This document shows, in pieces, positions 1-64,000 of a stretch of DNA of 64,000 nucleotides (the stretch's first letter is position 1; every line of letters starts with the position of its first letter). The notes under the pieces were generated by a model, which saw nothing but the letters and a program-made list of their open reading frames with translations, was not told where the DNA came from and searched no databases. A program made the position numbers and the translations under genes. Origin of the DNA: Bryobacterales bacterium (GTDB taxonomy: Bacteria > Acidobacteriota > Terriglobia > Bryobacterales > UBA6623); contig JAPPLB010000152.1 of NCBI GenBank assembly GCA_028819575.1, positions 1 to 64,000 on the forward strand. Direction: 5' to 3'.

Positions 1-51
1 TCATGGCGGTCGTATCGCGTGCTTCGACCGTCGGGTGGTGAGAAATGCAGG
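1..51. repeat. Right end of TGCAT-ended MITE, cut by the window edge
   Basis: These bases match the last ~50 bases of the full elements at 3531-3707 and 42118-42318, ending in TGGTGAGAAATGCAGG. The left part lies outside the window. The element ends about 40 bases before the first PIG-L gene. Confidence 0.85.
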
Positions 52-93
52 CTAGTCCCCTGTTGCAGTAGCGGGTGATACACTTGCGGAACG

Positions 94-999
94 ATGCGGT
101 GTCGCTTGGCGTTGTTGGTTCTGCTGCCGGTTCTCTTCGCGGGAGTCCCGGCGGCGGGCCAGGATGCCGGCAACATCCTCGTGGTGACGGCCAATTCGGG
201 CGACTACCTGTTCGGGGCCGGGGGGACCCTGATCAAGTTCGTTCAGGAGGGCTATAGCGTCTACGTCGCCCAGATGGGTAACGACGAGAAGATCGCCCAC
301 GGGCTGACGCCCGCGCAGGCGCGTCTCGCGAACGTCGAAGACGGCAAGGACGCGGCCAAGCTGCTGGGCGTGAGCGACACCGTCTACATGGGGCACAAGA
401 GCGGCGAGTTCGGGTATGTTTCCGCGACCGAGATTCGCAAGCAGCTCTTCGCGCTGATCCGGCATTTCCGTCCCGCGAAACTGTTCATCCCAGACCCGTA
501 TGTGCACTATCTCGACGATCGCGACCAATACCATCTGGGGCGCATTGCCGAAGAATCCTGGGGTTACAGCAGCGGGGACACGTTCTCGCCTGAACTGAAA
601 AGGATGGGCCTGCAAGGGTATCACGCGCCCGAGGTGTACTTTTACTCGCATCAGCGGCCCTACCGCCCCGGAGAGGGCGGCGAGAAGCGGGCCCGAATGG
701 TGGCGTTCGACATCACCTTGACGATCGAGCAGAAGATGAATTCGATCGAGTTGCTGCGCAACCGCAACCAGGTCTACGCCCGGACGGTGCGTGACCGGCT
801 CGTTGCCGCGGGCCGGACGGCGGAGATGCTGAACCCGCTCGACGACATTGCCGTCCGCAGGCTGGTCCGCAGCTATGTCGAGCAACTCGGCGCGACGATC
901 GGCGCGAAGTATGGCTTCCGGTTCGGAGAGGAGTTCAACAACGCCGGACTCAATCCCGCTCTGCCCCCGCACGTTCTCGAGAAGGCGGTCCCGAAATGA
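94..999 (+). CDS. Exported PIG-L family protein with degenerate zinc site
   Basis: This 301-residue protein has an N-terminal signal peptide (hydrophobic residues 4-20) followed by a PIG-L/LmbE deacetylase fold. The family normally carries AHPDDE near the start, where His and the second Asp bind zinc and the first Asp is catalytic. Here residues 33-38 read ANSGDY, so the His and catalytic Asp are gone, while the downstream GAGGT is kept. The third ligand, His of the PDH motif, appears to be Gln145 in DDRDQYHLGR. Loss of hydrolase activity is inferred. The stop overlaps the next ATG (ATGA), so it is probably translationally coupled to its paralogue. No clear ribosome binding site precedes this start. 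Confidence 0.8.
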   Translation: MRCRLALLVLLPVLFAGVPAAGQDAGNILVVTANSGDYLFGAGGTLIKFVQEGYSVYVAQMGNDEKIAHGLTPAQARLANVEDGKDAAKLLGVSDTVYMGHKSGEFGYVSATEIRKQLFALIRHFRPAKLFIPDPYVHYLDDRDQYHLGRIAEESWGYSSGDTFSPELKRMGLQGYHAPEVYFYSHQRPYRPGEGGEKRARMVAFDITLTIEQKMNSIELLRNRNQVYARTVRDRLVAAGRTAEMLNPLDDIAVRRLVRSYVEQLGATIGAKYGFRFGEEFNNAGLNPALPPHVLEKAVPK

Positions 1000-1919
1000 A
1001 CTTGGCGCGGATCGGACTCCTGGTCCTTCTGGCGGCCGTATTCGCGGCGGCCCCTCCGCTGGCCGCGCAGGAAGGGGACGGGCCGGTGCTCGTGATTACC
1101 GCCGGCCCGCGGGACTATCTGTTCGGCGCCGGCGGCACGCTGGCCGCGATGATCGACGCGGGCCGCGAAGTCCATGTCCTTCAGTTCGGGAACCTGGAGA
1201 AGGACTCGGTGAACCTGGGACCTGCCCAGACGTCCCTGGTGAGCAATGAGGAGGCCCGCGCCGCCGCCGAGATCCTGGGTGTCAGTGAAGTCATCAACCT
1301 GGGACACAAGAGCGGCGAGCTGGCCTACATCTCGAGCAGCGAGATGCGAAACCAGGTGATGTCGATGGTGCGTTTCTACAAGCCCGAGACGATGTTCTTC
1401 CCCGACTGGTACATCAACTACATCGACGACCAGGACAATTATCGGGTCGGACGCATGGCGGAGGAGGCTCCTTACGGCGGCGGAAACTACTTTCTGCAGG
1501 AGATGACGCACATCGGGTTCAAGGGCTATTCGGCTCGGTTCTATTACTTCTATTCGCCCTATCGGCCGTATCGGCCCGGCGAAGGGGGGAAGGGCCGGGC
1601 GAGCTTCAAGGGGGTCGACATTTCCTCGACGTTCGACAGGAAACTCAAGGCCGTACTGGCGTTGCGAACGCCCAATTACCGATACGCCGCGGAAACGAAA
1701 GCCCGGCTGGAGTCGGCGGGAAGACCTTCGAAGCTGTTGACTCCGCTCGACGAGCTCGCCGTCGACAATCTCGTAACGGCATTCCTGACGGAGCTGGCCG
1801 CGACCGTCGGCGCACGGCATGGCCATGACCGCGCAGAGGAGTTCAACTTCCTCGGAAGCGGCCCCGCGATACCGCAGCACCTGCTGCAACGGGCCCGGCC
1901 CATCCCGACCGAGCGCTGA
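996..1919 (+). CDS. Second exported PIG-L family protein with degenerate zinc site
   Basis: This 307-residue tandem paralogue of the upstream gene starts within its stop codon. It has a signal peptide (about residues 1-24) and a PIG-L fold. The AHPDDE motif reads AGPRDY at residues 36-41, so His becomes Gly and the catalytic Asp becomes Arg. The third zinc ligand is replaced by Asn148 in DDQDNYRVG. The surrounding scaffold (YLFGAGGTL, GHKSGE, YRPYRPGEGG) is strongly conserved between the two paralogues, which argues for a maintained non-hydrolytic or altered role rather than decay. A binding or regulatory role is inference. The PIG-L protein encoded at 3783-4742 keeps the canonical residues. 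Confidence 0.8.
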   Translation: MNLARIGLLVLLAAVFAAAPPLAAQEGDGPVLVITAGPRDYLFGAGGTLAAMIDAGREVHVLQFGNLEKDSVNLGPAQTSLVSNEEARAAAEILGVSEVINLGHKSGELAYISSSEMRNQVMSMVRFYKPETMFFPDWYINYIDDQDNYRVGRMAEEAPYGGGNYFLQEMTHIGFKGYSARFYYFYSPYRPYRPGEGGKGRASFKGVDISSTFDRKLKAVLALRTPNYRYAAETKARLESAGRPSKLLTPLDELAVDNLVTAFLTELAATVGARHGHDRAEEFNFLGSGPAIPQHLLQRARPIPTER

Positions 1920-1933
1920 TCTGGCGGCGTGAG

Positions 1934-2160
1934 CCTGCCTTTCTCACCACGCGGCGAGGTGAAGTGCCTCAGAGGGCCGTCAGGACAAGGCGCGAGCCGC
2001 TTGGCGCGCACAGATGTAACGGCCATATCGCCTCATTCGGCCCTCGGGTCACGAATCACGGCCTTACGGTTCACTGGCATCAGACATTTCTTCTGGAGCC
2101 ACCCCAAGCCCGGCCAACCGGTTTTTCACGAATCACGAAACACGAAACACGGCCTTCTCC
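1934..2160. repeat. Left half of MITE fused to CACGAA-type repeats
   Basis: From 1934 the sequence matches the left ~80 bases of the MITE (CCTGCCTTTCTCACCACG, then GGGCCGTCAGGACAAGG). After about 2015 it leaves that family. A CACGAATCACGGCC unit lies at about 2049-2063, a CAGACATTTCTTCTGGAGC block at 2081-2099 that recurs at about 15174, and a CACGAATCACGAAACACG array at 2127-2155. The array ends directly at the stop of the minus-strand fdhA. The region also covers the 240-base gap between genes. Confidence 0.75.
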
Positions 2161-2162
2161 GC

Positions 2163-3353
2163 CTACGCCGCCACGGCGCCGTGCGGGTCGATCACGTACT
2201 TCCTCGCGGCGCCCTTGTCGAAGTCGGAGTAGCCCTGCGGCGCCTCGTCGAGCGAGATCATCGTGACATTGCAGGCTTCGGCGGGCGTCGCCTTTTCGTA
2301 AAGGATGGCCTGCATGAGCTGCCGGTGATACGTCATCACCGGGCATTGACCGGTCGTGAAGTGGTGCGACTTCGCCCAACCGAGTCCGATGCGGATGCCG
2401 AGGTTGCCGATCTTGGCGTTGTCATCGACGCCGCCGGGGTCGCCCGTGACGTACAGGCCCGGGATGCCGACGCCGCCGCCCGCGCGGACGACTTCCATCA
2501 GAGCGTTGAGGACCGTGGCGGGCCGCTCGACGACCGTGTCCTTGCCGTGGCCGCGCGCCTCGAACCCGACGCAGTCCACGCCGCAATCGACTTCGGGAAC
2601 ACCGACGATCTGGTCGATCTGCTCGGCGAGCGTCGCGCTTTCCCGCAGATCGATGGTCTCGCAGCCGAAGCTTTTCGCCTGGGCGAGCCGCTCGGGAATC
2701 AGATCGCCGACGATGACGCAGGCCGCGCCCAGAAGCTGGCAACCGTGGGCGCATGCCAGTCCGACAGGGCCGCCGCCCGCGACGTAGACGATCGTGCCCG
2801 GCCCCACACCCGCGGTGACGGCCCCGTGGTAACCCGTGGGAAAGATATCGGAGAGCAGGGTCAGGTCTTTGATCTTCGCCATGGCCTGGTCCCTGTCCGG
2901 GAACTTCAGCAGGTTGAAGTCGGCGTAGGGCACCATCACGTATTCGGCCTGTCCGCCGACCCAGCCGCCCATGTCGACGTAGCCGTACGCGGCGCCCGGA
3001 CGGGCGGGGTTCACGTGCAGGCAGATGCCGGTCTTGCGTTCCTTGCAGTTGCGGCAGCGCCCGCAGGCGATATTGAACGGTACCGAGACGATGTCGCCGA
3101 CGCTGATGAACTCGACGTCGCTGCCGGCCTCGATCACCTCGCCTGTGATTTCGTGGCCGAGGATGAGGCCCGCGGGAGCGGTCGTGCGTCCGCGAACCAT
3201 GTGCTGGTCGCTGCCGCAGATATTCGTGCAAACGATCTTCAGGATGACGCCGTGCTCACACTTGCGGTCGCCGAGGGCCAGCTTCGGATAGTCGATCGAT
3301 TGAATCTCGACCTTTCCAGGGGCCATGTAGGCGACGCCTCGATTGGAAGCCAT
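2163..3353 (-). CDS. fdhA: Glutathione-independent formaldehyde dehydrogenase
   Basis: This 396-residue zinc-dependent medium-chain dehydrogenase closely resembles the Pseudomonas putida NAD-dependent formaldehyde dehydrogenase (dismutase) over its whole length. The catalytic zinc region reads NICGSDQHMVRGRT near residues 45-58, followed by LGHEITGE. The structural zinc cluster is CGRCRNCKERKTGIC near residues 98-112. The family signature NPARPGAAYGYVDMGGW and a Rossmann segment (VYVAGGGPVGLACA) follow. It should oxidise formaldehyde or other short aldehydes with tightly bound NAD in the cytoplasm. The ATG has a good ribosome binding site (GAGGAGG, 5-6 bases upstream). It appears to be a single-gene unit, flanked by repeats on both sides. 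Confidence 0.93.
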   Translation of the reverse strand: MASNRGVAYMAPGKVEIQSIDYPKLALGDRKCEHGVILKIVCTNICGSDQHMVRGRTTAPAGLILGHEITGEVIEAGSDVEFISVGDIVSVPFNIACGRCRNCKERKTGICLHVNPARPGAAYGYVDMGGWVGGQAEYVMVPYADFNLLKFPDRDQAMAKIKDLTLLSDIFPTGYHGAVTAGVGPGTIVYVAGGGPVGLACAHGCQLLGAACVIVGDLIPERLAQAKSFGCETIDLRESATLAEQIDQIVGVPEVDCGVDCVGFEARGHGKDTVVERPATVLNALMEVVRAGGGVGIPGLYVTGDPGGVDDNAKIGNLGIRIGLGWAKSHHFTTGQCPVMTYHRQLMQAILYEKATPAEACNVTMISLDEAPQGYSDFDKGAARKYVIDPHGAVAA

Positions 3354-3530
3354 AAATCCTCCTCTGATATCTTTGACCGGAAACCTAAGGGAAAATGTTC
3401 AGTATCCGCGCTCTAGGATACACCCCGCGGGCGGTTCCCGACAAGCCGTGAGCGGACAAGGTTGGGCGGCGAACGGACTGCTGTCGGCGGCCCGTCTCTT
3501 GGATGGCGGGCCGGCCGGGCCGAGTGTTAG

Positions 3531-3707
3531 CCTGCATTTCTCACCATGTGGCGAGCTGAAGTGCGTGAGAGGGCCGTCAGGACGAGGCGCGCGCCGCTTG
3601 GCGCGCGCAGGCGTACTTGAACAGTACGTTGAGCACGGCAAGCAAGCGCAACGAAGTCATGGCGGTCGTACCGCGTGCTTCGGCCGTCGGGTGGTGAGAA
3701 ATGCAGG
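3531..3707. mobile_element. Full-length MITE (177 bp) with TTAG target duplication
   Basis: The element begins CCTGCATTTCTCACCATG and ends TGGTGAGAAATGCAGG, giving ~16-bp inverted ends. The interior is an imperfect palindrome centred near GTACTTGAACAGTAC (about 3613-3627). It is flanked by TTAG at 3527-3530 and TTAG at 3708-3711, a perfect 4-bp direct repeat typical of a transposition footprint. It has no coding capacity, so a non-autonomous element mobilised in trans is inferred. Confidence 0.85.
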
Positions 3708-3782
3708 TTAGTGCTCTCGGCCGCGGTCGATACAATTGAACGTTCACGGGACGCGGCAGGATCGTCCACAACGGGAGATGCA

Positions 3783-4742
3783 ATGAATCGACGAGGTTTC
3801 ATCGGCGCCGGCATGGCCGGCGGCATGTTGACGGGAGCCGCTGGGGCTGCTTCGCAGGCGCCGGCGCAATGGGGCACCCACGAGGGTCCGCCTTTTCTGG
3901 AGCGCAATCAGTCCGGCAAGCCTCACAAGGGGAAGATGTTGGCGGTGATCCAGCCGCACAACGACGATGTGCCGTTGTTCGCCGCCGGGACGGTGCTGAA
4001 GCTGATCGACGAAGGCTATGAAGGCGTGCTGATTCGCGCTACCAACGACGACCACGCCGGCCGCGGCAGCACCTATGCCGAAGTGATCGCCAACAACGAG
4101 CAGGACAACTTCGAGGTCGCGCGGCGTATGGGGTTGCGGCAGGTCTTCGATCTCGGCTATCAGAATCACCGCCTCGACGATGCGCACCCGATCGAGCTGC
4201 GCGCCCGGCTGATTTTCATCTTCCGCGCCTTGAAGGTGAACACGGTCGTTTGCTACGACCCGTGGGGTCACTACGAAGAGAATCCCGACCACTACGTGAT
4301 CGCCAGCGCGGTCGAGGCGGCCTGCTGGATGTCCGGCGGACGCTGGGATTTCCCGGAGCACCGACTCGCCGGCCTCGACCCGCATGGAGTCGGTGAGAAG
4401 TATTACTTTGCGCGCGGCCCGCAATTGGTGAACCGTGTCGTCGACATCAGCTCGTATGTCGATCGAAAGGTCGATGTGAACATCGCCAACGATACGCAGG
4501 GGCCCGCGGGAGTCAACGGCTCGCGCCTCCGGCGGCGTCTGGCCGAGCAGGGCAAGAAACTCCCGGTTCTCGGTGACGATGACGACACGGCGAATCGCCA
4601 GTACATCAAGGAGTTCGTCCTTGACAACGATCGCCAATTGGGCCGCGAGTTCGGCGTGGACTACGCGGAGAAGTTCCACTATATCGGCCCGCGGCCATCG
4701 AAGCTCGACGGCTACATCGAACGCAACGCCGTATCGATCTAG
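3783..4742 (+). CDS. Tat-exported PIG-L family deacetylase
   Basis: This 319-residue protein starts with a short twin-arginine signal (MNRRGFIGAGMAGG) and has the PIG-L/LmbE fold. The zinc and catalytic motif is intact as PHNDD at residues 58-62 (His59, Asp61, Asp62), and the third ligand is probably His170 in ENPDHY. This contrasts with the two degenerate paralogues at 94-1919. The substrate is unknown; members of the family remove N-acetyl groups from sugar conjugates. The start was placed at the Tat signal because the longer reading frame runs back into the MITE. Export and activity are inferred from motifs only. Confidence 0.87.
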   Translation: MNRRGFIGAGMAGGMLTGAAGAASQAPAQWGTHEGPPFLERNQSGKPHKGKMLAVIQPHNDDVPLFAAGTVLKLIDEGYEGVLIRATNDDHAGRGSTYAEVIANNEQDNFEVARRMGLRQVFDLGYQNHRLDDAHPIELRARLIFIFRALKVNTVVCYDPWGHYEENPDHYVIASAVEAACWMSGGRWDFPEHRLAGLDPHGVGEKYYFARGPQLVNRVVDISSYVDRKVDVNIANDTQGPAGVNGSRLRRRLAEQGKKLPVLGDDDDTANRQYIKEFVLDNDRQLGREFGVDYAEKFHYIGPRPSKLDGYIERNAVSI

Positions 4743-4834
4743 CACGAAGGAGCCGTGACGGCTCCTGCCTGCCGGCAACGGCCCGCCTTGACCGCCGTCG
4801 CACAGGGTGTTTTGATGATGGCGGAAGCTGCGGC

Positions 4835-7663
4835 ATGAGCGAATCGACCGGCCTGCCCGGAGACCTGAATCTGGCCTTCGCCGAGGAGTTGTACGCGAGC
4901 TATCTGGTCGACCGGCAGTCGGTTTCCGCGCAATGGCGCAGTTATTTCGACTCCTTCGAGGCCGGGTCGAACGGAAGCGAAGCGCTGTCGTCCCACGCTT
5001 GGGCGCCCGGCCCCGGCTTCCATGCGCCCGGGTTGTTTCGCGCGGGAACCAACGGTGCGGCTTTGCCGGCGGCGGTCGGCGATGAGCAAGCCGTCGGACC
5101 ACAGGATCGCGTTGACAAGATGGTCCGGTCGCACCGCGTGCGCGGCCACATGATCGCGGCCATCGACCCGCTGGACTTGCCGCGGCCGGAGGCGCCGGAA
5201 CTCGATCCCGCCTATCACGGTCTGGGCCCCGACGACTTCGGCCGGCCGGTTTCTCCGCAGACGCTGTCCGGCGGCGGCGCCACCACGGTCGGCGCGGTGT
5301 TCCGCCGCTTGCGGAACACCTACTGCCGCTCGATCGGCGTGCAGTTCATGCACATCGACGATGAGCAGGTGCGCGAGTGGTTGCAGCAGCGCATGGAGGA
5401 CAGTGAGAACAGGCGCACGCTGAGCCGCGATGAGCAGGTCCGTATCCTCACCAGCTTGACGGACGCGGTGATTTTCGAAGAATTCATCCAGAAGAAGTTC
5501 GTCGGCGCGAAGAGTTTTTCTCTCGAGGGGTCCGAGAGCCTCATCCCGTTGCTGGGGCTGGCGATCGAGCAGGCGGCGGTCGACGGCGTGGACGAGGTCG
5601 TGTTGGGCATGGCGCATCGCGGCAGGCTCAACGTGCTCGCGAACATCATGGGCAAGAGCCCGCAGCAGATTTTTCGTGAGTTCGCGGATGTTGACCCCCA
5701 TTTGCACAGCGGCCGCGGCGATGTGAAGTACCACCTCGGGTTCAGCACCGACTGGCAAGCCGTCAACGGCAGTAACGTGCACATCTCGCTGTGCTTCAAC
5801 CCCAGCCACCTCGAGTTCGTGAATCCCGTTGCCTTGGGGCGCATGCGGGCCAAGCAGGACCGCCACAACGACTACAAGCGTGAGCGCGGGCTGGTCATCC
5901 TGATGCACGGCGACGCCGCCTTTGCGGGCGAGGGTATCGTTCAGGAAACGCTGAACCTCAGCGAGCTCGAAGCCTATACGGTCGGCGGCGCGGTCCACGT
6001 GATCGTCAATAACCAGATCGGGTTTACGACGCCTCCGGAACAGAGTCGTTCCAGTGTCTATGCGTCGGGGCTGGCGAGGATGCTGCGCATTCCGATCTTC
6101 CACGTCAACGGTGAGGACCCCGAAGCGGTGGCCCAGGTCATTCATCTGGCGATGGAGTTTCGCAGGACGTTCAAGCGCGATGTCGTGATCGACATGTACG
6201 GCTACCGGCGGCGTGGCCACAACGAGGGCGACGAGCCGTCGTTCACCCAACCGGTGCTCTACCGCGCCATTTCAAAGCGCAAGACCGTGCGCGAGGGTTA
6301 CCTGGAACATTTGTCGACCATGAACGGCGTCAGCCGGGAGGAGGCGGACAGCATCACGGAAGACCGCCGCCGGCATCTCGAAGAAGAGCTGTCGGCTGCG
6401 CGCAGCGACGATTTCGTTCACGGGGATCCCCGCTACACGGGTTTCTGGAGCGGCTACCAGGGCGGATCGGAACCGCGGGAAGAAACCGAGACGGCGGTAA
6501 AGAAAGACCGCCTGTCCGCGCTGCTTGAAAAACTGACCCGCCTCCCGGAGGATTTTCAGCCGGACCGCCGCATCAAGCGCCTGCTGCATCAGCGCCGCGA
6601 GATGGCGCAGGGCAAACGGCCGCTTGATTGGGCCGCGGCGGAGGCCTTGGCTTTGGCCGCGGTGGCGGTCGAGGGCTTCCGGGTTCGGCTCACCGGACAG
6701 GATGTCGAGCGCGGCACCTTCAGCCACCGGCACGCGGTCTTGCGCGACAAGGAGGACGGCCGCAAGTATGTAGCGCTGCAGTACCTGATGCGGGGCCAGG
6801 GGTCCGTTGAAATTTCCAATAGCTCCCTGTCGGAAGCGGGAGTGCTTGGGTTCGAGTACGGCTACAGTCTCGATTGGCCCGACGGCCTGGTGATGTGGGA
6901 GGCCCAGTTCGGCGATTTCGTCAACGCCGCGCAAGTCATCATCGATCAATTCATATCGAGCGCGGAGGACAAGTGGAAGCGCCTGAGCGGGCTCGTGATG
7001 CTGTTGCCTCATGGGTTCGAGGGACAGGGGCCGGAGCACTCCAGCGCTCGGCTCGAACGGTTTCTGCAGCTTTCGGCCGAAGACAACATGCAGATCGCGT
7101 ACCCGACGACGCCGGCGCAGTACTTCCACTTGCTGCGCAGGCAGGTGTTGCGTTCCTGGCGCAAGCCGCTCATCGTGTTCACTCCGAAGAGCCTCCTCCG
7201 CCATGCGGGCGCCGTGTCGTCGCTCCATGACCTGGCCGCGGGCCGCTTCGAACGCATCCTCGGAGAGCCTCGCGAGCAGTACGGCGATGTCAAGCGCGTT
7301 CTGATGTGCAGCGGCAAGATCTACTACGACTTGAAAGCGGCTCGTGAAGAGGCCGGACGCGGCGATGTCGCCATCATCCGCGTCGAGCAGCTTTACCCTC
7401 TGGCCGATCGCGTCATCCAGGAAGCGCTCGCCCCCTACGCGGAGGGAACGCCGGTCTATTGGGTGCAGGAAGAGCCCGAGAACATGGGGGCGTACCGGTA
7501 TATGCGCGTCCGCTTCGGCGAGGTCCTGCTGGGCAGGTGGCCGCTCCGGGGCATTTGCCGGGCCGAGTCGGCCAGCCCCGCGACCGGTTCGGCGGCGAGC
7601 CACAGAATCGAGCAACGGCAGCTCATCGCTGAAGCGCTGGGCGAGCCCGCGGTACCGATGTAG
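4835..7663 (+). CDS. sucA: 2-oxoglutarate dehydrogenase E1 component
   Basis: This 942-residue protein is the thiamine-diphosphate-dependent E1 subunit that decarboxylates 2-oxoglutarate in the TCA cycle. The N-terminus carries the typical [12 protein letters not shown]...QWRSYF helix, followed by the large dehydrogenase domain ([56 protein letters not shown]) and the C-terminal transketolase-like domain ([22 protein letters not shown]). Length matches normal SucA. It is followed 20 bases later by sucB and then lpd, so the three E1-E2-E3 subunits lie in one operon. The ribosome binding site before the chosen ATG is weak. Confidence 0.97.
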
Positions 7664-7683
7664 GCGGTAACGGACACGATCTT

Positions 7684-9009
7684 ATGGCTGTCGAGCTGAA
7701 AGTTCCCCAATCCGGCGAGTCGATCACCGAGGTGCAGATCGGCGAATGGCGCAAGGCCGTCGGCGAGCGCGTCGAGCGCGACGAAGTGCTGGTCGACATC
7801 GAGACCGACAAGGCCGCGATGGAGTTGCCCGCGCCCGTGAGCGGCGTGTTGGCGAAGATCGTCAAGGGCGCCGGCGAAGAGGCCGGGGTCGGCGAAGTGA
7901 TCGCCCTGATCAACGAGGGCGAGGATGAGGCGGAGCCTCTCGAGCCCGATGCGACGTGGGACCGCAGTGGAATGCGTTATTTCTTCGCGCTCGCGGACGA
8001 TACGGAACCTCCTGCACCCGGCGAGCCGGCTGAAGCCGGGCCTGAACCGCCTCCGCCGGACCCGGCCCCCGCCGTCTCGTCCTCGTCGCCCGAGGCTCCG
8101 CGTGTGATGCCCGCTGCGGAGCGCGAGCTGGCGCAACGCGGCATCGAGGCGAAGGACGTGCAGGCGACCGGGCCGGGCGGCCGGTTGCTCAAGGAAGACG
8201 TTGTGCGCCACGCCGGGAAGCAGCCCGCATCGGCGCCGGCCGAGGCGCCTGCGCCGGTCGAAGCGCCCCCGCGGCCCGCTCCGGCGGCGGCGCCCGAAGC
8301 GGAAGCCCGCCCGGATGAAGAGATCGTCGCCATGAGTCCGATGCGCAAGGTGATCGCGCGGAACCTGGTCGCCGCCCAGCAGAACGCCGCCTTGCTGACG
8401 ACCTTCAACGAGGCGGACATGTCGGCGGTGATCGCGCTGCGCAAGAACCACCAGGAAGCGTTCAAGCAGAAGTACGGCATCAAGCTCGGCTTCATGTCGT
8501 TCTTCGTGAAGGCCGCGGTCGAGGCCCTGAAGCTCATCCCCGCGGTGAACGCCGAGGTCCGTGGAACCGACGTCGTATACAAGAATCACTTCGACGTCGG
8601 CATCGCGGTCGGCGGCGGCAAGGGGCTTGTCGTGCCCGTCCTGCGCAATGCCGAGGCCATGGGCTTCGCGGAGATCGAGTTGGCCATCGCCGACTTCGCC
8701 CAACGCGCGCAAAGCAACAAGATCGACTTGTCGGAGCTCCAGGGCGGCACCTTCACGATCAGCAATGGCGGCATCTACGGGTCGATGCTTTCGACGCCGA
8801 TCGTGAACCCGCCGCAGAGCGGCATCCTCGGGTTGCACGCCATCAAGGACCGTCCGATGGCCGTCGACGGGCAGGTGGTCGTGCGGCCCGTCATGTACCT
8901 CGCTCTCACCTACGATCACCGCATCGTCGACGGACGCGAAGCGGTGACCTTCCTCAAGCACATCAAGGATGTGATCGAAGAGCCCGTGCGCATCCTGATC
9001 GAGATTTAG
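7684..9009 (+). CDS. sucB: Dihydrolipoyllysine succinyltransferase, E2 of 2-oxoglutarate dehydrogenase
   Basis: This 441-residue E2 protein has one N-terminal lipoyl domain with the lipoylated lysine in ETDKAAME (Lys43). An Ala/Pro-rich linker, an E3-binding domain (about residues 140-178, [21 protein letters not shown]), a second Ala/Pro linker and the catalytic core follow. The core has [10 protein letters not shown] and the active-site [11 protein letters not shown] near residue 412. It transfers the succinyl group to CoA. A single lipoyl domain and the position behind sucA favour the 2-oxoglutarate over the pyruvate complex. Unusually, about 60 residues of acidic, Pro-rich sequence lie between the lipoyl and E3-binding domains. 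Confidence 0.95.
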
Positions 9010-9098
9010 CGAAGCTCCCCCCGGACCAACAAGAAGGACAACGGATCGCCGCGTCAGCTTGACTCGCATATGAACCGAGGCGAAGAAAAAAACTCCCG

Positions 9099-10484
<1,386 letters not shown>

Positions 10485-10903
10485 TCGCAAACATTACTTG
10501 ATCAAGCGTAGTTGACACCCGTCCCCACGGCTCGCGTGGGTGCATGCGGCCCTGATGGGTCGGGCGGAACGCTCCCCTGACGCCGCACGAGTTCATTGCC
10601 GAACTAGATGGCAATGCGTTCGAGATGCTGCGTATCCCCGTGTTGATATCGCCCCCAAAATTGCGTAGACGACGCGGTCGGTGACTGGATGACGCGTGAT
10701 GCCCGAGAGTCCAAAAGAGTGGCGTGTCCGCTAGGTTCCCGGTGACTCCCCAGTAGGTGACCAGCGCAAGAAACTCGAACGACATTTGCTGCAGTGTCGT
10801 CTTTTAGGAGCTTGCCAGTACGACAAGTACTGGCTGGGAAACCTGCCGGCTAACGAAATGCCGAAAACTGGCTTGGTACAATGACCATCGCGACTGCCAA
10901 GCC
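10485..10903. other. Non-coding stretch after lpd with two perfect hairpins
   Basis: No convincing gene is present. A 6-bp stem with a 5-base loop (CCCACG gctcg CGTGGG, 10524-10540) lies 40 bases after lpd and could be a terminator, though it has no T-run. A perfect 8-bp stem (GCCAGTAC gacaa GTACTGGC) lies at 10814-10834. Base use shifts here and this marks the left edge of the accessory region. Confidence 0.5.
10524..10540. terminator. Possible terminator hairpin after lpd
   Basis: CCCACG and CGTGGG form a perfect 6-bp stem with a GCTCG loop 40 bases downstream of the lpd stop. There is no T-tract, so factor-independent termination is doubtful. Confidence 0.3.
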
Positions 10904-11146
10904 ATGTCCTTGACAACCTCCCCCGCTACTGCTGTTGGAGACCGAACTGCGGCCGAGCTCTACGACTGCGATCCCCACTCCTGGTCAATCGAACAGGCCG
11001 ACGCCCTTCACGCTGTGACTTCGATCTTCGACCTGGAAAGAAACGAACAAGTTCCGCGAACCGACGTATGGCCGCCCAGCGTCGCTCGTGTCCTGAACAA
11101 CCGCCTCGGCGAGGACTATCCCGTTCACCATGAACGGACACAGTAA
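10904..11146 (+). CDS. Small hypothetical protein, possibly a DUF29-like remnant
   Basis: This is an 80-residue reading frame. Residues 17-37 read AAELYDCDPHSW followed by SIEQADAL, which resembles the start of DUF29 proteins (Y-x2-D-x3-W-x2-EQA-x2-L). The expected remainder of that roughly 140-residue domain is missing. A TACAAT hexamer about 25 bases upstream could act as a -10 box. It lies in the accessory stretch ahead of the HEPN-like gene. It may be a truncated gene or a chance frame. Confidence 0.35.
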   Translation: MSLTTSPATAVGDRTAAELYDCDPHSWSIEQADALHAVTSIFDLERNEQVPRTDVWPPSVARVLNNRLGEDYPVHHERTQ

Positions 11147-11182
11147 CAGTAATTCGACTGGGGACGTTAATTCCTACATGTT

Positions 11183-12028
11183 ATGACGGCCAGCTCGCCG
11201 TCGGGTGAATCCTTCACGATGCTGTCCAACTTAGACCGGTTCAAGAAGGACCTAGATTCCCTCATCGAAACTGGGAGTCAGCTCGAGAATTCAATTCAAG
11301 CCAAATGTTACCCGGAGCAGTTCAAGTCCGCAGCTAAGAAGAAATTCGGCGCGGAGGCCGAAGAGTTCATCGCAGCCTTGCCGCCATTCGCTACGACGTA
11401 CCAGATCTGGTATTCGAAAGCGAAGGCCCTGATTGCACAACTGCTGCCTGACCGCCTGGCAGATTTCGTTCGGCACTACGAGAAGCCGAAATCCAGAAAG
11501 AATATCACGTTCGAAAACTATCGCATTGAAGACTGCGTCCTTGGCTTGACTATGACTCGTGGCTGGGAGAAGGAGAAGGTCGTGGGGCCGGAAGGCGCGA
11601 TTCCGCACTTTCAACAGCAACTTGCGATTCTCAAGGCAGTGAGAGCACGCTTTGAGAGTTCACTATTCGATATCAGCCAACTAGTAATAGCCGACCTCTT
11701 CGATTCTGAGCTGGCGACAGCGTCAGAATTGGCGAAGAAGAAGTTCCTCCGTGCTGCAGGCGTGGTGGCTGGAGTTGTCCTGGAAAAGCATTTGGCCCAA
11801 GTGTGTAAGAATCACTCGATAAAGATGTTAAAGCAGTCGCCCACTATAAGCGATCTGAACGACCGGCTGAAGGCAGAGAACGTTGTCGATGTTCCACAGT
11901 GGCGGTCCATACAATACCTAAGTGACATCCGCAATATGTGTGCCCACAACAGGCAAACGGAACCCAAGATGGAGCAGGTCAGCGATCTCATCGCTGGAGT
12001 GGACAAGACGATTAAAACCCTATTCTGA
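11183..12028 (+). CDS. HEPN-like protein of an accessory region
   Basis: This 281-residue cytoplasmic protein has no signal peptide. It is helical and rich in Lys and Glu. Its C-terminal ~110 residues look like a HEPN-type helical bundle containing RNMCAH (near residues 252-257), which fits the R-x4-H motif of HEPN ribonucleases and nucleotide-binding HEPN proteins. Similar C-terminal domains occur in stand-alone defence or stress proteins. An alternative start is the ATG at 11219 (MLSNLDRF). Base composition is lower in GC than in flanking operons and its neighbours are fragments and unknowns, which fits horizontal acquisition. A defence function is inference only. Confidence 0.6.
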   Translation: MTASSPSGESFTMLSNLDRFKKDLDSLIETGSQLENSIQAKCYPEQFKSAAKKKFGAEAEEFIAALPPFATTYQIWYSKAKALIAQLLPDRLADFVRHYEKPKSRKNITFENYRIEDCVLGLTMTRGWEKEKVVGPEGAIPHFQQQLAILKAVRARFESSLFDISQLVIADLFDSELATASELAKKKFLRAAGVVAGVVLEKHLAQVCKNHSIKMLKQSPTISDLNDRLKAENVVDVPQWRSIQYLSDIRNMCAHNRQTEPKMEQVSDLIAGVDKTIKTLF

Positions 12029-12178
12029 GCAGCGCTCTTTAGCCGGCTTTGCCCTTGTTTCGGAAGCCCGAAAAACGCCGAATCAACTGCCCCAGACCAG
12101 TCGCAGCCGTCACCATCCGCCCTTTTCTGCCGCACGTAGTGCTGTCCTCAAGGCGAATCGATGCGCCGTAAGTCTCAG

Positions 12179-12934
12179 TCACAGGTCTAAAGATGAGGGT
12201 GATGAAAGTGATAACCAAACCTGCCGGAGCAGCAACAGAATCATGATCGGATACAAAGTTAGAAATCCGAAAATCACCGACGACAATAGCGGATGATCGA
12301 ACTGGTCGCTCGCACCGAAGACCCCTAAAATCCCGTGTAAAGTCGCACTCAGGCCCACTATTAACATCACAACACCCAGCGGTAACCACTTAACTAGAAG
12401 TAACCTTCTGTACCACCTGGAAGTCCCCTCACGCGGTCGATACTGAAGCCCTTTTGGAAGGCCCATGATGGTCCCGGTACATTTCGGTGCTTCAACGGGG
12501 CCGCTATGGAGCACTTCCAGTACACCACCATCACCTGGATCTAAGAACTCAAAACCCCAACACACCGTTCCGCTTGCTTCTTCTGATGTGTCTGCAGTAA
12601 AACGGAGGACTTCTCGGGTCACCTTTCTGATTCTGACATTGAGAATTTCACCAGCAAAGTGAAATCGCAATGGATCGTAGGCTACGATGTCGGATCCTTT
12701 CAGAGTCTTCTTCCCTGCGTTCCATATCCAAACAGTGCTTGAAGTGAGCCTTGGAACCAGACTTCCCCGATACCGAACTTCGACTTCGTCTGGAAATACA
12801 GCCTTTCCGCCGATCATCGACACGTCGAGAGATTGGAAGGCAACGATGCTGGGTTTCCGAGCTAGCCAAGTCAGCACAAGACCCGCGATTCCAACAAGGA
12901 TACCAACCCAGCCAAAACTCAAATATTCCAGCAT
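12179..12934 (-). CDS. Hypothetical membrane protein
   Basis: This 251-residue protein has one N-terminal membrane segment (residues 5-25, FGWVGILVGIAGLVLTWLA). A soluble beta-rich middle section follows (about residues 30-165), then two C-terminal membrane helices (about 184-206 and 218-240). The middle section (RYRGSLVPRLTSSTVWIWNAGKKTLKGSDI) looks like the small exposed domain found in various membrane unknowns. No family was recognised. It converges with the HEPN-like gene at 11183-12028 with a gap of 150 bases. Composition resembles that accessory gene rather than the chromosome backbone. Confidence 0.6.
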   Translation of the reverse strand: MLEYLSFGWVGILVGIAGLVLTWLARKPSIVAFQSLDVSMIGGKAVFPDEVEVRYRGSLVPRLTSSTVWIWNAGKKTLKGSDIVAYDPLRFHFAGEILNVRIRKVTREVLRFTADTSEEASGTVCWGFEFLDPGDGGVLEVLHSGPVEAPKCTGTIMGLPKGLQYRPREGTSRWYRRLLLVKWLPLGVVMLIVGLSATLHGILGVFGASDQFDHPLLSSVIFGFLTLYPIMILLLLRQVWLSLSSPSSLDL

Positions 12935-12964
12935 GTGGCGAGTTGCAGCGGCGCAACGATCAGG

Positions 12965-13252
12965 TCAAATATCTGTTGCTACCCCATAGACAGGCTCGCC
13001 AGCAGCATCATTGCCTCCCTCAAGGATGCAGTGAGAGTTCCGTACTGAAACTACCGCCCTCTTCAGGTCAGATGCTCCCCCACGAACCTGTAGTATCACT
13101 ACCCATTCACGTAGTCCAGCATACTTGTCCACAACGCTGAGGCCCACGTCTGCTGCCTGTTCATTATGCCACTCCCGTGAAAGCGGAGCTTCTCGATAAC
13201 GACCCTTCCCGCAACGTAGCGGCACATCCTTCCCTAACGTGCGCTCACGCAC
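12965..13252 (-). CDS. Doubtful 95-residue hypothetical protein
   Basis: An open frame of 95 residues has a protein-like central part (REWHNEQAADVGLSVVDKYA, then GLREWVVILQV) but no recognised family, no signal and no clear ribosome binding site. It may be a decayed remnant in the accessory stretch. It is listed because no other gene explains 12935-13320. Confidence 0.25.
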   Translation of the reverse strand: MRERTLGKDVPLRCGKGRYREAPLSREWHNEQAADVGLSVVDKYAGLREWVVILQVRGGASDLKRAVVSVRNSHCILEGGNDAAGEPVYGVATDI

Positions 13253-13323
13253 TCATTTCCGCTGCTAAGAAACGTTGCGGTGACACAATCAACCGCTTGA
13301 CTGTTTTCAAGGGCTACCGCGAC

Positions 13324-13401
13324 ATGCAAATCGGCTACGCCGGTGTGTCCACTGTCGACCAGGAGACGGCGCTCCAGATCCGCACTTTCGAGCAGATCTG
13401 A
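13324..13401 (+). pseudogene. N-terminal stub of a serine recombinase
   Basis: The 25-residue frame reads MQIGYAGVSTVDQETALQIR then TFEQI and stop. It matches the N-terminus of small serine resolvases/invertases (M-x-IGYARVST-x-DQ-x-LQ), including the catalytic Ser of VST, with the usual Arg of YARVST changed to Gly. The remaining ~160 residues are absent and no continuation is visible in other frames nearby. It is a relic of a mobile element and supports the view that 10485-14980 was assembled from foreign pieces. Confidence 0.7.
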
Positions 13402-13510
13402 CTCTAGCGTGGCCACGCCTCAATCCTGACCATCGAGAGCTACCTGGAACTCAGGAGGAACCTCCACGACGCCCATGCGACCGCCTCGGGCTCGTGGGCT
13501 GGGAAGGGGG

Positions 13511-14200
13511 TTATTGTGGCTCGCCGTTGACGAAGGTTAAGGTTTCCGTGCTTCCGTCCGGGGAGCGGAACACCCAGCGGCCGTGCCGCTCGCCGGCCAC
13601 CCACGGGCCTTCATTGACTTGCCCATTCAGGGAGCGCTCGACCCAGCGGCCGTGCTTCTTACCATCCACATACGGCACTTCCTGCACGCGTCCGTCAGCC
13701 AAGCGGAAGATCCAGCGGCCGTGCGCCTTGCTGTTCACGTACGGTCCCTCCCCTACGTTCCCGTTCGCAAACCGCTCGATCCAGCGGCCAGTCTTCTCGC
13801 CGTACACATACGGCCCTTCTGCCACGGTCCCGTTCACGTCCCGCAGGACCCAGTGGCCGTGCTGCTTGCCGGCGCGGAGGAACCCCGTTACCTCGTAGTC
13901 TCCACTGGCCCATTTCCAAGTGAGGGTACCCGTACCTTGCGCCAAGCCGCCCACGCAACCGGCGCTCCACGTCACGGTCGCTCCCTGCCTGAGGCGGGAG
14001 GTCCACACATAGCAGCTTGGATGGCTTTCCAGCTCCTTCCAGCACGCGGTGCCTTTCGGCTGCCCCGCGCAACTCGGCTCCTCCGGCCCCGGCTGGAACA
14101 ACTGACCTGCCCCCGGAGCGGAGCAGACAGCAGCCAGCAGAACGATGAGGGTGCTGATTCTTATCTTCGCTGACCAACACATGACAGGCCTCCGGCGCAC
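13511..14200 (-). CDS. Secreted MORN-repeat protein
   Basis: This 229-residue protein has an N-terminal signal peptide (hydrophobic residues about 13-28; several Met starts are possible). Two Cys pairs follow near residues 44-68 and then five to six tandem MORN-like repeats of about 23 residues with the pattern GPYVxGxxxGRWxxRxxNGxV. The repeats are visible in the DNA as a ~69-base periodicity between 13520 and 13880. Comparable toxin-antitoxin-like or envelope-associated MORN proteins exist, but the role here is unknown. MORN repeats often bind lipids or act as scaffolds. It sits in the accessory stretch. Confidence 0.8.
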   Translation of the reverse strand: MRRRPVMCWSAKIRISTLIVLLAAVCSAPGAGQLFQPGPEEPSCAGQPKGTACWKELESHPSCYVWTSRLRQGATVTWSAGCVGGLAQGTGTLTWKWASGDYEVTGFLRAGKQHGHWVLRDVNGTVAEGPYVYGEKTGRWIERFANGNVGEGPYVNSKAHGRWIFRLADGRVQEVPYVDGKKHGRWVERSLNGQVNEGPWVAGERHGRWVFRSPDGSTETLTFVNGEPQ

Positions 14201-14465
14201 TCAGCGCATAGTTGCAGTCTGGCTAAATCGTAGCACGCTATTCAAGTGTGCGATTCCCCGAGCGGGTCCACGACCCGCCTTGCTTCCTCGCAGCCAATGA
14301 GAGCCCGATTGGATGGGTCTATAGTCCCGCAACTCCTGTGTATGGTACTCCCGCACCCGCCTTGATTTGAAGGGACTTACGCCCTGCCGTAACTTAGTTT
14401 CATAGCCGCAATGCAGAAAACAGAGTTGTGACACACAAGCCCGCGACTCGATTAGACCGGGAGAG
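14201..14465. other. Non-coding accessory stretch
   Basis: No gene is supported. A perfect 6-bp hairpin (GCGGGT ccacg ACCCGC) lies at 14262-14278. The right edge is the abrupt start of a truncated AbrB/MazE reading frame. Confidence 0.4.
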
Positions 14466-14657
14466 CGGCCCAAGGCGCTGGTCGAGGACCTCGGTCTGAA
14501 GCCGGGCAACGAGTTGGAGATGGTATCCGCCACGCCGGAGCGCATCGCTCTCGCAAAGGACGACCGCCGCGATCGGGTCATCGAACGAATGCGCGCGCGG
14601 GCTTGGCCCGTACCCGGGGATTACGTGTTTGACCGCGAGGAAGTCAACGCCCGGTGA
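14466..14657 (+). pseudogene. 5'-truncated AbrB/MazE-type antitoxin
   Basis: The frame reads RPKALVEDLGLKPGNELEMV and continues to DYVFDREEVNAR and stop. This is the SpoVT/AbrB antitoxin consensus from the residues R(I)PKALVEDLGLKPG onwards. The N-terminal ~15 residues of the family (the MRTTVSKWGNSLAVRI part) are missing and no in-frame start codon lies at the breakpoint. The C-terminal tail is intact and overlaps the start of the downstream PIN fragment (CGGTGA), as in real vapBC-type operons. Confidence 0.75.
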
Positions 14658-14743
14658 GAACGTTTCTTGACACGAACATCCTGATGTGTGCCCAGGGCAA
14701 CGGGGCCAGGTGCCGCAGCAGATTCCGGCGCTTCACGCCGTGA
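14654..14743 (+). pseudogene. 3'-truncated PIN-domain toxin
   Basis: A GTG at 14654, overlapping the antitoxin stop, begins VRTFLDTNILMCAQG. This is the N-terminus of a VapC/PIN ribonuclease with the first acidic residue of the active site in DTNIL. Homology ends after about 15 residues, near 14700, where the sequence becomes the antisense of the hicA start. The remaining frame is 29 codons long. It is a remnant left by recombination and cannot encode an active toxin. Confidence 0.7.
14707..14736 (-). pseudogene. N-terminal stub of HicA toxin
   Basis: Reading leftwards from the hicB stop, a GTG overlapping that stop (GTGA) begins VKRRNLLRHL. This matches the start of HicA mRNA interferases (M-K-RR-x-L-x-RHL). 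The next expected residues (the HGC...GGxHxx part with the catalytic His) are absent because the sequence joins the vapC-like fragment. The overlap arrangement is normal for a hicB-hicA pair. Confidence 0.6.
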
Positions 14744-14954
14744 CGGAGAGCGGCTCTCTGATGACCGCGCTGCCGGCGGCATCTTCGCGGGCCAAGATCC
14801 GGTTGGCTTCGACCACCAGGGCGACGGCTTCACGAAGATTCGTTCGGGCTTCTTCGAGTGAGGCGCCTTGGGTGTTGGCGCCGGGAAATTCCTCGATGGA
14901 GGCGATATAGCCTTCGGGAACTTTCTGGAACACCGCCGTGCATTCGAGGTCCAT
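14733..14954 (-). CDS. hicB: HicB-family antitoxin, orphan
   Basis: This 73-residue protein begins MDLECTAVFQKVPEGYIASI and continues EEFPGANTQGASLEEARTNL. That is the partial RNase-H-like fold of HicB/UPF0150 antitoxins, including the typical G-x-TQG-x-S-x-EEA motif. The ATG at 14954 has a good ribosome binding site (CAGGAG, 6 bases upstream). The cognate HicA is reduced to a 10-residue stub, so this antitoxin has no visible partner. It may persist as a neutral relic or counter a toxin elsewhere. Confidence 0.8.
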   Translation of the reverse strand: MDLECTAVFQKVPEGYIASIEEFPGANTQGASLEEARTNLREAVALVVEANRILAREDAAGSAVIREPLSVTA

Positions 14955-15033
14955 ATCCGGCTCCTGAAACAATGATACGCCGGTAGCTGCACGGCAGAAG
15001 CGGGATCAGCGCTCGTCGCCGGGATCCTGCTAG

Positions 15034-15294
15034 CCTTCAGGTCCCACCACGTGGCGAAACGAAGTGTGTCAGAGGCCGGCAGCACGAGGCGCAAGCCGCG
15101 TGTCGCGCGCAAGACGGCCTTCAGGGTTTTTTTACGAAACACGAGACACGGCTTTTTACGGTTAACCGGCCGTCAGACATTTCTTCTGGAGCGAACGAGG
15201 CCTCCACCAAAGGTTTTCACGAAACACGAGACACGAGACACGAATCACGGCTTTTATGTTTTTCACGAAACACGAGACACGGCTGTTAGTGATT
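15034..15294. repeat. Decayed MITE left half with three CACGAA-type arrays
   Basis: 15034-15110 is a diverged left half of the MITE (CCACCACGTGGCGAAACG, then GAGGCGCAAGCCGC). It is followed by ACGAAACACGAGACACGG (about 15133-15150), a CAGACATTTCTTCTGGAGCG block at about 15174-15193, a CACGAAACACGAGACACGAG array (about 15218-15250) and another CACGAAACACGAGACACGG (about 15263-15281). The last unit lies next to the stop of the minus-strand PepSY gene. No gene lies in 14955-15318. Confidence 0.75.
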
Positions 15295-15318
15295 AACGCC
15301 AGACCGCCGGAACCTTCT

Positions 15319-16452
15319 TCAGGAACCGAAGAAACGGCGCCAGCTCATAGCGAGACCGGTCCAGACCATGACGGCGACACCCAGGGACACGACGCCGGCG
15401 ATCGACTGGCCGACTACGCCGTACACCTCTCCGGTGTGCGCAAACCGCAACCAGCGCCGGATCTTGAAGCCGGGGGTGAAAGTCGGATAGCCGGCGCGCT
15501 CGACCAGTTCGCCGGTTGCCCGGTCGAACAGCAGGTCCTCGCTCTTCGACGGCTGGCGGCCGTTTCCGCGGTCGGCCGCGACCACGACGGGGTCGTGAAT
15601 CGAATCGGGAAGGTCGATCGTGAGCGTTCGCCATCCGGGCGTCTCGACGCCGGCCCTCGTGATCAGCGTCTGCAGCTCGACCAACGGGGCCGTCGGCTCC
15701 GGCGCGGCGGACGGGTTGTCCCGCGCGTCTGACCGCCGCGGCCTCGGCGACTGCTGAAACGGCGGTGTGTCGCCCGCCATCCGATGGACGAGATCGGCGG
15801 CCCACTGATACGAGATGGTGGCCCCGCTGAAAACGATGATGGCGAGCGGAAGGGCCGACCAGAAGCCGATCACGCTGTGCCAGTTGAAATCGCGCGCACG
15901 CCCCTTGAGGCGGCGGCGGAACCACAGTGCTTGTCTCCAGGTGGCGCGGCTTCGGATCGACGGCCACCAGAGATAGACCCCGCTCACGATCAGGAACAGG
16001 AATCCGAGGTTGGCGACTGCAACGACCGTCCGGCCGATGATCCGATATTCGCCCTCCAGGGCGAACCACCGGTGCCAGTACATGACGCTCCGGAGGAAGC
16101 GCCGCGTTCGGGTGTTGCCATCGCCCAGCCGATTGCCGGTGAAGCGGTCGACGAAGACGGTGGCTCCGCCGTCGAGCTCGACGACCGCCGGCTCGAGCGG
16201 GTCTCTGTGCAAGGCCACGGAAGTGACGGCGTCTGCGGGCTGTCCGCCGGTGACCCGAGTGATCAGCTCGTCGAGCCCGAGCGGTGCGGCGCCCGGACCC
16301 GGCGGATTAGCGCGATAGTCGCGCAGCGCCCACCGGTTCAACTGCGCCTCGTAGGTGAGGATCACGCCGGTCACCGCCAGCATGAGGATCACGACGCCGG
16401 CGGTGACGCCGACCGCCAGATGGACCCAGAAGATCGCCTTGCGCAGGGACAT
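15319..16452 (-). CDS. PepSY-associated transmembrane protein
   Basis: This 377-residue inner-membrane protein belongs to the PepSY_TM family, often linked to iron or siderophore uptake as a putative ferric reductase. The N-terminal helix (HLAVGVTAGVVILMLAVTGVI) is followed by a periplasmic PepSY domain (VTSVALHRDPLEPAVVELDG). Further helices lie near residues 140-165 (with YWHRWF just before), 200-220 and 345-365. Conserved membrane His residues (WVHLAVG, YWHRW, NWHSVIGFW, RFAHTGEVYG) could bind haem. It lies downstream of a small Tat lipoprotein gene on the same strand and divergent from a JmjC oxygenase gene, suggesting a functional cluster. Confidence 0.85.
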   Translation of the reverse strand: MSLRKAIFWVHLAVGVTAGVVILMLAVTGVILTYEAQLNRWALRDYRANPPGPGAAPLGLDELITRVTGGQPADAVTSVALHRDPLEPAVVELDGGATVFVDRFTGNRLGDGNTRTRRFLRSVMYWHRWFALEGEYRIIGRTVVAVANLGFLFLIVSGVYLWWPSIRSRATWRQALWFRRRLKGRARDFNWHSVIGFWSALPLAIIVFSGATISYQWAADLVHRMAGDTPPFQQSPRPRRSDARDNPSAAPEPTAPLVELQTLITRAGVETPGWRTLTIDLPDSIHDPVVVAADRGNGRQPSKSEDLLFDRATGELVERAGYPTFTPGFKIRRWLRFAHTGEVYGVVGQSIAGVVSLGVAVMVWTGLAMSWRRFFGS

Positions 16453-16573
16453 GTCCGGTCGAGGCTCGGGACAAGCGGCCCCGGGCTACAAGCCAATCGT
16501 GAAATTCTGCATAACGGCGAGGCGATGAGGGACCAACCCTGCAGGAGTTTGCGCCGGTGCCCTGCGCGGACTG

Positions 16574-16828
16574 CTACTGCTGGCTGTCGGAGTCGGTCGC
16601 TTGGTCGGAATCGGTTTCCTGGCCCCCGGTGTCGCCCTCGCCGTCGGAATCGGTGCCGCTGGGGCAGGCCGCGGTCATGGCGGCGGCCGCTGCGATCGAG
16701 CCGGCCGCGATCGCACGTGAGAAAAACGAGCGGCGATCGACCCGGGCGGTGGTGATATCCTCGTCCGTCAGCGCCGTCGGCGATTCGGGAGGGGTCGCGC
16801 CGGGGTCGCTGTTCTCCGAACTGCTCAT
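16574..16828 (-). CDS. Small Tat-exported lipoprotein-like peptide with acidic tail
   Basis: This 84-residue protein has a twin-arginine signal (RVDRRSFFSRAIAAG, residues 30-44) followed by an Ala-rich helix and a lipobox-like MTAAC (Cys near residue 55). The mature part is only ~30 residues of Ser, Thr, Asp, Gly and Gln (TDSDGEGDTGGQETDSDQ). There is no recognisable fold. It lies 121 bases upstream of the PepSY gene on the same strand and 141 bases from the divergent JmjC-type oxygenase. It could be a metal-binding tether or a modified peptide; both are speculation. Confidence 0.7.
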   Translation of the reverse strand: MSSSENSDPGATPPESPTALTDEDITTARVDRRSFFSRAIAAGSIAAAAAMTAACPSGTDSDGEGDTGGQETDSDQATDSDSQQ

Positions 16829-16969
16829 GACATTGCTCCTTGATCTGGAAACTGCAAGTGAGTCTCAATATGCTAGTGATGCGTGCCATGGCTGTCAAGC
16901 CGTGACCCGCGCCGCGGGACCAATGCGCGACAACGAAATACTATCGGTCGCACCGCACGGAGCACTCAC

Positions 16970-18187
16970 ATGACGACGGACCACACCGCGCCGGAACCGG
17001 CGATCGACCGCGACTGGTACGCCTGGCTCATCGATCCGCTGCCGGCCGTGGAGTTCGAAAACGACTACTACGAGCAGCGGCTTTTTCACATCCGGCGCAA
17101 GGCGTCCGCGTACTACGCCGATCTCCTCTCGGTGAGCGACCTTGACATCGTGCTCGGCACCCACTCGGCCGGTCATCGGGACATCAAGCTGGTTCGGGCC
17201 GACGGAGACGTTGCCCCCCGCGAGTACACGAACGACGCCGGCAGGGTCCAGCCTCTCGAGGTCGCGAAACACTTCGACGACGGCGCGACCGTCATCTTCA
17301 ACCAGATCCATACGCGCGTGCCGTCGCTGGCGCGGCTGTGCGTCGCGCTCGGGCGGCGCTTCTCGTCGCGAGTCCAGACCAACGTTTACCTCACGCCGCC
17401 CGACGCTCAGGGATTCGACCCGCACTGGGATACCCACGATGTCTTCGTGCTGCAACTCAGTGGCACAAAGCGCTGGTCGATCTACGACACCAAGGTGAGA
17501 TTGCCGCTACGGGGCCAGCGCTTCGAACGCGGTACGCCACCGGGCGACGTCAGCAACGAGTTCGAACTCGGCCCGGGCAGCGCCCTCTACCTTCCGCGCG
17601 GCCTGATGCACTCGGCCCGCTCGACGGGTCAGGCGTCGTTGCATATCACGCTCGGGCTCACGGCGTTTACATGGGCGGAGTTTCTCGTCGAAAGCGTCAC
17701 CGCGGCGGCGCTCGAGGAAGAATCGCTCCGCCGGAATCTCCCTCGCGGGTTCGCGAGCGCGGGATTCCCTGCAGCCGAGCGGGAGCATCTGTTCAGCGAG
17801 AAGCTGGCGTTCGTGCAGTCACGGTTCGACCCCGAGGTCGTGTGGCGGCGCTTTGCAGGCGAGGTCTTGGCCACCGACGTGCCGCTGTTCACCGACCTGC
17901 TCAGCCAGCGGCTCCGCCAGGACCGGCTGACGCCGGGCTCGCGGGTAAGGCGCCGTGCCGGGCTGCTCACCGAAGCCGTGAAGGACGGGGAGACTTGCCT
18001 CCTCCGTTTCTGTGACCGGGAGCTCAGGCTGCCGGCCGGCGTGTGGCCCGCGCTGCAGTTTGCCACGACGGCTGACGAGTTCGCCGTCCAGGACCTGCCC
18101 GACTGTCTGGATGTCGAGGGCAAGCTGACCCTCGTTACGCGGCTCGTCAAGGAAGGGGTTCTCCAGAACGCCTCACAGGAAAGGTAG
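16970..18187 (+). CDS. JmjC/cupin-4 family oxygenase
   Basis: This 405-residue protein resembles the ribosomal-oxygenase branch (cupin_4/JmjC) of Fe(II)/2-oxoglutarate dioxygenases. Features are FNQIHTRVPSLARLC, the iron-binding HxD in DPHWDTHDVFVLQLSGTKRW and the distal His in LPRGLMHSARST. A C-terminal winged-helix-like region follows. Known relatives hydroxylate His or Arg residues of ribosomal proteins. The start at 16970 removes 29 residues that lie in the divergent promoter region. It faces away from the small Tat peptide and PepSY genes, so a peptide or protein substrate nearby is possible. The stop is followed directly by a MITE half. Confidence 0.8.
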   Translation: MTTDHTAPEPAIDRDWYAWLIDPLPAVEFENDYYEQRLFHIRRKASAYYADLLSVSDLDIVLGTHSAGHRDIKLVRADGDVAPREYTNDAGRVQPLEVAKHFDDGATVIFNQIHTRVPSLARLCVALGRRFSSRVQTNVYLTPPDAQGFDPHWDTHDVFVLQLSGTKRWSIYDTKVRLPLRGQRFERGTPPGDVSNEFELGPGSALYLPRGLMHSARSTGQASLHITLGLTAFTWAEFLVESVTAAALEEESLRRNLPRGFASAGFPAAEREHLFSEKLAFVQSRFDPEVVWRRFAGEVLATDVPLFTDLLSQRLRQDRLTPGSRVRRRAGLLTEAVKDGETCLLRFCDRELRLPAGVWPALQFATTADEFAVQDLPDCLDVEGKLTLVTRLVKEGVLQNASQER

Positions 18188-18325
18188 CCTGCATTTCTCA
18201 CCACGCGGCGAGGCGAAGTGCGTGAGAGGGCTGTCAGGACGAGGCGCGAGCCGCTTGGCGCACGCGAGACGGCCTTTAAGGTTTTTCACGAAACACGAAA
18301 CACGAGACACGAATCACGGCCTTTT
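18188..18325. repeat. MITE left half joined to CACGAA-type repeat
   Basis: CCTGCATTTCTCACCACG starts on the base after the TAG of the JmjC gene. The MITE homology runs to about 18268. It then joins TTTTTCACGAAACACG and the array ending ATCACGGCCTTTTA, which contains the stop of the convergent MFS gene. The same join (left half followed by GAGACGGCCTT or AAGACGGCCTT) is seen near 15110. Confidence 0.85.
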
Positions 18326-19649
18326 ACCGCCAGGCCGCCGGCACTTTCTTCGGGTTGATGAAGAACCACGCCAGGGTGGCGACCCAGTAGATTCCGGCGA
18401 TGAGATAAAGCACTTGGTTCCAGTCGCCGCCGGTGCGTTCGATGTTGCCGATCATGTAGCCGACGACAATCGGCAGAGTGAATCCGCCGAAAGTCCCGCC
18501 CATGTTCATCAGGGCCATGGCGAGGGGGGTTTGTCGTCCGCCGACGTCCATGGTGGCGGTCCAGGCGGCGGGACCGCCGAGTCCGGAAAACAGGGCTCCG
18601 AGCGCCATGGCGGCCACGAGCCGCGTCGGGTCGGGCGTCCATGAAGCCACGACGCACAGCAAGCCGGAAAGCCCGAGCGAAACGATGGCGACGCCGCAAC
18701 GGCTGATGAACTTGCTCCCCGTGCGGACCAGCAGCCAATCGGTGATGACTCCGCCGGCCAACGAGCCGATGACGACGCCGATCAGCGGAGAGCTCGCCAT
18801 GAGGCCGGCGCTCTGGCGGGTCACGCCGTAGCCCTTCTCGAGGAACGCCGGAAACCACGTGACGAACATCTGGAAGCCGGCCGCCTTGAAGGCGGATTGG
18901 ACGCACAGCGCCCACATGCTCAGCGATGAGGCGGCTGCGACGGCGTGCTCACGGAACGACGGCTGGGAATCGATCGAAGGCTCCTCGGCTTCCGTGCCCG
19001 AGTCGCTGCTCTCGGCCTCGTCGGAATGGATCTCCGCTACCTCGGATTCGTTCACCCAAGGGTGCTCTTCCGGCCTCGTTCGGAATAGCAGGTAGAAACC
19101 GGCGGCCCAGATCAGGCTTACGCCTGCCAACATCACGAACGCGGTGCGCCACGAGAACGATTCGAGCAGGACCGCCGTCAGCGCTATGCTGATCGCGCCG
19201 CCAACCGACATCGCGGAACCGTTGGCGGCGCTGGCCAGACCGCGTTGAGTCGGAGGGAACCAGTCCTTGACCACCTTCGCCGCGTTGGGAACGAGTCCCG
19301 CCTGCGCCCCGCCGAACATCATGCGCGCCCAGATGAAACCCCAGAACGAAGACACGGCCGCGAACCAGACGGTGCAGGCCGACCAGGCAACGCAGAGAAA
19401 GGGCAGTGCGAAGCGTGTTCCGAAGCGAGTCCCCAGCCAGCCGGTGGGAATCTGAAAGACGAAGTAGCCGATCGACATCACGCTGAGGATGTACCCCATC
19501 TGCTCGCTCGTGAGCCCGGTTTCGGCCTGGATGGTCGTGGCGGAGGGAGCGATGGCGTGTCGGGTGAGGTAGGCCGTGGTCGAAGCCAGGGCGACGAGCA
19601 CCATCACCAGATAGCGGATTCTTGTCGGGGAGGCTGTGGAGTCAGTCAC
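18324..19649 (-). CDS. MFS transporter, anion:cation symporter-like
   Basis: This twelve-helix major facilitator protein is 441 residues long from the GTG at 19649. The cytoplasmic loop motif GWLGTRFGTRFALP and the segment FGGAQAGLVPNAAKVVKDWF are typical of the ACS branch, which carries organic anions such as sugar acids and phthalates. A long acidic central loop (residues about 210-235, DEAESSDSGTEAEE) precedes helix 7. A longer frame begins at 19706, but its extra residues cover a perfect hairpin (19652-19678), so the shorter start is preferred. The substrate cannot be read from the sequence. No co-directional partner is close. Confidence 0.85.
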   Translation of the reverse strand: MTDSTASPTRIRYLVMVLVALASTTAYLTRHAIAPSATTIQAETGLTSEQMGYILSVMSIGYFVFQIPTGWLGTRFGTRFALPFLCVAWSACTVWFAAVSSFWGFIWARMMFGGAQAGLVPNAAKVVKDWFPPTQRGLASAANGSAMSVGGAISIALTAVLLESFSWRTAFVMLAGVSLIWAAGFYLLFRTRPEEHPWVNESEVAEIHSDEAESSDSGTEAEEPSIDSQPSFREHAVAAASSLSMWALCVQSAFKAAGFQMFVTWFPAFLEKGYGVTRQSAGLMASSPLIGVVIGSLAGGVITDWLLVRTGSKFISRCGVAIVSLGLSGLLCVVASWTPDPTRLVAAMALGALFSGLGGPAAWTATMDVGGRQTPLAMALMNMGGTFGGFTLPIVVGYMIGNIERTGGDWNQVLYLIAGIYWVATLAWFFINPKKVPAAWR

Positions 19650-19651
19650 TT

Positions 19652-19678
19652 GGCGCTTTCGGCTGAGTCGAAAGCGCC
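19652..19678. promoter_or_regulatory. Inverted repeat before the MFS gene
   Basis: GGCGCTTTCG and CGAAAGCGCC form a perfect 10-bp inverted repeat with a 7-base spacer, ending three bases before the GTG at 19649. It could be an operator or an mRNA hairpin controlling initiation. Confidence 0.4.
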
Positions 19679-19890
19679 CAATCTTAACACACGCTGGCTC
19701 GCTCACCTCTGGGCCGAAGCAACCCGGATGTTGTGGTTGCCGAGGCCGGCTTGTTCATCTTTCGGAACCTGCGCCTCCCGGTCCCTGTCCTGGAAGCGCT
19801 CGTGTGCCTTCTGAGCGCCTGCCACATCGTTGAGGCTCCACGAGATCGACTGACCGTCAGCGCGGCGCGAGCCTCCCGCGCCGGCAACTC

Positions 19891-19975
19891 GTGCTTCAGG
19901 GTTTTCACGAGTCCCGAAACACGAATCACGGCCTTTTCTCGCGTGCTTCCGCCGACAGGTGGTGAGAAATGCAGG
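19891..19975. repeat. CACGAA-type repeat joined to MITE right end
   Basis: GGTTTTCACGAGTCCCGAAACACGAATC-like units are followed by CACGGCCTTTTCTCGCGTGC and the MITE right end GGTGGTGAGAAATGCAGG. This is the mirror partner of the left-half joins, showing that the two repeat families form one hybrid element. Confidence 0.75.
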
Positions 19976-20070
19976 CTCTATTGCGTGTAGATCACAAATC
20001 CGCATATTGTTCGCGCCGCCGGCCCGATGTTAGGATCAAGCTGGGTTCTTTCGTCAGGGTCCGCGTTCCT

Positions 20071-22072
20071 GTGTTGGTACGAACCGCACGAGTCATTGCC
20101 GCGCTCGGCTCTCTCGCCGCGTTCTTGATGACGTGGCCGGCGGCTGAGCTTGAGGCCGCGCGCGTTGACGACGCGTTCTTTGCCGAGAAGCTGTACCCCA
20201 TCCTCGATCAAGCGCAGTGTCGGCTTTGTCACGGCGAGAAGGGCGTTGCGTCGACCACGCGGCTGGAGTTCCCGCGGGAGGACGCTTCCGCCGCGAGGAT
20301 TACGGCTTTCGGGCTGGCGCTGGCGGAGTTCATCGACCCCCGGAATCCCAGTAATTCGCTCCTCTTCCGGAAGCCGACCAACCGCCAGCAACACACCGGC
20401 GGCGAGCGCATCAAGCAGGGTAGCGGCGAAGAGAAGCTGTTGCTCTCATGGATTGGCCGTCTCGCCGAGATGTCCGCGGAAGAACGCTCCGCGGCCATCG
20501 CGTCCGGTTTGTCACATGCCGGGGGTCTGCACCATGGTGTGATGCGCCGGCTGACCCACAGCCAGTACAACAACACGGTGCGCGATTTGCTGGGCGATCG
20601 AACCCAGCCGGCAAATCAGTTTCCGCCCGAGGATTTCATCCGCGGCTTCAAGAACCAGGCCGAGGGGCAGAGCGTTCCTCCGCTGTTGGCCGAAGCCTAC
20701 GGAGCAGCGGCTGAGAAGCTCGCCCGCAACGCTTTCCGGGGTGGCGACCGCAATCGGCTCGTGCCGTGTGAGCCGCGCTCGGCGGCGGATGCCCGTTGCC
20801 GCATGAAGTTCCTGCGCAGCTTCGGCCGCCAGGCGTTTCGACGTCCGCTGACGGACGAGGAGATCGCCCAGTACGACGCGCTCTTCCGGAAAGAGGCCGC
20901 CGCCGGGGACTTTCTTCGCGGCGCTCAGATCGCTGTCGAAGCGATGTTGCAGTCTCCTCGTTTCCTGTTCCGCATGGAGCGCGGCCCCGAAGGCCCTTGG
21001 TATTCGTACGAAGTCGCTGCCCGGTTGTCGTACTTCTTGTGGGACACGATGCCGGACGAGAAGCTCTTTCGATTGGCCGAACAGGGCAAGCTGACAACCC
21101 CGGAGCAAGTCGGCGCTGCGGCCCGCGAGATGCTGCAGGACTCGCGTTCGCGCAAGTCGATGGAGGAGTTTCTCGGCCAGTGGCTGCGGTTCGATCGCGT
21201 GCTCGACACCATCCGCGACCGGCGCCTCTATCGTGATTTCAACCCCGAGCTTGCGGCCGCCATGACCGAGGAAACCAAGCGCCTGTTCGGTGACCTCGTC
21301 TGGAACGACGGCAACTTCATGGATTTCTTCACGGCGGACTATGGCTTCATCAGCACCGACCTCGCCAACCTGTATCAATTGCCGGAGCCCGCGTCCGAGT
21401 TCGACCGCGTCGACTTTCCGGAAGACAGCGGGCGGGGCGGCATCTTCGGTCAGGCGATGTTTCTTACCGTGACGAGCAAACCGTCCGATACTTCGCCGAC
21501 CGAGCGCGGTCTCTACGTTCGCGAGCACTTCCTGTGCCAGGAAGTGCCGCCCCCGCCGCCCGGCTTGAACGCCTCGCTGCCCCCGGTGACCGATGAAAAG
21601 CCGATGACGAACCGCGAACGGCTGAACATCCACCTGACCAGCGAAAGCTGTGCGAGTTGTCATCGGCTGATTGACCCGATCGGATTCGGGTTCGAAAACT
21701 ATGATGCCATCGGACGGCATCGCGACAAGCACTATCTGACGATCTATCCCACACGCGATGAGGTCATGAAAGGCCTCAAGAAAAAAGAAACGAAGTACGA
21801 ACTGCCCATCGATTCATCCGCAAGCGTCACCGGGATCGTTGACTCGGAGTTCTCGACGCCGAAGGAACTGGGTGAAATCCTCGCGAACGAGCCGAGTTGC
21901 CGCAAGTGCATCGTGCGGCAGCTCTTCCGCTACGCGATGGGACGCGAGGAAACGCCGGACGACCGCGCGACGATCGAGAGGCTGTACGCGGATTTCCGGG
22001 ACTCCCGGTTTCGGTTCCGCGAGTTGATCATTTCTCTTGTACAATCCGACGTGTTCAGAGGAGCGCACGTTC

Positions 22073-22086
<14 letters not shown>
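20071..22086 (+). CDS. DUF1592-family exported cytochrome-like protein
   Basis: This ~671-residue protein carries the multi-domain architecture common in Planctomycetes and Acidobacteria (DUF1587, DUF1592, DUF1595, DUF1588, DUF1585). After a signal peptide comes a c-type haem motif CRLCHG. Later come [36 protein letters not shown], the DUF1592 middle, [19 protein letters not shown], a second CASCH in [21 protein letters not shown], and the C-terminal DUF1585 domain. The GTG at 20071 is preferred since the longer ATG lies inside a MITE end. Its stop overlaps the next gene by 14 bases. The biochemical role of this family is not established. Confidence 0.87.
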
Positions 22087-23386
<1,300 letters not shown>

Positions 23387-23487
23387 CCTGCATGTCTCAC
23401 CACGTGGCGAGGCGAAGTGCGTGAGAGGGCTGTCAGGACGAGGCGCGAGCCGCTTGGCGCGCGCAGGAGTACTTGGTAGTACGTCGA
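23387..23487. repeat. MITE left half
   Basis: CCTGCATGTCTCACCACG starts on the base after the TAG of the DUF1552 gene. Homology runs through GAGCCGCTTGGCGCGCGCAG to the central GTACT...AGTAC palindrome and stops just before the end of the convergent LRR gene. Confidence 0.85.
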
Positions 23488-23493
23488 CAGGGC

Positions 23494-24606
23494 CTATGGG
23501 GCTACGTTCTTGAACCGTTCCGGTTCGGGAGGCTTCTCCCACCAGGTGATCCGGATGCGCGGGTGGTCGGTTCGGAAGCGCTCCACGCCCTCGGCGCTTG
23601 CCTTGGTTCCCCCGAGGAAGACCTGCCGCAACTCCGGCATCTCGCCAAGACGGTCCAGTACCTCGTCGGAAACGCCGGTTTCGGCCAGGTCGAGGGTCTC
23701 GACCTTCTTCAGGGCCGGCAAGTGAACCGCGATTTCATCGCCCACTTTCTCGCATTGCCACAGTCGCAGGCGTTTCAGGTTCGGCAACGCGCTGAGAGCC
23801 TTCACGCCGCGGCCGCTGACCGAGGTGCGGCTCAGATCAAGGGATTCAAGGCGGCTCAATGAAGTGAGCTGCTCCAGTCCCAGATCGGTGACCTTGGAGG
23901 CTTCGGCGTTCAGAGACTCCAGTCCGGCCAACGCCTCGATGCTTTCGAGGTTGAAGTCGGACAGGGCAAGCGCCCACAGCCCCGAGTCGGTACGCTGCTG
24001 TCCGCCCACGTCGAGATGCTTGAGGGACGGGAGCAGCCTCAACAGAGGCAGTGCCGTGCCGCTCATCTTGTTGCCGCCGAATCCCAGGGATGCGAGCTTG
24101 ACGAGGTCCGCCAGGTGTTCGAAACCGTCGTCGGTGACGCGGCTGAATCCAACGTCGAGAAACTCGAGGGTTTCGATCTGGGCGACGTGCTCGAAGACGC
24201 GGCTGGTGGCCTTTGTGCCGCGAACGTCGAGATGCTTCAGTTTCTTCCAGTGCTTGATGTGGGCGATGCCGCCGTCCGTGATGTTCTCGGCGTAGTGGAG
24301 CCGAAGCTCCTCGATGTTCTCGAGCGGTTTGAGGTGCTCCAGGCCGATATCGGTGACCCACGTGTAAGAGAGGTCGATGCGTCTCAGATGCGGCGCGAAA
24401 GTGAGCTTTTCGAGGTCCGCGTCGTTGACCCAGGACGATGTCAAGTCGACCTCGGCGATGTTGCCGTTGTCATCCAGGAAGTAATGCCCGTCGATCTCCG
24501 TGATCCAGGCAGCGACGTCGTTTTGGGCCGGCTCGACTGCCGGAGCCGTGGAAGCAAGCACTGCGAGCAGCAAGGTGCTGAGACTCGTTGCTGTTGACCG
24601 TTTCAA
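23494..24606 (-). CDS. Exported leucine-rich-repeat protein (short)
   Basis: This 370-residue protein has a signal peptide (residues 1-23). About eleven leucine-rich repeats of 24-25 residues follow, with the bacterial/RNI-like pattern LxxLxLxxTxVTDxGLExLxxL. It begins with a short AAWITEIDGHYFLDDNGNIA segment that also heads each half of the larger upstream neighbour. The start overlaps the stop of the 679-residue LRR gene by 4 bases (ATGA), so the two form a coupled pair. Such secreted LRR proteins are frequent in Planctomycetes and Acidobacteria; binding partners are unknown. Confidence 0.85.
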   Translation of the reverse strand: MKRSTATSLSTLLLAVLASTAPAVEPAQNDVAAWITEIDGHYFLDDNGNIAEVDLTSSWVNDADLEKLTFAPHLRRIDLSYTWVTDIGLEHLKPLENIEELRLHYAENITDGGIAHIKHWKKLKHLDVRGTKATSRVFEHVAQIETLEFLDVGFSRVTDDGFEHLADLVKLASLGFGGNKMSGTALPLLRLLPSLKHLDVGGQQRTDSGLWALALSDFNLESIEALAGLESLNAEASKVTDLGLEQLTSLSRLESLDLSRTSVSGRGVKALSALPNLKRLRLWQCEKVGDEIAVHLPALKKVETLDLAETGVSDEVLDRLGEMPELRQVFLGGTKASAEGVERFRTDHPRIRITWWEKPPEPERFKNVAP

Positions 24607-26642
24607 CTACGCCTCCGGTTGGGCAGAGCCGAGTCGCGGTCCCAGATGATCTCGCAGTCCCCGTAGTGATCCTTGAGCTTCTGATAGGCTTGCTCGCCCA
24701 CGAGGGTGTGATAGAGGTTCAACAAGCGTAACTTCGGGAACACAGTCAGATGATCGAGCCCTTTCTCGGTGACGAGAGCGCTGTCAAGGCTCAACTCCGT
24801 GAGTTCCTTCAGCCCTCGTAAATGGCGCAGGCCCGCGTCGGTGACATCGGTGTAGTCGAGATTCAGATGCTTGAGCTTCGTGAGCTTGCCGATGGTGTAG
24901 AGCTGTGGGTCCTTGAGCCTCGTGCGGACGAGGTCAAGACTCCTCAGGTTCGTCAGACCTTCCAGATGGCAGAGTCCGTCCTGGCGGAAGCGCGTGTAGC
25001 TTAGCGACAACTTCTCCAGGCCGACCAGCTCGCCCAGATATTCGAGCCCGTTGTCACGAATATCGGTCCCCGCCAGATCAAGCTCTTTCAATCCTTTCAA
25101 CGGGCTGAGGTGATGCATGCCGTCGTCGTCGATATCGGTGTAGGCGATGGACAGTTTCTCCAAAGAGGCGAGTTCTTTCAAAACGGCGAATCCGTCGTTG
25201 CCGACAGGCGAACCCAGAAGGCTCATCTCCCGCAAGTGGTCCAATCCCCCGAGGTGAGTCAGACCTTCGCCTTCGATCAGCGTGTTGTTGAGAGTGAGTT
25301 TGCGCAGGGCCTTCAGGCCGGTCAGGTGTGACAGTCCGGCATCGGAAACGAGGGTGTTGCTCAGGTTCAGCTCTTCGAGCGTCGCAAGGGCGCTTAGCGA
25401 TGCGGCGCCGAGATCTCCGATCTCCGTAACCTGCAAGTCGAGTTTGCGCAGCTCTGTGAGATGTCGAAGATGATCGAGGTGAGCGTCCGTAACAGAGCTG
25501 GAAGCCAGCGAAATCTCCGTGAGTCGGCCGCTGTCGAGAGTCGCCGTTCCGCCCAGCGAGCGCACCCAATCGGCAACCTCCTCGTCGCTCCCGCCCTTGG
25601 GGGCGTTCGCTGCCTTACCTTCGTCCGCTGCACGCATCGAGAAGTCCAGGAACACCAGGCGCGTATCCGGCAATGCCTCCTGAAGATCCGCGACGCCGGC
25701 GCCGGTGGCGCGGGAATAGCGCAGGTCCACTTCGCGCAGTCTGGTGAACTCCTTCAGTTTGTCGAGTCCGGCGTTGCTGACTTTGGTGCGGTAGAGGTTG
25801 ATGACCTCCAGGCTCTTGAGGTTCTTCAGATGATCGAGCCCGGCATCCGTCACGTCGGCCCCGAGAAGGTTCAACTGCTTGAGCCGGGTAAGGCCGCTGA
25901 GATGAGCGAGGCCGCGGTCGCTGATGCGGGTCCCCCGCAGGTCGAGTTCCTCCAACTCGCTGAGGCCGCTGAGCGATGCGAGGCCCTCGTCGGTAACGAG
26001 CGTATCGCCGATCCACAAACGTTTGAGGCGGCTCATGCCCTTGAGGTTCGCCAACCCCTTGTCGTCGAAGGGCGTGAAAGTCAGGTCCAGCGATTCGAGC
26101 TTGTGGAACGGCGCCAGCGTATGGCCCTCTACCTTGGTGCGGCGTACCCGGATATTCTTGAGGTTCTTCAGCCCGGCGATTTGTTCGAAGCCTTCGTCGT
26201 AGAACCGAATATAGGCCAGGAAGCTGTAGCTGAAAGTGAGTTTCTCGAGGCTGGTCAAGGGCGCGATATGCTTGAGATCTTTGCTCTGGTTCTTGTTCGC
26301 GCCGGCGCGAGGGTTCCACATCGGCCCCGGCAGGTGCAGTTCCTCGAGTCCGCTCAGGGTGCTCAGGCGCGCCAAATCCGGCGGATCGATGTTGCAGCCG
26401 ACAAGGTTGAGAACCTTCAGGCGGAATTCATGAGCCGGAAGATCCGCGACGCGGTAGGTCCGGGTTGATTGCCCGTGGATTCGTACCCAGCCGCCCATCC
26501 GGACGGCCCACTCGGCGACGGCTCGGTCGTCCGGAGCGGCGCGGAGAACGGTCACCGGCGCACTCAGGAAAAGCGCCGCAACCATTGCGATCACGAGAAG
26601 ATACTGCCGCATGGGCTTGATGTGACGTAGTGATAACGCCAT
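24603..26642 (-). CDS. Exported leucine-rich-repeat protein (long, two arrays)
   Basis: This protein of 679 residues (669 from the alternative ATG at 26612) has a signal peptide and two LRR arrays. Each array is preceded by the same W-x-R-xx-GG module (AEWAVRMGGWVRIHG near residue 45 and ADWVRSLGGTATLDSGRL near residue 360). Each array has ten to twelve repeats of ~24 residues (LTDAGLxHLxxLxxLxxLxL). The duplicated module suggests an internal duplication of an ancestral single-array protein like its downstream partner. It is likely a periplasmic or surface binding protein. No enzymatic domain is visible. Confidence 0.85.
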   Translation of the reverse strand: MALSLRHIKPMRQYLLVIAMVAALFLSAPVTVLRAAPDDRAVAEWAVRMGGWVRIHGQSTRTYRVADLPAHEFRLKVLNLVGCNIDPPDLARLSTLSGLEELHLPGPMWNPRAGANKNQSKDLKHIAPLTSLEKLTFSYSFLAYIRFYDEGFEQIAGLKNLKNIRVRRTKVEGHTLAPFHKLESLDLTFTPFDDKGLANLKGMSRLKRLWIGDTLVTDEGLASLSGLSELEELDLRGTRISDRGLAHLSGLTRLKQLNLLGADVTDAGLDHLKNLKSLEVINLYRTKVSNAGLDKLKEFTRLREVDLRYSRATGAGVADLQEALPDTRLVFLDFSMRAADEGKAANAPKGGSDEEVADWVRSLGGTATLDSGRLTEISLASSSVTDAHLDHLRHLTELRKLDLQVTEIGDLGAASLSALATLEELNLSNTLVSDAGLSHLTGLKALRKLTLNNTLIEGEGLTHLGGLDHLREMSLLGSPVGNDGFAVLKELASLEKLSIAYTDIDDDGMHHLSPLKGLKELDLAGTDIRDNGLEYLGELVGLEKLSLSYTRFRQDGLCHLEGLTNLRSLDLVRTRLKDPQLYTIGKLTKLKHLNLDYTDVTDAGLRHLRGLKELTELSLDSALVTEKGLDHLTVFPKLRLLNLYHTLVGEQAYQKLKDHYGDCEIIWDRDSALPNRRRS

Positions 26643-26745
26643 TTAGACTGTAGCAGAGGGATCCAGGGCGGCTTGGGACTTCACGGAGAGTGCCCTTGGC
26701 GGCCTTTTCGGCGTTGCGAGACACTATGTTTGAAAGGAACGACTC

Positions 26746-27750
26746 ATGCCTTACGATCTTGCCCCCACCAATCGCAGAGATTTCCTTCGCGTTCTCGGGG
26801 CCGCCGGGCTGTCGTGGTCCCTATGGGGCGGGATGGGCTGCTCGTCGGCGCCCGCCGTGGACCTGAGGAAGTTCCAGGGCATCTTCCCGATCGTCCAGAC
26901 GCCCTACACGGACGACAACAAGATCGCCTTCGACGAGTTGGAGAAAGAGGTCAAGTTCCTCGACAAGACCGGCGTCCACGGCATCGTCTGGCCGCAGCGG
27001 GCGAGCGAGTACCAGTTCCTGACGTTCGACGAACGCATCGAGGGCGCCGAGCTGATCGTCAGGGCGAATAAGGGTCTGAGCCCGGCGGTGGTCATTGGCG
27101 TTCAGGGACCTGACACCGAAACTGCCGTCAAGTACGCCAGGCACGCCGAGAAGCTGCAACCCGATGCCATCATCGCGCTGCCGACCCGCGACGCGGGCGA
27201 GTTTGACCTCGACGAGGTGTTCGAATACTACAAGGCCATCGGCAAGGTCTGTGGCCTGCCGATGTTCGTTCAGACGACAGGCAACATGAGCGTCGAATTC
27301 GTGCTGAAGATGGCCAAGGAGGTCCCGACGCTGTTGTTCGTCAAAGACGAAGCGGGCAACTCCATCAGCCGCATCAAGGAGTTCAACGCGGACGGCGAAG
27401 GCCGGGTGACGGTTTTCACCGGCGCCCATGGACGCAACCTGCCGGACGAGATGTCACTCGGCCTCGCCGGTAACATGCCGGCGTCGGGCTGGGTCGATCT
27501 CTACGTCAAGGTGTGGAACTTCTGGAAGGAAGGCAAGGTCAACGAAGCCCTCGACATGTTCTCGAAAGCAATGCTGTTCGTGACGCAAGCGGGCGTGTAC
27601 GGTTTTCCGCTACTGAACTACGCCCTGCATCTGCGCGGCGTCTTCACGAACTGGTCCGTTCGCCGCCCCGAAGCCAAGCCGCTGGACGAAGACGCCATGA
27701 AAGAGATCCGGCGGGTGCACGACTTCGTCAAGCCGCACTTCGTGGTTTGA
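26746..27750 (+). CDS. Tat-exported DapA/NanA-family protein
   Basis: This 334-residue protein combines a Tat signal (TNRRDFLRVLGAAGLSWSLW) and a lipobox-like GGMGCSS with a dihydrodipicolinate synthase/N-acetylneuraminate lyase TIM barrel. The Schiff-base lysine is apparently kept in LLFVKDEAGN near residue 200. The GTTGE motif of true DapA is replaced by PQRASE and the usual Tyr motif by FVQTTGN, so lysine biosynthesis is unlikely. Export of a barrel aldolase/lyase is unusual. It may act on sugar acids outside the cytoplasm. It is divergent from the LRR genes; the ATG follows GAAAGGAACG. Confidence 0.8.
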   Translation: MPYDLAPTNRRDFLRVLGAAGLSWSLWGGMGCSSAPAVDLRKFQGIFPIVQTPYTDDNKIAFDELEKEVKFLDKTGVHGIVWPQRASEYQFLTFDERIEGAELIVRANKGLSPAVVIGVQGPDTETAVKYARHAEKLQPDAIIALPTRDAGEFDLDEVFEYYKAIGKVCGLPMFVQTTGNMSVEFVLKMAKEVPTLLFVKDEAGNSISRIKEFNADGEGRVTVFTGAHGRNLPDEMSLGLAGNMPASGWVDLYVKVWNFWKEGKVNEALDMFSKAMLFVTQAGVYGFPLLNYALHLRGVFTNWSVRRPEAKPLDEDAMKEIRRVHDFVKPHFVV

Positions 27751-27776
27751 TCACTGTCGGTTGCTCCTCTCGGAGA

Positions 27777-29030
27777 TCACCGGACCGGGAACTTCTCCGC
27801 GACGGTGTTCATGGCGCGGCGAGCAGCCGCCAGCGTCGTTTCGACTTCCTCGTCCCCGTGGACGGTCGACACGTACCAACGCCCGTCCGGCAGTAGATAG
27901 ATACCGTTGTCGAGCATTCCTTCGAGCCAGGCCCCCAGGCGCCCGGAGGGCGGGCTCGTCAAGCCGCGCGCATCCGCGACGGCTCCCTCGTCCGGGAATA
28001 CGACCTTGAATACCGTCCCCACTCCACGAACTGTCGCGGGCACGCCCGCCTCGACGGCGGCGGCGCGGATGCCCTCCATCAGTTGCTCTCCGCTGCGGTC
28101 GGCCGCCTTGAGGGCAGCGCCGTCATCGCGGGAAAGTTCCTCCAGCGTCGCTTCCGACGCGGCAAGGACCGTAGGGTTGCCGTTGAAGCTTCCGCCGTGC
28201 AGCACGGTGGCGTCTTCGATCAACTTCAGAATCTCATGGCGGCCGGCGATGACGCTCAGCGTGAACCCACCGGCAACCGCTTTTCCGAATGTGGCCAGAT
28301 CAGGCGTGATGCCGTACAAGCCTTGCGCGCCGTTCAGGTGCACCCGAAAACCGGTAATGACCTCGTCGAAGATCAGAACGATCCCGTGCCTTGCCGTGAT
28401 GTCTCGCAGCGCTTGAAGGAATCCGTCGGCCGGCAGGATGCAGCCGCCGTTGCACAGAATGGGCTCCAGAATCACGCAGGCGATCTCGTCCGCGTGCTCT
28501 GCGACAGCTTTTTCGAGCGCATTTGCATCGTTCCACGGCAGGAACAAGGTATCCGGCGGTGATTCGAGCCAGCCGTGATAGTGGTTCACGAATCGCAGAA
28601 TGCGCTTCCGGCCGGTGAAGGCCCGGGACAGGCGAAAGGCGATCTGGTCCGCTTCCGTCCCCGTATTGCTGAAGACCACGCGGTCGGCGCAGGGAACAAG
28701 GTCGACGAGCCGCTCGGCGACACGGATTTCACCCTCATGCTGCGCTCCGTAGTCCCAACCGTCCCGCAAGGTTCGCTCGACCGCGGCGGCGATCGCGGGA
28801 TGCGCATGGCCGAGAATCAGCGGCCCCCAGGCAAGCGTGTAATCGAGATAGGTGTTTCCGTCGACGTCGGTGATGCTCGGCCCCTCACCATGCGTGAAAT
28901 AGAGTGGATGGGGCACGGTCTTGGCCCGAAAGGCGCTGGTCACGCCGCCGGCAATGGATTTCTTGGCTCGCTCCAGCAAATCCACGGACTGCCGCCGGGA
29001 GGTGGCGGCGATAGTTTCGGTATCTGGCAT
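27777..29030 (-). CDS. Class III aminotransferase, glutamate-1-semialdehyde aminomutase-like
   Basis: This 417-residue PLP enzyme is similar to HemL. Landmarks are IAGGVTSAFR, GNTYLDYTLAWGPLILGHAHP, NTGTEADQIAFRLSRAFTGR, the cofactor Asp in IFDEVITGFRV and the PLP lysine in TFGKAVAGGFTLSV. HemL usually has GKIIGGGxPVGA, so this is probably a paralogue acting on a related amino or keto substrate rather than the tetrapyrrole enzyme. It converges with the exported DapA-like gene (27-base gap). The initiation codon at 29030 is followed by MPDTETIAA. Confidence 0.8.
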   Translation of the reverse strand: MPDTETIAATSRRQSVDLLERAKKSIAGGVTSAFRAKTVPHPLYFTHGEGPSITDVDGNTYLDYTLAWGPLILGHAHPAIAAAVERTLRDGWDYGAQHEGEIRVAERLVDLVPCADRVVFSNTGTEADQIAFRLSRAFTGRKRILRFVNHYHGWLESPPDTLFLPWNDANALEKAVAEHADEIACVILEPILCNGGCILPADGFLQALRDITARHGIVLIFDEVITGFRVHLNGAQGLYGITPDLATFGKAVAGGFTLSVIAGRHEILKLIEDATVLHGGSFNGNPTVLAASEATLEELSRDDGAALKAADRSGEQLMEGIRAAAVEAGVPATVRGVGTVFKVVFPDEGAVADARGLTSPPSGRLGAWLEGMLDNGIYLLPDGRWYVSTVHGDEEVETTLAAARRAMNTVAEKFPVR

Positions 29031-29090
29031 GCGGCGAATCTCGCTATCGAGTGAAAGAATCGACCCTGCGAAGGACGAAGTTGATTCTAG

Positions 29091-29216
29091 CCTGCATGAC
29101 TCACCACGTGGGGAGGCGAAGTCAGTTCAGGTCAGCATCGAGCCCGGAAAGCAGGAGCAACGAAGCGGTGGCGAACTTGCCGCGTGCTTCCCACGTCATG
29201 TCGTGAGAAATGCAGG
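29091..29216. repeat. Internally deleted MITE (126 bp)
   Basis: Both inverted ends are present (CCTGCATGACTCACCACG and TCGTGAGAAATGCAGG), but the centre is shortened compared with the 177-bp copy. Both flanks contain CTAG (29087-29090 and 29220-29223). It lies between two minus-strand genes, immediately behind the TAG of gamma-glutamyltransferase. Confidence 0.8.
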
Positions 29217-29235
29217 CTGCTAGCGGCCCCCGCTC

Positions 29236-30906
29236 TCAATACCCTTCGGCGCTGCCCTCGGAACGCGCGTCCGCGGCTCCCAGCAGCCACTGGTCGGTGG
29301 CCTGGATCGCCATGACGCGTCCCTGTTTCTCGACGAACGACAGAGAGTGGCCGCGCCGACGGAGCCTCTCGACAGTATCTTGCGAATGGCCGTGGCGCTC
29401 GAGCCGCAGCCTGTCGGGCATCCACTGGTGATGGAAACGAGGGAAGTCGACAGCTTGTTGGAGGTTCATCTTGAAGTCGATCACGTTGATGATGACCTGC
29501 AGCACCGTCGAGATGATCGTCGGGCCACCGGGTGAACCGACGACCATGAAGAGCTTGCCGCCGCGGGCTACGATGGTCGGTGTCATCGACGAGAGCGGAC
29601 GCTTGCCGGGTGCGATCGCGTTCTGCTCGCTTGTCAGTAGTCCGGCGTTGTTCGGAGCGCCGGGTTTCGACGAAAAATCGTCCATCTCGTTGTTGAGGAG
29701 CACGCCCGTGCCGACAGCCGTAACACCGGAGCCGAAGCTGCCGTTCAGCGTGTAGGTGACGGCCACGGCGTTGCCGGCGTCGTCCGCGACGGAATAGTGC
29801 GTCGTCTCCGTGCTTTCGGATCTGGTGGAAAGGCCCGGCGGTATCTCGGAGCTTCTGCCGGCCCGGCCCCGATCGATCGCCTTGGCCCGTTGTCGTGCGT
29901 AGCTCTTTCGAGTGAGCCGTTCGACCGGCACGGAAACGAAGTCCGGATCGCCGAAATAAGCCGCTCGATCGGCGAAGTAGCGGCGCATCGTTTCCGCCAC
30001 GTAGTGAATCGCCGCAGCCGAACCGGCTCCGCTGCGCTCGTAACCGCTCTCCTCCAGCATGTTCAACATCTGGATGACGCCCACGCCTCCGGAACTGGGC
30101 GGAGGCGCGGAGATGATCTCGTACCCGCGGTAACTTCCCTCGAGCGGGGTGCGTTCGACCGGCTGGTACTGCTTCAGGTCGTCCAGCGTAATGGTCCCGT
30201 TGTTCTTCTTCATGTCGGCGGCAATCAGCCGGGCGGTCTCACCGGCATAGAAGTCGTCGGCCCCGTGCCTGGCGATGCGTTCCAGCGTCCGCTGCAGGTG
30301 GGGCTGCCGCAAGACTTCCCCCATCTCGTAGAATCGCCCGCCGCGCTGGAAGATCCGGCGCGACTCGGGAAACTTCGCCATTCGGCTGCTCTGCAGCGAC
30401 CGGGACTGATCGAAGGTAACCGTAAAACCGTTGCTTGCCAAACGGACCGCCGGCTCCACGAGTTCTCTCAGAGGCTTCGTTCCATACTTCCGAGCGGCCA
30501 TTTCGAGGCCCCGCGCCGTTCCCGGGACCCCCGACGCGCGATACCCCAGGATCATCTCGTCGGTCGGCTCCCCGTCCGGGCCGAGGTACATGTCGCGATG
30601 AGCCGCCGCCGGCGCCCGTTCCCGGAAGTCCAGGAATGTAGTGCGCCCATCGGCGAAACGGATCAACATGAATCCGCCGCCGCCGAGGTTGCCCGCTCGG
30701 GGATGGGTCACTGCCAGAGCGAACCCCACCGCCACCGCGGCGTCCACGGCGTTACCACCGGACTGGAGGACCTCAACCCCGACACGTGTCGCGTCCGATT
30801 GGGCGCTCACGACCATCGCGCGCCGCGCGCGGACCGGCTCCCGCGTGGCGGCTTGGATGGACGCATTCGCGAGTAAAAGAACAAGAACGGCAGCAATGAG
30901 GCGCAC
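29236..30906 (-). CDS. ggt: Gamma-glutamyltransferase
   Basis: This ~556-residue periplasmic Ntn-hydrolase cleaves gamma-glutamyl bonds of glutathione-like peptides. After a signal peptide come RRAMVVSAQSDATRVGVEVL, the QSGGNAVDAAVAVGFALAVTHP signature and the self-processing site with the catalytic Thr in ETTHYSVADDAGNAVAVTYT. SSMTPTIV and VVGSPGGPTIISTVLQ follow. A GTG start at 30906 (VRLIAAVLVLLL) is preferred; a TTG two codons upstream is possible. In a cell with bacillithiol enzymes the substrate may be gamma-glutamyl peptides rather than glutathione. The C-terminal NAPARS-type tail and length are normal. Confidence 0.93.
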   Translation of the reverse strand: MRLIAAVLVLLLANASIQAATREPVRARRAMVVSAQSDATRVGVEVLQSGGNAVDAAVAVGFALAVTHPRAGNLGGGGFMLIRFADGRTTFLDFRERAPAAAHRDMYLGPDGEPTDEMILGYRASGVPGTARGLEMAARKYGTKPLRELVEPAVRLASNGFTVTFDQSRSLQSSRMAKFPESRRIFQRGGRFYEMGEVLRQPHLQRTLERIARHGADDFYAGETARLIAADMKKNNGTITLDDLKQYQPVERTPLEGSYRGYEIISAPPPSSGGVGVIQMLNMLEESGYERSGAGSAAAIHYVAETMRRYFADRAAYFGDPDFVSVPVERLTRKSYARQRAKAIDRGRAGRSSEIPPGLSTRSESTETTHYSVADDAGNAVAVTYTLNGSFGSGVTAVGTGVLLNNEMDDFSSKPGAPNNAGLLTSEQNAIAPGKRPLSSMTPTIVARGGKLFMVVGSPGGPTIISTVLQVIINVIDFKMNLQQAVDFPRFHHQWMPDRLRLERHGHSQDTVERLRRRGHSLSFVEKQGRVMAIQATDQWLLGAADARSEGSAEGY

Positions 30907-31115
30907 GGTCAATTGTAGTCATCGTGCGATGGGTTTTGACAACCGGCGCATCACGAAAGGAGCGTGCGGCAGTCATTCGATATGCCTTGTCGAGAACCGT
31001 AGCCGAAAGGCCCTCCGCCGATCGCCAGTAGCGGGAAAGATGAGGGTGCGGGTCGAGACGCTCTACGGTTTCATCCCTGCTGAAGAGTCTTTTCCAGAGG
31101 CTGTCGTTACAATGG

Positions 31116-31364
31116 ATGGCGATGTCGGAGCCGCGAGAGCAGCCGACCTATGTTTGCCATGGTTGCGGCGCGGCTCTTGAGGTCCGCGTCGGGTTCAAAG
31201 GCAAAGTCGTCTGGACGCTCCCGGCCGACAGCCCGGATTTCGGAAACATCGAGCCGGAGTTGCGTGGCCGGTACCAGGATCCCAAGCTCGTCTGTTCCGC
31301 TGATGTAATGCATTCAACCGGTTTCAAGCTCGTCGATGGCGAAATCGAGCCGGTCGAGACATAG
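31116..31364 (+). CDS. Small Cys-containing hypothetical protein
   Basis: This 82-residue protein has an N-terminal CHGCGAALEVR motif resembling half of a zinc ribbon. One further Cys lies near residue 60 (KLVCSADVMHSTGF). There is no signal peptide. Two in-frame starts (31116 and 31122) are possible. It sits alone between ggt and a small secreted protein. The family was not recognised. Confidence 0.5.
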   Translation: MAMSEPREQPTYVCHGCGAALEVRVGFKGKVVWTLPADSPDFGNIEPELRGRYQDPKLVCSADVMHSTGFKLVDGEIEPVET

Positions 31365-31440
31365 CTGCGGGTGCTTTTTCACGACAAGTGTCCGCGCCGC
31401 GGCTCCTCTCACTTGTCACAAGGCGGCCGAGAAACCTACC

Positions 31441-31986
31441 ATGGCTTGCATGAACCGTGTTGCGATCATCGTTCTCTTGCTCAGCGTGGCGGTCTTTCCC
31501 TCGGCGGCGCAGGAGCTACTCCCGCGCTGGGAAGCCATCGAAATGGCGAAAAGCGTTGATCTTCACGCGAACGAGATGAAAGCGCTCATCGAGCAAGTTC
31601 GGCCCAAGGAGTGGATTCAGGACGGAGCGCCGCAGGCGTTTGTGACTCAGCACGAGGAGTTGCTCAGAGACATGGATAGCCTGAGCCTCTCGGCTCAGGA
31701 CATGATGCGCAATCCCGAGGGGCTGATATCCGTTGTGGACACCTTTCTGTGGGTGGATCGAATGGGTTCGATGATCTCTTCGCTTGAGCAGGGTGTCCGC
31801 AAGTATCAGAATGCCGCTGTCGCGGAACTGCTCGTTGCGGCCCAAGACCGCAATACATCGGAATCGGGAAAGCTCAAGGGCTACCTCAGACAGCTTGCGG
31901 TGGCGCACGAAGCCGAGTTGGAAATCGCCGATAGCGAAGCCCAACGTTGCCGCGCGGAACTGGCTCGACAACCGGCACAGCGCTGA
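31441..31986 (+). CDS. Small exported helical protein
   Basis: This ~181-residue protein has a signal peptide (MNRVAIIVLLLSVAVFPSAAQ). A mature helical region rich in Glu and Gln follows, with amphipathic stretches (EMKALIEQVRPKEW, QHEELLRDMDSLS, YLRQLAVAHEAELEIADSEA). Either of two ATGs (31441 or 31450) may start it. No family was recognised. It could be a periplasmic scaffold or a cytochrome-b562-like four-helix bundle, but no haem ligands are evident. Confidence 0.65.
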   Translation: MACMNRVAIIVLLLSVAVFPSAAQELLPRWEAIEMAKSVDLHANEMKALIEQVRPKEWIQDGAPQAFVTQHEELLRDMDSLSLSAQDMMRNPEGLISVVDTFLWVDRMGSMISSLEQGVRKYQNAAVAELLVAAQDRNTSESGKLKGYLRQLAVAHEAELEIADSEAQRCRAELARQPAQR

Positions 31987-32096
31987 AACGAACAACACCG
32001 CGGATCGTGAACTCCGGCAGTATTAGCTCGGCAGACCCTCGCCAAGCCCAGTGCTTCAATGCATTCTATGTTGATCTCGACTACCGGGATCGCGGC

Positions 32097-32687
32097 TTAC
32101 TCCGCCAATGCCTTTTCGACAATGGCCCGTGCACGGGGAGACATCTTCAGCTTCAAAGCCGCGGCGTGGCCCTTTTCTGACATCTTGCTCCATGTCCGTC
32201 GGATGATGTTGACCAGTTTCGGTTCATCGTGTTCCTGCCGGAAGTCTTCGAAATAGAATTCCAGGAAAACCACGCAGGCAACGTCTTCGAGTAGTTGGCA
32301 GTCCGGGTCTGTTTTCAGCCTCTCTTTGCGCAGCAGTGACTGGACGCGGGCGATCGTCTCACCGTCATAACCGGCTTCTCTCAGAATGGCGCCGGCCGTC
32401 TCGGCGTGGAACTTCCCCAGATGGGACCGCCAGGCCCGATACCCCGGGCGGTTCATGGGATAGCTGCTTCGGGGGACTTTCCAGCGGCAGATGTGCTGTG
32501 CCCGAACGGCCAGGCGTACCGCTTCGGGAGCGCCGGGCTCGATCCTCTCAAGCCATGTGCTCATGCGCTGTCCGTAAAGCAGCTCCTTGGGGTGCTCCCG
32601 GCCCGCAAAGGTCTCCCGGCGGGGATCCTCGGCATTAGCCTCGTCGAAAAGGCCGACCGCCAGTTCGAAGCGTTCTTCAGACGACAC
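32097..32687 (-). CDS. DUF4202 domain protein
   Basis: This 196-residue cytoplasmic protein matches the DUF4202 pattern: FELAVGLFDEANAEDPR, ELLYGQRMSTWLERI, RLAVRAQHICRWKVPRSSYP and RAWRSHLGKFHAE. Conserved His residues suggest a metal-dependent helical fold related to HD-type proteins; its reaction is unknown. It begins with GTG, two bases after the upstream gene ends, so it is co-transcribed and probably translationally coupled with the PEGA-like protein gene. Confidence 0.8.
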   Translation of the reverse strand: MSSEERFELAVGLFDEANAEDPRRETFAGREHPKELLYGQRMSTWLERIEPGAPEAVRLAVRAQHICRWKVPRSSYPMNRPGYRAWRSHLGKFHAETAGAILREAGYDGETIARVQSLLRKERLKTDPDCQLLEDVACVVFLEFYFEDFRQEHDEPKLVNIIRRTWSKMSEKGHAAALKLKMSPRARAIVEKALAE

Positions 32688-32689
32688 CG

Positions 32690-33673
32690 CTACCTCGCCG
32701 GGGCAACGCGGAACTCGATAGTCTTTCCGGCCTCCATGCGAAACCCTCGCACCCGGCCGCCCCCGCCTCGTCGCTTCGTGGTCATCGTGTGCGGCCCTGC
32801 GATCAGCGGCATGTCGAGTGGACAGATACCCATGTAGGCGCCATCCACATAGACCGGCGTGGGCGCCGCGCAGGAGACCACAAACCGCCCGGTGCGCAAG
32901 GGCTCATCCTGCCCGCTCAACCGCGCCGACCGCGCGATAGCCTTCGCGGGCGGGAGGTGCCACAGCGGCGACTCCGTTCGTGGTATGCCGTTCTTGTCGA
33001 CCCGCGGGACCGGCCCGATGCGCGGTGCGCTCGTAGTGATGGGTGGTTCGTCGTGGGAGCCGATGGGCTTGTCCTTGGGATGGTAGCCAAAAACCGTGAA
33101 GGGCAGTTGCCGTCCTCGAATGAGGATGCGCAGCTCGTCATCCTCGACTTCCATGCTGAAGGTCTGTCCCGGCGCGACGTCGCGGCAGTCTCGCTGCGTG
33201 GCTTCGGCCGTTTTTTTCTCTCCCTGCCGCTTGACGGAATTCCGCCTTCTTCGATGTCGGTGGTCAGGTTCCTCTTGGACGCTCTGATCAATCTTCTTCA
33301 ACTCTTCGATCGAGAGACATCCCGCGAGGTAGACCGCCTCATCGAGATCTCGGAATAATGCGAGCGAAACATCGACCGACTCGGGAGCACGATCGCCGTG
33401 GAAACTTCGCACACTTGTTGCCACGGGCGGACACGTCAAGACATATAGGGCTCCTCCCGCGGCAATGCGGCAACGGCGCGCCCACTTGTCGAACTGAACG
33501 TCCAGCGGTGTCGTCGTGCCGCTGAAGAAGCGCCCGCGCTCGACATCCAGGGTGAAGACCGCCGAGGGATACGCGGATTGGGCGGAGAGTATCGAGACAC
33601 CGGCGACCGCCAGGGTGCAGAGCGTCAGGCGGACGATGGTTGCTCGCTCCGGGAAACGCGGGCTATGAGCCAC
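32690..33673 (-). CDS. Exported protein with PEGA-like C-terminus
   Basis: This 327-residue protein has an N-terminal signal (hydrophobic residues about 14-31, ending in SAQSA). A middle region contains a highly basic stretch (HRHRRRRNSVKRQGEKK, residues about 138-155). The C-terminal ~70 residues resemble a PEGA domain (TPVYVDGAYMGICPLDMPLI, then AGPHTMTTKRR), a surface-associated beta fold. It precedes the DUF4202 gene with a 2-base gap and follows threonine aldolase by one base, which suggests a three-gene operon. Function unknown. Confidence 0.65.
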   Translation of the reverse strand: MAHSPRFPERATIVRLTLCTLAVAGVSILSAQSAYPSAVFTLDVERGRFFSGTTTPLDVQFDKWARRCRIAAGGALYVLTCPPVATSVRSFHGDRAPESVDVSLALFRDLDEAVYLAGCLSIEELKKIDQSVQEEPDHRHRRRRNSVKRQGEKKTAEATQRDCRDVAPGQTFSMEVEDDELRILIRGRQLPFTVFGYHPKDKPIGSHDEPPITTSAPRIGPVPRVDKNGIPRTESPLWHLPPAKAIARSARLSGQDEPLRTGRFVVSCAAPTPVYVDGAYMGICPLDMPLIAGPHTMTTKRRGGGGRVRGFRMEAGKTIEFRVAPAR

Positions 33674-33674
33674 T

Positions 33675-34733
33675 TCAGTCTCCGACAGCCACTTGCACGC
33701 CGGCGCACACCTCGGTCATCACTTCCATGGCGCGCTCGCACTGTTCGCGAGTGACATCGTAGTGCGTGAGCATCCGCATGCGGTAGGGCGCGACGGCGTT
33801 CGAAAGCACGCCGCGCTCGCGCAGCTTCGCGGAGACCTCCCTGCCGGTCATGCCGGTGCCCTCGACGTCGAAGATCACGATGTTCGTCTGCACGTCTGTC
33901 GGATCAATCGAGATGCCTGGCACGCGGGCCAGGGATTCCGCGATGAACCGCGCGTTTTTGTGATCCCGAGGCAAGCCGGCCGGAGAGTTCTCCAGCGCCA
34001 CGATGCCCGCGGCCGCCAGCACGCCCGCCTGCCTCATGCTGCCCCCGAACACCTTGCGCGCCATCCGTGCACGCTCGATGAACTCCCGGCTTCCCGCCAG
34101 CATCGATCCGACCGGCGCGCCCAGGCCCTTCGAAAGACAGAACATCACCGAGTCGACCTTTTCCGCCACTTCGCGGGGCGGCGTGCCGAGGTACGTCGCT
34201 GCGTTGAAGATCCGTGCGCCGTCCATATGAACCGGGATGCCTCGCTCGTGCGCCTGATCGCAGATCTCGTTCAAGAGCTCTTGAGGATAGACGTGTCCGC
34301 CGAGGATATTGTGGGTATTTTCCACTGCGATCAGTGCAACGCCGTTGAAGTGGTCGCTCTCGCCACGGACCAAGGGTTCGATTCGGTTCCAGTCGAGGAT
34401 GCCGTTCGGTGTGGAGATCGTCCGCGTCACACACCCGGAAAGCTGAGCCACGCCGCCGACCTCGTACAGGACGATGTGCGAGCGCTCATGAACGATGACC
34501 TCGTCGCCACGCTGCGTATGCGCCCGGATCGCGCTCTGGTTCCCCATTGTCCCGGTCGGCACGAAGACCGCGGCTTCCTTCCCGACGATTTCGGCCGCCA
34601 GCGCTTCCAGTCGATTGACGCTCGGGTCTTCGTGATAAACGTCGTCGCCGACTTCAGCTTCGAACATGGCCTGACGCATTGCCGGGGTCGGGCGTGTGAC
34701 GGTGTCGCTTCGCAGATCGATGAACTCTCTCAT
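33675..34733 (-). CDS. ltaE: Low-specificity L-threonine aldolase
   Basis: This 352-residue fold-type I PLP enzyme cleaves L-threonine or allo-threonine to glycine and acetaldehyde. The N-terminus is canonical (IDLRSDTVTRPTPAMRQAM, then GDDVYHEDPS). FVPTGTMGNQSAI, HLDGARIFNAA (written MDGARIFNAA here) and the PLP lysine in MFCLSKGLGAPVGSM follow. Length is normal. It is the first gene of a tight run with the PEGA-like and DUF4202 genes. Acetaldehyde made here could be handled by aldehyde dehydrogenases elsewhere. Confidence 0.93.
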   Translation of the reverse strand: MREFIDLRSDTVTRPTPAMRQAMFEAEVGDDVYHEDPSVNRLEALAAEIVGKEAAVFVPTGTMGNQSAIRAHTQRGDEVIVHERSHIVLYEVGGVAQLSGCVTRTISTPNGILDWNRIEPLVRGESDHFNGVALIAVENTHNILGGHVYPQELLNEICDQAHERGIPVHMDGARIFNAATYLGTPPREVAEKVDSVMFCLSKGLGAPVGSMLAGSREFIERARMARKVFGGSMRQAGVLAAAGIVALENSPAGLPRDHKNARFIAESLARVPGISIDPTDVQTNIVIFDVEGTGMTGREVSAKLRERGVLSNAVAPYRMRMLTHYDVTREQCERAMEVMTEVCAGVQVAVGD

Positions 34734-34858
34734 TCAACCTTCCTCTCCTCGCATTGAGAATAGCGTTTGGGAGTCAAAAGAAAAACCCGCATCGCCTTCC
34801 ATGGGACTTTCAACATGCGCTGCTCGGGAACCTTCCGGGCGGCATCCTGGGAGAAACC

Positions 34859-35971
34859 TTACTTCGCCGCGAGGAACTCCGCGAATGCTTCGTTCGAAAA
34901 GAGCAGGCCCTCCGGGGTGAGCAAGAGTCGGTTGCCGTTTTCGCGTCGGAGCCACCCACGCTCGATGAGCCGCCTCAAGGGCTCCTGAAACAAGACCATT
35001 TCCGAGGGAGACGCGTCGAATCCTGCGATTTGACGTAGCCCGGTGATGAAACGGTCTTCAGCGATTCGACGCTCATCGAGGGTTTCCGTCATTTCCCGAA
35101 CGGACTCACCCCGCTGGGAGCGGTCGAGATACTCCTTGACCGAAGTAACATTCCCCCAGCGCCGGCGTCCATCAAAAGAGTGTGCATCAGCCCCGAATCC
35201 GATATAAGGCTCCATGCGCCAATACTTGAGGTTGTGAATGGATTCTTGCCCGATCCGGGCAAAATTCGAAATCTCATACTGCCGAAGGGCGCGTTGCTTG
35301 AGCGCTTCGATCGCGGTGGTGTAGAACTCGGTAATCTGATCTTCGCTCGGCACGGATGCGGCGCTGAAACGGGACCCGCCGCTCTGCAGTTCCCGGCCGA
35401 GCCTGCTGTCGTCATCCACGTCGAGCATGTACACCGAAACGTGGGACGGAGACAGCTTGGCGATCCAGTCGAGGGACTCCTGCCAACCTGTCGGCGTTTG
35501 ATGAGCGAGACCGGCGAGCAGGTCGATGTTCACATCATCGATTCCCACCCGGGCCAACAGTGCCATCTCGGCCGCGACTGTCTGCGGCGTATGCTTCCGC
35601 CCGGTCGCTGCCACCTCTTGGGGAATAAAGGACTGGACGCCGAGACTCACCCGATTGATGCCAAGCTCTTTCCATGCATGAACCCTCTCTTCGGTGACCG
35701 TGCCGGGACTCGCTTCGATCGTGGCCTCACGCCAATCCCGGGAGGGAAGGCTGCCGAGCAGTCTGTCCAGACGGTCGATCTCGATCAGGCTCGGCGTGCC
35801 TCCGCCGAGATAGAGCGTGTCCGGTTCCGAGGGGAAGTTGGCTGCCCGGATCTCGGTCTCCAGCGCCTCGAGGTAGGCGGGCATCCAGTCGGAAGGGAAC
35901 ACTCCCGATGAAAAGTGACAGTAGGTGCACTTCTGCAAACAAAAAGGGAAGGAGATGTAAATGCCTGCCAC
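34859..35971 (-). CDS. hemW: Radical SAM HemW-like protein
   Basis: This 370-residue radical SAM enzyme resembles HemW (the oxygen-independent coproporphyrinogen oxidase-like haem chaperone). The [4Fe-4S] motif is CLQKCTYCHF near residues 11-20, followed by LYLGGGTPSLIEIDRLDRLL. EASPGTVTEE, RVSLGVQSF and a C-terminal HemN-type domain (GFGADAHSF, ERGWL) complete the picture. The CxxxCxxC is followed by His rather than the fourth Cys typical of true HemN, which supports the HemW subgroup. The start codon is GTG. It stands alone between threonine aldolase and a divergent lipoprotein. Confidence 0.85.
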   Translation of the reverse strand: MAGIYISFPFCLQKCTYCHFSSGVFPSDWMPAYLEALETEIRAANFPSEPDTLYLGGGTPSLIEIDRLDRLLGSLPSRDWREATIEASPGTVTEERVHAWKELGINRVSLGVQSFIPQEVAATGRKHTPQTVAAEMALLARVGIDDVNIDLLAGLAHQTPTGWQESLDWIAKLSPSHVSVYMLDVDDDSRLGRELQSGGSRFSAASVPSEDQITEFYTTAIEALKQRALRQYEISNFARIGQESIHNLKYWRMEPYIGFGADAHSFDGRRRWGNVTSVKEYLDRSQRGESVREMTETLDERRIAEDRFITGLRQIAGFDASPSEMVLFQEPLRRLIERGWLRRENGNRLLLTPEGLLFSNEAFAEFLAAK

Positions 35972-36114
35972 TGGCTCCTGTTACTTGCGGATAGCAGCTT
36001 CCCGCGAAAGCGTTCTTCTATCGGATGGGTGATCTCCAAGCATTTTCTCATGCGCAATAGAGATCCCGTCGTGGAATACTGTTTTGCCTTGGGTTTCCGT
36101 CTTGCTACTATCCG

Positions 36115-37092
36115 ATGCAAGCAATGCACTCCTTGTTTTCCGCGGCGCGATACGGACTGCTGTTGGGGCTGGTGTTGGCCTTGGCCGGCTGTAGCGCTTC
36201 TCGAAGCCGGCATGTGCGGAGCGTTCCTCCCCCTCCGCCGGAAGCGGTCATGCCGGTGCCCGAGCCGGTGCATCCGGGAGAGAATGCACCGGAAATTTCC
36301 GCCGCTTCGGCGCTGCTGTCGTTACCGGTTCCGATTCTTCCTCAGGATGCTCCCCTCGTCCTGCCGCCGCGCGAGATACCCCCTGCGCCCGACGACCCGT
36401 TGAAGTTGTTCGGGAGACATGTTTTTCACAGCGCCGGCGGACAGAAGCTGCCCTATCGGCTCCTCAAACCCTGGAACTTCGAACCGCATAAGGATTACCC
36501 GTTAGTGGTTTTCTTGCACGGGTCCCGGGCGCGCGGAACAGACAACCGTCGTCACTTGAACGGCAGCAGTGAGCTTGGGATCTCGTTGTGGACCTCGAAC
36601 GACGTGCAAAGAGACTACCCCAGTTTTGTGCTCGCGCCACAGGCAAAGACGACTTGGGTGCGCAGTTGGGCGCTCGTCGAACGCCCTGCCAACCGCCGGG
36701 AACCACTGGAACTTGTCGTCGAGCTTATCGAAAGTCTGAAGGGGCGGCACAACATCGATCCGCGGCGGATCTACATCAGCGGCGTATCCATGGGAGGGTT
36801 CGGTGTTTGGGGCGCGATCACGCGGCACCCGGCGCTTTTCGCCGGGGCCGTGGCCGTTTGCGGGGGCGGCAACCCTCGCATGGTGAAGCCGAATCCCACG
36901 CCGGTGTGGGCTTTTCACGGATCGAGGGATACCGTTGTCTCGCCTCGCCGCTCTCGGGAGATGGTGGCGGCGCTGCGGCGAGTTGGCGGAAACGTCAGGT
37001 ACACCGAATACAAAGGCGTTCGTCACGACAGTTGGAAACTGGCCTTCAAAGAAGCTGAGCTTGTGCCTTGGTTGTTCTCTCAAGAGCTCTGA
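36115..37092 (+). CDS. Lipoprotein alpha/beta hydrolase (esterase/depolymerase-like)
   Basis: This 325-residue protein has a type II signal ending in LALAGCSAS (lipid-modified Cys near residue 26). A ~70-residue Pro-rich spacer precedes an alpha/beta hydrolase of the phospholipase/carboxylesterase or PHB-depolymerase type. The oxyanion strand is VVFLHGSRARGTDN. The nucleophile is in ISGVSMGGFGVWG, the acid in FHGSRDTVVSP and the His in GVRHDSWKLAF. It is anchored in the envelope and probably cleaves an ester substrate. The mtgA gene follows 87 bases later on the same strand. Confidence 0.8.
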   Translation: MQAMHSLFSAARYGLLLGLVLALAGCSASRSRHVRSVPPPPPEAVMPVPEPVHPGENAPEISAASALLSLPVPILPQDAPLVLPPREIPPAPDDPLKLFGRHVFHSAGGQKLPYRLLKPWNFEPHKDYPLVVFLHGSRARGTDNRRHLNGSSELGISLWTSNDVQRDYPSFVLAPQAKTTWVRSWALVERPANRREPLELVVELIESLKGRHNIDPRRIYISGVSMGGFGVWGAITRHPALFAGAVAVCGGGNPRMVKPNPTPVWAFHGSRDTVVSPRRSREMVAALRRVGGNVRYTEYKGVRHDSWKLAFKEAELVPWLFSQEL

Positions 37093-37179
37093 TATGAAGA
37101 GCCGACCGCTGGACTTCTCGAACCCGCTACGCTTCTGGAATAGCGCCCGGGACAACAAGCCGAGCATGACAGTCCCGGC

Positions 37180-37884
37180 ATGAAATGGCTCTGGAAGCGA
37201 AAACGGCCCAACAGGAAGCGCCGTCGGCTGCCGCCGTTCGTGCGCTGGCTGTTGCTGCTGGGGCTTGGTTGCTACGCCTGCTGTGCGATTGCGCTGGCGG
37301 GACTGCGATGGTTCATCCCGATCGCCACCGGTGTTCAGATCCAGAAGCGCGTTGAATCGTTTTTCCAGGAAGGTGAGTACCGGCCCGTACAGGTATTCGT
37401 GCCGCTGGAGAACATCCCGGTCCATGTACAACGGGCCGTCATCGCGGCGGAGGATGGGCGGTTTTACGAACACCGTGGTATCGATTGGCTCGAGTTGGCA
37501 AAGGTTTTCGAGGAAGTCGAGAAACGGGGCCGGTTGCGGGGAGGCTCGACCATTTCCCAGCAACTTGTCAAGAACCTGTTCCTGACCACGCATCGTTCAC
37601 CCATCAGAAAAGGTATCGAGCTGACTTTGGTTCCGATCGCCGAACTCTTTCTTTCCAAGGATCGGATCCTGGAGCTGTATTTGAATCTCATCGAATGGGG
37701 CCCGGGCATCTGGGGTGTGGAGGCCGCGTCACGTTACCACTACGGAACTTCGGTCAATCGACTTGACCGGGAGCAGGGCGCCCGCTTGGCGGCCTGCATC
37801 CCCGATCCGCTCCGGCGGCGCCCCTCGCAAATGGACACCTACAGCGGGATCATCCTGGAGCGAATGAGAAGCCGGGGGTGGTAG
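37180..37884 (+). CDS. mtgA: Monofunctional biosynthetic peptidoglycan transglycosylase
   Basis: This 234-residue protein has one N-terminal membrane anchor (WLLLLGLGCYACCAIALAGL) preceded by a strongly basic tail. A GT51 domain follows. Signature motifs are VIAAEDGRFYEHRGIDW with the catalytic Glu, RGGSTISQQLVKNLFLT, ELYLNLIEWGPGIWGVEAA, and a terminal RRPSQMD. It polymerises lipid II into glycan strands and has no transpeptidase domain, as expected for MtgA. The upstream lipoprotein hydrolase gene is co-directional. Confidence 0.93.
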   Translation: MKWLWKRKRPNRKRRRLPPFVRWLLLLGLGCYACCAIALAGLRWFIPIATGVQIQKRVESFFQEGEYRPVQVFVPLENIPVHVQRAVIAAEDGRFYEHRGIDWLELAKVFEEVEKRGRLRGGSTISQQLVKNLFLTTHRSPIRKGIELTLVPIAELFLSKDRILELYLNLIEWGPGIWGVEAASRYHYGTSVNRLDREQGARLAACIPDPLRRRPSQMDTYSGIILERMRSRGW

Positions 37885-38067
37885 CCGGCAGCGAAAGGGT
37901 TCTCGAGAAAAGAGGTCCGTCATACGGCGGCGGCATGCAGGCCCCCCTGTCCCGATTCTGGGAATCCTCCTCGTTCGGAATTGCGTACGAACACCCGTCT
38001 TGGCAGTTCAGGAGGTCATTCTCATCATTCGGCCTGCGCTTCTTCGATATAATTCCTCGCATCGAGA

Positions 38068-39333
38068 ATGGCTTCCCGTCGATATACTGCAAGACGTTTT
38101 TCGGGCCACGCTATCTGTCTGACCGCGGCGGCGCTACTGCTCAGCACCGCCTCCTGGGGTCAAAACATGCTGCGGCCCTCTCTTCAGGACGGCTCGATCC
38201 GTATCATCAATTCCGACCGGGCCGTTCTTTCGTCGCCGGAAAGACGAAAAGATGTTCCTTGCTCGGTATTCCCGTCCAAGCCGAAGTTGGGATTCGATCT
38301 GCAGTTCACGGCGGGCTACATGGCGACCGTCCCGTTGCGTGCGCTCGCCGGCTCGGGAAACAGCCTGCGCATCTTGTTCCGCGTCAAGCCGCTCGACGGC
38401 AAGGGCGAGCGGCATTACTTCTGGGACCGCTATTCCGTGCCGGCGCTCACACCCGATGCGGTGGGTGAAGCCACCATTCCGGGGCGCTTCAAGCTGGGGG
38501 CCGGACGCTACCAGGTGGACTGGCTGATGCGTGACCAGTCCGAGAGAGTCTGTTCCGCGCAATGGGAAATCGAATGCTCGGTGCCCGGACTCATCGAGGG
38601 CCGTGGCGGAACGCGTCAGCCCTTTACGGTCGGTCCGAACGAGGTGGAGTTGTTCCTGGAAGAGCCGCCCGTGCGGCGCGCGAAGGCCGACGGGCTGTTG
38701 CATGTCAAGCTGCTTGTCAACTTCACCCCCACCGACGCGAGCAAGGTCAAACTGCGTCCTTACGACCTGCAGAACATTGTGTCGATCGTCCGCGCCATTT
38801 CGCGGGAACCCCGCATCGGTTCGTTCAGCTTCGTCGGCTTCAGCATGCAGGAAGAGCGCGTGATTCTGGAGCAGCAGAACGTGCGCCGCGTCGACTTCCC
38901 GGCCCTCGGCGAAGCCGTGGCCTCGATTGAAGGCGGCATCATCGATTTCGCTCAGCTTCAGGATGAGGAAAGCGACCATCGTTTTCTCACCGAACTGTTC
39001 ACCAGGCATCTCGGTCCGCAAGAGCCCGCGCCGGACGCGGTGGTGATCATCGGCCCGAAGCTGATGCTCGAAAAGAAAGTGTCGCACAGGGTCCTAGCCG
39101 AGAATCCCCAGATACGCGCGCCTGTCTTCTATCTGATCTACAACACCGATCCCTACGTTTACCCCTGGCGGGATGCGATCAGTAGCGCGCTGAAGTTCTA
39201 TCGCGGGTTGGAGTACACCATCTCGCTGCCCAAGGACTTCGGCAGAGCGATGAAAGACATGATGGCCCGCATCGTCGGCAAGACCGAGCCCTCAGTCAAC
39301 ACGTTTGTCGAAACGGGTGTCTCCACCCAATAG
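38068..39333 (+). CDS. Exported protein of unknown function
   Basis: This 421-residue secreted protein has a signal peptide (ICLTAAALLLSTASWGQ, cleavage near residue 32). The N-terminal half is beta-rich and reminiscent of a carbohydrate-binding or macroglobulin-like fold (FSLGAGRYQVDW-type segments). The C-terminal half resembles the von Willebrand-like folds of Acidobacteria (VKLLVNFTP, FSFVGFSM, DAVVIIGPKLMLE). No catalytic motif was recognised. A TATAAT hexamer at 38048-38053 lies 15 bases before the ATG and could be its -10 box. Confidence 0.7.
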   Translation: MASRRYTARRFSGHAICLTAAALLLSTASWGQNMLRPSLQDGSIRIINSDRAVLSSPERRKDVPCSVFPSKPKLGFDLQFTAGYMATVPLRALAGSGNSLRILFRVKPLDGKGERHYFWDRYSVPALTPDAVGEATIPGRFKLGAGRYQVDWLMRDQSERVCSAQWEIECSVPGLIEGRGGTRQPFTVGPNEVELFLEEPPVRRAKADGLLHVKLLVNFTPTDASKVKLRPYDLQNIVSIVRAISREPRIGSFSFVGFSMQEERVILEQQNVRRVDFPALGEAVASIEGGIIDFAQLQDEESDHRFLTELFTRHLGPQEPAPDAVVIIGPKLMLEKKVSHRVLAENPQIRAPVFYLIYNTDPYVYPWRDAISSALKFYRGLEYTISLPKDFGRAMKDMMARIVGKTEPSVNTFVETGVSTQ

Positions 39334-39528
39334 ACACTCCCGTCTTCGAAGGCCCGATGAGCCTGTCACCTGCGGCATTCTGCCGAATCGCCCTTCAACC
39401 GAAACGGCCGAGATCCCTAAGGCAGCCTGCTGAAAATGGGCAAATACGTGTTTACTCAAACGAAAGGGCGATGGCAGGTTCCCGGCTTTGTAGTGATCGA
39501 TGTTACAGTCAGCGACTGGCCCTTACCG

Positions 39529-40827
39529 TTAGCGGCCCCGCATCAGCTTTTCGATCTCGTCCGCCTCTTTCGGCAGCGCCTGGCTCAGCAGGCGCGCCCC
39601 GTTCGCGGTGACGAGGACCATGTCTTCGATGCGCACGCCGAGATCTTCCTCCGGCAGGTAGAGGCCGGGCTCGATGGTGATGACCATGCCGGCCTTCAAA
39701 GGCTGGGAGAAGTCGATCGGGTCGTGCACGCCGAGTCCCACGCTGTGACTGACGCCGTGGAGGAAGTGCGCTCCCATCGCTTCACCGACCGCATCCCGTC
39801 CCGCTTCATCGAAATACCGCTTCGCTTTGTGCGTTAGTCCGCGGAGCGTCTCTCCGGGCTTGACGGCGGCGATGACCTTCCGCTGAACGTAGAGCACCAG
39901 GTCGTAGATCTCGCGTTGCCTCTCGGTGAACACGCCGTCGACGGGAACCGTTCGCGTCAGGTCGGCAGCGTAGTGGGCGTATTCACCCCCTACGTCCATC
40001 ACGACGACCTCGCCCGGTTCCAGCCGCCGCCTGCCGGCCGTGTAGTGCAGTGCGGTCGAGTTCGGTCCGCTGCCGATGATCGGCGCATACGCGGGCCGCA
40101 GGCAGCCGAGATCGATCATCGCGGCCAGCATCGGCCCCAGGATCTGGTATTCGTACAGGCCCGCTTCGATTTCTTGCCACGCTTCGATATGAGCTGCAAT
40201 GGAGGCGTCCACCGCCTTCCCGATCAAGCGGATTTCGCCCTCGGATTTGACCGCCCGCATTGCCTCCAACTGGGCGCGAATATCGGCGATCGGCAACTCG
40301 CCGGCATGGGTTTGCAGCATTTCCCGTCGGTCCGGTTCGGGTTGCTTTCCCTCCCGGGCTCCATGAGGGAATAGCGTGTAGACGTGCGAACGTTCCTTCG
40401 CGGCTCGGCTCAGCCGGGTTGCCAGCTTCGAAATGGGAAGCACGTTTTCAAACCCGGTCTGCGAACGGATATCTGCGTCATCCGGCGCAGCTCGCGGCCC
40501 GTGCCACTTCTCGTGAGAAGGGTCATCAGGCGGCAGGAAGAGCAACTCTCGGTAGACGCCTCCGTCGCCTTGGGCCGGGATCAGCAGCAGCGCAGCTCCG
40601 GGCTCGTTCCAGCCGGTCAGGTAATAGAAGTTGTTTTCCTGGCGGAACGGCGATCGGACCGCCTGCGCCTCCTGCCGCTCGTAGCCGAGGAGCAGGATTA
40701 GGCCATCGGGATGAGCCTCCGACACGGCCCGCCGGCGCTGATGGTAGACCTCGAAGGCCTCTCGCTCCAGGCCCCGCGATGCGCCGTTCGGAAGGACGAG
40801 GAGCAGCAGAACAGCGAGGCGGCGCAT
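39529..40827 (-). CDS. Xaa-Pro aminopeptidase family (M24) exported enzyme
   Basis: This 432-residue protein has a short signal peptide (MRRLAVLLLLVLPNGAS), an aminopeptidase P N-terminal domain (YHQRRRAVSEAHPDG, FYYLTGWNEPGAALLL) and a pita-bread catalytic domain. Dinuclear metal ligands are visible: Asp in VMDVGGEYAHYAADLTRT, His in HFLHGVSHSVGLGVHD, Glu in VITIEPGLYL and Glu in GVRIEDMVLV. It releases N-terminal residues from X-Pro peptides, probably in the periplasm. The start at 40827 was chosen because it begins the signal peptide; the longer frame from 40875 adds a poor N-terminus. Confidence 0.88.
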   Translation of the reverse strand: MRRLAVLLLLVLPNGASRGLEREAFEVYHQRRRAVSEAHPDGLILLLGYERQEAQAVRSPFRQENNFYYLTGWNEPGAALLLIPAQGDGGVYRELLFLPPDDPSHEKWHGPRAAPDDADIRSQTGFENVLPISKLATRLSRAAKERSHVYTLFPHGAREGKQPEPDRREMLQTHAGELPIADIRAQLEAMRAVKSEGEIRLIGKAVDASIAAHIEAWQEIEAGLYEYQILGPMLAAMIDLGCLRPAYAPIIGSGPNSTALHYTAGRRRLEPGEVVVMDVGGEYAHYAADLTRTVPVDGVFTERQREIYDLVLYVQRKVIAAVKPGETLRGLTHKAKRYFDEAGRDAVGEAMGAHFLHGVSHSVGLGVHDPIDFSQPLKAGMVITIEPGLYLPEEDLGVRIEDMVLVTANGARLLSQALPKEADEIEKLMRGR

Positions 40828-40946
40828 CTGCCTCAGTATAGGTAGGACGGTTCCGATGCATAATGAGCAAGCCATTCCGGGCCCGCGCTCCAGAATCTGT
40901 TTCGGTTACAATTCAGACTCCTCGGCTTGATTGCCCCTATCGTCCT

Positions 40947-41378
40947 ATGTATCTTGTTCGTGGCTTCTTTCGTCTGCTGGCCGTGGCGTTCACGCTCGTT
41001 GTGTCGCTGTTCCTGCTGGGAGTAGGCCTGCTCGCCATGGGGAACGCTGACACCCTGCGCTTCGACGTCGTGCCGCTGCTGACCGGGGAAGCATTGGCTC
41101 GCTTTCTGACGGGGATGGGCATTCTGGGGCTTGGCGCGCTCATCTTGATGTTTCGCCTCAAATCGCTTGCGTCCTGGCTGTTGATTCTCTGGAACCTGGC
41201 GGTCGTCAGCATTCTGCTGTGCGCCGTCACGCGACCCTCCTATCAGTTCGATGGCATGGACCATTTCGAGAATGGGGTGTACTTGTTTCTGCTCGCTCTC
41301 GCAGCGCTTTGGGGAAGCTGGTTCCAGCTACGAGCGGCGAGAAGTCGAAGTCGCCCTTATAGAACGCGTGCGGGATGA
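40947..41378 (+). CDS. Small four-helix membrane protein
   Basis: This 143-residue protein has four predicted membrane helices (RLLAVAFTLVVSLFLLGVGLL, LTGMGILGLGALILMF, WLLILWNLAVVSILLC and YLFLLALAALWGSWF). The start MYLVRGFF was chosen over the longer frame, which runs into the divergent promoter region of the M24 peptidase. A second small membrane protein follows 27 bases later. Family not recognised. Confidence 0.65.
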   Translation: MYLVRGFFRLLAVAFTLVVSLFLLGVGLLAMGNADTLRFDVVPLLTGEALARFLTGMGILGLGALILMFRLKSLASWLLILWNLAVVSILLCAVTRPSYQFDGMDHFENGVYLFLLALAALWGSWFQLRAARSRSRPYRTRAG

Positions 41379-41405
41379 TTCTCGAGCTGGCTTGCCGGCC
41401 GCATC

Positions 41406-41810
41406 ATGGAAGACCTGATCCACCTCGTAGGCCCCCTTGCGGTGCTGTTCTTTCTCCTTCTGGGGCTCGCTTTCACCGTCTTCTCGATCATGGGGATATG
41501 GAAGATGTTCGAAAAGGCGGATCAGCCGGGTTGGGGCATCCTGGTCCCGATTTACAACCTGATCCTCATTGTTCGGGTGGCGGGTCTGCCGGAATGGATG
41601 TTCCTGTTGCTTCTGATTCCCGTCGTCAACATCGTGGCGATGATCATCGTGTCTCTGGAAATCCGCAAACGGTTTTCTAAAGGGGTTGGGTTCACGATCG
41701 GCTTGATTTTCCTGCCGGCGCTGTTCTACACCATGCTCGGATTCGGCTCCGATGTGTACCTGCCGCGGCCTGCAGCTTCGGAACATGCCCCGCCGCGCCC
41801 TGATCAATAG
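41406..41810 (+). CDS. DUF5684-like membrane protein
   Basis: This 134-residue protein has four membrane helices and the segment FSIMGIWKMFEKADQPGWGI followed by LVPIYNLILIVRVAGLPEWM. That pattern is typical of the small DUF5684/signal-peptidase-associated membrane proteins. The C-terminal tail is short and Pro-rich. It lies between another small membrane protein and a small soluble protein, all co-directional with gaps under 30 bases, so a three-gene transcript is likely. Function unknown. Confidence 0.75.
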   Translation: MEDLIHLVGPLAVLFFLLLGLAFTVFSIMGIWKMFEKADQPGWGILVPIYNLILIVRVAGLPEWMFLLLLIPVVNIVAMIIVSLEIRKRFSKGVGFTIGLIFLPALFYTMLGFGSDVYLPRPAASEHAPPRPDQ

Positions 41811-41816
41811 CCTCCA

Positions 41817-42110
41817 ATGCGACTGCGCGCCTCGCGTGACCGGCTGAAAGTCGAGCACTCGATCATCGAAGGCTTGCGTCGGGTGCTGGAAGACCTCCTC
41901 GAACAGAACCCGGAGATCCGATCGATCATCCCCGGCGCGATCAAACCGGTTCGCAAGGCGCGCGGCAAGATCAAGATCCGAGTCACAATCCCGACGCTGA
42001 CGGGATGGAAGGGCATTGCTCTTGCAGCGGGCGCTCGACAAGAACTGTTCATTACGACGACGCTCTCGCAAGAAGAACTCGCAACTCGAATCGCAGCCGT
42101 CCTGGAGTAA
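41817..42110 (+). CDS. Small protein, DUF2103-like
   Basis: This 97-residue soluble protein reads VEHSIIEGLRRVLEDLL, SIIPGAIKPVRKARGKIKIR and PTLTGWKGIALAAGARQELF. The order and motifs resemble DUF2103, annotated elsewhere as predicted metal-binding proteins, but the usual Cys residues are not seen, so the assignment is tentative. It starts 7 bases after the DUF5684-like gene and ends 8 bases before a full MITE. Confidence 0.55.
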   Translation: MRLRASRDRLKVEHSIIEGLRRVLEDLLEQNPEIRSIIPGAIKPVRKARGKIKIRVTIPTLTGWKGIALAAGARQELFITTTLSQEELATRIAAVLE

Positions 42111-42117
42111 TTCCTAT

Positions 42118-42318
42118 CCTGCATGTCTCACCACCTAGCGAGGCGAAGTGGGTGAGAGGGCCGTCAGGACTAGGCGCAAGCCGGGCGGAGGAAAAAGGCG
42201 CGCGCCGCTTGGCGCGCGCAGGCGTACTTGAACCGTACGTTGAGCACGGCAAGCAAGCGCAACGAAGTCCTGGCGGTCGTATCGCGTGCTTCGACCGTCG
42301 GGTGGTGAGAAATGCAGG
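42118..42318. mobile_element. Full-length MITE (201 bp) with CTAT target duplication
   Basis: CCTGCATGTCTCACCACC at the left and TGGTGAGAAATGCAGG at the right form the inverted ends. CTAT at 42114-42117 is repeated at 42319-42322. Compared with the 177-bp copy it carries about 24 extra bases near 42180-42203 (GCCGGGCGGAGGAAAAAGGC region). The right duplication overlaps the stop of the minus-strand lactonase gene. Confidence 0.88.
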
Positions 42319-43146
42319 CTATAGCCCGTACGCTTCAACGGCCGTCCCGTCCCAGAAACGCTCCTGTTCGGTATCGCTCAACCGGGCAACGTATTTCTCG
42401 ACGAGCCGGAACCAGCGTCCATATGGAGTCGCCAACAGGCACATGGGCCAGTCCGAGCCGAACATCAGACGTTTCGGGCCGAACGCGGAAAACACGATGT
42501 CGAAGTACGGGATGAGCTGATTTTCCGTCCAAGCACCCCAGTCCGCCTCGGTCACCATGCCTGAGACTTTGCAGTAGACGTTGGGCCGTTGTGCGAGTTG
42601 TGAGATGTTCGACTGCCAGGGCGCAAGCAAACCTTCCTTGATGCGCGGTTTGGCGATGTGATCAAGAACGAAAACCTGATCCGGGTGCCGGTCGACGAAC
42701 TGTAGGGTCTGCGGCAGATGCCGCTCGAAGATCAGGATGTCATAGACCAGACCGAAGTCCTTGAGCAGCGCAACGCCCCGATTGAAGTCGTCGCGCAGCA
42801 TGTAGTGGTTGTCCGGCTCGCTTTGCAGGATATGTCGCACTCCCTTCAACTCGTCCCGATCAGCGAACCTCTCGATGTCTTCTCGTACGGAATCGCTCAC
42901 GAGCGGGACCCAGCCCACCACTCCACGGATGAAGTCGTGCTCCTGCGCCCAGCCAAGCAGGTCTTCGGTCTCCGACAGGGTCTGCCTTGCCTGTACCGAT
43001 ACGACGCCGTTGATGCCGGCTTCGGCGATCTCCCGCTTGAGGTCGAGCGGGAGGAAATTGCGGCGGATCGTCCGCATGCTGTCGTGGATCCAACCGTATT
43101 CCGATGGGGAATAGCGCCAAAAGTGGTGATGAGAGTCGCACTTCAT
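42319..43146 (-). CDS. Amidohydrolase, sugar-lactonase (COG3618) family
   Basis: This 275-residue TIM-barrel hydrolase is related to L-fuconolactonase and 2-pyrone-4,6-dicarboxylate lactonase. Motifs are the N-terminal metal-binding CDSHHHFW, VSVQARQTLSETEDLLG, FVLDHIAKPRI and the terminal Asp in LMFGSDWPMCL. It opens sugar lactones made by sugar dehydrogenases. The neighbouring aldo-keto reductase (59 bases upstream, same strand) resembles L-galactose/L-fucose dehydrogenases, so the two may form an oxidative deoxy-sugar pathway. The TAG stop lies within the target duplication of the adjacent MITE. Confidence 0.82.
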   Translation of the reverse strand: MKCDSHHHFWRYSPSEYGWIHDSMRTIRRNFLPLDLKREIAEAGINGVVSVQARQTLSETEDLLGWAQEHDFIRGVVGWVPLVSDSVREDIERFADRDELKGVRHILQSEPDNHYMLRDDFNRGVALLKDFGLVYDILIFERHLPQTLQFVDRHPDQVFVLDHIAKPRIKEGLLAPWQSNISQLAQRPNVYCKVSGMVTEADWGAWTENQLIPYFDIVFSAFGPKRLMFGSDWPMCLLATPYGRWFRLVEKYVARLSDTEQERFWDGTAVEAYGL

Positions 43147-43204
43147 GGTTCCGGAACGGTACCGCTATGCTGTCCTGCTCCGGTCGCTTGTCACCCGCCG
43201 GGAC

Positions 43205-44170
43205 CTACTCTTTCCGCTTGCCCTCCATTGGGTCGGGGTAGTCCTGGTTCTCGGGATGCCCGCTCGGCCAAATGTGATGCAAGACCGGTTCGGCAAGATC
43301 TTCGATTTCCGCAAGCAGCTCAGGATCGTTGGTCTCGTCAAAAATCTCAAGGTTCTGCCGTACCTGCTCCACCGTTGCCAGACCGACGAGCGTCGTCGAG
43401 ATGTACGGGTGGTCCAGACAGAAACGCAGCGCCGCCTTCGGGGCAGGCTTGCCCCGCGCCTCGCAAAGCTCCACGACTTTGCGGCCGATCTCCTTGACTT
43501 CGGGCGCGGCCGGATGCCACTCCGGAGCCCCCTTTGGGGTCAGGATGCGCAAATGCAGAGGCGATGCGTTGATCAAACCGATGCCCCGCTCCTTGGCGAA
43601 CGGCGTCATCAGGTCGTCCAGGTCGCGCGCCAGGAGATTGTAGCGGGCATAGGACAGGATCGAATCCACGGGCGCGGCCTCGGCCACGCGCCGCAGCGCC
43701 TTGAGCTGGAGTCCCGTAATGCCGATGCAGCGGGCTTTTCCGGCCTGTTGCACCTTGCGGGCAGCCGGAACCGCCTCTTCGATCACTTGCCGCAGGTCCC
43801 CGAATTCGATGTCGTGGATCTGATAGAGATCGACATGATCTGTCCTTAGCCGCCGTAGTGATTCATCGATGCTCTCCTCGACCCGCTTCGCGGAGAAATC
43901 GAAGTCGTTCAGGCCGTATCGCGAACATTTGGTCGCGATCAAGACTTCCTGCCGCCGCCCTCCCAACGCCTTGCCGAGACGCTCTTCCGACAGCGTCCGG
44001 CCATAGTAGGGCGCTGTGTCGAAGAAGTTGATTCCACAGTCGATGGCGAACTGGACGGCATGCTCAGCTTCACCCTCGTCGATGACGCCGTATTCATCCC
44101 CGAGCGGCGCCGCTCCGAAACCGAGCACCGAGACTTCGAGATCGGTTTGACCTAGTCGTTTGCGTTGCAT
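43205..44170 (-). CDS. Aldo-keto reductase, L-galactose/L-fucose dehydrogenase-like
   Basis: This 321-residue (beta/alpha)8 NAD(P)H oxidoreductase carries the catalytic tetrad: Asp and Tyr in INFFDTAPYYGRTLSE, Lys in ATKCSRYG and His in LYQIHDIEFG. The sequence layout (RKRLGQTDLEVSVLGFGAAPLG and PYISTTLVGLATVEQVRQN) resembles plant L-galactose dehydrogenase and bacterial L-fucose dehydrogenase. It would supply the lactone that the downstream COG3618 hydrolase opens. Substrate specificity is inferred from that context. Confidence 0.85.
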   Translation of the reverse strand: MQRKRLGQTDLEVSVLGFGAAPLGDEYGVIDEGEAEHAVQFAIDCGINFFDTAPYYGRTLSEERLGKALGGRRQEVLIATKCSRYGLNDFDFSAKRVEESIDESLRRLRTDHVDLYQIHDIEFGDLRQVIEEAVPAARKVQQAGKARCIGITGLQLKALRRVAEAAPVDSILSYARYNLLARDLDDLMTPFAKERGIGLINASPLHLRILTPKGAPEWHPAAPEVKEIGRKVVELCEARGKPAPKAALRFCLDHPYISTTLVGLATVEQVRQNLEIFDETNDPELLAEIEDLAEPVLHHIWPSGHPENQDYPDPMEGKRKE

Positions 44171-44416
44171 GGGTCCACCTGGGGCTGCTGTTCCGCGATC
44201 CTCAGGCCCTAGCTAGTGTAGTACGCCAAACGGGTTGTAACTCTCGTAGGACATCTCGACCTTTGGAAGCTATCCGGAACAGAGCCGAGATCGTCCAACA
44301 GACAACGGACGAAAGGACGGATGCCGATGGTATGAAACTGAACGCAATGGGCCTGCGTCCCTAGCCATAGATGCAGTCATATTCCCGACAAATCTGTGAT
44401 TGAGGAGGCTTGTGGT

Positions 44417-45904
44417 ATGTATTCGCCCGCAATGAAGCATCGATTTCTCGCGCTCAGCGGAGCGTGCACGCTCATTCTGGCCCTGGCGGCCGTGCTCGGT
44501 ACGGACCTGCTCCCCGGGACGGCCTTCGGCAAGACCGTTCCGACAATTCCCGCTCTGGCGGCGTCAGTCGGACCCGACTCTGACGCTAGCCGGATCCCCG
44601 AATCAGGCACGTTTGCTCCCACCATCAAAAAGGCTTCACCCGCCGTTGTGAGCATCACCGTGTCGATGACGGAGCACAGCCCGGCGGTCCGAGGGCATTT
44701 TGATGCACCGTTTTTTGGCCCCGGCTTTGGGCCGTTCCCCAATGAGGCCCCCCCGCGCCGACGCCAAGGTTCCGGGTCGGGCGTCATCATCAGTGAGGAG
44801 GGTTATATCGTTACGAATCACCACGTCATTGAAGGTGCTGACGAAATCAAGGTTCACCTCGCGGATGCACGGAGCTTCGACGCGGATTTGATCGGGGCAG
44901 ATGCGAAGACGGACATCGCCGTTCTCAAAGTCATGGCAAGTGATCTCCCAGTGCTGCCTCTGGGCAACTCGGACGACGTCGAAATCGGCGATATCGTCCT
45001 GGCGATCGGTAATCCTTTCGGCATCGGACAGACAGTAACGATGGGAATTGTCGGTGCGACCGGACGCGGAGACCTCGGGATCAAGCACTACGAGGACTTC
45101 ATCCAGACGGACGCCGCCATCAATCCCGGAAACTCGGGCGGCGCCCTGATCAACGTGCGCGGCGAACTGGTGGGCATCAACACCGCCATTCTCTCGCGGG
45201 GCTCCGGCGGCAACCAGGGTGTGGGGTTCGCCGTTCCCGTGAATCTGGCGCACCACGTGATGACGCAGCTTGTTGATCGCGGCCGCGTCGTCCGAGGTTA
45301 CCTCGGTGTCGGCATTCAGGATCTGAACCCGAAGATGGCGCAGGCATTCGAACTTCCCGATGCACGAGGCGCCCTTGTCCGCTCCGTGCAGCCGGACAGT
45401 CCCGCTGCGGATGCCGGTCTCGAACAAGGCGACGTGATCATCGGCATCGACGGTGAGAAGTTCGATGACTCCCGCGAGCTGCGTTTCGGAATCGCTGCCG
45501 AGCAACCGGGCACAACGCTGCGGTTGGCGGTAATTCGCGATGGCGATGAGCGCACGATCCCGGTGCAACTCGGAGAATTCCCTGAGGAGAATCGCGGTCC
45601 CGAGCGCTCCTTCAATAGCGGGTCTTCCTCGATGGGGCTCACTGTTGACGAGCTGACGCCGGCGGTCGCGCGTCAATTGGATCTCCCCGCGGGGACACAA
45701 GGTGTGGTCGTCGTCAATGTAGAACCCGGCAGCCCGGCGGCCGAAGAAGGCTTGCGGCGGGGAGACGTGATCAGCGAAGTCGCTCGCCGGCCGGTGGCCG
45801 GGGTGGCGGACTTTCATCGAGCACTTCGGGAAAGCAACGGCAGCGTGTTGCTTTTGATCCAACGCGGCGATCATCCCCTCTTCGTCGTGCTGGAAACGAA
45901 GTGA
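44417..45904 (+). CDS. degQ: HtrA/DegQ-type periplasmic serine protease
   Basis: This 495-residue protein has an N-terminal signal/anchor, a trypsin-like domain and two PDZ domains. The catalytic triad is His in VTNHHVIEGA, Asp in AKTDIAVLKV and Ser in AAINPGNSGGALINV. PDZ1 begins at VRGYLGVGIQDL and PDZ2 at SSMGLTVDELTP. It degrades or refolds damaged envelope proteins. The ATG at 44417 has GAGGAGG 8 bases upstream; a GTG at 44396 in the same frame precedes that site and is unlikely. The Pro/Arg-rich insert EAPPRRRQGSGSG precedes the first barrel as in DegP loops. Confidence 0.94.
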   Translation: MYSPAMKHRFLALSGACTLILALAAVLGTDLLPGTAFGKTVPTIPALAASVGPDSDASRIPESGTFAPTIKKASPAVVSITVSMTEHSPAVRGHFDAPFFGPGFGPFPNEAPPRRRQGSGSGVIISEEGYIVTNHHVIEGADEIKVHLADARSFDADLIGADAKTDIAVLKVMASDLPVLPLGNSDDVEIGDIVLAIGNPFGIGQTVTMGIVGATGRGDLGIKHYEDFIQTDAAINPGNSGGALINVRGELVGINTAILSRGSGGNQGVGFAVPVNLAHHVMTQLVDRGRVVRGYLGVGIQDLNPKMAQAFELPDARGALVRSVQPDSPAADAGLEQGDVIIGIDGEKFDDSRELRFGIAAEQPGTTLRLAVIRDGDERTIPVQLGEFPEENRGPERSFNSGSSSMGLTVDELTPAVARQLDLPAGTQGVVVVNVEPGSPAAEEGLRRGDVISEVARRPVAGVADFHRALRESNGSVLLLIQRGDHPLFVVLETK

Positions 45905-46003
45905 GCAACGATTCCCACGGGCGCGGGCCGCAAGACCCGCCTTCGTTGCTGAAAAGTCCGAGCGTTCGCTGCAAGATCAAGTCAGAACAATCCGCCGGTC
46001 CTG

Positions 46004-46033
46004 TTGACGCCTGCTCGCAACCCGACCCACAAT
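46004..46033 (+). promoter_or_regulatory. Possible sigma70-type promoter
   Basis: TTGACG (46004-46009) and CACAAT (46028-46033), separated by 18 bases, lie 25 bases before the ATG at 46058. Acidobacterial promoters are poorly defined, so this is only suggestive. Confidence 0.3.
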
Positions 46034-46057
46034 ACAAGAAAGGGGAAAGGAGACAGC

Positions 46058-46495
46058 ATGGCGGTTCATGGAACAACAAAGCTGCTTATTGTCTTCTGTC
46101 TTGCCGCGGCATCCATACCGCTGGTGGGTCAGCGGCCTTCGAGTGAGAAGAATCTCGAGACCGACACGGTCTCTCGCGGCCCGGCAACTCCCCTGAATCG
46201 GCAGGCATCCGTTCTTGACATCATCAAGGTCAAGGGTTCGATCGGCAAGGTCGATCTGGAAAAGCGCAGTGTCACCGTAGTGCCCCACGGAAAGAAGGCA
46301 GGAGGCGAGGTCGAGCTCACCTTCCCCCAGCCGCGAGGCCGCGAGCAAATCAAGGTTTCGAAGAAGGCCGCCAAGCGCCTGGGCAAGAAGGACATCGAGT
46401 TGGAGGAATTGAAGCCGGGCGCCTCCGTGCGGCTCCAATACTATCCGAGCCTGCAACAGGTCATGGAATTGATCGTCGATCAGCCAGCCGGCTGA
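46058..46495 (+). CDS. Small exported basic protein
   Basis: This 145-residue protein has a signal peptide (LLIVFCLAAASIPLVG). The mature domain is a short beta-rich fold (VKGSIGKVDLEKRSVTVVP, LKPGASVRLQYYPSLQQVME) resembling DUF5666/OB-like periplasmic domains. The ATG at 46058 has a strong ribosome binding site (GAAAGGAGA). It follows the protease gene by 150 bases and may share its stress context. Family not recognised. Confidence 0.65.
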   Translation: MAVHGTTKLLIVFCLAAASIPLVGQRPSSEKNLETDTVSRGPATPLNRQASVLDIIKVKGSIGKVDLEKRSVTVVPHGKKAGGEVELTFPQPRGREQIKVSKKAAKRLGKKDIELEELKPGASVRLQYYPSLQQVMELIVDQPAG

Positions 46496-46583
46496 GGGCT
46501 CACCTGCCTGCACTTCTGACCAGACGGCCCTCAGAGGCAAATCCGGGTTCACGTGGATGAGGGGCTGTAATAATGGTGGCTCC

Positions 46584-47468
46584 ATGCGTCTCCGAGGCAT
46601 CTTCGTCTGTCTGACGACACCTTTCGATCATCTCGGAAGCATCTATGTCGCCAAAGTTCTCCACAACATTGGGCTTTATGACAGCACCGCTGTTTCCGGG
46701 TATGTCGTCGGGGCTGCCGAGGGAGAAGCAGCGTTGTTGTCGCACGAAGAGAGGGTCGCGCTGTGGAAAACCTCCGCCTCGGCCGGTACCGAGAAGATTA
46801 TCGTGCCGGCGGTAGATGCACCCTCCGTGCACGAGACTCTGGAATTGATCGGCCGCGCCTCCGACATGGGTTTCGAGATCGCCCTGCTTCAAGTGCCAAG
46901 CGGGTCCGATCAGGGGCTGGCGCATGCGGAGACACAGGCGCTCTTCGTTCGTGCGGTCGCGGACCACTCACCTCTGCCGTTGATTGTTTCCGGCGAGCGG
47001 CATCCGGGCGGGCCGGGCGGGCGGCTGAGTCCCGAAAGGCTCGCTTCGCTCGGTGAACACCCGCGGGTTACGGGACTTCGAGTCGTGACCGATGACGCCG
47101 ATTACTTCGAAGCCTGCCTGCAAGCAAGCCGGTGCAACGCCGACGTCATTGCCGGTTGCGCTTCACTCCTCGCCCAGGGCCTCACAGAAGGAGCTTCGGC
47201 GGCCATGACTGCTTTCTCGGCGGTGGCGCCGTATCTCTGCCTCTCGATCGAAGAGGCAGTGCGTACGCGCGAATTCGATGCCGCCAAAGATCTACAGGGA
47301 GTAGCCTTGCCTGCGATCCACACGATCCGGAAATTCGGGATTCCTGGACTCAAGGCTGCCGCCGACCTCCAGGGCTATTACGGCGGCGTTCCACGGCTGC
47401 CGTTGACGCCGTTGGGCCCGGAGGCAAAGGCCGAGATTGCCGAGGTGCTGTGGAACATCAGGAGTTGA
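46584..47468 (+). CDS. Degenerate DapA-family protein
   Basis: This 294-residue protein has the dihydrodipicolinate synthase-like barrel (RGIFVCLTTPFDHLGSIYVA, SHEERVALWKTS, KFGIPGLKAAADLQGYYGG), but the catalytic set looks lost. The Schiff-base lysine (GIKD in the family) is Arg166 in VTGLRVVTDD. The Tyr motif is replaced by LIVSGERHPGGPGG, and GTTGE reads GAAEGE. Similar low-identity paralogues occur in Acidobacteria. It may be a non-aldolase relative or bind a ligand. The exported paralogue at 26746 keeps the lysine. The start at 46584 avoids a weak 9-residue extension. Confidence 0.7.
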   Translation: MRLRGIFVCLTTPFDHLGSIYVAKVLHNIGLYDSTAVSGYVVGAAEGEAALLSHEERVALWKTSASAGTEKIIVPAVDAPSVHETLELIGRASDMGFEIALLQVPSGSDQGLAHAETQALFVRAVADHSPLPLIVSGERHPGGPGGRLSPERLASLGEHPRVTGLRVVTDDADYFEACLQASRCNADVIAGCASLLAQGLTEGASAAMTAFSAVAPYLCLSIEEAVRTREFDAAKDLQGVALPAIHTIRKFGIPGLKAAADLQGYYGGVPRLPLTPLGPEAKAEIAEVLWNIRS

Positions 47469-47477
47469 GCTGTCCGC

Positions 47478-47924
47478 TCAAAGTGACCGCTCGGCCAACT
47501 CGCCCACCAGGGGTAGAGAGTACCGCTCGCCCCGGCTGGTCTTTACGAGCATGAAGATCCAAACTCCGATCAGCAGCAAGTCCAGCAGAAAACCTACCGG
47601 CAGATCGGGCCCCGGCATCCATTTGAACCAAGGTCCAATGGCCCAGTCAACGATCAGCCATGCGACAAAAAGATACAGCCCTTGGTAAGCGTGAAAGCGA
47701 GTGACGCGGTCCCCGTGAAACCGAGCCGAGGCCAGGATGTAGATAGCTACGACCCACCCCAACCAGGGGAGATAGGTGAGAATCGCCGCCGCTTGCGGAC
47801 TCAAACCGGATGACGCGTCGTGCGAAGTCGCTCCACCGTGCCTCACCGGTTGGCGTGCGCCGCAAGCACGGCAGAATATGTCGGTCGGCTGGGCCTTGGC
47901 TCCGCATTGCGTACAAAACGGCAA
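47478..47924 (-). CDS. Zinc-ribbon and DUF4870-like membrane protein
   Basis: This 148-residue protein opens with a zinc ribbon (FCTQCGAKAQPTDIFCRACGA, residues 3-23). A linker and a DUF4870-type membrane domain follow: SPQAAAILTYLPWLGWVVAI, RVTRFHAYQGLYLFVAWLIV and a final helix VGFLLDLLLIGVWIFML. Such proteins occur widely with unknown function. It converges with the degenerate DapA-like gene (10-base gap). Confidence 0.85.
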   Translation of the reverse strand: MPFCTQCGAKAQPTDIFCRACGARQPVRHGGATSHDASSGLSPQAAAILTYLPWLGWVVAIYILASARFHGDRVTRFHAYQGLYLFVAWLIVDWAIGPWFKWMPGPDLPVGFLLDLLLIGVWIFMLVKTSRGERYSLPLVGELAERSL

Positions 47925-48041
47925 TGGTCTTTGGCCTCCTAGCTGAGCATACGCACTATCGTGGCGTCATGTTCCCGCCGGCGGTGAGTACCGGTCTTGA
48001 AAGTAGTAGTCGGGAATGCGGTGCAGCGTATGTCATTTCCG

Positions 48042-49652
48042 CTATAGCGTCAATACCTGGTGATCGTGACAGTCGGGTCTGACCGCCTTCCGCACCGACT
48101 CCACGAAGTCGGGACCATGGCGCGCGTAGAACGACAGTGCTGAATACAGGCGCTCCTGGGGATGCCGCTCGGGATAGATCAAGTTGGCGAGATAGGCTGC
48201 GTCCCCCTGCGCGCGTGCATCACGCCGCAGGCCCTCTTGGGCTGCCTTGGAACGGATCTTGTTGAACTGGTAGAGCATCTTCTTGCTGGTGTTTTCGAGC
48301 GCCTGCCCTAGCGTAGCGTCGAAAGCCGCGAGTTCCCGATGCACCTCGGTCAAGGCCCTTTCGATCCGGATCTGGCCGGTCTCCATTTGTCGCTCCAAAC
48401 CTGCGGGAACCAGACGCCGCGCAATCTTTCTACGCAAGTCTTCCGCTGTTTGCAGACAATCGGTCGGGGAGAGTCGGTAGCGCTTGAGCAAACGTTCGGC
48501 TCTTGCATTGATGATGGTCAACGAGACCCGAGGCAACACGACAGGCATCCGGCCCAACAGCCGGTCATAGAGGGCTTCCGCCTGCGCCAGATAGGCGATC
48601 TCGGACGGTCCCGCGATGTAAACCGCCGTGGGCAGCAGGAAGTCCTGAGTCACCGGTCTCAGCAGGGCATTCGGGGAAAAGCGCTGCGGTGCCTCCGCCA
48701 AGGTCTCGCGCATGCTGTCGACGGAACAGGCGCCCTCTTCATCTTGATAGCCCTGCGGCGTGCGCTTCAGAGCAATGCGGCGATCCTGCTCGATGCGAAA
48801 CAGCAGCGAGGTCTCAGGAGCAACGCGCACCTGCGCGTGATAACCGGCGTCCACAAGAGCTTGGGATCGCTCTGCGAGCGCCTCGTACAACTCCGGTTCC
48901 TGCCTTAGCACGCCGTCGAACAGCGGCGCCGCCAGCCTGCGTATGGCCGGGTCCATCGGGTCCAAGAAGATCAGGCCTGCGTCGCGAAGCAACGAGTTGA
49001 GAAGACACCGGAAGCCGTCGCGGAAAGAAACGCCGGCAGGATATGCTCGTTCCGCCAGAACGAGGGCTTGGGAGCTGAATGGCAGCTCGGCAAGGTGAGC
49101 GCCCAGCTCGTCGAGAACGGTGTCCGCAAGGACTACGGTGCCTACCGGTTGGTTCTCGGAGTGCGGCGCTTTTCCTTGCAGCCTCGACGGCAGAGTGTTC
49201 GTATCGTGAACCCACACATGGTCGACTTCGGCGAGATCGTGATCCTCCGTAGCCAACCAGAAGACGGCAACCGCGGGCTGCCCGGCCTCTCGCAGCCTCC
49301 GGGCGTGTTCCAGAGCCGTAATCGCCTTGTAGAGTGTGAATACCGGGCCGGTGTAGAGCCCGACCTGTTGACCGGTCGCCACGACAATCGCATCCGAGCG
49401 GCTGAGCAGTTCGACATTCGATGCGGATGCTTCCCCCATGCCTCTGTTCTGCTGCCGGAGAGCCGCAACCAGGTCCTTCCGATGTTGAGCCGGCAGGCTT
49501 GCTTGCCGGGCTGCTTGGTGAATCGCGTTCGTATCGGGTGGTTGTTGATAGAACGATCGGACGCGGTCAAAGCGGTAAAGGTAATCCGTGAAGAGCGCCG
49601 TCGAGCCCGGCATCTGGGTCTGCTTCAGGCAGACACTTTCAAGGTCGCTCAA
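48042..49652 (-). CDS. bshC: Bacillithiol biosynthesis cysteine-adding enzyme
   Basis: This 536-residue BshC joins cysteine to glucosaminyl-malate in the last step of bacillithiol synthesis. Diagnostic parts are LFTDYLYRFDRVRSFY, VATGQQVGLYTGPVFTLYKA, AVFWLATEDHDLAEVDHVWV, FLLPTAVYIAGPSEIAYLAQ and the C-terminal coiled-coil-like region before PQERLYSALSFYARHG. Length is typical. The start is a TTG at 49652; the next Met begins inside the conserved N-terminal motif. A YfiT/BstA-like protein is encoded at 60813, so the cell likely uses bacillithiol. Confidence 0.94.
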   Translation of the reverse strand: MSDLESVCLKQTQMPGSTALFTDYLYRFDRVRSFYQQPPDTNAIHQAARQASLPAQHRKDLVAALRQQNRGMGEASASNVELLSRSDAIVVATGQQVGLYTGPVFTLYKAITALEHARRLREAGQPAVAVFWLATEDHDLAEVDHVWVHDTNTLPSRLQGKAPHSENQPVGTVVLADTVLDELGAHLAELPFSSQALVLAERAYPAGVSFRDGFRCLLNSLLRDAGLIFLDPMDPAIRRLAAPLFDGVLRQEPELYEALAERSQALVDAGYHAQVRVAPETSLLFRIEQDRRIALKRTPQGYQDEEGACSVDSMRETLAEAPQRFSPNALLRPVTQDFLLPTAVYIAGPSEIAYLAQAEALYDRLLGRMPVVLPRVSLTIINARAERLLKRYRLSPTDCLQTAEDLRRKIARRLVPAGLERQMETGQIRIERALTEVHRELAAFDATLGQALENTSKKMLYQFNKIRSKAAQEGLRRDARAQGDAAYLANLIYPERHPQERLYSALSFYARHGPDFVESVRKAVRPDCHDHQVLTL

Positions 49653-50183
49653 TCTCTTGCCCTGTTGGTCCGGAATTCGTTGCCGGAGCGCTTGGTAGCG
49701 GGTGGGGAGGGATGCTTGAATCGCCTTGCCAAGGCGTCACAAGCTTGATGCTACTCTCAGGATCAGAATAACAGATCGCCTTGAGCCAACCCGCGACCGA
49801 GCCCGGCCAGACTGGACCTCTGCGGTAATACTCTCAGAGCTGTTCCGATGAAGCCTCTGCAAGCTGCGTTGGGAACGAAGTCAACATGATTTGGAGAACG
49901 GAGTGGATCTCGGTCCGCGCAGTCAAGAACAAGAGTCTTGTTCAAGAAAACTCCTTGGTATACATCAGATATCGAAGGAGTTGTGAATCACTGGGGAAAG
50001 CTCCCGCTTGATCTCCAACCTGCTTCAGTCGTCAGGTGACGTGCCAGGCAGGCTAGAATCGAGCTCTTGGAGCAAGTTGATGGATGCTCCAGGATCATGG
50101 GCAGCATCTCCCGGAATGAACACCGGAACCGGAGTCTTCAGCGGGCCGTCCGTCTCTACAGGGCTTTCTCGAAGGAGCGTGGT
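49653..50183. other. Intergenic region with a 17-base palindrome
   Basis: No gene is supported between bshC and the outer-membrane barrel gene, which point away from each other. The most notable object is GAACAAGA G TCTTGTTC at 49927-49943. It may be an operator for either gene. The stretch 49990-50060 has nothing recognisable. Confidence 0.5.
49927..49943. promoter_or_regulatory. Perfect palindrome between divergent genes
   Basis: GAACAAGA and TCTTGTTC are perfect inverted arms around a central G, fitting a dimeric repressor site. It is about 275 bases from bshC and 240 from the barrel gene start, so which gene it serves is unclear. Confidence 0.4.
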
Positions 50184-50777
50184 ATGAAACGAATGCTTTG
50201 CGCAGTTTTTCTTGTCTTGCTCAACGCAGGCACGGCAGCCTCGCAGTCAGCGGAACTCGGGTTGACGGTAGGCGTTTCGGCTTTCAATGACAACGGAATC
50301 GGCTCGCTCAGGTCGTTCGCTGAAGGAAATATCCCGGTGACCCTCGGAAACGGCGTGCGGGTCGGCGCGCGTTGGGCGACGAACAGTTGGACCTTTCTGG
50401 GACATGAGTTCAGCTACGCGTATCAGCGCTCGTCATTGAATATCGGCAGCGGGCAATCCCAAGGGATGAACGTGCAGAATATCTACTACAACTTCGTCGC
50501 GCACGCCACGCCGTCCGGCATGCCGCTGCGTCCCTTTGTTACGGCCGGGGCGGGCGTTTCCGTCTACTTTCCTCCGGGGGTGTCGTCACTTTCGGGAGGT
50601 GGCGATAATAACTTCGGATACAACTACGGTGGCGGGTTGAAGTTCAAGCTCACTAACACATACGGGCTGCGGTTCGATGTGCGGGATCACGTCACCGGGC
50701 GGCCGTTTGACCTCGACGACTCGTCGGGTCGATTTCATAACGTGGAATACTCGGCTACATTCTCACTGCTGTTCTAG
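50184..50777 (+). CDS. Outer-membrane beta-barrel protein
   Basis: This 197-residue protein has a signal peptide (MKRMLCAVFLVLLNAGTAASQ). Alternating hydrophobic strands follow (ELGLTVGVSAF, VRVGARWATNSWTFLGHEFSYAY, FVTAGAGVSVYFPP, NFGYNYGGGLKFKLTNTYGLRFDVRDHVTG), ending in the aromatic tail YSATFSLLF typical for BAM recognition. It resembles the OmpA/Opa-like eight-stranded barrels. The ATG at 50184 has AAGGAG upstream; the longer frame upstream has no support. Downstream sequence starts a MITE left end. Confidence 0.85.
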   Translation: MKRMLCAVFLVLLNAGTAASQSAELGLTVGVSAFNDNGIGSLRSFAEGNIPVTLGNGVRVGARWATNSWTFLGHEFSYAYQRSSLNIGSGQSQGMNVQNIYYNFVAHATPSGMPLRPFVTAGAGVSVYFPPGVSSLSGGGDNNFGYNYGGGLKFKLTNTYGLRFDVRDHVTGRPFDLDDSSGRFHNVEYSATFSLLF

Positions 50778-50873
50778 AAAGGCGGAGGCCGCCCCGTCAT
50801 CCTCGATGGCATTCCGTCGAATCCTGACGCCTCGAGAGCGATCGGGCAAGCCCATCCCCTAAGCAGGCCTCGG

Positions 50874-50910
50874 CCTGCATTTCTCGTCACTTCGCGGCTG
50901 AAGGAAGTAG
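50874..50910. repeat. Short MITE left-end remnant
   Basis: CCTGCATTTCTCGTCACTTC matches the left ~20 bases of the MITE with one altered stretch, then homology stops at the end of the RsbW-STAS gene. Again the element lies between two converging stop codons. Confidence 0.55.
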
Positions 50911-50911
50911 C

Positions 50912-51700
50912 TTACGAATAACTGAGAACCGCGTCGGCTTCGCTGTCGAATGTCTCGAAGACCGTGTAGAGTTTGGTGATCTGTAGCAGGTCGTTGACCT
51001 TCTGCTGCAGGTTGATCAGCTTGAGGCCGGCGCCCTGGTTCGACGCTGTCGTATAGCTCGACACCAATTCGCCGAGACCGGAACTATCGATATAGCCGAC
51101 GTCTCCGAGGTTCAGCACGATCTTCTTCTGTCCTTTGCCGAGGACTTCCCGGACCGTGTCCCGGAGCGTGCCGGATCCTTCTCCGAGTGTAATGCGTCCG
51201 CTGAGGTCGATTACGGTTACGCCATCCACATCACGAACGTTGGTTGAAAGGCTCACTTCCTCCTCCTTGTGACTCCATTCTTGCGGGATCTTCTTGACCA
51301 TCGCAACTTCGGTGCCCCGCGGCGACACGGGACGAAACGTGATTTCGTCCACGAACGCCCGCGAAAGCAACAGACCCCGCCCGGAAGCCTTGAACAAGTT
51401 GTCGCCTTCCGTGGGGTCCGGGACCGAATCGGGATCGAAGCCATCCCCCTCGTCCCGAATTGTGATGGATAGTTGAGATGGACTGGTGGCTACTGAAAAG
51501 TAGACTGACTTCTCCTTACTGTACCGGTTTCCATGAATGACTGCGTTCACGGTGATCTCACGAACCGCCATCGCAAGCTTTGCGATGATTTCTTCGCCAA
51601 GACCGTGATCCTGAGCCAGCGCCTTTACGATGATCTCCGCCGCGTCGACGCTCGATAGAGTACTATCAAGCCTCAGGTTCAATTCTCGGCCTGCCGACAT
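50912..51700 (-). CDS. Fused anti-sigma kinase (RsbW-like) and STAS antagonist
   Basis: This 262-residue protein joins two domains usually encoded separately. Residues 1-140 form a HATPase_c anti-sigma domain with the N-box EITVNAVIHGN and the G-box IRDEGDGFDP plus SGRGLLLSRAFVDE. Residues 149-262 form a STAS domain with the phosphorylatable site YIDSSGLGELVSSY. In partner switching the kinase phosphorylates the antagonist on Ser; here both are on one chain. A strong AAGGAGGAGGAA sequence directly before the in-frame GTG at codon 149 suggests that the STAS part is also made alone. The sigma factor is not in the window. Confidence 0.85.
   Translation of the reverse strand: MSAGRELNLRLDSTLSSVDAAEIIVKALAQDHGLGEEIIAKLAMAVREITVNAVIHGNRYSKEKSVYFSVATSPSQLSITIRDEGDGFDPDSVPDPTEGDNLFKASGRGLLLSRAFVDEITFRPVSPRGTEVAMVKKIPQEWSHKEEEVSLSTNVRDVDGVTVIDLSGRITLGEGSGTLRDTVREVLGKGQKKIVLNLGDVGYIDSSGLGELVSSYTTASNQGAGLKLINLQQKVNDLLQITKLYTVFETFDSEADAVLSYS
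51257..51268 (-). promoter_or_regulatory. Internal ribosome binding site in the fused gene
   Basis: On the minus strand AAGGAGGAGGAA immediately precedes an in-frame GTG (51256-51254), which encodes the first residue of the STAS domain. The match to the anti-Shine-Dalgarno core is better than before most genes in this window. It implies a second, shorter STAS-only product. Confidence 0.55.
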
Positions 51701-52053
51701 AGACGACGGGAATCCGTCTGACCCTCGATTGCTCCCCCAGCCTAGCAGTCCGTGGTGAAACCGTGCGTAGTACCGAGAGCGGCCCGTATAGCACCGCTAA
51801 TGGCGCTGTGCCCGGCTGACAAGGAGCGACCATGGAGCATATTGGACCAATGTGACCGAGGAGCAACGCAGTTCAATCGGAATGCATCGCCGCTTGAATG
51901 CAGCGAGGCTTTTGCCACGGGCTGCTTAGAATAGGAAACGATTGCATACCCCAAAAGAGAAAGTCAAGAAAGCAGCGGGGAGCCTGCGGAAACCGCGGCC
52001 ACAGCAGTGTTGCGTCGGCTGAAGCGCTCCGGTTCGCCGAGCGATCCATGCTG
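51701..52053. other. Intergenic region without identifiable gene
   Basis: This divergent region between the RsbW-STAS gene and the oxidoreductase gene has several short frames but none with protein-like sequence or a ribosome binding site. It presumably holds both promoters. Confidence 0.5.
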
Positions 52054-53640
52054 ATGGCTGCCCGTTACGACATCATCGTCATCGGTGGCGGGCACAACGG
52101 TCTTGTTGCCGCCGCCCGGATAGCTGACCGCGGGCTGCGGGTATTGGTTCTCGAGCGCCGGCCGTTTGTCGGTGGCGCTTGCGTCACTGAGAGGATCTTT
52201 CCGGGCTACCGCATCTCAACCGCGGCGTATCTCGTCAGCTTGCTCCCGCAGCGGATCGTCGATGAGCTGGAGCTTTACCGCTTCGGATACCGTGTGGATC
52301 CCAAGGACCCGGCATTCTTTTCGCTCTTCCCGGAAGGTCGGACGTTCACCATGTGGCGGGATCAGCGCCGAACCATCGAGGAGATCGGCAAGTTCTCCAG
52401 GCGGGATGCCGAGATGTATCCGCGCTACTGCGAGCATATCGACCGTCTGGCGCGATTTGTCGAGCCGCTCCTGTTCGTCACGCCGCCGGATCTTCCGCCG
52501 ACCACGCTGACAGGCTGGCTGGAAACGCTCAAGCTGGCGGGCCGTTTGCGTAGTCTTGACGCCAAAGCTTGGAACGGCCTCATCAAGATTTTCACTCAGA
52601 GCGTTGATGAGTTCCTGAGTGAATGGTTCGAATCGCAAGCGGTGCGGGCAACGCTGGCGACGGATGGGGTCATCGGTGCGAACGGCGGTCCGATGTCACC
52701 CGGCACGGCCTACGTGCTGCTGCATCACTACATGGGCGGCGTCGGAGGAGTACGCGGCTTGTGGGGGTTCGCCCGGGGCGGAATGGGGACAGTGACGCAA
52801 GCCATGGCCGATTGCGCTCGAAGCCGCGGCGCGGAGGTCCGTACCGCTGCAACGGTCGGGCGCGTGCTGATTCGCAGCGGCGAGGTCCAGGGGGTCGTAC
52901 TGGAAAACGGAGAAGAGATCCGAACGCGGTGCGTTCTCTCGAATGCCGATCCGAAGCGGACGTTCTTGGGTCTTGTCGATCCCGGCGACCTCGACAACGA
53001 TTTTCGTCAAGCCATCGAGAACTACCGTTCGGAGGGAACCTCGCTGAAGATCAACCTCGCGCTTGACCGTCTGCCGGAGTTTACGGCCGCTCCGGGTGCT
53101 GGGCCTCATCTTGGAGCCACGATGCACATCTGTCCGACCATCGAGTACATGGAACGCGCCTGGGATGACGCGAAGTACGGGCGCCCGTCGCAGCGTCCCA
53201 TCATCGAGATGACCATCCCCACCATCTACGACCCCTCTCTGGCGCCGCCGGGAAAGCACATCATGGGAGTGTTCGTGCAATACGCGCCCTACACGCTACT
53301 GGAAGGGACTTGGGACGAACTTCGGGACGCCTATGCTGACCGGGTTATCGACTGTATCGCCGAGTACGCACCGAACATTCGCGACATCATTCTGCACCGC
53401 CAGGTTCTCACGCCCCTCGACATCGAGCGGGTCTACGGCATTACCGGCGGTAACATCTTTCACGGTGCGATGAGCATCGACCAGATGTTCTTCAGCCGTC
53501 CGGTGGCGGGATGCGCGCGATACGCCACACCGGTCCGAGGGTTGTATCTGTGCGGCGCCGGGGCGCACCCCGGCGGCGGCGTCATCGGCGCCGCCGGTTA
53601 CAACGCCGCCGGCCGCGTCCTGAAGGATCTGAGGCAGTAG
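52054..53640 (+). CDS. Phytoene-dehydrogenase-like FAD oxidoreductase (PYROXD2 family)
   Basis: This 528-residue flavoprotein begins MAARYDIIVIGGGHNGLVAA. The FAD-binding GxGxxG-type signature is followed by RVLVLERRPFVGGACVTERIFPGY. The C-terminus carries a second FAD motif GLYLCGAGAHPGGGVIGAAGYNAA. The layout is that of the PYROXD2/CrtI-like family. Biochemical roles vary (carotenoid desaturation, quinone-linked oxidations). The start was put at 52054 because upstream residues have no conserved features; an ATG at 52048 in frame is also possible. Confidence 0.85.
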   Translation: MAARYDIIVIGGGHNGLVAAARIADRGLRVLVLERRPFVGGACVTERIFPGYRISTAAYLVSLLPQRIVDELELYRFGYRVDPKDPAFFSLFPEGRTFTMWRDQRRTIEEIGKFSRRDAEMYPRYCEHIDRLARFVEPLLFVTPPDLPPTTLTGWLETLKLAGRLRSLDAKAWNGLIKIFTQSVDEFLSEWFESQAVRATLATDGVIGANGGPMSPGTAYVLLHHYMGGVGGVRGLWGFARGGMGTVTQAMADCARSRGAEVRTAATVGRVLIRSGEVQGVVLENGEEIRTRCVLSNADPKRTFLGLVDPGDLDNDFRQAIENYRSEGTSLKINLALDRLPEFTAAPGAGPHLGATMHICPTIEYMERAWDDAKYGRPSQRPIIEMTIPTIYDPSLAPPGKHIMGVFVQYAPYTLLEGTWDELRDAYADRVIDCIAEYAPNIRDIILHRQVLTPLDIERVYGITGGNIFHGAMSIDQMFFSRPVAGCARYATPVRGLYLCGAGAHPGGGVIGAAGYNAAGRVLKDLRQ

Positions 53641-53702
53641 AAACCATCCGACCCGAGCACGGACCGGAATTTGGGTTCAGCGAGTGCTTTGACCTCATCC
53701 GG

Positions 53703-55028
53703 TCAAGCGCCGCACGTCTTGTTCGGCCAGCGGCTCTCGACATACTCCATCGCCTCCTGCCGTGTAGCAATCCGTCCCTCGAGTTGAGCATCCTCCACAC
53801 CCCCGAGTATCTCCTGAAACAACGGTCCGGGTGCATATCCCGCCGCGATCAGATCATTTCCGGTTAACAAGCGTGGTGGGCTCAGCTCCTCTTCCGGCAG
53901 GGCGGCGAGCTTCGCGCGGGCCATGTCGTACAAGCGCAGCTTGCCGTGGCTCCCAAGGCAATCGAGACGGTGGAGCTCGAGGTGCTCCTCGAAGTGCGGC
54001 ATGCGCAGGAATTTCTTGAGAGTGCTCTGCCGCATCTCCGGCACATGGATGAACCGCATGTGGTTCGCGACCAGCGCAAGCACCTGCTCCGTCACCTCGC
54101 CCGGATACCGCAGACGCCTGCAGATTGCCTCCGCCATCTTCATGCCGACCTCGACATGACCGTTGAATCGGATACGGTCCGGAGAACGCTCGAACGTAGC
54201 CGGTTTGCCGATGTCGTGCAACAGCGTCCCGAGCGCCAGCGTCACCGTCGGGTTCTGCAGCTTGTCGAGCATGATGAGCGTGTGCGTCCACACATCGCCT
54301 TCCGGGTGGTGTTGAGGCGATTGCTCGACGCCCTTCAGCGCCGAGACCTCAGGCAGAATCACTTTCAGCAATCCCGTTTCATCCAGCAGCTCGAAACCGC
54401 GTCGCGCCCCGCCCTCGCAGAGAATGCGGCTGATCTCGTCGCGAATCCGCTCGACCGAGATCTGGTTGATCGTGGGCGCTTGCTTCTGGATCGCCTCGAA
54501 CGTCGCGGCCTCGATCTCGAACCCGAGCCGAGCAGCGAAGCGGATAGCCCGCAGCATCCGCAGCTTGTCTTCCGCAAACCGCTTGTGGGGATTGCCGATC
54601 GCTCGAATGCGACGATCCGTCAGATCAGCGCGGCCTTCAACATAGTCCAGAAGCTTCTTCCCGACCGGGTCGAAGAGAATGCCGTTGATCGTGAAGTCGC
54701 GCCGGAGAACGTCCTTCTTCGCGTTCCGCGTAAACGTCACACCCTCGGGACGCCGCCCGTCGCAATAGTCGTGGTCCGAACGGAAAGTCGCTACCTGCAC
54801 GTCCACGCCGTCCCGTCGAACCAATACCACGCCGAACTGCGCTCCAACGCGGATGGCGTCCGGGAAATAGCGAAGCAGGTTCTCCGGCATCGCGTCGGTG
54901 GCGACGTCGTAGTCCTTTGCGGCAATGCCGAGCAGCCGATCACGCACGCACCCGCCCGCCCAGTAGGCCTCATGACCGTGTGAGCGTAGCGTGTTGATAA
55001 TTTCGCGTGAAAGTTGCTCGCTGTCCAT
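53703..55028 (-). CDS. cca: CCA-adding enzyme / poly(A) polymerase family
   Basis: This 441-residue class II nucleotidyltransferase has the tRNA/poly(A) polymerase head (WAGGCVRDRLLG, catalytic DYDVATDA, KDVLRRDFTINGILFD). RNA-binding neck segments follow (RFAEDKLRMLRAIRFAARLGF) and then an HD domain (TLLHDIGKPAT, HPEGDVWTHTLIML). The HD domain indicates a CCA enzyme with phosphohydrolase activity or the bacterial PcnB type. It matures tRNA 3' ends. The plus-strand oxidoreductase gene ends 62 bases away in a convergent arrangement. Confidence 0.9.
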   Translation of the reverse strand: MDSEQLSREIINTLRSHGHEAYWAGGCVRDRLLGIAAKDYDVATDAMPENLLRYFPDAIRVGAQFGVVLVRRDGVDVQVATFRSDHDYCDGRRPEGVTFTRNAKKDVLRRDFTINGILFDPVGKKLLDYVEGRADLTDRRIRAIGNPHKRFAEDKLRMLRAIRFAARLGFEIEAATFEAIQKQAPTINQISVERIRDEISRILCEGGARRGFELLDETGLLKVILPEVSALKGVEQSPQHHPEGDVWTHTLIMLDKLQNPTVTLALGTLLHDIGKPATFERSPDRIRFNGHVEVGMKMAEAICRRLRYPGEVTEQVLALVANHMRFIHVPEMRQSTLKKFLRMPHFEEHLELHRLDCLGSHGKLRLYDMARAKLAALPEEELSPPRLLTGNDLIAAGYAPGPLFQEILGGVEDAQLEGRIATRQEAMEYVESRWPNKTCGA

Positions 55029-55111
55029 GTCCGTCTTGTCTTGATGCTAGGCACGGTCTCTGACGGAATCAAGTTCGTTGGGACAATCAGGCTCTGTCGT
55101 ACACTGTGGCC

Positions 55112-56272
55112 ATGCCCGCCCAACTTACACGTCGCGAACTCGGTCTCAGCGGCCTCGGTGTCGCCGCCCTGGCTTCTTCCGCCAGTGCCGCGGAGACCGA
55201 ATCCGCCTACTCCGGAGCGCTCGACGGCTTTGAAGAGCAAGTCGATCTCGTTACATTCGATCCCGTGATCTGGTCCCGCCAGCGTCATGACAAGGCCCCG
55301 CTTCAAATGACATTTCGGGCCACATCCCTCCCGCAAGCCCGCAAGTGGCAGAAGCGTCTCCGCAACAAGCTGACCGATCTCGTCGGGGGCTTCCCTCCGG
55401 AGCGCGGCGATCTCAAGACGCAAACTCTCGAGGTCAAGGAGTACCCCGATTACCGCCGCGAGAAGTTCGTTTTCGAGTCACGGCCGGGAGTGTACGTTCT
55501 CGGCTATCTGTTGACCCCGAAGAACGCCTCGGCGCCGCACCCAACGGTAATCTGTCTGCCCGGCCACGGCCGTGGCGTGGACGACATTGTCGGCATCGAC
55601 GACAAAGGACGCGACCGCACGGACAAGGACGGTTACCAGCACGACTTCGCCATCCAGTGCGCCGAGCAGGGTCTCGCCGCCGTCGCGATCGAACAAATGG
55701 CCTTCGGCTGCCGCCGCGACCCGCGCGCCAGGAAACGCAGCCTCGGCACGGCCTCATGCCGCCCCACCGCTGGGGCCGCCCTGCTGCTCGGCGAAACCAT
55801 GGTCGGCTGGCGCGTGTGGGACGTGATGCGCACCATCGACTGGATTGAGACCCGCGATGAGCTTGACGCCAGCCGTGTCGGCTGCATGGGCATCTCCGGC
55901 GGCGGAACGATTACCACGTTCGGTGCGGCTCTCGAAACCCGCATAAAGGTAGCCTTCATCAGCGGCTACCTCAATACCTTTCGTAACAGCATCCTGAGCA
56001 TTTCGCACTGCATCGACAACTACGTGCCGGGCATCTTGAACTGGTGCGAGATGTACGACGTCGCCGGACTGATCGCGCCGCGTGCGGTCTTCGTGGAGTC
56101 GGGGGACGAAGACCGCATTTTCCCCGTCGATGCCAGCCGCGAAAGCTTCACGCGCGTGAAGAAGATCTACGAGGTATTCGGTGTCGCCGATCGCGCCGGC
56201 CACGAAGTTTTCGCCGGCGAGCACAGCTTCTGGGGAAAGCAGGGCATCCCGTTTCTGGTCAAGCATTTGTAG
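55112..56272 (+). CDS. Exported alpha/beta hydrolase (acetyl-xylan-esterase-like)
   Basis: This 386-residue hydrolase has a Tat-like signal (LTRRELGLSGLGVAALASSASAA). The nucleophile is in VGCMGISGGGTIT, the acid in VESGDEDRIFPVD and the His in FAGEHSFWGKQG. This arrangement, with PTVICLPGHGRGVDDIVG at the oxyanion strand, is that of the large abhydrolase_7/dienelactone-hydrolase-like group that includes exported sugar-ester esterases. It is probably periplasmic and could deacetylate polysaccharides. The ATG at 55112 is preferred to a GTG two codons upstream. Confidence 0.82.
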   Translation: MPAQLTRRELGLSGLGVAALASSASAAETESAYSGALDGFEEQVDLVTFDPVIWSRQRHDKAPLQMTFRATSLPQARKWQKRLRNKLTDLVGGFPPERGDLKTQTLEVKEYPDYRREKFVFESRPGVYVLGYLLTPKNASAPHPTVICLPGHGRGVDDIVGIDDKGRDRTDKDGYQHDFAIQCAEQGLAAVAIEQMAFGCRRDPRARKRSLGTASCRPTAGAALLLGETMVGWRVWDVMRTIDWIETRDELDASRVGCMGISGGGTITTFGAALETRIKVAFISGYLNTFRNSILSISHCIDNYVPGILNWCEMYDVAGLIAPRAVFVESGDEDRIFPVDASRESFTRVKKIYEVFGVADRAGHEVFAGEHSFWGKQGIPFLVKHL

Positions 56273-56391
56273 CCGCTGACACGGCCGCGGTCGCCTGATT
56301 CCGGAGCCCCCCACGAAGTATACCCACGCAACGAGATTGATCCGATAGATCACGATTGCTGGCTTCAGCAACGAGTTGAAAGAGGAGTGCG

Positions 56392-58347
<1,956 letters not shown>

Positions 58348-58354
58348 GAAGATT

Positions 58355-59674
58355 TCACTCCTCGATCCATGCGCAGATTTTATCGGCGGCTTCCAGAACG
58401 CCGCCGCAGTGGGTCTCGACGAACGAATCGTCCAGCGGCTCTTTGAGCGGCATCGATTGCGAGGCGGAGAGAGCCTCGGCGCCATTGAAATCGACGTAGG
58501 CCAAGCGCGCCGTCAATTCTTCGCGAGGCCGGCCGAAGTGGCTGCCGGGCAAGATAGCCACCCCCGTATCTTCCAGTAGGCGTTCGCATAGACTGACGCT
58601 GTCCGTCAGGCCTCTCGCCGCAAGAGCCTCGCGGTGAGGATGGAAGCTCGGGAAAAGGTAGAAGCCTCCCTGGGGCGGTGCGACCTCGATTCCTGCCGCG
58701 CGCAACCGCCCGGCGAGCTTCTTGCCCAGTGAGTGCAGAATCCGGCGGGAGTGCTTCAGGTAGCTCTCGATCTCCGTGCCGCCTTGGAAGGCGCGTACCG
58801 CTGCGTACTGGATGGGTGCGCAGGTCGATGTGTAGGTCTCGCTCGCGACGATCGACATGGCGTCGAGAAGCCAGCGCAGCCCGCGTGGAAAGATGAACGT
58901 CCCGAGACGCCAGCCGCCCGCGCCGCACCATTTGCTCAAGCCACTGCTTGTGATCGTTCCCTCGGGGTAGAACCGGGCGATCGAGATATGGCGTCCCTCG
59001 TGGTGCAGCTCGCCATAGATTTCGTCGGACAGCAGGACGCAATGGTGACGCCGCGCCACAGCCGCAAGATCCTCGAGCTCTTGGGGATGATAGGTGCCGC
59101 CGGTCGGATTCGATGGGTAATTGAGAATCACGATGCGCGGACGCCCGGGGTCCTCCGAGCAGAGGCGGTCCATCGCATCGGCGGTAAGCCGCCAGCCGTC
59201 GGACTCTTTCGTGTCGAGCCAGCGAACATGCCTGCCGATGATATGCGCCTGCGGGGCATACGATACCCAAGTCGGCGTCGGTATCACCAGATCTCCGTAG
59301 TAGACCAGTTGCAGCAGGAACATCAGCTCTTTCGAGCCGGGTCCGATCAGAACATCGTCGCCGCTACAATCGGTTCCATGTCGGCGCCGGCGGTAAGTGG
59401 CAACGGCGTCGCGCAGCTCGCGCAGGCCTCTGACCGCCAGATAGTCTTTCCGAAAGGCGTTGTCGCGAAGTGCGTCGACCAACGGAGTCGGCACGGGGAA
59501 CGGCGACTGGCCAAGGCCCAGCTTGTGAATCGTGCGGCCTTTCCGGCGGAGCCGGTTTGACCGCTCGTTGATCGCCAGTGTCGCCGAGGGTTCGAGTCCG
59601 CGGACGTTGAGATTCAGATGGACCGGAAGAGAGTGTTCGTCAGTGATCGGCGCCATGGAGTTCTTGGGATTCAT
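58355..59674 (-). CDS. Class I/II aminotransferase (aspartate aminotransferase-like)
   Basis: This 439-residue PLP enzyme of fold type I carries LGLGQSPFPVPTPLVDAL, the substrate region ILNYPSNPTGGTYHPQELE, Asp and Tyr in LLSDEIYGEL, the PLP lysine in TSSGLSKWCGAGGWRLG and the terminal Arg in ARLAYVDFNG. The ATG at 59674 (MNPKNSMAP) was chosen; a TTG two codons earlier exists. It is the first gene of a two-gene operon with acetoacetyl-CoA synthetase. The pairing suggests amino-acid or keto-acid catabolism yielding acetoacetate, but the substrate is unproven. Confidence 0.85.
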   Translation of the reverse strand: MNPKNSMAPITDEHSLPVHLNLNVRGLEPSATLAINERSNRLRRKGRTIHKLGLGQSPFPVPTPLVDALRDNAFRKDYLAVRGLRELRDAVATYRRRRHGTDCSGDDVLIGPGSKELMFLLQLVYYGDLVIPTPTWVSYAPQAHIIGRHVRWLDTKESDGWRLTADAMDRLCSEDPGRPRIVILNYPSNPTGGTYHPQELEDLAAVARRHHCVLLSDEIYGELHHEGRHISIARFYPEGTITSSGLSKWCGAGGWRLGTFIFPRGLRWLLDAMSIVASETYTSTCAPIQYAAVRAFQGGTEIESYLKHSRRILHSLGKKLAGRLRAAGIEVAPPQGGFYLFPSFHPHREALAARGLTDSVSLCERLLEDTGVAILPGSHFGRPREELTARLAYVDFNGAEALSASQSMPLKEPLDDSFVETHCGGVLEAADKICAWIEE

Positions 59675-59896
59675 GCGCAACGCGCTTCGTCACCTTGCCG
59701 AAGGCCGTTCCTGCTGGGTTGGAAGTTTTAGTGTAAGCGCGATCCGGATGAGGTGCAGGCTAGGGAGCCACCGGCTGCATCTGCGCCCCGGACGCCGGAA
59801 AGGACTACGGCACGGCCCCGGCGGCTTGGCGGTTTGCCCCGGAAACGAACGTTGTTATTCTGATTTGGAGGCGTACTTCGGCGCGGCCGTCCGCCT

Positions 59897-60772
59897 ATGC
59901 CAGCACGCGAAAGCGAATCCCTGATTCTGAGAACGTACCCCTACCGTGAGGCTGATCTTGTGGTCAGCTTTGTCAGCCGCGAGCAGGGAAAACTCCGCGG
60001 CATCGCCCGCGCGGCCCGGCGCCCCAAGAGCCGCTGGGGATCGGGCCTCGAGAGTCTCGCGCACGTTCGGCTGTTTTACTTTCTGCGGGAAAACCAGGAA
60101 CTCGCGCGGCTCGATCGCTGCGAGTTGCAAAGCCCTCCCTTGTTTCTCAAAGCGGACTATTCCGTGAGCGTGGCGCAAGCTTTCGTTGCGGAGGTCAGCG
60201 AGAAACTTCTGCCGGAGCACGAGCCGAACGACGCCTACTTCCGCCTGTTGCTGCTGGTGCTTGATGAGATGAAAGAGGGGGTAAACGGGAAGCTGACGAC
60301 GGGGTCCACGGTCTCGCCGGGCAACGCAGAGGGACCTCTGGTTGAAAGTAACGGACCGGCGGACGCAACCTCGAAACCTCGTACAGCCGGACCGCCTTCA
60401 TCGGATGTGCCCGTCTGGCTCCGGCGGACACTGGTCTACTTCGCGCTTTGGTCGCTTCGGCTGGGCGGCTGGTTGGCTCCTCTGGACGTGTGCGTTCAGA
60501 GCGGCGTCGAGTTGGGTCCCGGCGAGACGGCCTATTTCGACCGCGGGCAGGACGGCCTCTACTCCGCCGATTTCCGGAACGCGGATTCCTGGCCGCTCAG
60601 CGCCTTGTCGCGTCAACTTGCCCGCAGCATGCTGCGCCATTCGCTTCCGGACCTTCGCGAGAGTCTCGGCCAGAGTGCTAATCAAGCCGACTTGTTCCGG
60701 TTCCTGACGCAGCGGCTGGAATTCCATTTCGAGCAGCGGCTCAAATCCGCCGCGGTGCTCAGTCAGCTCTAA
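59897..60772 (+). CDS. recO: DNA repair protein RecO
   Basis: This 291-residue RecO carries the N-terminal OB fold (RESESLILRTYPYREADLVV, SFVSREQGKLRGIARAARRPKSRWG) and a C-terminal helical domain (FHFEQRLKSAAVLSQL). It loads RecA with RecR during recombinational repair. An unusual ~35-residue insert (TTGSTVSPGNAEGPLVESNG) separates the domains. It is upstream of bstA-like and glyQ genes, as recO-glyQ-glyS clusters are in relatives. A diverged copy of its last ~45 codons is found further downstream (61386-61784). Confidence 0.9.
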   Translation: MPARESESLILRTYPYREADLVVSFVSREQGKLRGIARAARRPKSRWGSGLESLAHVRLFYFLRENQELARLDRCELQSPPLFLKADYSVSVAQAFVAEVSEKLLPEHEPNDAYFRLLLLVLDEMKEGVNGKLTTGSTVSPGNAEGPLVESNGPADATSKPRTAGPPSSDVPVWLRRTLVYFALWSLRLGGWLAPLDVCVQSGVELGPGETAYFDRGQDGLYSADFRNADSWPLSALSRQLARSMLRHSLPDLRESLGQSANQADLFRFLTQRLEFHFEQRLKSAAVLSQL

Positions 60773-60812
60773 CACAAAGAATAGAAAGAATAGTCAGAGG
60801 AATCGTTCTGAA

Positions 60813-61373
60813 ATGGAATTGATCAGCACGGACACACCGGACCTCCGTTACCCCATTGGGCAGTTCTCGCCCCCGGACACGGCAGTCACGCAGGACCAGC
60901 TCGATCGTTGGATTGACGACATCGCGGCGTTGCCCGCCGATCTCCGGAGCACCGTCTCCCCTTTGACCGACAACCAGCTCGATACCCCGTATCGTCCGGA
61001 CGGCTGGACCGTCCGGCAGGTCGTCCATCACCTGCCCGACAGTCACATGAACAGTCTCATCCGCTTCAAGTGGGCCTTGACCGAAGACCGGCCGCTGATC
61101 AAGGCCTACGATGAGAAGGGCTGGGCCGTGCTGCCCGACTGCCGCAAGCCGATTGGGCATTCGTTGGACCTTCTCGATGCCCTGCACCGCAACTGGGTGG
61201 ACTTGCTGCGCGGCCTGAGCGGGCCGCAACTGCGGCGCGAGTTTGTGCACCCCGAGTCCGGCCCGGTGGAACTGGCGGTCACGGTCGGCGCCTACGCTTG
61301 GCACGGTCGGCATCATCTGGCTCACGTCGAGAGGCTGATCGAACGCGAGGGATGGAACGGACGAGCCCGCTGA
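60813..61373 (+). CDS. bstA: YfiT/BstA-like DinB-fold bacillithiol transferase
   Basis: This 186-residue protein is close to the YfiT/BstA branch of the DinB superfamily. Typical parts are DLRYPIGQF, RPDGWTVRQVVHHLPDSHMN, SLIRFKWALTEDRPLIKAYDE, GWAVLPDCRK and the metal-binding AYAWHGRHHLAHVERL. Three His residues (HHLPDSH, WHGRHHLAH) would bind one divalent ion. BstA-type enzymes conjugate bacillithiol to electrophiles, and the window also has bshC, so a thiol-detoxification role is sensible. The start at 60813 has no strong ribosome binding site. It interrupts the usual recO-glyQ neighbourhood. Confidence 0.85.
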   Translation: MELISTDTPDLRYPIGQFSPPDTAVTQDQLDRWIDDIAALPADLRSTVSPLTDNQLDTPYRPDGWTVRQVVHHLPDSHMNSLIRFKWALTEDRPLIKAYDEKGWAVLPDCRKPIGHSLDLLDALHRNWVDLLRGLSGPQLRREFVHPESGPVELAVTVGAYAWHGRHHLAHVERLIEREGWNGRAR

Positions 61374-61385
61374 GCAGGTTGTTTT

Positions 61386-61784
61386 CGCTTCCGGATCTTC
61401 GTTGCAGCCATGACCCGCGCAGCCATCGAGACGGCTTTTTCCGGTTCCTGACGCGGCTGCTGCGATTCCGGTTTAACAGCCCGTGTCAAAAGTCCCGTGG
61501 AAGGCGCGGCGGGCTCCTGCGGTCGCTCGGCGCGAAGTGAGGAGGATGGCGATCCAGGTGATCTCCTCCGACGAACGACAAAGCCGACGACTGCAAATGT
61601 CCGTCGCCCAAAGGGTTACGCGCCACTCCCGCTCGGCTGCGCGGAGAGCACGGCCCCACGTTCCTGGAACGGCTACGCGTTACGCAGTCAGCCTCGGGGC
61701 GCGTAACGCCGCCCGCGTGACTGTTGACACATGGATACTGTTAAGCTGCGGCCGAAAACCGCTGCGGTGCTTGGTCAGCTATAA
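61386..61784 (+). pseudogene. Split, diverged duplicate of the recO 3' end
   Basis: 61386-61476 aligns without gaps to the recO stretch encoding LPDLRESLGQSANQADLFRF and the following LTQRLEFHF (the copy reads LPDLRCSHDPRSHRDGFFRF and LTRLLRFRF). 61749-61784 aligns with its last codons RLKSAAVLSQL and stop (the copy reads RPKTAAVLGQL and stop). The two pieces are separated by a 270-base element with inverted ends. The copy has no start of its own and is not expected to be expressed. Confidence 0.7.
61475..61744. mobile_element. 270-bp MITE-like element with TTAACAG ends
   Basis: The left end reads TTAACAGCCCGTGTCAAAAG and the right end, reverse complemented, TTAACAGTATCCATGTGTCA. After a 4-base gap in the alignment they share TTAACAG...GTGTCAA-AGTC. 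It splits the recO-derived fragment precisely between two consecutive homologous blocks. Inside lies a GTTACGCG / CGCGTAAC inverted pair and no gene. A non-autonomous insertion is inferred. Confidence 0.6.
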
Positions 61785-61854
61785 AAGAAAGATACGTCCT
61801 CGCGGTGCCGGGGCCCCGGCCGCCGCCTCTTGTTGTAGCTGTCCCCGCTCGATC

Positions 61855-62745
61855 ATGCAGACGTATCAGGACATCATCCTCGATCTGAAGTCTTTCTGGG
61901 CGCAGCAAGACGCGGTCATCCAGGAGCCTTTCGACATGGAAGTCGGGGCCGGCACGATGTGTCCGGAGACCTTTCTGCGGGTGCTCGGTCCGAAACCCTA
62001 CCGAACGGTCTACGTGCAGCCGAGCCGGCGCCCGGCGGACGGCCGCTACGGTGAGAACCCCAACCGGCTCTACAAGCACATGCAGCTTCAGGTGATCCTC
62101 AAGCCGTCCCCGGACGACATCGTGGAGCTGTACATGCGCAGCCTGGAGGCCATCGGCATCGATCTGCGGCGGCATGACTTCAAGCTCGAAGAGGACAACT
62201 GGGAAGCGCCTACGCTGGGCGCCTGGGGCATCGGCTGGCAAGTGATGCTCGACGGCCTGGAAATCACCCAGTTCACCTACTTCCAGCAATGCGGCGGTCT
62301 CGACCTCGACCTGGTGCCCGTGGAGTTGACCTATGGGCTCGAACGCCTCACGGCTTTTCTGCAGAACGTCGACAGCATGTATGACATCCAGTGGAACGAT
62401 ACCTGGACGTACCGAGACGTTCGCTTGCTCGACGAGCAGCAGTACTCGGTTTACAACTTCGAGAAGGCGGACGTCGCGGCCATACGCAAGGCCTTCGAGA
62501 TCCACGAAGCGGAGAGCCGTCGCTTGGTCGGCGAATATGGCGCCGTCGAGGATAGGGCCGAGCGGGTGCGCTTCCCCCTGCTTCCTGCTTACGATCAGGT
62601 GCTCAAGTGCTCCCACCTATTCAACACGCTCGATGCGCGCGGAGCGATTAGCGTGGCCGAGCGGGCTGCGATGATCCAACGGGTTCGCAAGCTCGCTGTA
62701 GGTTTGGCGGCGGCCTGGATGGACCAGCAGGAGGCGATCGGCTGA
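61855..62745 (+). CDS. glyQ: Glycine-tRNA ligase alpha subunit
   Basis: This 296-residue alpha chain of the tetrameric (alpha2beta2) GlyRS carries the active site. Landmarks are TYQDIILDLKSFWAQQ, EVGAGTMCPETFLRVLGP, YVQPSRRPADGRYGENPNRLY, EDNWEAPTLGAWGIGW and QCGGLDLDLVPVELTYGLER. The start at 61855 (MQTYQDI) is the family N-terminus; the longer frame upstream is spurious. The stop overlaps the glyS start (TGATG). No T-box was seen in the 70 bases between the RecO remnant and this start. Confidence 0.96.
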   Translation: MQTYQDIILDLKSFWAQQDAVIQEPFDMEVGAGTMCPETFLRVLGPKPYRTVYVQPSRRPADGRYGENPNRLYKHMQLQVILKPSPDDIVELYMRSLEAIGIDLRRHDFKLEEDNWEAPTLGAWGIGWQVMLDGLEITQFTYFQQCGGLDLDLVPVELTYGLERLTAFLQNVDSMYDIQWNDTWTYRDVRLLDEQQYSVYNFEKADVAAIRKAFEIHEAESRRLVGEYGAVEDRAERVRFPLLPAYDQVLKCSHLFNTLDARGAISVAERAAMIQRVRKLAVGLAAAWMDQQEAIG

Positions 62746-64000
62746 TGGCTGAATTCCTGCTGGAGATCGGAGTCGAGGAGATTCCGGATTGGATGATCGA
62801 GCCCGCCTGCGAGCATCTGAAGCGCAATTTCCTGGACGTGCTGACGGAGACGGGCTTGGCGGAAGGAGTGACCTGCGTCACGCACGCGACGCCTCGCCGT
62901 CTGGTGCTGGCTGCTCGGCAAGTCCCCGAGCGGCAAGCCGATAAGGAAGAGGTGCTGAAGGGTCCGCCCCGAAAGATCGCTTTTGACGCGGGCGGCAAGC
63001 CCACCAAAGCCGGGGAGGGCTTCGCCAGGCGGGCGGGCATCGCGATGACCGGCATTCAGGTCGGTATCGACGACCGGCTTTTTGTGAAGCGAATCGTGAA
63101 AGGAAGGGAGACGCTCGACATTCTGGGGGAAGCACTCCCGGCCGTCATCCTCAAGATTCACTTTCCGAAGACGATGTATTGGACCGGGAAGTCCGGGCCG
63201 CGTTTTATCCGCCCGATTCGTTGGCTTGTGGCGCTGCTCGACGGGCGGGTCGTGCCGTTCGAGATCGCCGGTGTCGCATCCGGTGGAAGTACGCAAGGTC
63301 ATCGGCGTCTGGGCTCCGTCGGCATCGATGTCGCAAGCTTCGCGGACTACCAGGATCAACTCTACGAAAACTACGTTCTGCTTTCGGCGCAAACGCGGCG
63401 GGAGCGGATCGAAAATCTCGCGCAAGAACTTCTGCACGACGGCCTGCGGGTCCGTAAGAACGACAAACTACTCAAGACGCTGTGCTACTTGACGGAATAC
63501 CCGACGCCGATTCTCGGCAAGTTCGAAGAGGAGTTTCTCGCCCTGCCGGAAGAGGTGCTCGAGACGGTGATGCAGCACCACCAGCGGTACTTTGCCGTCG
63601 AGGACGCCAACGGCAAGCTGCAGCCGCGGTTCATTGCTGTGGCCAACCTCGACGGCGACCCGGCTGGGGAGATTCAGCGCGGCCACGAGCGGGTCCTTCG
63701 GGCGCGGTTCAACGACGGGCGTTTCTTCTGGGAAGTCGATCAGAAACAGAAGCTCTCCGAACGTGTCGACGATCTGGAAGGCGTCGTCTTTCACGCCAAG
63801 CTGGGCACGTACCTGGCCAAGAGCAGGAGGACGGTGAAAATCGTCGGCGAAATTGCCTCGGAGCTCGGCGTCAACGATGAGACATCACGGCATGCGCACC
63901 GTGCAGCCGAGCTGGCGAAGTGCGATCTGACGACCGCGATGGTCGGCGAGTTCCCGGAGTTGCAAGGGGTGATCGGAGGCTTGTACGCGGCTCACCAGGG
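62745..64000 (+). CDS. glyS: Glycine-tRNA ligase beta subunit (partial at window end)
   Basis: The beta chain begins MAEFLLEIGVEEIPDWMIEP at 62745, overlapping the glyQ stop by one base. Conserved stretches include VTHATPRRLVLAARQVPERQ, GPPRKIAFDAGGKPTKAGEG, FIRPIRWLVALLDGRVVPFE, VMQHHQRYFAVEDANGKLQP and RFNDGRFFWEVDQKQKL. About 418 of roughly 690 residues are inside the window; the frame is open at the edge. It is needed for tRNA recognition in the heterotetramer. The glyQ-glyS operon is typical for many bacteria outside Firmicutes lineages with single-chain GlyRS. Confidence 0.95.
   Translation, partial: MAEFLLEIGVEEIPDWMIEPACEHLKRNFLDVLTETGLAEGVTCVTHATPRRLVLAARQVPERQADKEEVLKGPPRKIAFDAGGKPTKAGEGFARRAGIAMTGIQVGIDDRLFVKRIVKGRETLDILGEALPAVILKIHFPKTMYWTGKSGPRFIRPIRWLVALLDGRVVPFEIAGVASGGSTQGHRRLGSVGIDVASFADYQDQLYENYVLLSAQTRRERIENLAQELLHDGLRVRKNDKLLKTLCYLTEYPTPILGKFEEEFLALPEEVLETVMQHHQRYFAVEDANGKLQPRFIAVANLDGDPAGEIQRGHERVLRARFNDGRFFWEVDQKQKLSERVDDLEGVVFHAKLGTYLAKSRRTVKIVGEIASELGVNDETSRHAHRAAELAKCDLTTAMVGEFPELQGVIGGLYAAHQ

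Follow-up and report, generated by a model that had tools for sequence, protein, structure and literature searches.

A kinase-STAS gene fusion in Bryobacterales that retains the ribosome-binding site and start codon of its antagonist domain

Results

A single open reading frame encodes a kinase domain and a STAS domain

The window analysed here is a 64,000-nucleotide stretch of a Bryobacterales (Acidobacteriota) genome of 200 contigs (G000; contig JAPPLB010000152.1, positions 1 to 64,000). On its minus strand, a single open reading frame (50912..51700) runs from an ATG at 51700 to a TAA ending at 50912, comprising 262 codons plus the stop, and this gene is conserved in the genomes G000, G002, and G001. 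Pfam assigned residues 13-136 (51293..51664, minus strand) to HATPase_c_2, an RsbW/SpoIIAB-like kinase domain referred to here as W (E 2e-25), and residues 154-257 (50930..51241, minus strand) to an RsbV/SpoIIAA-like STAS domain referred to here as V (E 1e-15). A preliminary description of this DNA had placed a kinase and a STAS domain in one frame of 262 codons, naming no strand; both domains were indeed recovered, and the motifs that it quoted are present. In sequence alignments, Glu48 and Asn52 of W line up with the vseavtNaiihg motif of SpoIIAB, and the DSSG serine of V is aligned with SpoIIAA. The first serine of DSSG, Ser206 (51083..51085, minus strand; Ser58 in a free V), was aligned to the SpoIIAA chain 1th8_B and, by analogy with the family, is the predicted phosphorylation site. 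When modelled with AlphaFold2 (mean pLDDT 86, pTM 0.54), the fused chain shows two well-folded domains joined by a disordered link at residues 141-148 (pLDDT < 50), with no confidence in the placement of W relative to V, and the best Foldseek matches to this model were SpoIIAB, SpoIIAA, RsbW, and RsbV chains.

The linker between the domains (residues 139-148; 51257..51286, minus strand) is predicted to be disordered, and it corresponds to the ancestral intergenic region containing the Shine-Dalgarno (SD) sequence. The minus-strand sequence of the junction is CACAAGGAGGAGGAAGTGAGC, in which the SD sequence AAGGAGG (51262..51268, minus strand) stands 5 nt 5' of an in-frame GTG (51254..51256, minus strand), the proposed internal start of a predicted 114-aa product; this AAGGAGG-N5-GTG arrangement lies exactly at the boundary of W and V. 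A stop codon or frameshift between the domains, which would have counted against the preliminary description, was looked for in three separate genomes and is absent from each. The gene is fused in all three species of genus g1 that were examined (G000, and G002 and G001 at 99% and 81% identity, respectively), and because these three genomes agree, an assembly or sequencing error as the source of the fusion was ruled out.

Family membership of W and V and the surrounding circuit

The W domain belongs to HATPase_c_2 (89.7 bits against a cut-off of 27.4), and it carries the N-box Glu and Asn (E48, N52), whereas V belongs to the anti-sigma factor antagonist superfamily TIGR00377 (64 bits against a cut-off of 53.45) and has the conserved DSSG serine. 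W fell far below the cut-offs of the NCBIfam equivalogs for RsbW and SpoIIAB (NF003144, 36.8 against 145; TIGR01924, 28.6 against 155; TIGR01925, 51.1 against 135), and no SigB/F/G-type sigma factor (TIGR02980) scored above cut-off in the G000 genome, the best match reaching 136.8 against 234.35. The neighbours of the fused gene are bshC, a beta-barrel protein gene, and an FAD oxidoreductase gene, with no adjacent sigma factor gene; bshC, for bacillithiol biosynthesis, lies beside the fused locus at 48042-49652 on the minus strand. Likewise, no sigma factor or phosphatase was detected in the ten flanking ORFs tested near the W/V loci of relatives. The preliminary description had called the kinase anti-sigma, and the equivalog and sigma factor searches did not bear this out; because no SigB/F/G-type sigma factor was found above cut-off in the genome and no sigma factor in the relatives' flanking ORFs tested, "anti-sigma" is to be read as a family label rather than as a result. 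The target of W may be more distant than a sigma factor of the SigB/F/G type. Elsewhere in G000, five matches to the SpoIIE domain (PP2C phosphatase) scored above cut-off, four of them strong and none on the window's contig, and the genome encodes two other small W-like kinases. L110 and L117 (G000:C161:35343-36417) are a small W-like kinase and a large SpoIIE phosphatase that adjoin each other, and they are possibly a separate partner-switching module.

W and V are separate neighbouring genes in relatives, and fusion appears to have occurred more than once

The preliminary description held that the two domains are normally encoded by separate genes and proposed a search for the fusion in related genomes. 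In the split relatives examined, W and V are indeed neighbouring genes, parted by a stop or a change of frame. Among 257 genomes of the order, only four contained a full-length match free of stops, namely the three of g1 and G006 (genus g5), and the remaining full-length matches had at least one stop each; a further W-V fusion was found in G534, from a distant family. Two additional loci, L066 and L067, were marked as fused in the tree, but this proved to be an artefact of start placement, as a stop codon separates the domains in both. The fused set is therefore five loci rather than seven, and these represent three lineages: g1 (three loci), G006, and G534.

In split relatives, V starts at the codon aligned with the internal GTG. 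This codon is usually GTG or ATG, in most cases has AGGAGG or AAGGAG 5' of it, and is mostly followed by AGC or AGT. In G004, the closest split relative by identity, the junction reads CAGTAAGGAGGAGTTGAAATGAGT, and the stop codon overlaps the SD sequence. Because V of the split relatives begins at the aligned codon, the GTG at 51256 is the ancestral start of V, which survived the loss of the stop codon that had parted W from V. In a maximum-likelihood tree built from both domains together, G006 grouped with g6, a split genus (support 100), and apart from g1 (99). Since the tree parts G006 from g1, at least two separate fusions in this family (g1 and G006) would be the simplest reading, with G534 as a third, although a single ancestral fusion followed by several re-splittings could in principle still account for the distribution.

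The SD sequence and start codon are retained in all fused lineages

An SD-like site and a start codon are kept at the junction in all five fused loci and thus in all three lineages, as AAGGAGG-N5-GTG in the three g1 loci, AGGAGG-N10-ATG in G006, and GGAGGTGA-N4-ATG in G534. The frame across the SD sequence differs, being KEEEV in g1 and IGGRFSM in G006; therefore, the retained feature is the nucleotide sequence and not the linker peptide. How often such a site arises by chance was estimated from the window only: among 918 internal in-frame ATG, GTG, and TTG codons in 45 long ORFs, three had a 7-nt SD match at a spacing of 4-9 nt, and of these three only the site at 51256 contained AGGAGG. Between G000 and G001, 111 of the 209 degenerate codons for identical amino acids are unchanged (53%) and 98 of the 209 differ; all five KEEEV codons are unchanged, while the upstream linker is mostly changed and the codons just after carry silent changes. 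The probability of this codon conservation, approximately 0.05 from residue-specific rates, is suggestive only. The predicted RNA fold around the internal site was no more open than that of shuffled sequences (z 0.58). Altogether, the idea of an internal start, as put forward in the preliminary description, is supported, in that an SD sequence and an in-frame GTG at 51256 begin the V part and the same codon is the start of V in relatives.

It should be noted that KEEE-type linkers in GC-rich genes can give rise to an SD-like sequence unaided, and that the fusions in G006 and G534 may be young, in which case selection would not be required for the SD sequence to be retained there. These considerations bear on a different reading, in which the gene yields the fusion and no other product, the SD sequence is a relic, and V acts only in cis or from one fused subunit on another, at a fixed 1:1 ratio of W to V. 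In favour of this reading, no stop interrupts the frame and a flexible linker connects the domains, a recent fusion would leave the SD sequence intact without selection, and Rv1364c is a natural protein in which kinase and STAS domain are tethered (PMC9138534, PMC10950880). However, the SD sequence and start are intact in g1 at 77% nucleotide identity, and across the three separately fused lineages. A strong SD sequence with correct spacing usually initiates translation, and for these reasons production of the fusion alone is considered unlikely.

Translational signals are strong at V and nearly absent at W

Over 75 loci, the best SD match averaged 6.1 nt at V and 2.1 nt at W, the latter being the best value among several candidate W starts, and no SD sequence precedes any W start in g1. 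Across loci L001-L079, W starts in most of the sampled relatives have no SD sequence and V starts have a strong one. This asymmetry suggests a shared translational bias toward the antagonist V, and because the SD match is strong at V and near absent at W, an output rich in V looks like the ancestral design.

Upstream of W, a promoter-like element, TTGACTTT-N-TRTGCRAT (51941..51967, minus strand), is strongly conserved in L003, L004, L007, L024, L025, and others; the -10 part departs from the standard TATAAT. The element lies ~85 nt 5' of the W start in most of the relatives in which it was detected, compared to ~240-270 nt in G000, where the longer distance is due to an inserted repeat. This dispersed repeat of ~180 nt (51745..51926, no strand given), between the element and the start codon, has imperfect terminal inverted repeats (AGCAGCCCGTGG and AGCAGTCCGTGG, read from each end) and flanking TA; it has 29 matches in its own genome, is absent from the 99%-identical G002, and looks by these sequence features like a MITE.

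A W start with no SD sequence at any g1 locus, together with a leader that in G000, unlike in G002 and G001, has a 180-nt repeat separating the ATG from the promoter-like element, could indicate that the full-length chain is marginal and that the gene yields mainly free V and little kinase. However, W starts lack an SD sequence in most relatives and this is therefore the normal state of the family, and the W domains of G000 and G001 are still similar, with 76% amino acid identity. A marginal full-length chain is thus regarded as highly improbable.

Discussion

The fused gene probably makes two products, the 262-aa W-V fusion and a free V, with the internal start still in use; this reading is drawn from the sequence comparisons described above. 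In the ancestor W and V were neighbouring genes, presumably co-transcribed, in which a weak ribosome site at W was followed by a strong one at V. In genus g1, the stop between W and V was lost while the SD sequence and GTG of V remained, so that one product would be the 262-aa fusion, initiated without an SD sequence, and the other the 114-aa free V from the GTG at 51256, which would be the more abundant. We infer that the residues phosphorylated by W would be Ser58 in free V and its counterpart Ser206 in the fusion, that a PP2C (SpoIIE-type) phosphatase from elsewhere in the genome would undo this, and that dephosphorylated V would then pull W off its target. The preliminary description had proposed that a fused gene with two products changes the stoichiometry of partner switching. 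The stoichiometric argument is better reversed: with its internal site retained, the gene would go on providing the ancestral surplus of free V, and what the fusion would add is one tethered V per kinase. We also raise, tentatively, the broader possibility that pairs of this kind have fused repeatedly with the ribosome site of the antagonist under selection, and that a self-tethered kinase facing an excess of free V, with competition in cis and in trans, would make a sharper switch.

The relative synthesis of RsbV, RsbW, and SigB sets the behaviour of the sigma-B network in B. subtilis (PMC5207722), and an altered rsbW start codon changes SigB activity in Listeria (PMC13068326). The loci described here form a natural series of split pair, fused pair, and three fusion events; they bear on how tethering is tolerated by a kinase-antagonist pair, and on whether a fused operon keeps its subunit ratios by retaining the ribosome site of the downstream gene. 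A search of the open-access literature for reports of W-V fusions that keep an internal V start found none.

The fused gene resembles the SpoIIAB/SpoIIAA and RsbW/RsbV pairs of Bacillus in domain sequence and fold, in the kinase motif, and in the DSSG serine; however, the g1 gene encodes one chain in the order W then V, falls below the RsbW/SpoIIAB equivalog cut-offs, and has no adjacent sigma factor gene. Fusion of W to V is as such already known, because Rv1364c of Mycobacterium tuberculosis joins RsbW and RsbV in one PAS-PP2C-RsbW-RsbV chain (PMC9138534, PMC10950880). Both proteins place an RsbW-like kinase ahead of a STAS domain in one chain, but Rv1364c, unlike the g1 gene, also has sensor and phosphatase domains. 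To our knowledge, no internal V start has been reported for Rv1364c. Internal in-frame starts that give a C-terminal product are known from Cas8b/Cas11b (PMC11899642) and SpaO (PMC13059759), where one gene likewise provides a full-length and a C-terminal product; in the g1 gene the short product is predicted. The proteins of those systems are unrelated to W-V, and the internal start of the g1 gene differs from theirs in being traceable to a separate ancestral gene.
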